Virus record (IMG/VR): IMGVR_UViG_3300045999_005135
Coordinates: 1 to 34,981 of that record
Origin: a virus
Length of the DNA stretch: 34,981 bases
Strand: one strand, 5' to 3'
In this document: piece after piece, positions 1 to 34,981 of the stretch
Numbering within the stretch: position 1 is the stretch's first letter
Layout of the letters: each line of letters begins with the position of its first letter
Notes under the pieces: generated by a model
Database searches by the model: none
What the model was told of the DNA's origin: nothing
The model's input: only the letters and a program-made list of their open reading frames with translations
Position numbers and translations under genes: made by a program

Positions 1-60
1 GCCCATGGAAATTAGCATGTTACGGTAGCCTTCAAAAATTTTACAAAAGTTTCTACAATT

Positions 61-903
61 TTAATTTGCGATAAGATCAAATTGATGAGCGGCTGGAATT
101 TTATTTCCTTTTTGAATGTTTTCTTTCGCATTCAGTGGCCTCAAATTTGAAATGTGATTAACAAACATGCGCTGCCTTTCATCGCTCAGATCGAATGAAG
201 AGAGAGGAACTATATGATCAAGAGTCCAGAATGATCCGTAATTCTCCCATGTCATGCCACGAGTGAACTGTGATTCAATCCGGCGCTTCGCTTCTTCAAA
301 TGAACATCCCACATATTGCTCGGTTCGCATGTCCCGTTGCATTCGCATATGGAAACACATTCTTGATATTTGATTCCGAAGCAGACGCCTTGTCTTTTGA
401 ATTGGTGTCTTGTGATCAGATTCGTATGTTCTCTTTGGGGCTCTTCTAATCTTTAGGTTATTCCCAGGATCTACTGCATTTTGTCGAGATGAAAGGAATT
501 CGCGATTGCCTGCGACTTTACTGGTTCCCTTTGGATTGTAAACCCCAGCGCGGATCATTGTGATCCTGACAACAGGATGCTTCATCGCCATATTCCTTCC
601 AATCGCCTTTATCCCGAATCCTAATCCTTGCAAGCAAACCATACACGGAATCATCGGTTGTAATTTGGATTTATGCTTGACGTAGCAATCATGCGAGCAA
701 TAGGGCTGAGATTTTGTATTGCACTCAAATTGTTTTGAGCATCCCTTACACTTGGATTGGTAGACTGGGTAGATTCGAGCCTTGGCCTTCCCCCCTTCTT
801 TCCGTTCAGTCGAGACGATGCTGCCTTTTTCTTTGATGTCAAAGCTCCAAGAACTTTGCCGATGTTGATTTGCTGGTTGCAATGTGGGCATTTCATTAAA
901 CAT
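61..903 (-). CDS. HNH endonuclease, probably frameshifted at its N-terminus
   Basis: A 280-residue frame. The C-terminal part has a HNH-type core: WTLDHIVPL (Asp229, His230), NHISNLRPLN about 20 residues later, then KENIQKGNK with the last Asn. The centre has possible zinc ligands, Cys52, Cys55, Cys61, Cys69 and Cys73, plus a CMVC pair at 87-90. Phage HNH enzymes of this kind nick or cut DNA, as homing enzymes or beside packaging genes. The first 38 residues read like out-of-frame sequence, while the overlapping frame starting at 896 encodes a convincing N-terminus (CPHC zinc knuckle, KKGGRPR). The two frames meet at a six-G run (plus strand 790-795), so the natural product may start at 896 and change frame there, giving about 278 residues. 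The gene looks AT-richer than its neighbours (24 G+C of 60 in 361-420). Confidence 0.7.
   Translation of the reverse strand: MFNEMPTLQPANQHRQSSWSFDIKEKGSIVSTERKEGGKAKARIYPVYQSKCKGCSKQFECNTKSQPYCSHDCYVKHKSKLQPMIPCMVCLQGLGFGIKAIGRNMAMKHPVVRITMIRAGVYNPKGTSKVAGNREFLSSRQNAVDPGNNLKIRRAPKRTYESDHKTPIQKTRRLLRNQISRMCFHMRMQRDMRTEQYVGCSFEEAKRRIESQFTRGMTWENYGSFWTLDHIVPLSSFDLSDERQRMFVNHISNLRPLNAKENIQKGNKIPAAHQFDLIAN
790..896 (-). other. Alternative N-terminal segment of the HNH gene in the other frame
   Basis: The ATG at 896 opens a frame starting MKCPHCNQQINIGKVLG and running through NGKKGGRPR. This has the look of a real phage protein start: a CxxC knuckle, a basic stretch and the KGGRP motif also seen in the protein at 3411-3776. 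An AGGA lies 10 nt upstream of this ATG. The open frame continues to 651, but beyond the six-G run it loses protein-like character while the HNH frame gains it. A -1 shift on G GGG GGA, or one missing G in the assembly, would join the two. Confidence 0.55.
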
Positions 904-928
904 ATATCCTATCTGGTAGGATTGTCAA

Positions 929-1462
929 CTATTCCAACTCGCGATAGATTTTCATGATCGGCTCGAGTGCGATGCGGAGATTTTCTTTTTCGTCGTCGCG
1001 CCAGTCGCTGACAGGCTTTGCGGTCGTGAGATCAATCAGGCTCTTGTGTAGTTTGCCGGCATGAGCCAGCCACAGGCGACTTGGCCCCGTCGTGCGCTCC
1101 GGGTCGTTGGTCTCGCGGTTAGCCGAGCCTGGAGGCGGGAGCAACTCCGCGAACTGAAGACCGACGCGAGCAACATCGGACGGCCACAGGTCGAGGAGCA
1201 ACTGCTCTCGGTTGCGATACAAGAACACCGCCTTCTCTGCGTGATCCAAAGGTATGCCCAGCGATAGAATCCACTCTGGACGATTAACGACTTGCTCCTT
1301 GCCCAGCATGAGGAGCGACCCGCACTCGGCAAGGGCGTTGAGGGACTCACGTGCGCTGTGTTTGGCTTGGCTGGCGAGGAGTAGGGCTTCGGCATAGCGA
1401 GCCTTGGCTGCGGTCTCGATGGCTTCGAGGTTAGTTGGTTGGGTGTGGGTTACGATTTCCAT
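929..1462 (-). CDS. Hypothetical phage protein (177 aa)
   Basis: I do not recognise the family. The 177-residue protein is largely helical in composition, with an alanine- and leucine-rich N-terminal half (residues 12-60) and a more polar C-terminus ending MKIYRELE. It has no signal peptide or membrane segment and no visible catalytic motif. Its start overlaps the end of the HTH gene upstream by 32 bp, so the two are probably co-transcribed from the promoter near 1911-1938. No clear Shine-Dalgarno precedes the ATG, which follows an A-rich stretch. Confidence 0.7.
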   Translation of the reverse strand: MEIVTHTQPTNLEAIETAAKARYAEALLLASQAKHSARESLNALAECGSLLMLGKEQVVNRPEWILSLGIPLDHAEKAVFLYRNREQLLLDLWPSDVARVGLQFAELLPPPGSANRETNDPERTTGPSRLWLAHAGKLHKSLIDLTTAKPVSDWRDDEKENLRIALEPIMKIYRELE

Positions 1463-1841
1463 TTGTTTTTTTGTATGTATTTTTTGCTTGCTCTGTCTTG
1501 AGTGCGGCTGATGGCGGGAGTCCCGTCTCGTTGAGATAGTTGGTGGCGACCTTGGAGATCGCTTGCTTGGTGCAGCCCAGATCGCGTGCGACCTCGAGCA
1601 TACTCCTCCCCGCTGTCATGGGATGCCCGAGGGCGAAAGCCACGCCCCAGAGCGTTCTGGAGCGCCAGTAGCCATGCTCTGCAAAGAAGGTCAGGAAATG
1701 ATTAAGCGTATGCATCATTGATTCCGCTGCGCGTCGGTGGCTGGTGACTGGCTCAGATGTCGGCGTGCCGTCGCAGTGAGCTGCGTAGTCCACGGTGTAG
1801 CTCGCCTCGTCGAATTCCGCTGGGTCGCGCTCGTCTTGCAT
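1431..1841 (-). CDS. Helix-turn-helix DNA-binding protein
   Basis: A 136-residue protein with a likely helix-turn-helix at about residues 78-103 (SMLEVARDLGCTKQAISKVA), resembling sigma region 4 or small phage regulators. Residues 41-70 are helical and aromatic; the C-terminus is basic and Asn-rich. It is the first gene after the 150-bp intergenic region at 1842-1995, which carries a promoter candidate inside an inverted repeat and two copies of a 13-bp repeat, so it may control its own promoter (inference). The ATG at 1841 lacks an obvious ribosome binding site; an internal Met-Met at residues 42-43 is an alternative start. Confidence 0.65.
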   Translation of the reverse strand: MQDERDPAEFDEASYTVDYAAHCDGTPTSEPVTSHRRAAESMMHTLNHFLTFFAEHGYWRSRTLWGVAFALGHPMTAGRSMLEVARDLGCTKQAISKVATNYLNETGLPPSAALKTEQAKNTYKKTNGNRNPHPTN

Positions 1842-1889
1842 CGAAGGGAGTTGTCGCCTGACGAGGTGAGGATTGCAAAAAGTATTTCT

Positions 1890-1965
1890 CTCCGCCCCCT
1901 GAAACAGACTATCTTAACAATGCTAAGAACAATGTTAAGATTCTCAGTTATACTCCGCCCCCTGA
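1890..1965 (-). promoter_or_regulatory. Promoter candidate flanked by repeated operator-like 13-mers
   Basis: On the minus strand TTAACA (1938-1933), a 16-nt spacer and TAAGAT (1916-1911) form a sigma70-like promoter reading toward the HTH gene. Both boxes lie in the arms of a 9-bp inverted repeat (1911-1919 and 1933-1941). Two identical copies of the plus-strand 13-mer CTCCGCCCCCTGA flank it at 1890-1902 and 1953-1965, with starts 63 bp apart. Repeats and dyad are directly visible; promoter and operator roles are inferred. Confidence 0.45.
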
Positions 1966-1992
1966 CCATTTTGTTAGAGTCGACAAAATGGT
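1965..1992 (-). other. Stem-loop just after the helicase gene
   Basis: Perfect 10-bp arms (1965-1974 and 1983-1992) around an 8-nt loop, starting 3 nt past the helicase stop codon. The stem is AT-rich and no U-tract follows it, so it is a weak terminator candidate and may instead be an operator or an mRNA-end structure. Confidence 0.4.
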
Positions 1993-1995
1993 TTG

Positions 1996-3258
1996 TCATT
2001 TCACCGCCCGATCGACAAAGCGAGATATGCCGCCTTGCATCAGCACCGGCGCAGAGACGTGCCGTTCTCCGTTTCGGTTTTTTTGCAGGATGATTTCGAC
2101 GTCGGGCGCGTTGGCGTGATCAATGTTGAGGACGTAGTCGGCGTGGTGTCCGATCGCTTTTGACTCGCGCAACTCCCCGTCCTTGTTGAGTTGCGATGCG
2201 GTGAGGACGCAAATGTTGAGTTGCAAGGCGAGAAGTTTGAGCCTGCGGACGACTTCGTTGACCTGTTGTTCCCGGGTCTCGCTTTTGCTGTCCGCCGATG
2301 GCGAGCAGAGCTGCACGTAGTCCACGACGATCCAATCCAGTCCGGCACGCTTGGTTTGCCGACAAAGGTTTTCGATGGACTCGATGTCGCTGAGATGGTC
2401 AATGACGGTAATCGGCAGTCGAGAGATCGCAGCGATCCCTGCCATCATCCCCTGGCTGTGTTGGGTGTTCGGTTTTTCGAACGCCGACGCGCACCGCCAT
2501 CCACTCTGACAGGCGACAAGTCGGGCGAGCACCTGCACGACACTCATCTCAAGGCTGAATATGATGCCCGTCTTTGCGTTTGCAGCCCCGCAGAGCGCAG
2601 TTTGCAGCAAAGCAATGGACTTACCCCCCGAAGTCTCGCTGGCGAACACAGCGAGCGTCCCACGCTCAAACCCACCGTTAAGCTTTTGATCGAGGCCGCG
2701 AATGTTGGTCGAGAACCGTTCCGGCGGATCTATCTTTTCCAGTTCGGCAATCAACATCTCGCACTGTTGCTTGATCGTTGCGGCCTGCACGACCTCGTCG
2801 TCGTTGTCGGTCAGGTGCTGTGCCAGGCTCGACAAGTCGGCACGCATGCCACTGATGTCATCTTTGCTCTCAGCCAACTTCACCATCGCCCGGCGATATC
2901 GGCGAGCCTTGAGCAGATCTTGCCGAAACTCCAATGCCGTTGGGATGTCGCGGCTCGGGTAGGACGTGAAAAGTTCCGTGACGTTGAGATATCCCCCGGC
3001 GGCTTCGATGTGGTTTTTTTCTTCGAGCACCGACTGGAGTCGGAAAATGTCGGCAGTGTGCCCTTGGTGGTGGCACTCCTTTGCAGCTGACAGAATGACT
3101 CGGTGGCTGTGCTCGAAAAATAAATCTGCGTCCCATCGCGCCGCGTCAAGAGCGTCGTAGTTTTGGAGCAGGATCGACAGGGCCGCTTTTTCCGCAGTCG
3201 GTGCTTTTGGCACCGCGCTTTTTGGCTCTGGTATTTCGTTTCGTTTTAGCGTCGGCAT
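1996..3258 (-). CDS. dnaB: DnaB-type replicative helicase
   Basis: A 420-residue replicative helicase of the DnaB family, expected to unwind DNA ahead of the phage replication fork as a hexamer. An N-terminal DnaB_N-like helical domain spans about residues 20-110, then a RecA-like ATPase domain. The Walker A is SETSGGKS (207-214), with Ser in place of the usual Gly or Ala at its first position. The Walker B is WIVVDYVQL (309-317), and ILQKNRNGE (390-398) matches the DnaB C-terminal QxRNG motif. Length fits the family. The gene follows the iteron-bearing intergenic region and the winged-helix replication protein, which supports a replication module. No strong Shine-Dalgarno precedes the ATG. 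Confidence 0.92.
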   Translation of the reverse strand: MPTLKRNEIPEPKSAVPKAPTAEKAALSILLQNYDALDAARWDADLFFEHSHRVILSAAKECHHQGHTADIFRLQSVLEEKNHIEAAGGYLNVTELFTSYPSRDIPTALEFRQDLLKARRYRRAMVKLAESKDDISGMRADLSSLAQHLTDNDDEVVQAATIKQQCEMLIAELEKIDPPERFSTNIRGLDQKLNGGFERGTLAVFASETSGGKSIALLQTALCGAANAKTGIIFSLEMSVVQVLARLVACQSGWRCASAFEKPNTQHSQGMMAGIAAISRLPITVIDHLSDIESIENLCRQTKRAGLDWIVVDYVQLCSPSADSKSETREQQVNEVVRRLKLLALQLNICVLTASQLNKDGELRESKAIGHHADYVLNIDHANAPDVEIILQKNRNGERHVSAPVLMQGGISRFVDRAVK

Positions 3259-3281
3259 TTTCGGTGTTCTTTTCTGGTCTG

Positions 3282-3320
3282 GAGGCGTAGCCTCTCGCCG
3301 AAGGCGGGAGAGGCGTAGCC
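3282..3320. repeat. Short element: direct repeats around an imperfect hairpin
   Basis: GAGGCGTAGCC occurs at 3282-3292 and again at 3310-3320. Between them CCTCTC..GCC GAA GGC..GAGAGG folds into an imperfect hairpin with a small bulge. It lies in the helicase leader, 24-62 nt upstream of the start codon. It could regulate translation or be a short mobile repeat; similar GGCTACGCC-rich palindromic repeats are known to me from some cyanobacterial genomes, but I cannot confirm a relation. Confidence 0.45.
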
Positions 3321-3326
3321 ATACTC

Positions 3327-3348
3327 GATAGAGTATATCTACTCTATC
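3327..3348. promoter_or_regulatory. Palindromic operator-like site
   Basis: A perfect inverted repeat, GATAGAGTA (3327-3335) and TACTCTATC (3340-3348), around a 4-nt centre. On the minus strand it contains TATACT, which could be a -10 box for the helicase, but I find no good -35 box at the right distance. It is a likely protein-binding site. Confidence 0.4.
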
Positions 3349-3367
3349 TAAGCCAGTGATGGTTAGT

Positions 3368-3411
3368 GTTGGGTTACGGTTGGGTTATCGTTGGGTTTCA
3401 GTTGGGTTTTT
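3368..3411. repeat. Four 11-bp iterons, putative replication origin
   Basis: Four tandem units of exactly 11 bp start at 3368, 3379, 3390 and 3401. Each begins GTTGGGTT and differs only in its last three bases (AACCCAAC on the minus strand). The period is about one helical turn, so bound proteins would lie on one face of the helix. The array sits between the winged-helix replication protein and the DnaB-type helicase, which is where phage and plasmid origin iterons are often found. The repeat is seen directly; the origin role is inferred. Confidence 0.6.
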
Positions 3412-3776
3412 TAGAGCTTAAAAGGCGAGCGTTTTTTCAATGACTTAGGCTCGCTACTTTTAGGTCGCCCACCCTTCGATCCGTTCTCCTTATTCGCAAA
3501 TAGACGCTTGTTTTGATCCTGCCACTGGTGCATTATCAACGCATCTCCGTCCCTGCGCGCAAACCCACTTTCGGTCAGCGCATGCTCTAATACCATCGGA
3601 TCGCCGTCCCAGTCTGCGATTGCTGCGACAATTTCCGGTGACTTGTCAAGCCTCTCGCTTCGCCGAAACTGGCATTGCGACCACAATTTGATCAGGCTAA
3701 AGACTCCGGCGTGACCGGCAAGCCGGAGCAAAATTTTGGTCTTGTAGTGGTCTGGAAAGTCAGGTGACAGGATCAT
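3411..3776 (-). CDS. Winged-helix replication protein (replisome-organizer-like)
   Basis: A 121-residue protein whose first 90 residues resemble the N-terminal winged-helix domain of phage replisome organizer or DnaD-like proteins: a DFPDHYKTKILLRLAG start, a middle with DWDGDP, and an ALTESGFARRDGD turn followed by HQWQDQNK. It then has NGSKGGRPK and a short basic tail. Family members are often longer, with a C-terminal helicase-loading region; here the gene stops right after the basic linker, at the iteron array. It may bind the iterons and recruit the helicase (inference). Its start overlaps the previous stop as ATGA. Confidence 0.65.
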   Translation of the reverse strand: MILSPDFPDHYKTKILLRLAGHAGVFSLIKLWSQCQFRRSERLDKSPEIVAAIADWDGDPMVLEHALTESGFARRDGDALIMHQWQDQNKRLFANKENGSKGGRPKSSEPKSLKKRSPFKL

Positions 3777-4075
3777 GTTTTGCTCCCCAATGCCCGGGTT
3801 GCGATCCTCCTCAGCTCACAGGCAGTGTGCCACCGAGCTGCCTCAATCTCCTGCAATACCGCCCTCGCCTGATCGCGTTCTAAGATCAAATCGGTTATGA
3901 CCCTCTGTTGAGCAAGCACAACCTCCCGCGAGGCCAACGCCTCCCTCGCCTCGTCGCGCTCGCGCTCCAGCTTGCGTGCAAAATTAACATGCACGACTTG
4001 CGTCGGCATTACGTTTCCTCTAATAAGCCCTTCGTGTTGAGACGCATCTGTCTCTGGTGTAAGTCGCTCGCTCAT
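3773..4075 (-). CDS. Small coiled-coil phage protein
   Basis: A 100-residue protein starting MSERLTPETDASQ, then VHVNFARKLERERDEAREAL and a long charged helix likely to form a coiled coil (about residues 32-85). Proteins with this TPxTDA plus FARKLERERDEAR pattern are common small phage proteins of unknown function. It overlaps both neighbours by ATGA, so it is translationally coupled in the early operon. Confidence 0.7.
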   Translation of the reverse strand: MSERLTPETDASQHEGLIRGNVMPTQVVHVNFARKLERERDEAREALASREVVLAQQRVITDLILERDQARAVLQEIEAARWHTACELRRIATRALGSKT

Positions 4076-4257
4076 TTTTTTGCCTTTGTAAACCAGTTCG
4101 GAAAATGCCCAAAGTCTCTTGGCTCGGTCACATTGTTATTTTTTCCGCAGACATCGCACTTGCCGTAATGCCAAGTCGATATGCGTGGTGATTTCCTGCC
4201 GTGCAGGGCGCCGCACGTCCAGCACGTCCAGGCTGGATAATCTTGTTTTATTGTCAT
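4072..4257 (-). CDS. Small zinc-ribbon protein
   Basis: A 61-residue protein beginning MTIKQDYPAWTCWTCG. Two CxxC pairs, CWTC and CDVC, about 25 residues apart suggest a zinc ribbon. The start at 4257 is preferred over the upstream in-frame one because it forms an ATGA overlap with the preceding gene. Function unknown; nucleic-acid binding is possible. Confidence 0.65.
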   Translation of the reverse strand: MTIKQDYPAWTCWTCGALHGRKSPRISTWHYGKCDVCGKNNNVTEPRDFGHFPNWFTKAKK

Positions 4258-4502
4258 GATAGTGCTTTCTGTCTGATCTTCTTCGATGGCAGCACCACGC
4301 CGGCCGCATCGCCTAATGCTTCGCATAGGTCTCCGTAAAATCTTGAGTTTAGAAATACAATCGCACTGCGTTGATTGATCTCTCTGTGCTCGTTTAGGCT
4401 TTTGCTTTCATAGACCGTGTCGTTTCGAGCGTCGAAGACCGCCTGTTGAATCATCGCGCAGAGCAGTTCGCGAGTGAAGAGTATTTCGTTGTCGTATTTC
4501 AT
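4254..4502 (-). CDS. Hypothetical phage protein (82 aa)
   Basis: An 82-residue soluble protein of unknown function. The centre, SAIVFLNSRFYGDLCEALG, resembles a segment found in small phage-encoded proteins near replication genes. It has no signal or membrane segment. It overlaps the zinc-ribbon gene by ATGA. The 54 bp upstream contain no gene. Confidence 0.6.
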   Translation of the reverse strand: MKYDNEILFTRELLCAMIQQAVFDARNDTVYESKSLNEHREINQRSAIVFLNSRFYGDLCEALGDAAGVVLPSKKIRQKALS

Positions 4503-4556
4503 ATTTGATAAAGGTTCGCACAGATCACGATCCAGTTGGTAATTTTAGCAAGCATG

Positions 4557-4838
4557 TTAAAACCTTGAATAAGGGTCTTCTCTAAATGCTTTTTCTATTT
4601 CTGAGATTTTTCTCAGTTCTGTTAGTGTGGATTTAAGATCAAATCCCTCATTTTCAAGAAGAAAAATAGCTTCTGTAATTAATGATAGGACTTGCTTTTG
4701 AGATGTTTTCCCTCCTTGTCTTGCTTCAAGCCAAAGTGGAAAACGAAGGCTGTCTTTCGCACCGGGCCCAATCCCTTTTTCAATACGAAATTCTTTGGTC
4801 TCGTTATTCCAGTAAACACGTGCATCTTTTATATTCAT
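4557..4838 (-). CDS. Hypothetical phage protein (93 aa)
   Basis: A 93-residue protein starting MNIKDARVYWNNETKEFRIE. I do not recognise it. The first half looks beta-rich, and the second (QKQVLSLITEAIFLLENEG) helical. The frame stays open to a GTG at 4874, but the ATG at 4838 gives a more natural start. It is AT-rich compared with the adjoining SSB-like gene. Confidence 0.6.
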   Translation of the reverse strand: MNIKDARVYWNNETKEFRIEKGIGPGAKDSLRFPLWLEARQGGKTSQKQVLSLITEAIFLLENEGFDLKSTLTELRKISEIEKAFREDPYSRF

Positions 4839-4885
4839 AATTTGTATGCGCGTATCCCGCCGCGCCCCGGTCACTAAGGTTTAGG

Positions 4886-5365
4886 TCAAAACGGAATCTC
4901 GTCGTTGTCTTCGACTGCCGTTACGACAGCTTGTTTCTTCGCGACCATCTTAGACTTACCGTCCAAGAATCCTTCGCGCTCGTCTCCGAAAATCCAACGC
5001 TCGATGGTGTTGAATTTGTGGTCAGGGTTCGTCTGCCCTGGCTCCTCACCGATCAGAGCAACGCCTGTCGCTCCGATCAGATTGATCGCATCGACATCGA
5101 TGTCCTCTCCGGGTATTGTTGCCCGTCCGATAGACGCAAGGAATTGATCGATTTTCCAAGCCGCCTTGGCAGTAAATACTAAGTGATCCCAGACCTCTGG
5201 GCCTGCGGAGCCGTCTGGCATCAGGATTTTGCAGACGAGTTTGATCATCGCATTTCCGTTTTGGCTTGTTTTGTCGGCTGCACTCGCAACCTCCATTTTG
5301 TAAACGCCAGGCTCTACGTAGTAGATACCGGCCTGTTTTAGTTCGCTTGATTTGTATGTTGGCAT
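4886..5365 (-). CDS. Phage single-stranded DNA-binding protein (DUF669-like)
   Basis: A 159-residue protein matching the DUF669/phage SSB type: a compact domain with VYKMEVASA (22-30), QNGNAMIKLVCKI (35-47) and VWDHLVFTAKAAWKIDQFL (58-76), then a flexible tail ending EDNDEIPF. An acidic tail closing in IPF is the protein-interaction tip of bacterial SSB. It probably coats single-stranded DNA and recruits replication and recombination partners. It lies in a set with the Cas4-like nuclease and the Sak4-like ATPase. The start MPTYKSSELKQ at 5365 is chosen because the longer frame has an unlikely N-terminus. Confidence 0.8.
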   Translation of the reverse strand: MPTYKSSELKQAGIYYVEPGVYKMEVASAADKTSQNGNAMIKLVCKILMPDGSAGPEVWDHLVFTAKAAWKIDQFLASIGRATIPGEDIDVDAINLIGATGVALIGEEPGQTNPDHKFNTIERWIFGDEREGFLDGKSKMVAKKQAVVTAVEDNDEIPF

Positions 5366-5366
5366 T

Positions 5367-6374
5367 TTAGTTTTTCTTTTTGATTTGGCGCATTGCTTTT
5401 GTGCCTGGAGCGCTTTTAACCAGGTTGTGGGGATTCTCGATTTGCAACTCTTGTGCAAATTCGAGAAATTTCTCTGCCGACATTTTCCCTCCCCCAGCGA
5501 GAAATGCGGTTTCCGGATCGAGTTGACCAGCGACCATCAATGCCGTCTCTGGCTCGATGTATTGCCGATCCTTCGGATTGGTCAGTGCCCATCCGTCGAT
5601 CTTCTCTCCTTCATCCAGACGAGCACGTAGCGCGTCTGTAAGAGACTCGCCAAATTCCTTGACGAAGAATTTGTATCGGCTTACAAAATCCGCGTGTTGA
5701 TGCGGATCGGCAAGAATCCGGTCGCGGATGATGGTAAGGGAGTCTCCATTAACTGCGCTGACATCAGCCAGTGCCGCCTTGCTCTGGACAACGAGCGCCT
5801 TGCAGGTGTCCTTGTTCGCGCACCAGTCGCAATACTCGCAGGGTGTTGGCTTCGCGTGAACCCACGTCGCGCGGTCGATTGCTCTCCGTGTGATTTTCTC
5901 TGCCTCCTCGATTGTAAATTCGTAGGTGCGCACAAGGCGCTGATCCACGAAAATAATGTGCGCCACCCAGAAGTCGGCAAAGTATCGCTCCATGCATGCC
6001 CAGCTGTATGCTGCGGCCTGCGCAAGATAGTCCCGCACCTGCCCTGTTTTTACATCTGCCAGCCACCCTCCGTCAACGCAGAGTGCATCCGCCGTGCCGA
6101 CCCTGCTGAGAGCAGGCACGGACATAGCAAGGTGCGTCTCGCGGCATTCGATGTCGTGGTCTCCGGCCAATTCGAGCAGCTTGTGGACTCCCCACATCAC
6201 GGTCTCTTTCTCATCTTCCGGCATCGGCTCGTGATCTATAATAATGTGGATGCGGTCGCGTATCCACCGATCAACTCGCGTTCCGCGCTCCGCAGCCGGA
6301 CTCGTCGTCCACTGCGAGACATAGACAGGACAGCCTTCGAGCTTCGGGAGCATGCTTGGTGACAGCTCCTTCAT
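5367..6374 (-). CDS. DUF2800/Cas4-like PD-(D/E)XK nuclease
   Basis: A 335-residue protein with the signature of phage DUF2800 exonucleases related to Cas4 and RecB. GTADAL (93-98) supplies the first catalytic Asp (96). WLADVKTG (104-111) is the D-x-K motif (Asp107, Lys109), followed by QAAAYSWA (119-126). A cysteine cluster CEYCDWCANKDTC (179-191), with Cys15 near the start, suggests an iron-sulfur cluster. The likely role is DNA end resection for phage recombination. It starts with an ATGA overlap behind the Sak4-like ATPase and precedes the SSB gene by one base, which fits one recombination unit. Confidence 0.8.
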   Translation of the reverse strand: MKELSPSMLPKLEGCPVYVSQWTTSPAAERGTRVDRWIRDRIHIIIDHEPMPEDEKETVMWGVHKLLELAGDHDIECRETHLAMSVPALSRVGTADALCVDGGWLADVKTGQVRDYLAQAAAYSWACMERYFADFWVAHIIFVDQRLVRTYEFTIEEAEKITRRAIDRATWVHAKPTPCEYCDWCANKDTCKALVVQSKAALADVSAVNGDSLTIIRDRILADPHQHADFVSRYKFFVKEFGESLTDALRARLDEGEKIDGWALTNPKDRQYIEPETALMVAGQLDPETAFLAGGGKMSAEKFLEFAQELQIENPHNLVKSAPGTKAMRQIKKKN

Positions 6375-7315
6375 TTCGCCTCCGCTGTTAGGTCGTGGAA
6401 TGCCGCCACCGTCGCCAAGAACTTCGGAACATCCTGGCGGATGCGTTCGAGCACCCGGTCTGATGCCTCTGTCCAATCCTGCTCCGGTGTGATCTGCTCT
6501 TTGGCTCGCAGGAATTCTGTTGCTGCGGCGCCGTGTTTGGCGACCTCGATCGTCCAATCCTCGGTCTTGACGACCATCACTGGTGCTGGTGCTGGCGCCG
6601 GTGCCGCCTTCGCGATCGGGAACAGGTGCGAGACGCTGGCCCACTCCAACGGTAACTCCTCCGCCAGCCCACTGCGGGTCTTCGCGTCGTAGGCCGCGCT
6701 GTGTGTGGTCAGCAGGATGCGCTCCTTGCCGCCGATGCCCTTGCCCTTGCCGGTGTCGGTGGTCGAGACCTTGGTCTTAAACCGTAAGAACCAAAGCTCG
6801 TCCGCGAACTCCTTGAGCAGTGGTGAGCTTTGCTTACTGAGTTTGAGTTCGTAGCGGTCGTATGCTGCGAGAGCATCCGGTGCCTCAAACCGCACTATTT
6901 TGCTGTGAGCGATCAACACGACATTCTTGCCTGCGTCGATCAGCGTATCGATGCTGGCGAGCATGCGGCTCATCCGCTCTGCCACCATCACCCAGCCCTT
7001 GCCAAAGCCGAAATCCTCGATGCTTGTCTTCTTGCTGGTCGCCAGCAGGTCTTCGACGCAGAGACGCTCCGCCCAATCGGCCGAGTCGATAACGATGGTC
7101 TGGTAGTCGGTAGCCTTAGCTTCCGCCAGCGAGTCCGTGAGTTGTTTCCAACTGCCGATGTCGCAACGATCGACGTTGAGATGGCTGGTGCCCTGCTCGA
7201 TGTCGAGGAAAAGCGGGTTCGGGAACTGCGCTGCGAATGTGCTTTTGCCTACGCTCTCCACTCCGTAGAGGACGACGCGCTGGGCGCGTGCTTGTTTGCC
7301 TTTTGTTATTTTCAT
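6371..7315 (-). CDS. Sak4-like RecA-fold ATPase (recombinase)
   Basis: A 314-residue ATP-binding protein of the Sak4/AAA_24 type. The Walker A is GVESVGKS (18-25), the Walker B TIVIDSADW (73-81), and VVLIAHSKI is a RecA-fold sensor-like strand. A proline-alanine linker (PAPAPAPAP, about residue 240) leads to a C-terminal tail of about 70 residues. Sak4 proteins act as phage single-strand annealing recombinases and are known to work with a phage SSB, here encoded two genes downstream. This order supports a recombination-repair role. ATGA overlap with the nuclease gene. Confidence 0.8.
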   Translation of the reverse strand: MKITKGKQARAQRVVLYGVESVGKSTFAAQFPNPLFLDIEQGTSHLNVDRCDIGSWKQLTDSLAEAKATDYQTIVIDSADWAERLCVEDLLATSKKTSIEDFGFGKGWVMVAERMSRMLASIDTLIDAGKNVVLIAHSKIVRFEAPDALAAYDRYELKLSKQSSPLLKEFADELWFLRFKTKVSTTDTGKGKGIGGKERILLTTHSAAYDAKTRSGLAEELPLEWASVSHLFPIAKAAPAPAPAPVMVVKTEDWTIEVAKHGAAATEFLRAKEQITPEQDWTEASDRVLERIRQDVPKFLATVAAFHDLTAEAK

Positions 7316-7332
7316 ATGTTAACTTTCTATTT

Positions 7333-8154
7333 TTATAAATCTTGAGGTGAAATAAATCCGCGATAGAAATCACGGCACTCGGATAATAAAGACTCAACAT
7401 TCACGGTGTTAAGATTTTTATTTGGGTTTTTTAAGGCATACAATGAGTATGCAAATACAGTATTTGGATTTATTTCAGTAATAGACCTATCTTTTCTACT
7501 ATTACTTTGGCCAGTTAGCCGTTGATGTAATGCTCTAAGGCTTGGCGTGACGCATTGCACTGTTTCGAGTTTGCGTAAATCCAACAATATGAAATCCCTG
7601 TATTCATGGAAGCAGTTTTTTGCTCCGTATTTTTGTTTAAAAAATACAAAAGCCGCCTTGACAGGACTGGTTGATATTTTTTGTCTGGTTGATCCGCATA
7701 CGTCAATAAGACGTTTACAATCATCCAAGATAAGTGAGCGCATTACTTCAAGGTCGTATCGTCCAGGTCTCTGATTTATTACTATCCTTGTAAAAAATGA
7801 AATTATTTCCGCAAAACGTTTATCTACATCTAACAAGGTAGCGGTATTTCGCCTTGATCCTTGATCCATATCTGGAACGGAGTCAAGTGATACTCCAGTT
7901 GTCACCATTAAGGAAATTGCAATATCTGCTTTTATAATTGCAAGCAATCTGTGCTGGCCATCAACCAAGTTGCCGAATTTATCAAAAGCAATGCCTTGAT
8001 GCGTAGTCGTCCATTTCCCCGACTTCATTATTTGTGCGAATCTTATGACATTCGTCCAGTTTATTACTTTGCGTGGATTGTTAAAGTTTGCATTTTCAAT
8101 CCATTCTTTCGCCTGATCAGGCGTGACTCTAATTATTTGAGTTGTCATTTTCAT
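7333..8154 (-). CDS. ParB-like nuclease-domain protein
   Basis: A 273-residue protein with a ParB/sulfiredoxin-fold motif DGQHRLLAI (65-73) after NPRKVINW and ending SPQDL. Phages carry many single-domain ParB-like proteins of unclear role; DNA binding, CTP binding or nuclease activity have been reported in the superfamily. Composition stands out: line 7381-7440 has 18 G+C of 60, against 37 of 60 in 6961-7020 next door, so the gene was probably acquired separately. Its start overlaps the RuvC-like gene by 26 bp; MTTQ at 8148 is an alternative start. Confidence 0.7.
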   Translation of the reverse strand: MKMTTQIIRVTPDQAKEWIENANFNNPRKVINWTNVIRFAQIMKSGKWTTTHQGIAFDKFGNLVDGQHRLLAIIKADIAISLMVTTGVSLDSVPDMDQGSRRNTATLLDVDKRFAEIISFFTRIVINQRPGRYDLEVMRSLILDDCKRLIDVCGSTRQKISTSPVKAAFVFFKQKYGAKNCFHEYRDFILLDLRKLETVQCVTPSLRALHQRLTGQSNSRKDRSITEINPNTVFAYSLYALKNPNKNLNTVNVESLLSECRDFYRGFISPQDL

Positions 8155-8596
8155 TTTTTATTTCATGTTTTGTTGTTTCGGCAGCGTAAACGGCTACTGC
8201 CAGAGCCGCCCAAGTGTGGGATTTAATGCCGTAGGTTCCCCCCGGCTGTTTCTTCGTGCCTTGCGGCCCGAAAATGTCTATAAGTCTTTGGCGGATGTTT
8301 GCGTCCTTGGCTCGCATAGAGCCGCAGAGATACATTTTTATGTCCTTGCGGTAGCAGAGCCGGACGTCCGTGCGTGCCACCTCAATAAACCGCCCGATCC
8401 AGACGCAGGTTTCAAAGGTGCTGGCCCCGACCGCCATGCCATAGGATGCAATCATCTCGCAGGCCACGCTGTTGTATTCGCGCCCGATCAGGATTTGCCT
8501 GATCTCTGTATTCGGCAGGTGGCCGTGGTCGATTATCAGGCCGTGGTCAAATTGGACAAACGCGGTGTGGGTTGTCCCGGGGTCAAGAGCGATCAT
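8129..8596 (-). CDS. RuvC-like Holliday junction resolvase
   Basis: A 155-residue protein with RuvC-fold features: MIALDPGTTHT at the N-terminus (Asp5), VACEMIASYG (Glu47), and a C-terminal helix SHTWAALAVAVYA. The third metal ligand position aligns with His127, as in Thermus RuvC, which uses His there. The fourth, usually Asp, aligns with Ala130. It probably resolves branched DNA before packaging. The start follows GAGGAGG at about 11 nt. Possible loss of the fourth ligand makes activity uncertain. Confidence 0.72.
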   Translation of the reverse strand: MIALDPGTTHTAFVQFDHGLIIDHGHLPNTEIRQILIGREYNSVACEMIASYGMAVGASTFETCVWIGRFIEVARTDVRLCYRKDIKMYLCGSMRAKDANIRQRLIDIFGPQGTKKQPGGTYGIKSHTWAALAVAVYAAETTKHEIKNENDNSNN

Positions 8597-8597
8597 G

Positions 8598-8759
8598 CTA
8601 ATCTTCCTCCTCGAACTCGCGCCAGCGGCGTTGTTTCTCTCGGCGGCGCATGTCGTGCTGGCGCATCCGCCACAGGATATTTTGCTGTCCGCACCAGTAA
8701 GATGCGAAGCACGAGCCGAGAGTTAAGATTGCAATACAGATGGCGAGAGTTGCGCTCAT
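8598..8759 (-). CDS. Small single-span membrane protein
   Basis: A 53-residue product: MSATLAICIAILTLGSCFAS forms a hydrophobic helix, followed by YWCGQQNILW and a strongly basic stretch (RMRQHDMRRREKQRRWRE) ending EEED. This predicts one membrane helix with a charged cytoplasmic tail. It overlaps the upstream small gene by ATGA and precedes the RuvC-like gene by one base. Function unknown. Confidence 0.6.
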   Translation of the reverse strand: MSATLAICIAILTLGSCFASYWCGQQNILWRMRQHDMRRREKQRRWREFEEED

Positions 8760-8929
8760 TTTTCACCCTTCTCCCAGTTTGCATATTTTTCCCAAAGCTC
8801 CGGCCAAGTCGCCTTGATCTTCGCAAGGTTTTCGGGGTCTGCCTTTGTCGCTGCGCGAGCCAAGGCATAGACAAACGAGCCGCCAAAAAGATGCATGTTC
8901 TCGATAACCTTAGAATCGGCTCCGCTCAT
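8756..8929 (-). CDS. Small hypothetical protein (57 aa)
   Basis: A 57-residue soluble product starting MSGADSKVIENMHLFGG and ending WEKYANWEKGEK, mostly helical. It shares TAATG and ATGA overlaps with its upstream and downstream neighbours, which supports its reality despite its size. No family recognised. Confidence 0.6.
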   Translation of the reverse strand: MSGADSKVIENMHLFGGSFVYALARAATKADPENLAKIKATWPELWEKYANWEKGEK

Positions 8930-9117
8930 TATGCTTCCTCCGGTGAATCAGGGAACGGCATCCAGTGAGTGACCTCGCCCTCAACCTTACCACCGCTTAG
9001 ATACCGCCAGTCCTGACCGTCATCGTATCCGGCCTCTACCTCGCCATCCTCAGTAGCGATCAGAACACTGCTGTCAGTGTCCGGCATTAATTTGCCTGCT
9101 TTTATCCACGCGCTCAT
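8929..9117 (-). CDS. DUF551 domain protein
   Basis: A 62-residue protein, MSAWIKAGKLMPDTDSSVLI at the N-terminus and VTHWMPFPDSPEEA at the end, the pattern of the DUF551 family of small phage proteins (W-I-x...P near the start, HWMPxP near the end). Function unknown. The ATG at 9117 is chosen because a GGAGG lies 8 nt upstream; the frame extends to a GTG at 9141 without such a site. Confidence 0.8.
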   Translation of the reverse strand: MSAWIKAGKLMPDTDSSVLIATEDGEVEAGYDDGQDWRYLSGGKVEGEVTHWMPFPDSPEEA

Positions 9118-9233
9118 CGTGCGATCCTCCAGGTGATCCACGCCAAGGCGAGGATTGGTGTGATGATGCCGAGGTATTGAATGAAGTATCCGACGCTTCG
9201 ACAGACGGCTGAAGGGTCATTTAGGTCGATCAT
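9114..9233 (-). CDS. Very small membrane protein (39 aa)
   Basis: A 39-residue product MIDLNDPSAVCRSVGYFIQY followed by LGIITPILALAWITWRIAR. Residues 14-36 form one hydrophobic helix with a basic end. Its ATG overlaps the stop of the upstream gene (ATGA) and its stop overlaps the DUF551 start (ATGA), and its end carries the DUF551 ribosome binding site. Function unknown. Confidence 0.5.
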   Translation of the reverse strand: MIDLNDPSAVCRSVGYFIQYLGIITPILALAWITWRIAR

Positions 9234-9376
9234 AATTTAGTAGGGTTGGTGTGGAGGGATGGAATGCCGTGTTTGCTCAAAAATTTAGCATTGGCATCAG
9301 TCAGGGAGGCAGCGCGGACGATATCGCGAATAGTTCCAAAAAGAGGGTCGTAGCCCTCGCAGAGGTAGAGTTTCAT
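9230..9376 (-). CDS. Small hypothetical protein (48 aa)
   Basis: MKLYLCEGYDPLFGTIRDIV continuing to HTNPTKL, 48 residues with no recognised family. The frame stays open further upstream to an ATG at 9442 and a TTG at 9457, so the start is uncertain; the chosen ATG gives the most protein-like N-terminus. The stop overlaps the next start as ATGA. Confidence 0.5.
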   Translation of the reverse strand: MKLYLCEGYDPLFGTIRDIVRAASLTDANAKFLSKHGIPSLHTNPTKL

Positions 9377-9464
9377 TTTGTATTTGTATTTCTGTTTCTC
9401 TCGTTCGGGTTCCTCCCGTTCGATGTGCAGACCTTCTAACATCTGCAAAAAATGCAAAGATAAT

Positions 9465-9483
9465 TTTTCGCGAAGGGCGAAAA
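9465..9483. other. Stem-loop between genes
   Basis: TTTTCGC (9465-9471) and GCGAAAA (9477-9483) form a 7-bp hairpin around GAAGG. It lies in the 169-bp gap 9377-9545, which otherwise shows no convincing gene beyond the possible extension of the 48-residue protein. No U-run follows on the minus strand, so it is not a clear terminator. Confidence 0.35.
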
Positions 9484-9545
9484 TAAATATTGCGAAAAAG
9501 CTTTACATGCCTTCGCACCCAATGCCAGCGCGGATCTGCGGGCTT

Positions 9546-9827
9546 TTACGGCTTAATAATCGGACGGTAAAAATTTGTCAGAGCAACTTTACCAGAATTA
9601 AGAATCCGTGTTTTTTTGCATTCAAATTTTCCAGATTCGACCGCTACCCTCATGCTCGTGCTGAGAGTATTTGCCCGCCTCCCCGTCTCTGTAGATAGGT
9701 CATATACCGTCTTCCACCCTTGTTTGCGCAGGAGTTCTGCATCCTCAACGATGTTGTTTGCGAACGCCTGAGACCAAGCCTTGTCTATATCGGTAAGAGC
9801 CACGGATTTTGTTTTTTTCTCTCGCAT
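9546..9827 (-). CDS. Winged-helix-like small DNA-binding protein
   Basis: A 93-residue protein. It resembles small phage winged-helix proteins: TVYDLSTETGRRANTLSTSM looks like the recognition unit, and VESGKFECKK then KVALTNFYRPI like the wing and a Y-R-P ending. It may regulate transcription (inference). The ATG at 9827 (MREKKTKSVAL) overlaps the phosphoesterase gene by about 43 bp; the longer frame upstream reads as shadow. Confidence 0.6.
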   Translation of the reverse strand: MREKKTKSVALTDIDKAWSQAFANNIVEDAELLRKQGWKTVYDLSTETGRRANTLSTSMRVAVESGKFECKKTRILNSGKVALTNFYRPIIKP

Positions 9828-10516
9828 AAATTCACGGTGATGGAGTTGTCGGTGTAATGCCCGTAAGCAAAGCCCTGAGACCATGCAAGTGTCGCCCGGC
9901 GTTGGCTCGAGTAGTCCATGTCAAATCGCGCCAGCATGCCGACGCAGTATCCGGTTGCTCCGTCGAGAGTCCTTGCGCGCTCGCTGCCAACCCGGTGTAA
10001 ATGTGCCATGAGCATGTTGCCGTAGGTCTCTGCGTGGTCACGGATGGCTTGCACATTATACATGTAGCCGTGCAGGAATTTTGTTCCTCCGAGTTCGGCG
10101 TAGGATCGAATGTGATACGGATACAGGCGCGCCTTGAGCTTCTTGGCTGTCGCCTCAATAGCTTGGATGGTCAGTGTCGCTGCGTGCGCTGAGAGCGCGT
10201 TTGGCGATGATGCGAGCTTGTAAAGCCTGGCTTCATGATTTCCGTATAAAATGTGCTGCGGGCGGAGTTCGTGCAGAAAATCAATGCCTGCGCTGAGGTC
10301 GTCGCTCACGCTCGCTGCGCGATCAGCAGAGTTGGGATCGTTGACGGCTCCGGAGCGGAATGCGGCGAGGTCAAGAAAGTCGCCAAGGTGAAATGTCGTG
10401 TCCGGTTTCCATCGTTCCTTAAACGCAAGCACGGCCTTGCGAGCCTCCTCGTCGATCTGATCGCCATGGGAGCATCCAACTGCCATCCATTTTTTCCACT
10501 TTTTTGTCGGTGTCAT
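9785..10516 (-). CDS. Calcineurin-like metallophosphoesterase
   Basis: A 243-residue metal-dependent phosphoesterase, start MTPTKKWKKWMAVGCSHGD. Motifs in order: C15-S-H17 (normally D-x-H), HLGDFLD (43-49, Asp46), YGNHEARL (91-98), KFLHGY (His149) and AHLHR (171-175, normally G-H-x-H). Such phage enzymes may act on nucleotides, cyclic nucleotides or nucleic-acid ends; the substrate is unknown. The first Asp replaced by Cys and the Gly by Ala in the last motif are departures from the family consensus. The frame runs upstream to 10651, but this overlaps the previous gene. Confidence 0.75.
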   Translation of the reverse strand: MTPTKKWKKWMAVGCSHGDQIDEEARKAVLAFKERWKPDTTFHLGDFLDLAAFRSGAVNDPNSADRAASVSDDLSAGIDFLHELRPQHILYGNHEARLYKLASSPNALSAHAATLTIQAIEATAKKLKARLYPYHIRSYAELGGTKFLHGYMYNVQAIRDHAETYGNMLMAHLHRVGSERARTLDGATGYCVGMLARFDMDYSSQRRATLAWSQGFAYGHYTDNSITVNLCERKKQNPWLLPI

Positions 10517-10517
10517 A

Positions 10518-10775
10518 TTAAGGTAGGTCAGGGATTTCGTTATCTTTGCGGAGTTCCCAAATATAGGAGCGAACTTTTTCAAGGGTGGCGTCGCAGGCTG
10601 CGTGCGTCTCACCTTCTTCGTCTCGCCATTCGCGGAATTCTCCTGAGCCATGTTTGAGGAAGGAGCGAATCTCGTTGAGAAGGTCGTCGAGCACTAAGAT
10701 CGCATCCATTCCTTTGACGGCGCAAATGTGCTCGCATCTTTCTTCGGGTAGTGTGAATTCAAGTGTGGCTTTCAT
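10518..10775 (-). CDS. Conserved small phage protein
   Basis: An 85-residue protein starting MKATLEFTLPEERCEHICAV with a helical middle (MDAILVLDDLLNEIRSFLKHG) and a C-terminal helix ending NEIPDLP. This LPEE...H...A...G pattern occurs in small phage proteins of unknown function. It overlaps its upstream neighbour by ATGA. Confidence 0.68.
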   Translation of the reverse strand: MKATLEFTLPEERCEHICAVKGMDAILVLDDLLNEIRSFLKHGSGEFREWRDEEGETHAACDATLEKVRSYIWELRKDNEIPDLP

Positions 10776-11017
10776 GCTTCGGCTTCCTCTTCTTCGTCGT
10801 CTTCGCCTTCGATCGGCCAGAGTATGTCATCGGCATCACCAGCAAGGCTGCGACATGCGTATTCGTTCCCGTGCTTCATGTGCATGTGGTAGGTCTCCCC
10901 TCCGTCTTCCCAAGAGACAATAACAACTCCGCAGTCAAAGTGCTCCGCCAGCATCTGCCGGACTTGGAGCATGATTGTTTCTCGATCTGGCGGTGATTTG
11001 ATTTTTGTGTGTTTCAT
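10772..11017 (-). CDS. Small hypothetical protein with acidic tail
   Basis: An 81-residue protein starting MKHTKIKSPPDRETIMLQVR, with a middle of likely strands (CGVVIVSWEDGGETYHMHMK) and an extremely acidic tail (EGEDDEEEEAEA). Function unknown; the acidic tail could mediate interaction or mimic DNA. The start lies just after the endolysin stop. Confidence 0.6.
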   Translation of the reverse strand: MKHTKIKSPPDRETIMLQVRQMLAEHFDCGVVIVSWEDGGETYHMHMKHGNEYACRSLAGDADDILWPIEGEDDEEEEAEA

Positions 11018-11019
11018 AG

Positions 11020-11595
11020 TCACTGGGTCATCTGAAAATGCATGCCGTCGCGCCCGATTGTTGCTCCGAGATTGATCCACCCGTGCTGCGCGAAGACTTC
11101 GATGACGCGAAGCGGCATGTGTGCGCGGGTTGGCCAAGCGGTGTGCAGTCCGTTGCGATCTGCGTCGAGATCGATTGCCGCTGCCCAAGAATGCTTGCTC
11201 GGCTCGCTGCCGCCTCGTTGGGCGCGCACTGCGTAAGAGCCGAAGAACCTGTCTACGCCTGCCTCCGCGCGGTTTGCTGGGGTTGGGTAGTAGTCGAGCA
11301 GGGTTTCTAAAACCGACGACAAACTCTCGTGGCATTTTGCGTGGATCGCAATGCCGTCGATTGTTTTGTTTGTATCGTAGAGATAAATCTGAAACGGCGG
11401 TTTGATCCGCACGAGCGGCACACTCGCAGGGTCTCCGTAGAATGCCCTGCAAGCCGCTGTGCTGGCCTTTGGCGATGTGCCGGGCTGCATAGCCCTGAGA
11501 TGCCGCGTGAGCGCACGGATGCTCTCCGGCCCCCACCATCCGTCAGGCTTCGCGCCGATGCGAGCCTGCATGGACTCGATCTGAGCGCGGTTCAC
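11020..11595 (-). CDS. Endolysin: M15-type (VanY-like) peptidase
   Basis: A 191-residue cell-wall hydrolase. Residues 1-35 resemble a peptidoglycan-binding repeat (MQARIGAKPDGWWGPESIRA). The catalytic part has SKHSWAAAIDLD (133-144), matching the VanY S-x-H-x-x-x-x-A-x-D zinc motif (His135, Asp142), and GRDGMHFQ (181-188) with His186 as the third ligand. It would cleave peptide cross-links in peptidoglycan at lysis. It starts with GTG overlapping the previous stop as GTGA, and lies last in the lysis cassette. Confidence 0.85.
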   Translation of the reverse strand: MNRAQIESMQARIGAKPDGWWGPESIRALTRHLRAMQPGTSPKASTAACRAFYGDPASVPLVRIKPPFQIYLYDTNKTIDGIAIHAKCHESLSSVLETLLDYYPTPANRAEAGVDRFFGSYAVRAQRGGSEPSKHSWAAAIDLDADRNGLHTAWPTRAHMPLRVIEVFAQHGWINLGATIGRDGMHFQMTQ

Positions 11596-11768
11596 TTTTG
11601 CTCTTTGCGGATGATGTTTATTGCGCCGACTATTGCCAGTCCCCCAGCCACAATGTGGTTCTGGAGTTCGGGTTCGAGCTGCACGCCAAGGGCAGTGGCG
11701 ATCAGGATCAGACCGCGCCAGGTGCTCGTCTCGTTGAGTTTGTTGAGTGCGAGGATGAGATATTTCAT
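11592..11768 (-). CDS. Small membrane protein, holin-like
   Basis: A 58-residue product: MKYLILALNKLNETSTWRGL, a hydrophobic stretch ILIATALGVQLEPEL, then IVAGGLAIVGAINIIRKEQK. Two short hydrophobic segments separated by an acidic turn and a charged C-terminus are typical of small phage holin-like proteins. Placed directly before the endolysin with GTGA overlap, it may act as a holin or antiholin with the other small membrane protein at 11962-12153. Confidence 0.65.
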   Translation of the reverse strand: MKYLILALNKLNETSTWRGLILIATALGVQLEPELQNHIVAGGLAIVGAINIIRKEQK

Positions 11769-11965
11769 TTGTCTTTTAGGGTTCGTGAGAAGGACTCAAA
11801 AGCATACTGCATACTCGGAGTCTTTTGCGTTGTGGTGTTGTTGGATTCGTAGACGATGTTGACCCGCACCGATCCAAGCGCACCGACGTGAGATCCGACC
11901 GGCGGGATTGGAATCGAGATGCATCCTGGGAGTGCGAGAGCGAGGGCGATCAGGATTGCTTTCAT
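11765..11965 (-). CDS. Small lipoprotein, spanin candidate
   Basis: A 66-residue protein with a short lipoprotein signal peptide: MKAILIALALALPGC, where LPGC is the lipobox and Cys15 the acylated residue. The mature part starts ISIPIPPVG and is proline-rich at first, as in outer-membrane spanin Rz1. No obvious inner-membrane partner with a periplasmic coiled coil is adjacent, so the spanin role is inferred from size, lipobox and position in the lysis cassette. ATGA overlaps its neighbours. Confidence 0.62.
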   Translation of the reverse strand: MKAILIALALALPGCISIPIPPVGSHVGALGSVRVNIVYESNNTTTQKTPSMQYAFESFSRTLKDK

Positions 11966-12153
11966 TCTTTTTTGTATGTGCCGTGCCACAGTTTGAGTCC
12001 GACGTAAACTGCGGTCAGGATCGCCGTTAGCAGGCCGATGCAGGAGATTCCGAATTTGAGGTAAATATCGAATTCCTGCACTTGGTTGATGACTAAGGAC
12101 GACGCGGCAACGAGCGTTCCAAAAGTTCCGATTATTGTGGTGTTGTCCGTCAT
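11962..12153 (-). CDS. Two-span membrane protein, holin candidate
   Basis: A 63-residue protein MTDNTTIIGTFGTLVAASSL... with two hydrophobic segments, about residues 6-22 and 33-55 (FGISCIGLLTAILTAVYVG), and a charged C-terminus KLWHGTYKKE. This is the arrangement of class II holins. Location upstream of the lipoprotein and endolysin supports a role in membrane permeabilisation at lysis. The longer upstream frame is rejected since it overlaps the preceding gene and looks like shadow. Confidence 0.65.
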   Translation of the reverse strand: MTDNTTIIGTFGTLVAASSLVINQVQEFDIYLKFGISCIGLLTAILTAVYVGLKLWHGTYKKE

Positions 12154-12157
12154 AAAA

Positions 12158-12367
12158 TTAAGAAATTTGATGTATCCAGCTTGGTAAAATTGTGCCCTTG
12201 GGTAGCATTGCGCTCCACGTCCACTCTGTCGGGTCTTCGGGATCGTTCGGCATTGGGACAAGCGTGACTCCCCACTGCATTGGGCGAGTCTTGGTGTGGT
12301 CGGTCTGATCCCAACAATACCACGGGAGGTCGTTATCGTGCAGCTCGGTGGCTTGGTAGGTGTTCAT
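12158..12367 (-). CDS. Small hypothetical protein after the adhesin gene
   Basis: A 69-residue Trp- and Pro-rich protein, MNTYQATELHDNDLPWYCWD to ILPSWIHQIS. Not recognised. It may be a tail-fibre accessory or chaperone because it follows the adhesin gene. A GTG at 12376 overlapping the previous stop (GTGA) is an alternative start that adds three residues. Confidence 0.58.
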   Translation of the reverse strand: MNTYQATELHDNDLPWYCWDQTDHTKTRPMQWGVTLVPMPNDPEDPTEWTWSAMLPKGTILPSWIHQIS

Positions 12368-12372
12368 GGATG

Positions 12373-13155
12373 TCACAATCCGAGTCCTTGTCCGAGGGTT
12401 TGCTTTAGTAATTCGTTAAAAACCGAATCGCTAACTGTTCCAGATATTAATCCAGCTAAAGCGATTGGCCCATTAAAACCACGCGCTCCATCACTTCTTG
12501 AGCCAATAAAAACCTTTGGCGTAGTGCTTGTGTTTAGCGTTAGACCATGAGTCGCAGATGCAATTTCAATGCCGTTTTTTGAGAGGGCGTGAGTGCTGGA
12601 GTTTAGTTTGTAAATATGAGCATCGAAGTTAGCTGACAAAGTATATGCTGGGGTAAGTCCATTGTTTGCAGCTGTAGAAAAAGCGTATGCGGAGTTTTGA
12701 TTCCCGCCAAAATTTTGAAATCCAAGTGCCCAATTTCGGTTTGGGTTTGTGCCTGTGTCATTATCAATAATCGACGTGCTTGATACCGATGGTATTGACG
12801 TCACCTTTGTGATTGCAAAAGCAACAAGTGGGTAGCTTACAAAAGATAAGTTGGTTGAAATTTGTTGAGAAGATGCAGCCGCAAACGTCACCCCATCCGT
12901 CCCCCAAGTCGGCCCGTTTACGAGCGTGCCGTTGTAAGTCCCAAGCCCCCCCAGCGAGTATGCAGTTGAGCCTGTGCCTGCGTTCTGCGTTGAGCGGAGC
13001 GGCCAGCACACCATGCTGTTGTAAAGGCCCAAAGTTTTCATGCCGATCACGAATCGGTTGATCGCGTCGAAGTCCGTTGCACCGGATGCAGCCACGAATG
13101 CGGTTGCGTCTGCGTCGATCAGCTTTTTAGAAATGAAGGGAGCAGCTAAAATCAT
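12373..13155 (-). CDS. Tail adhesin with LamG-like domain
   Basis: A 260-residue protein. Residues 20-45 (AFVAASGATDFDAINRFVIG) and CWPLRSTQNAGTGSTAYSLG are typical of phage proteins that carry a concanavalin A/LamG-like lectin domain. The rest is Ser, Thr, Asn and Gly-rich beta structure, ending FNELLKQTLGQGLGL. It probably binds host surface sugars as a tail-tip or fibre protein. Its 3' half is AT-rich (23 G+C of 60 in 12601-12660) compared with the 5' end, which suggests domain exchange. ATGA overlap with the upstream tail gene. Confidence 0.65.
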   Translation of the reverse strand: MILAAPFISKKLIDADATAFVAASGATDFDAINRFVIGMKTLGLYNSMVCWPLRSTQNAGTGSTAYSLGGLGTYNGTLVNGPTWGTDGVTFAAASSQQISTNLSFVSYPLVAFAITKVTSIPSVSSTSIIDNDTGTNPNRNWALGFQNFGGNQNSAYAFSTAANNGLTPAYTLSANFDAHIYKLNSSTHALSKNGIEIASATHGLTLNTSTTPKVFIGSRSDGARGFNGPIALAGLISGTVSDSVFNELLKQTLGQGLGL

Positions 13156-14765
13156 ACGATGTCGCCCGAGAGCACGAATGAATTTGCACCGAGATAAATC
13201 AACGATCCGACGGAGTATTGATTTGCCAACTCGTCGGCAGACCCGGGAGCGTTGATCGTTACGCCTGCACCGGCTGTAATGGCAACCGTTCCTGACGTGT
13301 TACGCAAGAGTAGGATTTGCGCACCTGTAGGCCACGCCAGCGAAGGCACGGTGATCGTCATTCCGGTCGTCGCTGAGAGCAAGGACTGAGCATCCGATAG
13401 CGCGAGCGTGTAGGCGGTGACTGCCACCGAGTTGATCGGAAGCTGGAATTGCGGCACCGGAGAAAACGCATTCGCGTCGATTAATTCTTCCGATACCGAG
13501 CAACCGCTCAGGATCACGGTTTGGCGAGTCCCGCTGTCCGTGAGTTCGATTTCTAAGTCGAGGTCAACCGCGTTGCTGCTGCCGACCAAATCGCGGAGTG
13601 CGAAGGTTGCGAAGTTTACGTCTGCGGTCTTGCCTGGCCTTGCCGTCAGACCGTGTGCAATCGTGATCGTGGGCTGGTCTGCGTAGCCTTTCGACCCTGC
13701 GAATGCAAAGTCGTAAAACTCACCGTAAATCCCATCCACTAAAACTCCGCCGGACTGTATCGAATCAAGACTCTGCAAGGCGACCTGGACTTCGGCAGCG
13801 GTTGCTGAAGCGTCGATCGGAGATGTCTGCCGTGCGATCGTGGTGATGGTTCCCGCCGTCACGGAAGTAGTCGCTGATCCGGTGATAGCCGTTCCTCCGG
13901 CCGAAGCCGAAAGCGTAAATTGCGCGGGAGCTGGGATAGCTTTTACAAAAAAAGTCGTGATGCGATCGTATCCGGTGATCGTTGTATCAAACCCCGTGAT
14001 TGTGACAGGCTGGCTTAATGCCAACCCGTGGGTTGTGGTCGTTATGAAAACGCCGGCGGTTACGGTGCTGCTGACCGTAAATGCAGTTGCGGGGAACGTA
14101 AGGCTGTATGTTCCGTCCTGCGGCTTTTGCGAGAACGTCAGCCGCTGAATCTCGTTTTGCAGTCCGGTTCCGGTGACGGTCGTTGCGATTGTAGCGGTTA
14201 CGGTTGTCGAGAGATTTGTCCAAGTCGGTTGGAACACCGCTGGGGTGAGGCGGAGCTGAATCTCTGCGACCTCTTTGACCGTTGCACTCCCGGCGACTCG
14301 CTCGTCGATGACGGCTACGGTATCGGGGATGACCTGAGAAACGTCTGCGGTAAACGAGCCGCGAGTGCCTGCGGTTGTAAATCGGATTGTAAAATGTTCT
14401 TCAAGTGCTCCCGTGACAGTCACCCCGCCCGCGCTTGAGATCGCTGAGAGGGCGTTTAAGGCGGTTGCGATCTGTCCGGCGGTGGCAGCGGCAGGGATCG
14501 CTGATGTCGTGTCTCCGCCAAACGTGAGCGTGTAATCGCCCGTCTCTGGGAGCAGGCTGCGAGAGCCTATGCCGAGCTTGACGCTTGTTGATGCTCGATC
14601 CACGACCGTAAACGGCGCGTTGATGACTCCGGTCGCCTGCAAAAAGTAAAGATTGAATGTGCCGTTGTCGCCCTTCGTGAAAACGGGCGGTGCGGCTGGT
14701 GCAAGATTCGTTTCGCTCGCAGCGAGCCGGTTGTTCGTTAGGTCAATAAATAAATCGCGTGCCAT
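13152..14765 (-). CDS. Distal tail / fibre structural protein
   Basis: A 537-residue, Ala-, Thr- and Ser-rich protein with repeated beta-sandwich-like segments: YTLTFGGDTTSAIPAAATAG (about 78-97) and TYSLTFPATAFTVSS share the same pattern, and SIQSGGVLVDG matches SISSAGGVTVTG, so two related domains of about 150-200 residues are likely. The C-terminal 100 residues (LLRNTSGTVAITAGAGVTIN) look like a trimerising fibre tip. It is probably part of the tail tip or side fibre. Confidence 0.6.
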   Translation of the reverse strand: MARDLFIDLTNNRLAASETNLAPAAPPVFTKGDNGTFNLYFLQATGVINAPFTVVDRASTSVKLGIGSRSLLPETGDYTLTFGGDTTSAIPAAATAGQIATALNALSAISSAGGVTVTGALEEHFTIRFTTAGTRGSFTADVSQVIPDTVAVIDERVAGSATVKEVAEIQLRLTPAVFQPTWTNLSTTVTATIATTVTGTGLQNEIQRLTFSQKPQDGTYSLTFPATAFTVSSTVTAGVFITTTTHGLALSQPVTITGFDTTITGYDRITTFFVKAIPAPAQFTLSASAGGTAITGSATTSVTAGTITTIARQTSPIDASATAAEVQVALQSLDSIQSGGVLVDGIYGEFYDFAFAGSKGYADQPTITIAHGLTARPGKTADVNFATFALRDLVGSSNAVDLDLEIELTDSGTRQTVILSGCSVSEELIDANAFSPVPQFQLPINSVAVTAYTLALSDAQSLLSATTGMTITVPSLAWPTGAQILLLRNTSGTVAITAGAGVTINAPGSADELANQYSVGSLIYLGANSFVLSGDIV

Positions 14766-14781
14766 TGTGTTGGTGGGTTTG

Positions 14782-15096
14782 TCAAATCGATTGCCATTTT
14801 CCGAGTGGGCATTCCTCGGTTGCCATGCGGAGCTTGGCCCAGGTGCTGCATCCGCACTTGCGACAGCGGCCAGTGCCTTTCAGCGCGGCGGCGTCCCATT
14901 CGGGACAGGCGCGGCAGGTGGCTTCGCGGGTGGCAAGGGCTTCGGGCGGGGTGGTCGCGAAGCCTGCGCGAGCGAAGCGGTGCGCGGCGTGGCCGAAGCG
15001 GGCGAGCATTTCGGCGTGGCGAGCGATACGGCGTCCAACTTCTTCGGCCCCGAATCGTTCTGTCATCATTTCCGTTAGCAGTTCGACAGGGATCAT
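14782..15096 (-). CDS. Cysteine-rich tail-module protein, zinc-binding
   Basis: A 104-residue protein. The N-terminal 45 residues are helical (MIPVELLTEMMTERFGAEEV). The C-terminus has CRACPEWD, then CRKCGCS, then ECPLGKW: cysteines spaced like a zinc ribbon. Small proteins with this C..CP...C..CGC...ECP..W pattern recur in phage tail regions; function unknown. ATGA overlap with the preceding cysteine-rich gene. Confidence 0.65.
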   Translation of the reverse strand: MIPVELLTEMMTERFGAEEVGRRIARHAEMLARFGHAAHRFARAGFATTPPEALATREATCRACPEWDAAALKGTGRCRKCGCSTWAKLRMATEECPLGKWQSI

Positions 15097-15716
15097 GAAA
15101 AAGTGACGTTGAAATATCCAGTCAAAGTATCTGTTGGGGAGGCAAGTGACTGGTAAACAATGTAAGTGCTGACTCCATTTATTGAGACGGAAATTCCTGT
15201 GTTTGCCAGTGTATCTCCATTTTGAATTAGTTCGGCGTCAGTGCATTTATTTGAAATATAAAAAAAACCTCCATAAAACTGCTCGCTAAGAAGTGCTCTG
15301 AAACAGCCATCAGATCGCAGTCGAAGAGTCATCGAGGCTATACCTCCACTGGGAGAACCTGGAATTTGCGTGCAGTTTCCCAAACAAAAATTGCTAAAGT
15401 TACAGTTATTACCTTGAAAAACCTTATTTATCTCCGCGCAACCGATAGCATCCACCCATGCTCCAGACATAGACCCAGAGGCATTTGACCCGCTTCCTGA
15501 TCCACCGGGATCAACGGCAATGTTGTAGTTTATGGAGACCTGGGTAAACGCTGGAATAGTTGGATCATTACCAGTTAATTTTTTTGTAAAATTAGGGTCG
15601 TTTATTGGGTTAATTGGGGTGGCAAACATGCACCCGCATGTAATACAACACCCGCACGCCACCTTGCCGTCCTTAATCACCACCTTGCCGCTCGGCTGTA
15701 GCTTAATCGTTGCCAT
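15093..15716 (-). CDS. Tail protein with cysteine-rich N-terminus
   Basis: A 207-residue protein. The start MATIKLQPSGKVVIKDGKVA resembles a family of tail proteins, followed at once by CGCCITCGC (21-29). The rest is a beta-rich domain with further cysteines (93-125) and a Gly-Ser linker. A GGAGG lies 9 nt before the ATG. The gene is AT-rich. It probably belongs to the tail tip; the five clustered cysteines could bind metal or form cross-links. Confidence 0.6.
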   Translation of the reverse strand: MATIKLQPSGKVVIKDGKVACGCCITCGCMFATPINPINDPNFTKKLTGNDPTIPAFTQVSINYNIAVDPGGSGSGSNASGSMSGAWVDAIGCAEINKVFQGNNCNFSNFCLGNCTQIPGSPSGGIASMTLRLRSDGCFRALLSEQFYGGFFYISNKCTDAELIQNGDTLANTGISVSINGVSTYIVYQSLASPTDTLTGYFNVTFS

Positions 15717-15717
15717 C

Positions 15718-16047
15718 TCAGCACTCCTCCGTCTCGATCCACGACAGCGCCCCGCCTACGGCTCCCAGCACGTAAGTTCCGCCGCCGGGGGGCGCAGAGA
15801 ACGCAACGTAGTCCGATCCGTTCCAGTAGGCCAACTGCCCGTTTTGTGTCCCGCCAGAGATTCTGAGTCTTCTCTGCGCGTGGTTGTTTCCGGAGTTGGT
15901 TTGCTCGACCAATTTGTCATCGATGATGAGCGTTGCCGCGAAGAAGTTTTTGTCGAGATCGTCAGCCTTGATTTGATACGGGTAACCGATGCCGTTGATC
16001 GGGCGCACGGCTGCAAGTTTGTCTGCAAAAACAACGGGAGGGTTCAT
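15718..16047 (-). CDS. Hypothetical tail protein (109 aa)
   Basis: A 109-residue protein with a beta-rich composition: QNGQLAYWNGSDYVAFSAPP and GAVGGALSWIETEEC. This W-N-G-x-x-Y pattern is common in phage fibre-type proteins. The C-terminal residue is Cys. ATGA overlap with the gene upstream; it lies in the tail module between the tape measure and the fibre genes. Confidence 0.58.
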   Translation of the reverse strand: MNPPVVFADKLAAVRPINGIGYPYQIKADDLDKNFFAATLIIDDKLVEQTNSGNNHAQRRLRISGGTQNGQLAYWNGSDYVAFSAPPGGGTYVLGAVGGALSWIETEEC

Positions 16048-16952
16048 GCGTCAAGTTGGTTTCGTAATTTTGCTAGGCGATTATCATAAGATATTTTTAT
16101 ATATTTTTGATTGTATGAGCGAGTATCCTGATATGCTTGAGCAAATTCTTTTTCAAGTGCTGCGATTTGATTTCTCAAATCTTCTTGATCCTTGAATTCC
16201 GTTACTGCCGTAGAAGTAACCTGCGTCAACTTGTAATAAAATCCATTGGAAGCCGGAATGTTATAATTAAAACGATTAAACATTTCATTTGGATCCTTTG
16301 AGTAGGAGCCTATTTCGCTGGTTAGGTCATAGCGAACAAGAACATCATTGCCCGACATTTCTATAAATTGAGGCGGACAGACTGCGGTTACCGTATATTG
16401 GAATGCTCTATTTTCAAGGATACTTACCTTATCAACGGTGACTCCAATCCATTTTGACGGCCCAAATATTGTTTCAAAGTTTGGGTTCCCGCCCCCAATG
16501 ATTTGTGCGTTCAATAAAACAGGGGCCGCAATATTTGGAAAATTCGGGTCTTGCGAAGGAGAGAATAGTGATCTGAAATATCTAAAATTTCCAATAGGAA
16601 AAGAAAAGGATGCCTTAAAACTAAGGATTGAATACGACCCCACTATATCAACCCGATTTTGGATGATGTTGGTATTCGCATCCTCGTCAGCCGCTGCAAA
16701 ATCAAGGTTTAGAGACGACAGCCGCACTCGTGCGAAGCCGGTGTCGTCGATTTGAAATTGTGGCTGCGTGTCGATGATGTAATTTGTCCCGGGCATTTTG
16801 TTTCCCGGAGCCATATCGGCAAGCACGTTTGCAAGTTCTGACTTTCGTATCGCGTAATCCTTTTCGATCACAATCACATTGCCATTTATGACGCGCTGAG
16901 ACTCTCCTGGCAGGGCGATAATAGTAGATTTTCCGTGGTAAGTGTAAGCCAT
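16044..16952 (-). CDS. Distal tail protein candidate
   Basis: A 302-residue protein directly after the tape measure gene, the position of the distal tail protein. Residues 1-250 appear beta-rich; the last 50 (DLRNQIAALEKEFAQAYQDT) form a coiled coil. I do not recognise conserved motifs, so the role is inferred from position. AT-rich: 16561-16620 has 17 G+C of 60, well below the tape measure gene. Confidence 0.5.
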   Translation of the reverse strand: MAYTYHGKSTIIALPGESQRVINGNVIVIEKDYAIRKSELANVLADMAPGNKMPGTNYIIDTQPQFQIDDTGFARVRLSSLNLDFAAADEDANTNIIQNRVDIVGSYSILSFKASFSFPIGNFRYFRSLFSPSQDPNFPNIAAPVLLNAQIIGGGNPNFETIFGPSKWIGVTVDKVSILENRAFQYTVTAVCPPQFIEMSGNDVLVRYDLTSEIGSYSKDPNEMFNRFNYNIPASNGFYYKLTQVTSTAVTEFKDQEDLRNQIAALEKEFAQAYQDTRSYNQKYIKISYDNRLAKLRNQLDA

Positions 16953-16953
16953 A

Positions 16954-19641
16954 TTATGCGAGTGCTGTTATCGGTAAACGATCTCTAATTGTTTCGACGT
17001 AGCCTTGGATCGTCGAGACAAGGGTTTCGATGCTTGACAATACCCCTCCGCCTGCGCCGCCCGACACATCGATTGTGCCGATGCTCTTTTTGATCTGCTC
17101 AGGGTCAACCGTGAATGTGAGCGGGATGCCGGCGACTCCCTGCTCGATTGTGGCTCTGGTGGATGCAATGTTGTTGTCGTCGGTTTGGGTTGTGATTTCT
17201 GAGTTGATCGAGCCGACGGCATTATTTATGTCCGTCAACGCCTGTGCGGTATCTGCGCTTAAGGTAAAAGTCTGTGGGTCGCCGAGAGCCGCAACCTCCG
17301 GTGTTGCTTGAGAGAGATCAGCATCTACTTCAGCCGTCACGGGCGCATCGAATGCGCTACTGACGGTATCGAAAACATCGTTTGCGGCTTGCGAGCCGCT
17401 CATGGTCAGTTCAATCGGGTTTGCAAAGTTTGTGTCGGCGGCATCTCTCACGTCTTGGATCGTGCTGTCGCCATCAAGATTGAACGCTATCGGCGCGGCA
17501 AAGTTACCCTCTGCCGAGGCGCGCACGGCGGCAATGCTCTGGTCGCCATCAAGGTTTACCTCAACCGGCGGTGCAAAGGTAGTATTTACTGAATCATAGA
17601 GGCTGGTAATTTCAGCCGCAAAAGCCTCTTTATTAAATGTGATATCAATCACAACCGGAGTGTTCCCGATTTTCACGAGTTCTTGCTGCACTTCCAAAAG
17701 CAGACGCTTTGGGTTTTTGTCTTCGGTGTCTAACCCAAGAGACTCCGCGATTGTTTTGATGCCTGCACCGCTGTTCGCCAGATTTGTGTATTCTCCACCT
17801 ATGTCTCGCAAATCAGTCTTTACCTCTTTGAGTCCCGCGCTAAATTGTTCGCTCGTCATCTCCCGCGCCCCACGAGCAAGCGCAGCCTCTGCTCCCAGCG
17901 TGCTCATCTCGTAGGTGTAGGCACTGCCCATCGCTTTCGCAAAAGACGTCTCTAATCCAGCAGCCGCTTTCGCCGCATTCTCGGTCGCTGTTTGGGCGGC
18001 GCCTGCATTTGTTGCGGCCTTCCCAAAGTTGTTCGTGAGAGTGGCGGAGTTGTTTGTTGCATTGAGGATTTTAGTGTCGGCTGTGCCTGCCTCCGTTGCG
18101 CTCGCCTCGAAGTTCTCACGGGTTGTTTTTCCGCTCTCCTGCAACTCGGCAAACTTCTCGTTCATCCGCTTCGCGGCTTCTTCTGCTCCGAAAAAATCTT
18201 CCTTGAAAACCGTTGTTTTTTCAGCGGCCTTTCCAAATTCTTCGACAACTCTGGCAGCGGCGGATTCAACCTTGCTCATGTTTTCGAGCTGTTGAGCGAT
18301 GATGCTGTCATTCACTCCCCCGAGCGTAGCGAGCATTTTCTGACCAAGAGACTCGAACCCTGGCAAGTCACTCAATGCCGTAGAAAATGTCATCAGTGCT
18401 TCCGTAAGATACCGACTAAATGTAAACGCGGAGTCGATAAACCCCTGAGTAATAAAAGAGCCTATTGCGCTCGGCAGCTGTGTCTGAAGAGCATTGGCCA
18501 TAAAATCAATAAAGGTCACGCCTGCGTTTAGCAGTCCGTTTGCCAAAGATTTATATCCAGCCTCATAAGCAACTCCCCATGCTTGTATTGCTCCAAGCGG
18601 GTCTCTGAATGCACCGACAAGCGTGTCAGCTATATCCATGATAGTATCCATCGCCGCCTGCCCCCATCCTGCTGCGTCAATACCGCTGAGAGCGTTGGTA
18701 AATGTTGTCAATGCCGGAAGGGCCTCCTCAAGAAATCCAGCAGCAAACTCCATTACCTTTGAGTTAATTGCCGCCATGCTGTCGCCAACGCTATCAAATG
18801 CAGCGGCAGAGCGATCCATTACTCCAGGTAATCCCCCGAGCTGATCTTTAGCCCCTTCAATCTCGCCGCTGAAATTATTGAGTATTGGCAGCAACTCACC
18901 TCCGCTCTTGCCAAAGATCGACATCGCCGCCTCTGCGCGTTGCGCGGGGTTTTGAATACTTGAAATCTTCTGTGCAAATACGGCCATTTGTTCAGTTGGG
19001 GTCTTGTTTGCAAGATCACCCATCGTGATGCCAAGGCGCTGCATGGACTCTGCCTGTGCGGCCCCGCCCTGCGCAGCGTCCGTCATAAACTTCTGCATCT
19101 TGTTCATCGATGTGCCGACAGCTTCTGCTGACACTCCGGTATTTGTGAATGCACGCTCAAGCACGAGAAGGCTTCCGGCGCTTTCGCCTGTTCGAGATGA
19201 CAGATCGGTGAGCCTGCCGCCAAGGTCAATCGCGTCACCAAATCCAGCTGCTACAGCACGAGCAGCATCCATAGCTCCCTCGGCAAGGGCCATGCCTGCT
19301 TTTACAGCAACCCCAGCCACGCCTGCGGCAATGCCGAGCTGACCCAGGCTCATGCCTCCCTTGTCGCTGCCCTTTTTAACATTGTCGCCCATCTCCTTCC
19401 CGTCTTTGCCGAGCTTATCCACCTGAGGCGATGCGCCAGCTGCCGAGGCACCGATGCTCTGTAATTGCTGCGAAACCTTTTCGGCTTTTGCCAAGTCACG
19501 CATCGCGGATGTGAGCTGATTAAACGACAACTCCCCGCTTTTGATCTCCGTCTCGAGCCGCGACATCTCGGCCTGCACGGTCTTGAGCGTTGCTTCGAGT
19601 CCGGTATCCTTGGCTCCAAATTCTACGGATACATCAGCCAT
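16954..19641 (-). CDS. Tail tape measure protein
   Basis: An 895-residue tape measure protein. It has an N-terminal coiled coil (about 10-60), a Gly- and Ala-rich hydrophobic region (about 95-135) and a conserved core around GKSGGELLPILNNF typical of minor tail/TMP families. Helical regions follow, then a C-terminal repeat region. Residues about 664-812 are built of 25-residue units beginning FAxPI/V, with starts at 689, 714, 739 and 764. At the usual 0.15 nm per residue the tail would be about 134 nm. A strong AAGGAG lies 10 nt upstream of the ATG. The preceding frameshifted chaperone pair is expected to fold it. Confidence 0.9.
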   Translation of the reverse strand: MADVSVEFGAKDTGLEATLKTVQAEMSRLETEIKSGELSFNQLTSAMRDLAKAEKVSQQLQSIGASAAGASPQVDKLGKDGKEMGDNVKKGSDKGGMSLGQLGIAAGVAGVAVKAGMALAEGAMDAARAVAAGFGDAIDLGGRLTDLSSRTGESAGSLLVLERAFTNTGVSAEAVGTSMNKMQKFMTDAAQGGAAQAESMQRLGITMGDLANKTPTEQMAVFAQKISSIQNPAQRAEAAMSIFGKSGGELLPILNNFSGEIEGAKDQLGGLPGVMDRSAAAFDSVGDSMAAINSKVMEFAAGFLEEALPALTTFTNALSGIDAAGWGQAAMDTIMDIADTLVGAFRDPLGAIQAWGVAYEAGYKSLANGLLNAGVTFIDFMANALQTQLPSAIGSFITQGFIDSAFTFSRYLTEALMTFSTALSDLPGFESLGQKMLATLGGVNDSIIAQQLENMSKVESAAARVVEEFGKAAEKTTVFKEDFFGAEEAAKRMNEKFAELQESGKTTRENFEASATEAGTADTKILNATNNSATLTNNFGKAATNAGAAQTATENAAKAAAGLETSFAKAMGSAYTYEMSTLGAEAALARGAREMTSEQFSAGLKEVKTDLRDIGGEYTNLANSGAGIKTIAESLGLDTEDKNPKRLLLEVQQELVKIGNTPVVIDITFNKEAFAAEITSLYDSVNTTFAPPVEVNLDGDQSIAAVRASAEGNFAAPIAFNLDGDSTIQDVRDAADTNFANPIELTMSGSQAANDVFDTVSSAFDAPVTAEVDADLSQATPEVAALGDPQTFTLSADTAQALTDINNAVGSINSEITTQTDDNNIASTRATIEQGVAGIPLTFTVDPEQIKKSIGTIDVSGGAGGGVLSSIETLVSTIQGYVETIRDRLPITALA
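17278..17577 (-). repeat. 75-bp (25-aa) repeats in the tape measure gene
   Basis: Residues 689-788 of the tape measure protein are four units of exactly 25 residues, the first three beginning FAPPVEVN, FAAPIAFN and FANPIELT and the fourth FDAPVTAE. Similar but weaker units precede and follow. Each looks like one strand plus one helix (for example LDGDQSIAAVRASAEGN). Confidence 0.75.
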
Positions 19642-19642
19642 C

Positions 19643-20440
19643 TCAAGCGATCTCCTTTTCTCTGTATTTCAAAATTCGTTTCATTTGTTGGATCATTTTT
19701 GTGATGACGACTGCTTTGGCCGATGCAATCTCGTTCTCAGGGATAACTTGCGATGCCCACGGTGTGGAGTTCGTAAGCTGCACGGATGGGTTGCTGGCAT
19801 TGCGCGAGCGATCCTGCACCGATCCACTGCCTGTGTTGCGTGTCACCCAGCCGGGAATGCCGCGAGTCATCGATCCTTGGACTACCTGCGGGAGTTGTTT
19901 TGCACACTCAGCCCATCCTGCCTTGGACAAACCGACGAGCTTAATCACACTGGTAATGTAGGAGTTAAGCTCCCCCTGTTTTGCAATTGTCAGATTCGTG
20001 CCGCGAGATTTCGTGCGGCCTGTGGTGCTGTTTCTCGCTGCCCTGTGAGTGCTCTTGATAGCCCCGCCAGAAATGATCTCCATGCCACCCCAAGTCTTTA
20101 GAAAACCGATATTGGAAAAGACCTTCTCTACGACATCAAACCTGCCGCCAGAGACCAAGGATAACAACCTGCCGCGTATTTTTTCGGCGTTGACCCGTGA
20201 TGCCATCTGGGTCAGTTGCTCTCCGGTCTTGATAATTTTGCCGATGTCTTTCGTTGTGCGTTCTTCCCCAGCCACCCGCGCTTTGTTATCATCCCCGAAC
20301 GGTTGGGTTCGCCGTGCTAATTCGACGCAGAGGAGCCGTGCACTTGCGACGACTGCGTCAGGGATTGTTTGCTCCCGTATCTGTGCGTAATCGGTCAAAA
20401 TGTTTTCTAATTTTGTCGCTGTAAATTTGAATTTAGGCAT
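19643..20440 (-). CDS. Minor tail protein before the tape measure
   Basis: A 265-residue basic protein placed between the tail assembly chaperone and the tape measure. The first 60 residues are helical, a Lys/Arg-rich centre follows (RAARNSTTGRTKSRG), and the last 30 are helical (AVVITKMIQQMKRILKYREK). No motif allows a firm family. It may be a tail minor or tube-associated protein. Its ATG lies inside the end of the frameshift extension, with AAAAGG just upstream. Confidence 0.55.
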   Translation of the reverse strand: MPKFKFTATKLENILTDYAQIREQTIPDAVVASARLLCVELARRTQPFGDDNKARVAGEERTTKDIGKIIKTGEQLTQMASRVNAEKIRGRLLSLVSGGRFDVVEKVFSNIGFLKTWGGMEIISGGAIKSTHRAARNSTTGRTKSRGTNLTIAKQGELNSYITSVIKLVGLSKAGWAECAKQLPQVVQGSMTRGIPGWVTRNTGSGSVQDRSRNASNPSVQLTNSTPWASQVIPENEIASAKAVVITKMIQQMKRILKYREKEIA

Positions 20441-20668
20441 TGCCTTTTAATACGGCATCGAGTGCTGCGTCTATTGAGGCGAGAGCGTCAACCGATGCCG
20501 TCGTGCGGTTGCGCGTCCATCTCGGTTTGCGGCCGGTCGCGAGCGAGTCGCAGAACAAAATCTGCAATCCTGCCGCAAACGGAACCTCCTCCATACATTC
20601 GCGAAAGCCCCAGCCGGTCGCCTTTGCAAGCCTGTAAACATAGCCTGCGAGCCAACCAGGGCCGCTTA
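20433..20668 (-). CDS. Tail assembly chaperone frameshift extension (GT-like)
   Basis: A 78-residue frame without its own usable start codon, in the -1 frame of the upstream gene. It reads LSGPGWLAGYVYRLAKATGW, continues through EEVPFAAGLQILFCDSL and ends DAVLKGNA. It becomes joined to the 128-residue upstream product by a slip on A AAA AAC, to give about 206 residues. The protein-like sequence in this frame, and none in the others, supports it. As with lambda G/GT, the extension would link the chaperone to tail tube or tape measure. The only in-frame ATG lies at residue 26 of the extension. Confidence 0.8.
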
Positions 20669-21052
20669 GTTTTTTGAGCCGTTTCCTGATGTCTCGCTGG
20701 ACGCAGCAGCGTAGCGTTCAAAAGCCTTCGCCATGATGGATGCAATTGCATTCATTTCGCTGTGATGGACGACATTTTTATCCATCCAAGAATCCACGGC
20801 GTTGAGAAAATCTTCCCTGTCGTTCACGCTTTTCTGAATCTCTGAGCGTGGTGCGGAGTGTAGGAATGCAAATGCTGCCGACTTCCAAATTAAGTCTTTA
20901 TCGTCTGCGAAAACTTGATTGCGTTGCATCCAACTCACGCTGAGTGCGGTGATCGGGCGGAGTTCAAGGCCTCCAAATTTCATCGGCCCCTCTGTCATCC
21001 CCTCTTCGCGGAGGATGTCGTCATCCTTTTCCATATCTCTGTTTTTTTTCAT
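20666..21052 (-). CDS. Tail assembly chaperone (G-like)
   Basis: A 128-residue protein, acidic at the N-terminus (MKKNRDMEKDDDILREEGMT), with a helical core (WKSAAFAFLHSAPRSEI) and ending SETSGNGSKN. Position immediately upstream of the tape measure region, size and the slippery site before the stop mark it as the short form of the tail assembly chaperone. It starts with ATGA overlap; an in-frame ATG at 21034 is an alternative. Confidence 0.78.
   Translation of the reverse strand: MKKNRDMEKDDDILREEGMTEGPMKFGGLELRPITALSVSWMQRNQVFADDKDLIWKSAAFAFLHSAPRSEIQKSVNDREDFLNAVDSWMDKNVVHHSEMNAIASIMAKAFERYAAASSETSGNGSKN
20669..20675 (-). promoter_or_regulatory. -1 ribosomal frameshift site A AAA AAC
   Basis: The minus-strand heptamer A AAA AAC lies in the correct phase: the last two sense codons of the short chaperone are AAA AAC and the next is TAA. 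Slipping back one base places the ribosome in the open frame ending at 20433. This heptamer is one of the best-known bacterial -1 slippery sequences. Confidence 0.85.
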
Positions 21053-21459
21053 AATTTTGTAGCAAGAATCTTTTTGTCGGCATCAGTCGCGTCTTCGCGA
21101 ATCGCAATGCGTTTGCCATTTCGCTCGATAATGATGCGCCTTGGTGTGCCGTGGACGAGATCAACAAGCGTGTCACGGTTGAGTAAAGCAGCCCGGATGT
21201 AGTTAATCGGGTTCTCTGGGTCGGATGCGTCGAGTGCATCGCCTTCCTTCGTCATTCCCAGCACGACATCGCGTGCCTTTGCGCCTGTGGTAGAGAGATC
21301 GTCAAACCAGAAAATGGTTGATTCTTTTCCGTCCGGGCGAACCATTCGAGTGACTGGTTCTGGTTGCTTCATCGCAAATCCCATTGTTGCGAGAGCGGTT
21401 GCGACCTTGATATTCGCGGTGTAAAAATATGTTTCTTTGTCGTTGTATGTTTCGATCAT
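21049..21459 (-). CDS. Hypothetical tail-module protein
   Basis: A 136-residue protein between the tail tube candidate and the chaperone. The N-terminus MIETYNDKETYFYTANIKVA looks like a small alpha/beta domain; the C-terminus has VDLVHGTPRRIIIERNGKRI. Function unknown. The start at 21459 is preferred over the upstream Met because the extra residues read as non-coding. ATGA overlap with the chaperone gene. Confidence 0.6.
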   Translation of the reverse strand: MIETYNDKETYFYTANIKVATALATMGFAMKQPEPVTRMVRPDGKESTIFWFDDLSTTGAKARDVVLGMTKEGDALDASDPENPINYIRAALLNRDTLVDLVHGTPRRIIIERNGKRIAIREDATDADKKILATKL

Positions 21460-21469
21460 AAATATTTGT

Positions 21470-21518
21470 AAAATCTGTCGCGACAAAATCTGTCGTGGCA
21501 GGAATGAGCCGTCCTGCC
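21470..21518. other. Direct repeat and stem-loop after the tail tube gene
   Basis: AAAATCTGTCG occurs at 21470-21480 and 21485-21495 (15-bp offset). Next to it GGCAGGA (21497-21503) and TCCTGCC (21512-21518) form a perfect 7-bp stem. On the minus strand it follows the tail tube stop. No full U-tract is present; it may be a weak terminator or mRNA stabiliser that favours tube expression. Confidence 0.45.
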
Positions 21519-21531
21519 AGCGGCATCCAGC

Positions 21532-21903
21532 TTAGAGCGAGGGATACTGAGTCGCCTCGATCGAGAGGGTCTTGAAGGCATCAGAGCCTTGCTCAGAGGA
21601 GACAGAATCGACAACGATCTTGCCGCCGGTCACACCGAACTCGGTTGTTGTATTTGCAAGCGTAAGCAGCCCGCCGATTGTGGCAGTTGCAACGCCTGAC
21701 GATCCATTGATCGCACCTGTCAAAGAGATTGTGGCGGTCCGCCCGTAGTGAGATACTGCAACGATGTCGCCATCTTCGTCCATGAGTTCAGCTTTTTGCG
21801 ACTGAACGGAACGAGAAAACGAGGAGAGGATGATGCCGGTTTCGGCGGTGGCGCCGAAGATTACACTTGCGGCGGTAGATGATGTGATAACAGATGCGGC
21901 CAT
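21532..21903 (-). CDS. Tail tube protein candidate
   Basis: A 123-residue beta-rich protein. GIILSSFSRSVQSQKAELMD followed by DIVAVSHYGRTATISLTG fits small tail tube-like beta-barrel proteins. It lies between the tail completion gene and the assembly chaperone, where the major tail protein is normally found. Shorter than many major tail proteins, so the call is moderate. Confidence 0.6.
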   Translation of the reverse strand: MAASVITSSTAASVIFGATAETGIILSSFSRSVQSQKAELMDEDGDIVAVSHYGRTATISLTGAINGSSGVATATIGGLLTLANTTTEFGVTGGKIVVDSVSSEQGSDAFKTLSIEATQYPSL

Positions 21904-21923
21904 GACTTGGCCGAAGTGTCAAC

Positions 21924-22406
21924 TCACATCAGTCCGGCGTGCACCGTAAGCGAAACCGACCGCTCGAAATGCCGCTCACTTGAGGTCTGCGAAACTCCGC
22001 CGTCGCGAAGGATTCCAAAAACAAAGCAGTGCTGCGGCCGAATCGCGTTGATCCTGGGGATTAAAGTTTCAATGTTGTGGGTGACGCACAACACCTGTGC
22101 AAAGTAGCTCTCCAAATCCTGCGCGGTCGAGTCGTCTGCCTGCACCAGCAAGGCGACAGCAACCTCGAATTGGAAGATCGCGGAGTTCGTAATGCTCTCC
22201 CGCTGCCGGGTAACTTTGACGAATACCGCTGGCAGCGTCATCGCGCTGAAGTTTTCCGCTACCGTAATAGATACCGAGTTGCCCAGCTCGTGCTGCAAAG
22301 CCTGGATGAATGCGTCGGTGAGTGCCTTTTCCAGCGTCTGCGTGATGTTTGCGGGCGGCTTTTGCGGAGCCGGAGGCATGAGAATTGGCGGAAAGAACAG
22401 GCTCAT
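21924..22406 (-). CDS. Tail completion/terminator protein candidate
   Basis: A 160-residue protein. After a proline-rich start (PPILMPPAPQKPPAN), a helix (TLEKALTDAFIQALQHELGN) precedes a beta-rich domain (PAVFVKVTRQRESI, FEVAVALLVQADD). This alpha/beta order and the position before the tube gene fit tail terminator proteins, which cap the tube. ATGA overlap with the joining protein gene. Confidence 0.55.
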   Translation of the reverse strand: MSLFFPPILMPPAPQKPPANITQTLEKALTDAFIQALQHELGNSVSITVAENFSAMTLPAVFVKVTRQRESITNSAIFQFEVAVALLVQADDSTAQDLESYFAQVLCVTHNIETLIPRINAIRPQHCFVFGILRDGGVSQTSSERHFERSVSLTVHAGLM

Positions 22407-22714
22407 TTGTTTAGGTCTTCGAGTGAAAAGTCGACCGACACGGCATCTTGTGAAAGCTCTGCTGACAGCACACGAAACTTAGCTCCGTCGATTGTGAGCG
22501 TGTCGCCAAGCTGGATGAGTTGCGTGGTCGTATCGTAAGCGGTAGTTATCGACATTGAAACAGTGCTCATAAATCCACCGTCACCAAGATTGTTCTCGCG
22601 CCGAAACGCAGTGCGTGCAGATTGGAATGTCTTGCCTTCGTGCGAGACCGTAATTGGAAGCTCTCCAACAATGGCAGAGAGGTCGGATCGCATGAAGTCG
22701 GCAAGTGTGTTCAT
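22403..22714 (-). CDS. Head-tail joining protein (gpFII-like)
   Basis: A 103-residue protein starting MNTLADFMRSDLSAIVGELP, followed by beta segments (TVSHEGKTFQSARTAF) and LGDTLTIDGAKFRVLSAE, a pattern of lambda FII-like head closure proteins. It would connect the capsid to the finished tail. Its ATG overlaps the preceding glycosyltransferase stop (ATGA). Confidence 0.65.
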   Translation of the reverse strand: MNTLADFMRSDLSAIVGELPITVSHEGKTFQSARTAFRRENNLGDGGFMSTVSMSITTAYDTTTQLIQLGDTLTIDGAKFRVLSAELSQDAVSVDFSLEDLNK

Positions 22715-23406
22715 ATCAGGCCGGTAGCCTTGCAAAGCCGCTCGTATTCACTGCCCTTGGCAGGCTTCTCCTTACTCGTGTTGTGAGTCGCGTTGCTCCA
22801 GTGAATTATATCGTAGGTCTGCGCTGCCGGGTGCGTGTATGGTGATTCGGGAACACCGCCACAATCGAAGTAATTTTCAAAGGTATTAACCGCCAGCCCT
22901 TGGAAAACCAACTGGCGAAACATCGCCACCATCGCTTCGTGCCAGTTGCGCCCTGCCATCCCGTCCACAAGCATGCGCTCGATGATTTGCTTCATGCTGG
23001 CGGCGTATGCGCTGCCCTTGGGGATCGACATAACGACAGGCGAAACCATCGAAAGCCACGGAGTGAAGGTGTAGTCCTCGGCAACGATTGGCTTAGTTAT
23101 CGCTGCATCCATCTGCACCCAGATTCCACCGTGCTCGTGCAGAGTTTTGAATGCAAAATAGTCGCTCCAATGTGCGAGCGATCCGATGCCCCCATTCGGC
23201 AAGTGGTGCAACGGATCGCCCGCGAAGCCGACGGGCGGCAGTGTGTCTTTTGGTAGCATCTCAACGGTCACACCTTTTGGAATGCCGGCGAGTTTTGACT
23301 GCACCCACAGCACCGGGTCGTGACCTGCGTCAATCAAAAGCTGTAAGGTCAATTTTTCCATCAGGCCGAGCTTCGTCCCGATCCACACTGAATGCGTCTG
23401 TGTCAT
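22711..23406 (-). CDS. DXD-type glycosyltransferase (GT32-like)
   Basis: A 231-residue enzyme related to the sugar-binding DXD glycosyltransferases. The signature is HWSDYFAFKTLHEHGGIWVQ followed by MDAAITKP: the family's GG-x-Y-x-D-x-D with the first Asp replaced by Gln (QMD). KGSAYAASMKQII is the next conserved segment. It probably transfers a sugar to a phage particle protein or a host glycan. It is the last gene of the sugar cassette and is translationally coupled to both neighbours. Confidence 0.72.
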   Translation of the reverse strand: MTQTHSVWIGTKLGLMEKLTLQLLIDAGHDPVLWVQSKLAGIPKGVTVEMLPKDTLPPVGFAGDPLHHLPNGGIGSLAHWSDYFAFKTLHEHGGIWVQMDAAITKPIVAEDYTFTPWLSMVSPVVMSIPKGSAYAASMKQIIERMLVDGMAGRNWHEAMVAMFRQLVFQGLAVNTFENYFDCGGVPESPYTHPAAQTYDIIHWSNATHNTSKEKPAKGSEYERLCKATGLI

Positions 23407-24566
23407 CTCCTTGCGAGGATTGTCAATCCGTTGCAGTTTTCGTAGTGCTCCGCAACCTTCCAATGGGGGTTGATTTCCATCCATGCGTGGATGGCTTCGT
23501 TGATGCCTCTGCCGTTGTCCTCTCCCACAGCTCCGAACGCGACCGTGTCGTGAAACACGATGTATTTGCTTGCTTGGTTGCCGTGCTTTTGAAGCTCGCC
23601 TTTTACCTGATCATAGGAATGGAGCGTGTCGATAAACAAAAGCTCCGTCGGCTCGATCATCGGAATGTCGAGCGTTGACCCTTGCGTAAAAGTCCAGTCC
23701 GTATCGAGTTGGTTGTGGATCGCGTAGACATTAAAGAAGTCGTGCAGATCGTGGCTTCGCAGAACTGCCTTTGGATTGTCGCTCAGTCCGTGCAGGAACG
23801 AATATGTTGACATGCCGGTGCGAACTCCAAACTCGGTGACGTGGTCACACTCCGCCGCGAGCTGCGAAAGGCGAACCATGTGCTCGTTGATGTCGCCTAC
23901 AATCCCACGGCTGCGGTGAAATATATTAGAGATCGGCCACGTCTTGGAAAACACACGCGATCCGAAATCGTAAGCAAGGCGAGAGTTTTGGATTTTCACG
24001 ATGTCATCTTCGTCTCTGCTGCCGTTGCTCGGATGGTCGTGCTGCCATTGCAATCCTTTCACGGACAGGATTGGAGCCTTGAGCATTGCCCGATTCGTGA
24101 AGTCATTGTCGCAAAAAACTCCGTGGTATTTCGGACAAAAAACATATTCAAGATGGTCGTAGAGTGCGCGAGACAGCACGGGATGACACATAAGACCGTC
24201 CTGACGAACGGAGTCTGGGACATAGCAAGACCATTTTTGCTTCGGGTCTGGCAGCTTGCGAAGTTGGGTATCCCAGCCCTGCGGGGGCGTGAGATCGTCG
24301 GCAATCACCACTAAAATATCCCCTGTGGAAAACTGAGCGCAGACATTCCAGTTTGCCACGCTTGACGAGGCCCACGCTGGCGGTGGCGTGGTGCACCACC
24401 AGTAAGCCTGTGCCACTGTAAATGCCTTGATGCTTTCCATGTCGTCGCTCTGGATTCCAAAGATATGCTCAACCTGAGCGGCATCATCCGCCCGGTCGAT
24501 CCATATTTTGCGTGTTGCGAGTGCGCGTTCTGGCGTGCCACGGGTGGCGTGAAGTAGTGAGATCAT
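23403..24566 (-). CDS. Glycosyltransferase-methyltransferase fusion
   Basis: A 387-residue two-domain protein. Residues 1-200 are a GT-A-like domain (ISLLHATRGTPERA; TGDILVVIADDLTPPQGWD with Asp90-Asp91). Residues 228-387 resemble a SAM-dependent methyltransferase of the CmcI/Methyltransf_24 type: TEFGVRTGMSTYSF (motif I, 244-257), LLFIDTLHSYDQVKGEL (309-325), YIVFHDT (335-341), and NGLTILARR at the end. The first domain is a paralogue of the C-terminal domain of the upstream glycosyltransferase. It may add and then methylate a sugar. ATGA overlaps on both sides. Confidence 0.78.
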   Translation of the reverse strand: MISLLHATRGTPERALATRKIWIDRADDAAQVEHIFGIQSDDMESIKAFTVAQAYWWCTTPPPAWASSSVANWNVCAQFSTGDILVVIADDLTPPQGWDTQLRKLPDPKQKWSCYVPDSVRQDGLMCHPVLSRALYDHLEYVFCPKYHGVFCDNDFTNRAMLKAPILSVKGLQWQHDHPSNGSRDEDDIVKIQNSRLAYDFGSRVFSKTWPISNIFHRSRGIVGDINEHMVRLSQLAAECDHVTEFGVRTGMSTYSFLHGLSDNPKAVLRSHDLHDFFNVYAIHNQLDTDWTFTQGSTLDIPMIEPTELLFIDTLHSYDQVKGELQKHGNQASKYIVFHDTVAFGAVGEDNGRGINEAIHAWMEINPHWKVAEHYENCNGLTILARR

Positions 24567-26284
24567 TTTATTGTGTTGTTTATTTCGTTGTTTATTTGGT
24601 TGAAAAGTTTTTCCGCACGCTCTCTCTCCACAGGTTCCGCCACCCTCCGATATGTATCGTCGAGCGAACGATTCTCAAAAGCCGGGTGGTGATGAACGAG
24701 AGCAATGTCACGACCATTAATGATCGCTCCAGCCTTCGCGGCACGAACGGTGAAGTCCGCATCACTAAATTGGTTTTTGAATCTGGGGTCGAAGAGTCCG
24801 TGTTGCTCATAATATTTTCGAGTGATAATTGCCATCGTGATCAGTTCGTCAGTTCGATACCCGTCGTTTGTTCGCAGAACCTGCGCTGCGCTTGTATCCA
24901 TACGGTCGTCCAGCATATCATCCCATCCAGGAGGCGGCTCGATGTCGTCCGAAAGTTGTATCAAAATCTCGCCCGTGCAGTTCTGCGCCGCGAGATTCCA
25001 AGCACCGACTGAAAAGCCACCCGTGGTCTGCACTACTCCGCCGAATCGGTTGAGGGTTGCTGCTGTTTCGTCGTCATAATCGACGGTAAAGATGTGCTCG
25101 ACTCGCTCCGGATTGTTTGCTCGCTGAAGCCACAAGGTCATATTCTGGATTGCTGCAATCGGTCTCCCACGGGTCGCATGCAGCAACGATATGCGTGTGC
25201 CCTGTGCTTCGCGCAGGATCGCTTGATCGACCGCAAACGCTCCTTGTGCATCACCAAGCTCACGCAAGCACCATCCGCGCAACTTGCGGGCCTTCCATCC
25301 ATACCACTCTTTTTTGTGCGTCCACTGAGGGAACGAAGGCACTGGTATTTTTTCCATCGCATCCACAATTTCCAGCGCGGCTTCCGACTCTCCGCAATCG
25401 AGCAAGATCGACGCTTCGATCGCGTAGGCTTCGCGTCTGTTGAGATCGAGTGCCTTTGCGCGGCGAGCAAGCTTTAGAGCCGAATCGGTGTGGCTCATGT
25501 TGCTCAAATTAAGAAGCACTTCGTAGCGGTGGACTGCGTCAAGATCACGCAGTGCAAGAGACTCCGCGCCGTAGCGCAAAGCGTTCTCGGTGTCTCCAAC
25601 AATCATCCGCTCGTAGTGCAGGTAAAATTTGAAATGCGACGACATCCGATCGTGGTGTGCGAGGATGCGTAGGTTGCGGTCGTTGCTGGGCCTGCGTCCG
25701 AGAGCAGGCCGGTGCTCAATCTCCAAATCGCGGCGGAGAAGAATCTTGCGTGGCAGCGGCTCGCCATCTTCACCGCTTGGGGGGTGTGCGTTCTCGTGGA
25801 CAGGTCTCCACCACCAGGCTGAATCTTTGCGAAAGAACCGCTCGCGTGGGGCGCGCTTGCCCTGTTCGGTGATGACGTAGTCGGTGAGCACCCAGTGCAC
25901 TTCGGGATTGACTTCGCGGAGCATCTTCAGATGCGGCTCAACCATGTTCTCGGCAAGCACATCGTCGCAGTCTGCCCACATGACCCAGTCGCCGTCATCA
26001 ATCAGCGAATATGCGATTTCAAAAGCATCATTTCTCGCGGCAGCAAAGTCGTCCACATGCGGCCACGATCCACACAGCGGAGAGTTGCGATACTCGCTGA
26101 CCCTGCACCCAAGCCCCTCAGCAATGTCCAAGGTTGCGTCCGGCTTTAGACTACCGATGGCTCGCACAACCACGATCTCGTTGCAGATTTTTTGCAGCGA
26201 TAAAACGCATCGCTCGATTCTTTCTTCTTCATTGCCGCAAATTAGAGCGGCTACCAAACGCGGTTGTGTGCTCATCTTCCCCAT
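24563..26284 (-). CDS. Two-domain glycosyltransferase with helical linker
   Basis: A 573-residue protein. Residues 3-210 form a GT2 domain (PRLVAALICGNEEERIERCV; MWADCDD as the metal-binding Asp motif). A helical region (about 215-360) looks TPR-like (residues such as SALKLARRAKALDLNRREAY). A second GT-A domain starts at ISLLHATRGRPIAA and has TGEILIQLSDDIEPPPGWDD. The second domain is closely similar to the start of the next gene. Start choice: the ATG at 26284 has AAGG 9 nt upstream; 26293 and 26275 are alternatives. It lies downstream of the capsid terminator. Confidence 0.78.
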   Translation of the reverse strand: MGKMSTQPRLVAALICGNEEERIERCVLSLQKICNEIVVVRAIGSLKPDATLDIAEGLGCRVSEYRNSPLCGSWPHVDDFAAARNDAFEIAYSLIDDGDWVMWADCDDVLAENMVEPHLKMLREVNPEVHWVLTDYVITEQGKRAPRERFFRKDSAWWWRPVHENAHPPSGEDGEPLPRKILLRRDLEIEHRPALGRRPSNDRNLRILAHHDRMSSHFKFYLHYERMIVGDTENALRYGAESLALRDLDAVHRYEVLLNLSNMSHTDSALKLARRAKALDLNRREAYAIEASILLDCGESEAALEIVDAMEKIPVPSFPQWTHKKEWYGWKARKLRGWCLRELGDAQGAFAVDQAILREAQGTRISLLHATRGRPIAAIQNMTLWLQRANNPERVEHIFTVDYDDETAATLNRFGGVVQTTGGFSVGAWNLAAQNCTGEILIQLSDDIEPPPGWDDMLDDRMDTSAAQVLRTNDGYRTDELITMAIITRKYYEQHGLFDPRFKNQFSDADFTVRAAKAGAIINGRDIALVHHHPAFENRSLDDTYRRVAEPVERERAEKLFNQINNEINNTIK

Positions 26285-26311
26285 TGTTAGCATCCTTCAA
26301 GATTATTTGCG

Positions 26312-26343
26312 AAAACAAAAAAGCCGGGGATTGCTCCCCGGCT
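26312..26343 (-). terminator. Rho-independent terminator after the capsid gene
   Basis: Perfect 9-bp arms AGCCGGGGA (26322-26330) and TCCCCGGCT (26335-26343) around a TTGC loop. On the minus strand the stem is followed by TTTTTTGTTTT. It lies 38 nt past the capsid stop and separates the capsid operon from the sugar cassette. Confidence 0.88.
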
Positions 26344-26380
26344 CTCTCGTATGAAAAACCAAACCAAACCGACACCGAAA

Positions 26381-27337
26381 TTAGAGTCCGGTCGTGATAC
26401 GGATCACACTTGATCCGTCGATGACTTTCTCAGAAACGTGCTGGCGAACACGCAGGACGTTGGAGCGACGAGCTTCGTCGCGGTAGGTCTCTGCAACGAA
26501 TGGCACTGGTGAATCAGCGCCCCAGAGGATCGACCGTCCGAATCCACCTGCGACAAACTCTCCACCGACCACATGAGCGAGGGCGATGTAGGTGTCAGCC
26601 CAGATGAAGGTGCCTGAGTAGGCCTTACCTTTGGCGGCAGAATTTTTAGGAGCGCGACCGACAAGCACTTGATCAACACCGACCGCTTGAGCAACTTCTT
26701 GCTCGGAGAGCAGACGGGTGCTGTTGGTGGCGACAACGCCGAACATTTGATTTTGAACCTTGGTGGAGCGACGAACGCGCTCGAACAAAGTGGCTGAAAG
26801 GATCAGCGTGTTTGGGAGCACACCAACCTTGGCGAGTTCGAGTTTGCCAGCGGCAACGTCGGCAGGGAGATCGAAGCTGGTGATGTTCGCTTCTGTGTAG
26901 GCGGCTGTTGCTCCAGCACCGGAGATGGCGGTGAGACCGTTAGCAGCGAAGGCTGCGGCGGCAACACGTGTCTCGTGACCAATTTGGATTTGGTTCAGGA
27001 GCATGTCAGCGAGGGCGACTTCGACATCGAGGAAGCGAGCGAGATCACGCTGTGTTGCGTCAGGAAGAATCTCTTCAAGACCAAACTCAGTAGTGGCGAA
27101 TGTGTCGCTGACGAACTTGCGGGACACCCGAGGATAGGCGGAACCGGCAGCGATCTTGGTCGCATCGTCGTTGAGTGCCTCGGACTGACCGAGATTGATT
27201 TTGAGATACTCGCCAGAGCGAACATCGGCAACGTAGATCGGCATGACTTGCGCGCCGATAAAGAGATTGGCTTTGTTGCTACGGCCTTCGTAAACAGCCT
27301 GGGCGATGTCGCCGCGAATTGTGGTAGAGGATAACAT
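26381..27337 (-). CDS. Major capsid protein
   Basis: A 318-residue protein of the HK97-fold type, in the expected place after protease and decoration genes. Recognisable parts are GEYLKINLGQSEALNDDATK (42-61), ATTEFGLEEILPDATQRDLA (an SxF/E-loop like region), LADMLLNQIQIGHETRVA, PNTLILSATLFERV, and the C-terminal AETYRDEARRSNVLRVRQHV. It forms the head shell. A dedicated intrinsic terminator follows, consistent with very high expression. No good Shine-Dalgarno precedes its ATG. Confidence 0.88.
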   Translation of the reverse strand: MLSSTTIRGDIAQAVYEGRSNKANLFIGAQVMPIYVADVRSGEYLKINLGQSEALNDDATKIAAGSAYPRVSRKFVSDTFATTEFGLEEILPDATQRDLARFLDVEVALADMLLNQIQIGHETRVAAAAFAANGLTAISGAGATAAYTEANITSFDLPADVAAGKLELAKVGVLPNTLILSATLFERVRRSTKVQNQMFGVVATNSTRLLSEQEVAQAVGVDQVLVGRAPKNSAAKGKAYSGTFIWADTYIALAHVVGGEFVAGGFGRSILWGADSPVPFVAETYRDEARRSNVLRVRQHVSEKVIDGSSVIRITTGL

Positions 27338-27357
27338 ATTGTTAGGATTTTAAGGGT

Positions 27358-27711
27358 TTACTTTTGAACGATGTATTCGACGACTTCGCCTGTGGCTCCG
27401 TTTTCAACGGCGATGCCGAGAGTCAGACCAGAGGTGAGGAGAGTCCCGACGATTACTCCGCCAGTTGTGGCGAACACGTTGGCTCCTGCGGTAACTGGGC
27501 CGGGCGACACGATGCCGAATTGAGTTGGTGCGAACAGCTTGACTGCACCTACGCCGGAAGCGTCAACATCGTCCTGCACAACGCCGATGGCGAGTGAGGC
27601 TGTGACGAGCGCAGCGGCTGCATTGTCGCCGGTGACGGCTACGAGTGTGTTCGCAGAAATCGCCGAGGCGAATGTGAAGCTGCGAAATGTATTGTCGATT
27701 TGAGTTGCCAT
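27358..27711 (-). CDS. DUF2190-like capsid decoration protein
   Basis: A 117-residue beta-rich protein with the DUF2190 pattern: AISANTLVAVTGDNAAAALV near the start, LAIGVVQDDVDA in the middle, and LTLGIAVENGATGEVVEYIV at the end. Proteins of this kind decorate and stabilise capsids and normally precede the capsid gene, as here. Confidence 0.75.
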   Translation of the reverse strand: MATQIDNTFRSFTFASAISANTLVAVTGDNAAAALVTASLAIGVVQDDVDASGVGAVKLFAPTQFGIVSPGPVTAGANVFATTGGVIVGTLLTSGLTLGIAVENGATGEVVEYIVQK

Positions 27712-27722
27712 ATTAGTGGGTA

Positions 27723-28577
27723 TTAAAAGTTGAGTTGATTGGAGTCGCGAAGAGCGATGTATTCAGCGGGGTGATTGGTCATCGCGAATTTGATAGCGGA
27801 AGTGCGGCTACCGAGTTCGCGAGTTTTGTTGTCGATGATGGATTTGATCGAGAGCTTCTCGGCTTCGTTTGCGACCGTGCTGGCCTTGAGCGGAGCGGCT
27901 CCAAAATTGGAGATGATGAGATCGAGTTTGGCGGAGAGCTTGGACATTTCAGAATCCTTCTCTTCGTCCTTGGGAGCGTCTTCCATCTTCTCTTCGTCCT
28001 TGGGCATCTCTTCCATTTTGCTCTTGTAATCGCCGAAGGCGGTTTCGAGAGCGGTGAGGCGTTCAACAATATCTGCGATGGACACTGTGTCCTCCTCGCC
28101 GTCTTCCATTTTGTTTTTGTCGTCGATCATTTCTTTGGCGGAGGTGTCAACCGACTTTGCCGTAAAACTGAAAAGTCCGGTGGGATTTGCTGCTGGAGTT
28201 TGGACAAGATCGGCGGAGTAAAGTTCCGTGCAGGATGCGAAGGATCGGCCATCCTTCTTGCGAACTGGGCCGCTGAAAGCGATGGAGATTCCGAAGGTGT
28301 CCGGCATGCGGGAAGCGATCTCGAGCACGTAGGCTCGCTTCTCTGCGGTCTCAAGGAGGTTTAGATCGGCAACCAACTTTTTTCCGACGATGCGAAAGTT
28401 GTCGCAGAAGCCCACGATGTCTTTAATCCCTGCGCCGTGGTCGAGATTGACCTTTACGCCACCGGCGTAAGACTCCGCACACGCTTTCACTTCCTGCAAT
28501 GTTATGTCGTCCACAAAAAGCCCGTGGCCTTTTGCCTCTCCTACAGAAATGATTGATACGCCTTCGATGATGTCCAT
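27723..28577 (-). CDS. Prohead protease-scaffold fusion
   Basis: A 284-residue protein. Residues 1-135 form a protease domain: KVNLDHG (His47), FGISIAF (Ser98) and SADLVQTPAANPTGLF (Asp123 region), consistent with the T4/HK97-type herpesvirus-like serine proteases. Residues 140-225 are a charged, likely coiled-coil scaffold with a duplicated PKDEEK motif (KMEEMPKDEEKMEDAPKDEE). The C-terminus (NHPAEYIALRDSNQLNF) probably binds the capsid protein. It would direct procapsid assembly and then degrade the scaffold. Confidence 0.75.
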   Translation of the reverse strand: MDIIEGVSIISVGEAKGHGLFVDDITLQEVKACAESYAGGVKVNLDHGAGIKDIVGFCDNFRIVGKKLVADLNLLETAEKRAYVLEIASRMPDTFGISIAFSGPVRKKDGRSFASCTELYSADLVQTPAANPTGLFSFTAKSVDTSAKEMIDDKNKMEDGEEDTVSIADIVERLTALETAFGDYKSKMEEMPKDEEKMEDAPKDEEKDSEMSKLSAKLDLIISNFGAAPLKASTVANEAEKLSIKSIIDNKTRELGSRTSAIKFAMTNHPAEYIALRDSNQLNF

Positions 28578-28612
28578 GCCTTGGGCGGCATGTCAACGGA
28601 GGGGAGCGAGTG

Positions 28613-29101
28613 TTAGGCTTCGCGCTCTGCTCTGTTGCGCCGGAACTGCTGGAGTGCTGCGGTAGCGAGTGCGCGAATAATGTTTTGATCCTGCTCTTTG
28701 CAGCCCACCAGCCGGAAGGATGTCGAGACATGCGGTTTGATTCGCGAAGCAGAGAGGTTGTGTGTGCATCCTGCTAAGTCGGTAGTCGCACCGAGATGGT
28801 AGGTCGGCTGCGTTGTTCTGGCCTTTAGCCTGGTGCTGCCAGTCTGAACTCGTGCCGAGATCACAATCTCGACCGATGCGGTCGTGAGATTGCCGACGAC
28901 TCCGTTTATTTTTACGACGACTGCTGGGCGATCGTATCTGCGGAAGTGGGTGTAGGTGCCGCCTGAATCAATAACGACAATAGGCGGCGGTGTAGGCGGT
29001 GCCTCGCCTGTCTGGAGCAAGCCTTGCGAGCCGATCGAGATCGGCGTGGGACTTGGCAGCAAGCCCTGCGTTGCGATGAGCAGGCTGGTCAGGATCGTCA
29101 T
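28613..29101 (-). CDS. Hypothetical head-module protein (162 aa)
   Basis: A 162-residue protein. The first 35 residues contain two similar pieces, TQGLLPSP and SQGLLQTG, then a proline stretch (APPTPPPIVV) and a beta-rich body (VVGNLTTASVEIVISARVQT). The tail is basic and helical (ALATAALQQFRRNRAEREA). Family not recognised; structural by position. Its start overlaps the stop of the beta-helix gene (TAATG). Confidence 0.6.
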   Translation of the reverse strand: MTILTSLLIATQGLLPSPTPISIGSQGLLQTGEAPPTPPPIVVIDSGGTYTHFRRYDRPAVVVKINGVVGNLTTASVEIVISARVQTGSTRLKARTTQPTYHLGATTDLAGCTHNLSASRIKPHVSTSFRLVGCKEQDQNIIRALATAALQQFRRNRAEREA

Positions 29102-31065
29102 TAGTCGCGAGAGACGGTGGTCGTGGTGGTGCCGTCGCCGCTGATCGTCTGCGAGATCGCCCCAGCGATGCGGCTGGTGGGTGTGACGGTGAGTGCATCT
29201 CCGGTCTTCAGTCCGTGGATCGCGTGGATTTCTCCGATCTCATCAAGCTCTGGAGTGAGTTCCGTGCGGATTGCTGTCGAAACATAATCCTGCGAAAACT
29301 CCCCTGTCGGCAACATCACATAAGCACTCTCAGTTGTCGGCGTGGTCGCCCAAGCGCGATCGACAGTTGCCGTGCGTGTTGAGCCGACGTAGCCCACTAC
29401 GCGGCGGGCCTGATCTGCGCCTGTGCCAGAGCGGATGAAAACAACCTGGCCGTTGTAGGCATCGTCTGTCGTGGATGCGCTGGCATTGAGAATAATTGTA
29501 TTGCTCGATCCGCCAGTCGCTGCGCCTTCGTTGACGTGCTCGCGACCGGCGTTGGCGACGATTACATAATTACTGGTGGCGTCCGGCGGCACTCGCCAAT
29601 CGCGATCCACAATCGCCGTCTTTGTCGCGCCGCGATACTCAAGGATGTTGCGGCATTGGCCCACGCCCGTGCCTTCAACAATGTAGATCAGCGCAGGGTC
29701 GTAGGCTCCTGTGATTGCCGATGCGAGACCATTAAAAGTGATCGAGTTCGTCGTGCTCGTCACCGCTGAGTTTTCAAGGATAATCTGGCTCCCAAGAGCA
29801 CGCAGCCTGCGGCCTGCGCTGCTGGCGATATTGTGCGTCGCGCCAGTGAGCACTTCATCCCAGACGGCATCTGCGATGCCTGCGGTCGTGGCGGTGGAAC
29901 GGCTGGAGATTGTTGTGTCGATGTTGGTTTTGAGAAGTGTGCCGATTGTGTCGCTTGTCGTGATGGCTGAGAGCAAGTGATCCCACACGCTCGCAGGCGT
30001 GAGCGCGGCGGTGCCGGTGGTGGCATCGACGGGGACGCCGAATCCGACGCTGGACGCGGCTGGGACGGCGAGAGTGCCAGTCAAAATGCCGCTCGCGTAG
30101 ACCGTGCCGAGGCGAACATCTGTGATTGCCGCCTGCCCAAAACTGTTGTCAGCTGTAAACATATCGACGTAAGTCGTTGATCCGTTTAGCGCATAGCGAG
30201 TCTTCGCGAGCGTTGGCGTGGATAGTAAAATAAATTTCGGCGTATTGATCGGCACGAACCCGTTAGAAGAATGGATGAACGATCCGCTTGCTCTGACAAC
30301 AGAGCTTGCATTTGTTGAAATAATAGCATTAGCAAGTGTTGATGCAGTATATGTGCCACCCGATATTGTCAGCGTCGCTGTGCTGGAATTAGTCACGCCT
30401 GCGGCGGTTGAGGCCGTGATATTGCCGGTGATTGTGAGTGGGCCTGCGCTGGCATTACTCACGCCTGTCGCAGCGGCAGCGAGGACATTCCCGGTGATTG
30501 TTAAAGCTCCGGCTCCGTTATTGGTAACACCAGCGGAAGTTGATGCCGTTACGTTACCAATGACGTTGATGCTTCCAGTCGAGGAATTAAAAACTGCCCC
30601 CGCGTTGGTTGCTGATCCGGCCGTTAAGTTCCCAGTTATATTTACTGTTCCAGTTGAAGAATTAATAATGCAATTTGAGTTAATCACCGAGGCGCCAATA
30701 ACATTCCCAGTCACGCTCAATGTTCCAGACCCAGAGCACAACACGGCCCCTCCTGATCCCGCGCTAGCGGCAGTGCAGTTTCCTACGATGCTCGCCGTTG
30801 CTGGCGATGCGGCTGAAAATGTCAAGCAATTTACAGAGAGAGTCGCGCTTTTATGTGTCACGTTTGCCGTCAATGTTACGCCGTTGTTGAGAACGTATGT
30901 TCCAGTTCCAGCATTACTCAACTCTGTGCAAGTCACATTTGCCGTGATCGTAATGACGTGCGTGGTCGAAGCTCTCGCTTCGTCCGCCGCACCTGGCACA
31001 ATGCCACCAACCCAAGTTCCGCCTGCATTAAAATTCCCAGTTGCCGCTGAAAGAATGAGTGCCAT
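29101..31065 (-). CDS. Large beta-helical repeat protein in the head module
   Basis: A 654-residue Ala-, Thr-, Ser- and Asn-rich protein. Residues 92-254 consist of seven units of 22-25 residues built on LTITGNVTAS-type strands, the pattern of a right-handed beta-helix. The second half has VWDHLLSAITTSDTIGTLLK and AVWDEVLTGATHNIASSAGR, which recur in phage fibre proteins, and an NNA-like strand-rich end. It probably forms a head fibre or surface spike. It is unusual for such a protein to lie between portal and protease genes. Confidence 0.65.
   Translation of the reverse strand: MALILSAATGNFNAGGTWVGGIVPGAADEARASTTHVITITANVTCTELSNAGTGTYVLNNGVTLTANVTHKSATLSVNCLTFSAASPATASIVGNCTAASAGSGGAVLCSGSGTLSVTGNVIGASVINSNCIINSSTGTVNITGNLTAGSATNAGAVFNSSTGSINVIGNVTASTSAGVTNNGAGALTITGNVLAAAATGVSNASAGPLTITGNITASTAAGVTNSSTATLTISGGTYTASTLANAIISTNASSVVRASGSFIHSSNGFVPINTPKFILLSTPTLAKTRYALNGSTTYVDMFTADNSFGQAAITDVRLGTVYASGILTGTLAVPAASSVGFGVPVDATTGTAALTPASVWDHLLSAITTSDTIGTLLKTNIDTTISSRSTATTAGIADAVWDEVLTGATHNIASSAGRRLRALGSQIILENSAVTSTTNSITFNGLASAITGAYDPALIYIVEGTGVGQCRNILEYRGATKTAIVDRDWRVPPDATSNYVIVANAGREHVNEGAATGGSSNTIILNASASTTDDAYNGQVVFIRSGTGADQARRVVGYVGSTRTATVDRAWATTPTTESAYVMLPTGEFSQDYVSTAIRTELTPELDEIGEIHAIHGLKTGDALTVTPTSRIAGAISQTISGDGTTTTTVSRD
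30304..30792 (-). repeat. Seven beta-helix repeats (66-75 bp units)
   Basis: Residues 92-254 of the large head-module protein. The start of each unit: SIVGNCTAAS, TLSVTGNVIG, TVNITGNLTA, SINVIGNVTA, ALTITGNVLA, PLTITGNITA and TLTISGGTYT. Strand-loop periodicity is clear in the translation; nucleotide identity between units is only partial. Confidence 0.75.
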
Positions 31066-31068
31066 TTT

Positions 31069-31350
31069 TTACAACCCCTTCGCAAAGATAAATTCTTGAA
31101 TGCTTGCTGAAATTTGAGAGACGGCGGTCGCTGTTGGAGCGTCCACTCCATCAACGCTTCCAAGTGCCATCGAGCGTGCGTAGTCGTTCGCAAGGATGAC
31201 TTCGCCATTCGCGATACGTGTAGGAACTAAGCGCATCGCCACGTTCGCGTCTTCGCTTGCGTCTGCGTTCACAACGGACGTGATTGCAAGGTTGATCGTG
31301 TAGATGTCGTAGGTCTCTCCGTCGATAATGATTGGGTTTGTTGGTTTCAT
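31069..31350 (-). CDS. Hypothetical structural protein (93 aa)
   Basis: A 93-residue protein, MKPTNPIIIDGETYDIYTIN at the start and SISASIQEFIFAKGL-like helix at the end. The beta-hairpin start and the conserved-looking AMRLVPTRIANGEV are typical of small phage structural proteins. No function can be assigned. It is 3 bp from the neighbouring genes. Confidence 0.6.
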   Translation of the reverse strand: MKPTNPIIIDGETYDIYTINLAITSVVNADASEDANVAMRLVPTRIANGEVILANDYARSMALGSVDGVDAPTATAVSQISASIQEFIFAKGL

Positions 31351-31353
31351 ATT

Positions 31354-31767
31354 TTATGCGAATAAAATCAGAGCAGAGTTCTCGGTCGGAGTTGGGAATT
31401 TAAGTTCAAACGCGCCGTCGAAGACTGGCCGCTCGTTGCCGAAGTTCAATGTGCAAAGCACGGAGTTGTTTTTGCTGGCATTGTAGACGATTGCACCGTG
31501 TGCCGTAAATGTCGCTCTGTCGATCTTTGCATCGTTAAACGTGATTGCCGCGTTCTTGCCGACAATCTCAGCCTTAAACCCCGTGAGTGTGATCCCGCCG
31601 CGAGTGTAGCCTTGGCCGCTGACTTCGCCTTCGTCGGTGTAGTGCGCGGTTGACGGGCCGATGTTCGCTCTCTTCGTATAGAGCGCGATCTTGTAGGTGT
31701 CCGTCGGCTGGTGGATGCCAATCAAGAATTGGCGTTTTGCTTCGAGTGCTATGCCTTGAGCGATCAT
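31354..31767 (-). CDS. Conserved phage structural protein (137 aa)
   Basis: A 137-residue beta-sandwich-like protein. YKIALYTKRANIGPSTAHYT, GEVSGQGYTRGGITLTG and ATFTAHGAIVYNASKNNSVL fit a widespread family of phage virion proteins of unknown detailed role, found near head or tail genes. The start overlaps the portal stop as ATGA. Confidence 0.7.
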   Translation of the reverse strand: MIAQGIALEAKRQFLIGIHQPTDTYKIALYTKRANIGPSTAHYTDEGEVSGQGYTRGGITLTGFKAEIVGKNAAITFNDAKIDRATFTAHGAIVYNASKNNSVLCTLNFGNERPVFDGAFELKFPTPTENSALILFA

Positions 31768-33854
31768 TTATTTTTTCTTTGTAATTGGTTGTTACAGACC
31801 GCGAGTCGTTGATCAAAGTCTGGATATTCGGATTCCATCGTGGCGTTGACCATGCACCGGTCAATAAAGTCTTCCTCCTGCTCGCGTGGCTCGGGTTCTG
31901 GCATGACCATCGCGGTCTCGTGCTGCACAGCTGTAAAGTTCCCGTGGACATCGTTGACGACTACGGCAAAGTCTCTGACCTCCGGGCGAGTCGCGAGCTT
32001 GATGCCTTTCATCTTGTCCGCTGCCCAGACCTGTCCAGCGTCTCCGCCCCACAATGCCCAAGCGATGCGGCCGGCAGACGGGAACCCGTCTTCTCCAGGC
32101 TGAAAGCCTTCACCCTTTTTATCGACTTCGTGCCGCGCAAAATACGAGTTCATCCGCTTGACGGTGTCTTCGCTCAGGTTCTTGCCGTTTGAGATGTCGC
32201 GAGCGCGAGCAACTCCAATCGATGTTCCTCCGCGCTTGAATTTCTCGCGCCACTCCAAACCTTTTTCCGCTTCTGCCATCATGCCTGCCGTGGGCTTGAA
32301 ACTCTCGGCAAAGGATGATCTGGCTTGTGTCGGTGCGGGTAGCAGCTCTGGCGTTGGTTCTGGCGTTGGCTCTGGAGTTGGTTCCGTAGGTGCAGGCACA
32401 ACTGGCTCCGCTTGCTTGCTGTTTGCCATCGGCACCGAGTCCGAAATGTATTGGGCTGGGATTTGATACTCCGCAGCAAGATCAACAATCATCGAAGCCT
32501 CTTTAGCTCTCGTCCGCAAAGCCTCTTCGTAATCCTCGCCACCCTCAGAATAGATTTGCGCTGCGGTCTTCAATCCTGCCTTCCAGAGATCGATGTCGGC
32601 GCGAGCTTCGCGACCGTAGTCGATACTCGCCTTGCGTGGCCATCCCCAGCGTCCATCCAGTAAATACTCGTTATCAGGGATCAGCCCGCGACTTGCCGCG
32701 TCGAGCAGCACAATGTTCTTGATGCGGTCGAGGAATTGCGTCTCCAGCAACCTGCGCCAACGTGCAAATGTGCGATCCGCCATCTCAGCTTCCATCCGCG
32801 CCATCGGGCCGGACTTGTCCGCGTCAAAGCTAAATCCGTAAGGTAATCCCACCGACATACAGATGTGAGATTGCACGAGACGGACGAACTCTCCGAACGC
32901 TCCGGTCGGGCGGGAGTTCTCGAACATCTCCATTTTCTCCCCCGGGGAAAGATAGTTCATCGTTCCGGGGTCAACGCTTTCGAGCTTTGCTCGTTGGCCA
33001 AAGTCGTTCGGCTGCGAGCTTGCGAAGTAGTCGCTGGCTTCAGCCGCACCGGTCTCCGACATGATGATGCCGGTCTGGTAACTCGCAAACTTGATCGCTT
33101 GAATCTCGGCCTTCAGTGCTTCCTGTAGGTCTCGAGCGGCGTTGAGTGCCGTAGCAAATGCAGATCGTCCACGGTATTCGTCGAGCCGAGTAGGGTCGAA
33201 AAGATGGATGAACTCCGCTGCGGGAATCCGTGTCGGGTCGATGTATTGATTCGAGATCGTCCGAACATAAAGTTCGTATTGGTCGGGCCGTCCGTAGTCA
33301 TCGAGCACAATGCCGCCGATATAATTGTCCGAGTCGATCAGGCGATTGTAAGGCGATCCGATGCGGTCGCTCTCTACGCTCTGAAGTCGCAGCTCGCCCT
33401 GATCGCGCACAATGACAAAGCCGCAATCGCCATCACGCAGCACCGCCATGACGGAAAGCTGCAAGAGCGTGACGAAGTCGTGCCGACGAAGGAAGTCGCA
33501 CTTCGAGCACCAGTTGCGCCAGTAGCGTTCGATCTTCATGTCGAGATCGCGGTCGCCGGTGCGAGCTTGGTAGTTAAGCCGCCCGGCGACATACGTTGCG
33601 AACTTCAGAAGAAGCGAACGGATGGGAGGGAAATTGTCTGCGAGATCGCGAGCAGCTCGGATCAATTTGTATCGTTCGGTCGTGCCTGCGGTATCCTCGG
33701 CGCCGGACACGTTGCGACTGATGCCGCGTTTCGTGCTGTCAAGCGCAGAATCGAATCTCCCGAAGTTGCGCAGCTTGGCCTGCGAGATCATTCGTGACAT
33801 CGCGGCCTGCGGGGAAATAAACGCAATCGCTTGGGTGATGAGGTCTTGTTTCAT
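31764..33854 (-). CDS. Lambda-family portal protein with C-terminal extension
   Basis: A 696-residue portal. Residues 1-470 match the lambda gpB-type portal: TTERYKLIRAARDLADNFPP, FATYVAGRLNYQARTGD, IHLFDPTRLDEYRGRSAFAT, and LVQSHICMSVGLPYGF. A proline-glutamate linker (TPEPTPEPTPEL, about 490-503) is followed by a second module (518-613) with GLEWREKFKRGGTSIGVARA, RMNSYFARHEVD and GRIAWALWGGDAG, then a short end domain (EDFIDRCMVNATMESEYPDF to VCNNQL). Lambda portals are about 530 residues, so the tail is an addition. It forms the dodecameric DNA entry channel of the head. Confidence 0.88.
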   Translation of the reverse strand: MKQDLITQAIAFISPQAAMSRMISQAKLRNFGRFDSALDSTKRGISRNVSGAEDTAGTTERYKLIRAARDLADNFPPIRSLLLKFATYVAGRLNYQARTGDRDLDMKIERYWRNWCSKCDFLRRHDFVTLLQLSVMAVLRDGDCGFVIVRDQGELRLQSVESDRIGSPYNRLIDSDNYIGGIVLDDYGRPDQYELYVRTISNQYIDPTRIPAAEFIHLFDPTRLDEYRGRSAFATALNAARDLQEALKAEIQAIKFASYQTGIIMSETGAAEASDYFASSQPNDFGQRAKLESVDPGTMNYLSPGEKMEMFENSRPTGAFGEFVRLVQSHICMSVGLPYGFSFDADKSGPMARMEAEMADRTFARWRRLLETQFLDRIKNIVLLDAASRGLIPDNEYLLDGRWGWPRKASIDYGREARADIDLWKAGLKTAAQIYSEGGEDYEEALRTRAKEASMIVDLAAEYQIPAQYISDSVPMANSKQAEPVVPAPTEPTPEPTPEPTPELLPAPTQARSSFAESFKPTAGMMAEAEKGLEWREKFKRGGTSIGVARARDISNGKNLSEDTVKRMNSYFARHEVDKKGEGFQPGEDGFPSAGRIAWALWGGDAGQVWAADKMKGIKLATRPEVRDFAVVVNDVHGNFTAVQHETAMVMPEPEPREQEEDFIDRCMVNATMESEYPDFDQRLAVCNNQLQRKNK

Positions 33855-34103
33855 TTAAGGTAGCTGCGTAGGGAATGCTGTGACCGTGCGACGGACACGG
33901 CTTCCGTTTGCGGAAGATATTGCGGCGGTGAGTTCTTTGATGACCTGCGAGACCTCGCCCAGATTGGCGCGAGTGAATGACCGCCCGGCTATACTGTAGC
34001 TCGCTCCTGCCACGGCAATGGCTTCGAGACACTCGATATATTTTGCTTGCAAACCTTGCAGGGTCGCAAGCGGCAAACCGAAAAATGCTTTGTTGAGTCC
34101 CAT
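33855..34103 (-). CDS. gpW-like head-tail connector
   Basis: An 82-residue protein with the pattern LQGLQAKYIECLEAIAVAGA, SYSIAGRSFTRANLGEV, and a C-terminal SRVRRTVTAF. This is the small gpW-like/connector protein that sits between terminase and portal genes. It helps stabilise packaged DNA and join the head to the tail. TAATG overlap with the gene upstream; portal follows directly. Confidence 0.8.
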   Translation of the reverse strand: MGLNKAFFGLPLATLQGLQAKYIECLEAIAVAGASYSIAGRSFTRANLGEVSQVIKELTAAISSANGSRVRRTVTAFPTQLP

Positions 34104-34351
34104 TATTTAGTCGGTTGCGTCAACTCAAAGATCGGTATTCCCCAGCGTTCTTGCGCTCTGAGCGCGCAGTCGTGCAGTGCATCCAGCTTTTCAGAGAATT
34201 CAAGGAAGTCGTAGCTTACCCATGTCGGGATGTCACTTCGTTCGCGGCGGATTTCCCAAGTGACCGATGCGTGAATACCTGTGCCCCACATGCCCCTTTG
34301 CAGGATGTATCCCGCCGCCTCGATCCTTGATCGTAGTGTCTCGTAGCTCAT
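34103..34351 (-). CDS. Hypothetical protein next to terminase
   Basis: An 82-residue protein starting MSYETLRSRIEAAGYILQRG, with a helical N-terminus and a mixed centre (WEIRRERSDIPTWVSYDFLE). No family recognised. The start at 34351 is preferred over 34414 because the longer frame overlaps terminase and reads as shadow. Confidence 0.6.
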   Translation of the reverse strand: MSYETLRSRIEAAGYILQRGMWGTGIHASVTWEIRRERSDIPTWVSYDFLEFSEKLDALHDCALRAQERWGIPIFELTQPTK

Positions 34352-34356
34352 TTTGC

Positions 34357-34981
34357 TTATGCCTCTCCCGTCGGTAATACGCCGGCAAGCATCGCTGCCG
34401 CGAGCGCGATGCATTCACAATCCCAAAGATGGTTCGGCTTGCCGCTGATGCGAACCCATCTTTGCTCGACCTGTTTTGTTTTTGCGTTAATCACATCTTT
34501 TTTTATTTCGGAGAGCATTTGCTTTCGGTATTCGTCGCTGACATCTCGCGGAACCTCCCACGCAACTGCGGTCTCGACCTGTCGTAATGCCGAGAGCTTA
34601 TCTTTGACTCCTTCGTTTGCGAAAAAAAAGTATGCGGCCTTCAGCCCGTGCGATCCAGCCTGCGCCGCTTCGATCTTCGACACGAATCGTCGCACTCTGC
34701 GCTCCTGCGACTGATGCCAAAATCCGTCCTGCCCCGAACCGTGTGATGCCGTCCATCCGCGCCGCGCACAGTTCTCGTAGACCACAGGTGTGTCGTATCC
34801 GGCATCGACGACATTGCACCGTGCTGGCACTCCGTATTGCGTAGAGATCGCGTCGAGCGTCTCCCAAGTCAGTGGCCTGCTCTCGTGCAGAAGTCGCGAC
34901 GATCCGTCTGCACGAAACGCCCGGACAACGCACCAGAAGTGGTCGCGCTGTTTGTCCACGGCCATAAACCGATGCACCTCG
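34357..34981 (-). CDS. terL: Terminase large subunit, C-terminal part (gpA-like)
   Basis: Open at the right edge of the window; only about 208 C-terminal residues are seen. The nuclease domain is recognisable: HRFMAVDKQRDHFW (first Asp), NVVDAGYDTPVVYENCARRG (second acidic site), and HLWDCECIALAAAML near the end, as in lambda gpA-type (GpA) terminases. It would cut concatemeric DNA during packaging. The ATPase part lies outside the window. Confidence 0.85.
   Translation of the reverse strand, partial: EVHRFMAVDKQRDHFWCVVRAFRADGSSRLLHESRPLTWETLDAISTQYGVPARCNVVDAGYDTPVVYENCARRGWTASHGSGQDGFWHQSQERRVRRFVSKIEAAQAGSHGLKAAYFFFANEGVKDKLSALRQVETAVAWEVPRDVSDEYRKQMLSEIKKDVINAKTKQVEQRWVRISGKPNHLWDCECIALAAAMLAGVLPTGEA

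Follow-up and report, generated by a model that had tools for sequence, protein, structure and literature searches.

We found that a 34,981-base virus record (the window, meaning the whole stretch of DNA analysed) very probably encodes, on its minus strand, a −1 programmed ribosomal frameshift cassette of the G/GT type, as judged from comparison with its relatives. The short G-like gene terminates in TCA AAA AAC TAA, and the −1 frame begins with CTA (20669-20667), runs for 78 codons to a stop at 20435-20433 and overlaps the next gene, whose ATG is at 20440, by 8 nt. The sequence-only reading had proposed the heptamer A AAA AAC at 20669-20675 in the right phase, a slip site touching the stop codon, and products of 128 and about 206 residues. 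The heptamer indeed lies there, on the minus strand, TAA directly abuts it, and the computed products comprise 128 codons and a predicted fusion of 206 aa. The −1 frame was likewise said to stay open for 78 codons, to end just inside the next gene and to have no start before residue 26, all of which holds in the window, as its first ATG, GTG or TTG is codon 26. The junction peptide of the fusion would read ...SKNLSGPGWLAGYVYR in the window and ...GNLN[SG]P[GN]W in the relatives. The features are collected in Table 1.

Table 1. Features of the chaperone locus; positions refer to the window except in the last row
Feature	Position	Strand	Basis and remarks
Short tail assembly chaperone (G-like), putative	20666..21052	−	128 codons; ORF and translation; 43 aligned relatives at 32-96% identity
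ATG of G-like gene overlapping stop of upstream gene (ATGA)		−	
Slippery heptamer A AAA AAC, in phase	20669..20675	−	Sequence and relatives
0-frame stop TAA abutting heptamer	20666..20668	−	Stop at same position in every relative
−1 frame extension (T-like), 78 codons and stop	20433..20669	−	Translation; relatives 49-100% identical; codon-position pattern
5-nt spacer between heptamer and stem, first three bases the stop codon	20664..20668	−	Alignment
5′ arm of conserved 12-bp stem, putative stimulator	20652..20663	−	RNAalifold consensus, pair counts, held-out set
3′ arm of conserved 12-bp stem	20606..20617	−	RNAalifold consensus, pair counts, held-out set; codon 21 GGC in 43/44
Shine-Dalgarno-like AGGA upstream of heptamer	20684..20687	−	Motif scan; tentative
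Conserved upstream tail-module gene, 136 aa from first ATG	21049..21459	−	Matched in 156/161 loci
Probable tail tube (major tail) protein	21532..21903	−	By position only; gene order in 110/161 loci
265-aa gene between chaperone and tape measure	19643..20440	−	Matched in 132/161 loci
Tape-measure protein, 895 aa	16954..19641	−	PHROG tail length tape measure, E 3.5e-15
Pair in distant relatives, probable	L200:1421-1680, L201:1442-1716, L202:1442-1728 (reverse strand)		Other genomes of the same phylum

In the proposed mechanism, most ribosomes would translate AAA AAC, stop at the adjoining TAA and release the 128-aa chaperone, and a minority, paused by the stem-loop beginning 5 nt further on, would move back by one base, with both tRNAs re-pairing on AAA AAA, and would then read the −1 frame to yield the 206-aa fusion. 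If lambda is a guide, the short form would coat the tape measure, and the fusion would contribute an extra domain for recruiting the tail tube protein. We infer the slippage, its rate and the roles of the proteins from the sequences. Slippage in tandem at A AAA AAC would account for the retention of both heptamer triplets.

The relatives were collected by scanning IMG/VR with the −1 protein, which returned 30 loci, and with its alignment, which returned 80. A scan of GTDB genomes added L090, in a Verrucomicrobia MAG, and when 388 genomes from the phylum of this MAG were searched, a second clear member, L198, was added. These T-based searches thus gave 83 loci from IMG/VR and bacterial genomes, with T-region identities of 49-100%, and 82 of them had enough upstream sequence for the junction to be read. 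As a result, an in-phase X XXY YYZ heptamer was present in all 82 readable relatives, exactly where the sequence homology to the −1 protein begins, as GGGAAAC (73), AAAAAAC (6), CCCAAAC (2) or GGGAAAG (1). The junction of L198 reads GGGAAAG. Because these searches had used the −1 protein, the search was repeated with the 0-frame protein alone, and the heptamer was again found in 74 of 74 newly fetched loci, with T following in each of the 73 that were long enough. Many of the latter loci share contigs with the first set, and 94 distinct junctions remained after removal of near-identical ones. On the T-region tree, which is built from about 200 bases so that its counts are rough, the XXX triplet changed at least eight times and was never lost, and the second slip codon is nearly invariant AAC across the relatives. 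The heptamer is conserved far beyond chance. Homologues therefore bear out the expectation of the sequence-only reading that heptamer and frame would be conserved, the kind of heptamer being kept while its letters change (82/82 and 74/74), and its suggestion of a lambda-like G/GT chaperone frameshift is supported by the conserved heptamer, the frame relation and the gene order. As both L090 and L198 lie in Verrucomicrobiota genomes, the host phylum of the window phage is suggested to be Verrucomicrobiota, and the window probably derives from an uncultured tailed phage of this phylum.

The various forms of the heptamer also bear on transcriptional slippage, by which RNA polymerase would gain or lose an A in the A6 run, so that part of the mRNA enters the second frame. 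The window does contain six consecutive A, slippage on longer A runs occurs in bacteria, and a longer A run is present in the distant relative L200. However, most relatives have GGGAAAC or CCCAAAC at the same place, with three-base runs only, and all of the forms are explained only by the ribosomal X XXY YYZ rule; we thus consider polymerase slippage extremely improbable.

We then compared the codon positions of the −1 frame. Pairwise differences at positions 1, 2 and 3 were 0.20, 0.14 and 0.45 across the family, and 0.035, 0.015 and 0.16 among the closest relatives. The −1 frame thus shows protein-level evolution, with the coding pattern expected if, as had been claimed, this region reads as real protein. 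These rates fit the −1 frame and count against readthrough of the 0-frame stop codon as the source of the real extension. The 0 frame would continue for 65 codons past the stop in 24 of the 44 relatives, but its run-on lengths vary from 6 to 339 codons, and we give readthrough practically no credence. A further candidate frame, 20488-20751, was rejected because it starts inside G and because the frame relation and the codon pattern fit only −1.

Could the second frame instead be a separate gene, translated by reinitiation or from an internal start? Short frames beside a stop can be reinitiated, and the distant relative L201 has TGATG at the junction. However, none of the 44 non-redundant relatives has ATG, GTG or TTG from codons −14 to +6 of the T frame, and none has ATG from codons −14 to 25, half of them lacking it from −14 to the end. 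Since all 44 are devoid of a usable start, a separate T gene is unlikely; in addition, conservation starts right at the heptamer, and L202, which lacks the ATG of L201, nevertheless keeps CCCAAAC. Taken together, we regard independent translation of T as very improbable. The sequence-only reading had named homologues that lack a slippery site and start T independently as evidence against a frameshift; 0 of the 44 relatives are of this kind.

Beyond the features of that reading, the relatives revealed the abutting stop in every member and a conserved stem-loop downstream. RNAalifold analysis of 44 sequences placed the start of the stem 5 nt past the heptamer. When the stem was taken as 12 bp, 96.6% of cells formed standard pairs, versus 25-62% when the arms were slid by 1-3 columns, and in 24 held-out sequences 92% of cells were paired, versus 20-64% when slid. 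Double changes were observed at two of the stem pairs, GC to CG in L036 and GC to AU in eight sequences, and the compensatory change in L036 converts Ser AGC to TCC and Gly GGC to GGG, both silently. Because Pro and Trp codons also dictate the base at many positions of the stem, the strongest evidence for it is synonymous. Indeed, synonymous variation is suppressed at codons 1, 3, 4 and 21, those that form the stop and the stem: Pro codon 4 is CCC in 41 of 44 sequences, whereas all four codons are used at Pro codon 30; likewise, 43 of 44 have GGC at Gly codon 21, whereas Gly codon 34 varies. Furthermore, folding over 77 nt was on average stronger than in synonymous-codon controls (mean z −1.5, 95% below zero). 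The 12 stem positions of the window can pair, with several G-U pairs, and folding of the window itself was no stronger than in its synonymous controls (z 0.16 for 77 nt and 0.40 for 98 nt). A 3′ stimulatory structure is expected 5-9 nt past the heptamer (PMC5009743), a range into which this covarying 12-bp stem with its 5-nt spacer fits, and we regard it as a putative stimulator. A short hairpin directly after the heptamer was rejected, as windows of 35-47 nt fold no better than synonymous controls and the signal lies in the longer stem. On the upstream side, a Shine-Dalgarno-like motif occurs 6-17 nt before the heptamer in 24 of 44 relatives, compared with a shuffled mean of 6.6, although the members are related and the count is not independent; this motif is a tentative component of the signal.

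The stop codon lies directly 3′ of the heptamer, with zero bases between, in every relative (82/82 and 74/74), as TAA, TGA or TAG. On the same rough tree of about 200 bases, the identity of the stop changed at least 11 times, and the stop was never lost. Of the 44 non-redundant sequences, 43 begin the −1 frame with Leu, encoded in every case by CTA or CTG. CTC or CTT at this position would encode the same protein and remove the stop, and neither was ever seen. Elsewhere in T, Leu is encoded by CTC (138), CTT (41), CTG (40), TTG (28), CTA (19) and TTA (6).

These observations raise a variant of the frameshift model, in which slippage is coupled to termination: the shift would occur mainly post-translocation, with the stop in the A site, and the speed of the release factor would set the G:GT ratio, the peptide sequence being the same. 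It would be consistent with an abutting stop that is invariant although its identity is variable, and with the restriction of the first −1 codon to CTA or CTG in the 43 Leu cases, though in the rest of T CTA makes up just 19 of the 272 Leu codons. The sequence-only reading had likewise expected termination efficiency to influence the ratio of the products, and the invariance of the abutting stop makes such an influence plausible. At the HIV heptamer, a stop placed here rendered slippage in bacteria sensitive to release factor 2, which competed with it (PMC4373837). On the other hand, the stop lowered frameshifting on the full HIV element by about 70% in mammalian cells (PMC4373837), so it may just restrain the rate or end G, and more distant relatives lack an abutting stop. 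We therefore rate termination coupling as a minority possibility. Similarly tentative, and on present evidence rather doubtful, is the broader proposal that the abutting stop itself has a function within the signal, whereby slippage would take place partly with the stop in the A site, competition with the release factor would set the chaperone ratio, and a poor AAC site would be made workable in bacteria. The alignments are compatible with a stop that takes part in the slip mechanism, with one that acts as a brake, and with one that simply ends G.

The more distant relatives were matches from the 388 genomes, with E values of 4.6e-4 to 9.6e-7 per genome. In L201 and L202 the heptamer is CCCAAAC and the stop follows after 15 nt, the same distance as in lambda; L200 instead carries an A run, with its stop 126 nt away, and all three show the −1 relation. 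They are probable, though not certain, true relatives; if so, the abutting stop would be a trait of the window's clade, not of the whole superfamily. At L201:1510-1516, the T-frame ATG overlaps the G stop (TGATG), and since the related L202 is without this ATG, the overlap may reflect chance or a second route. Another distant match, L199, had no G-like gene evident upstream.

Returning to the ribosomal frameshift, slippage in E. coli is poor with AAC as the second slip codon (PMC4066793; PMC5009743), so that a clade of bacterial viruses would appear to rely on slip codons that perform poorly there. The linked Verrucomicrobia MAG encodes tRNA-Lys UUU and CUU and tRNA-Asn GUU. The CUU tRNA is expected to make AAG less slippery, and we conjecture that this may be why AAC is preferred.

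Finally, we examined the identity of the two proteins. The G and T of the window gave no significant match in PHROG or Pfam, and neither did 43 relatives of G and 34 of T in PHROG. A PDB profile search with G gave chance matches only. T had no tblastn match among 50,697 named phage records, and a consensus T gave chance matches only. G is predicted to be mostly helical (mean pLDDT 78), and T is predicted to form three helices (pLDDT 73, pTM 0.41). With Foldseek, G had no significant match in PDB or BFVD, and the matches of T in BFVD were chance ones only. In VIA-align, the best phage match of G was YqbN (3klu), which we take to be a tail chaperone, but the match was weak (Z 3.7, rmsd 5.8 over 95 residues), and an unrelated fungal domain ranked higher. 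From position and architecture, we conclude that G and T are a tail assembly chaperone pair, and the alignments strongly support their assignment to the established lambda G/GT type as a new family, unmatched by PHROGs or Pfam.

The position in question is between the tail-tube-like and tape-measure genes, of which the tape measure is firm and the tail tube is assigned by position only, with a 265-aa gene intervening; family searches gave no significant match for the 21532..21903 product or for the 265-aa gene. The full order, from the tail-tube-like gene through the 136-aa gene, G, T and the 265-aa gene to the tape measure, was found in 110 of 161 loci, and the loci with a shorter order were mostly cut by contig ends or had genes under the threshold. 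The same genome encodes a lambda-family portal, a terminase gpA nuclease domain and the tape-measure protein. The binding partner of G and GT in lambda is the tape measure, and that of T is the tail tube protein (PMC5009743); by analogy, the proteins of the window may act likewise.

The cassette resembles lambda G/GT (G GGA AAG) in its predicted short and −1 extended products, in the heptamer at the end of G, in its proximity to the tape-measure gene, and in a genome with a lambda-family portal and terminase. It differs in that the G stop is 15 nt past the heptamer in lambda but abuts it in the window, in the 265-aa gene between T and the tape measure, and in the lack of a sequence family match. 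HK97 gp13/gp14 is also a frameshifted tail chaperone, and is annotated as such. The same three heptamers are used for g-t frameshifting in viruses of archaea (PMC5009743), whose hosts differ. In the PRFect training set, the distance from the slippery site to the in-frame stop averages 26 nt (PMC10885494), compared with 0 in the window.

The family would add a frameshifted tail chaperone, linked to phages of Verrucomicrobiota and unrecognised by the protein-family libraries searched, with two unusual features, an abutting stop that never varies and an AAC slip codon that hardly ever does. In annotation, the −1 part would be overlooked or called a fragment. The 94 distinct junctions form a natural series, in which the slippery triplet and the stop have changed repeatedly and their adjacency has been kept, and this makes the competition of termination with slippage testable in a bacterial system. 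Elsewhere in the window, the region 22711-26293, between the capsid and tail genes, encodes a glycosyltransferase family 2 domain and a methyltransferase-like domain, which is unusual within a structural module.
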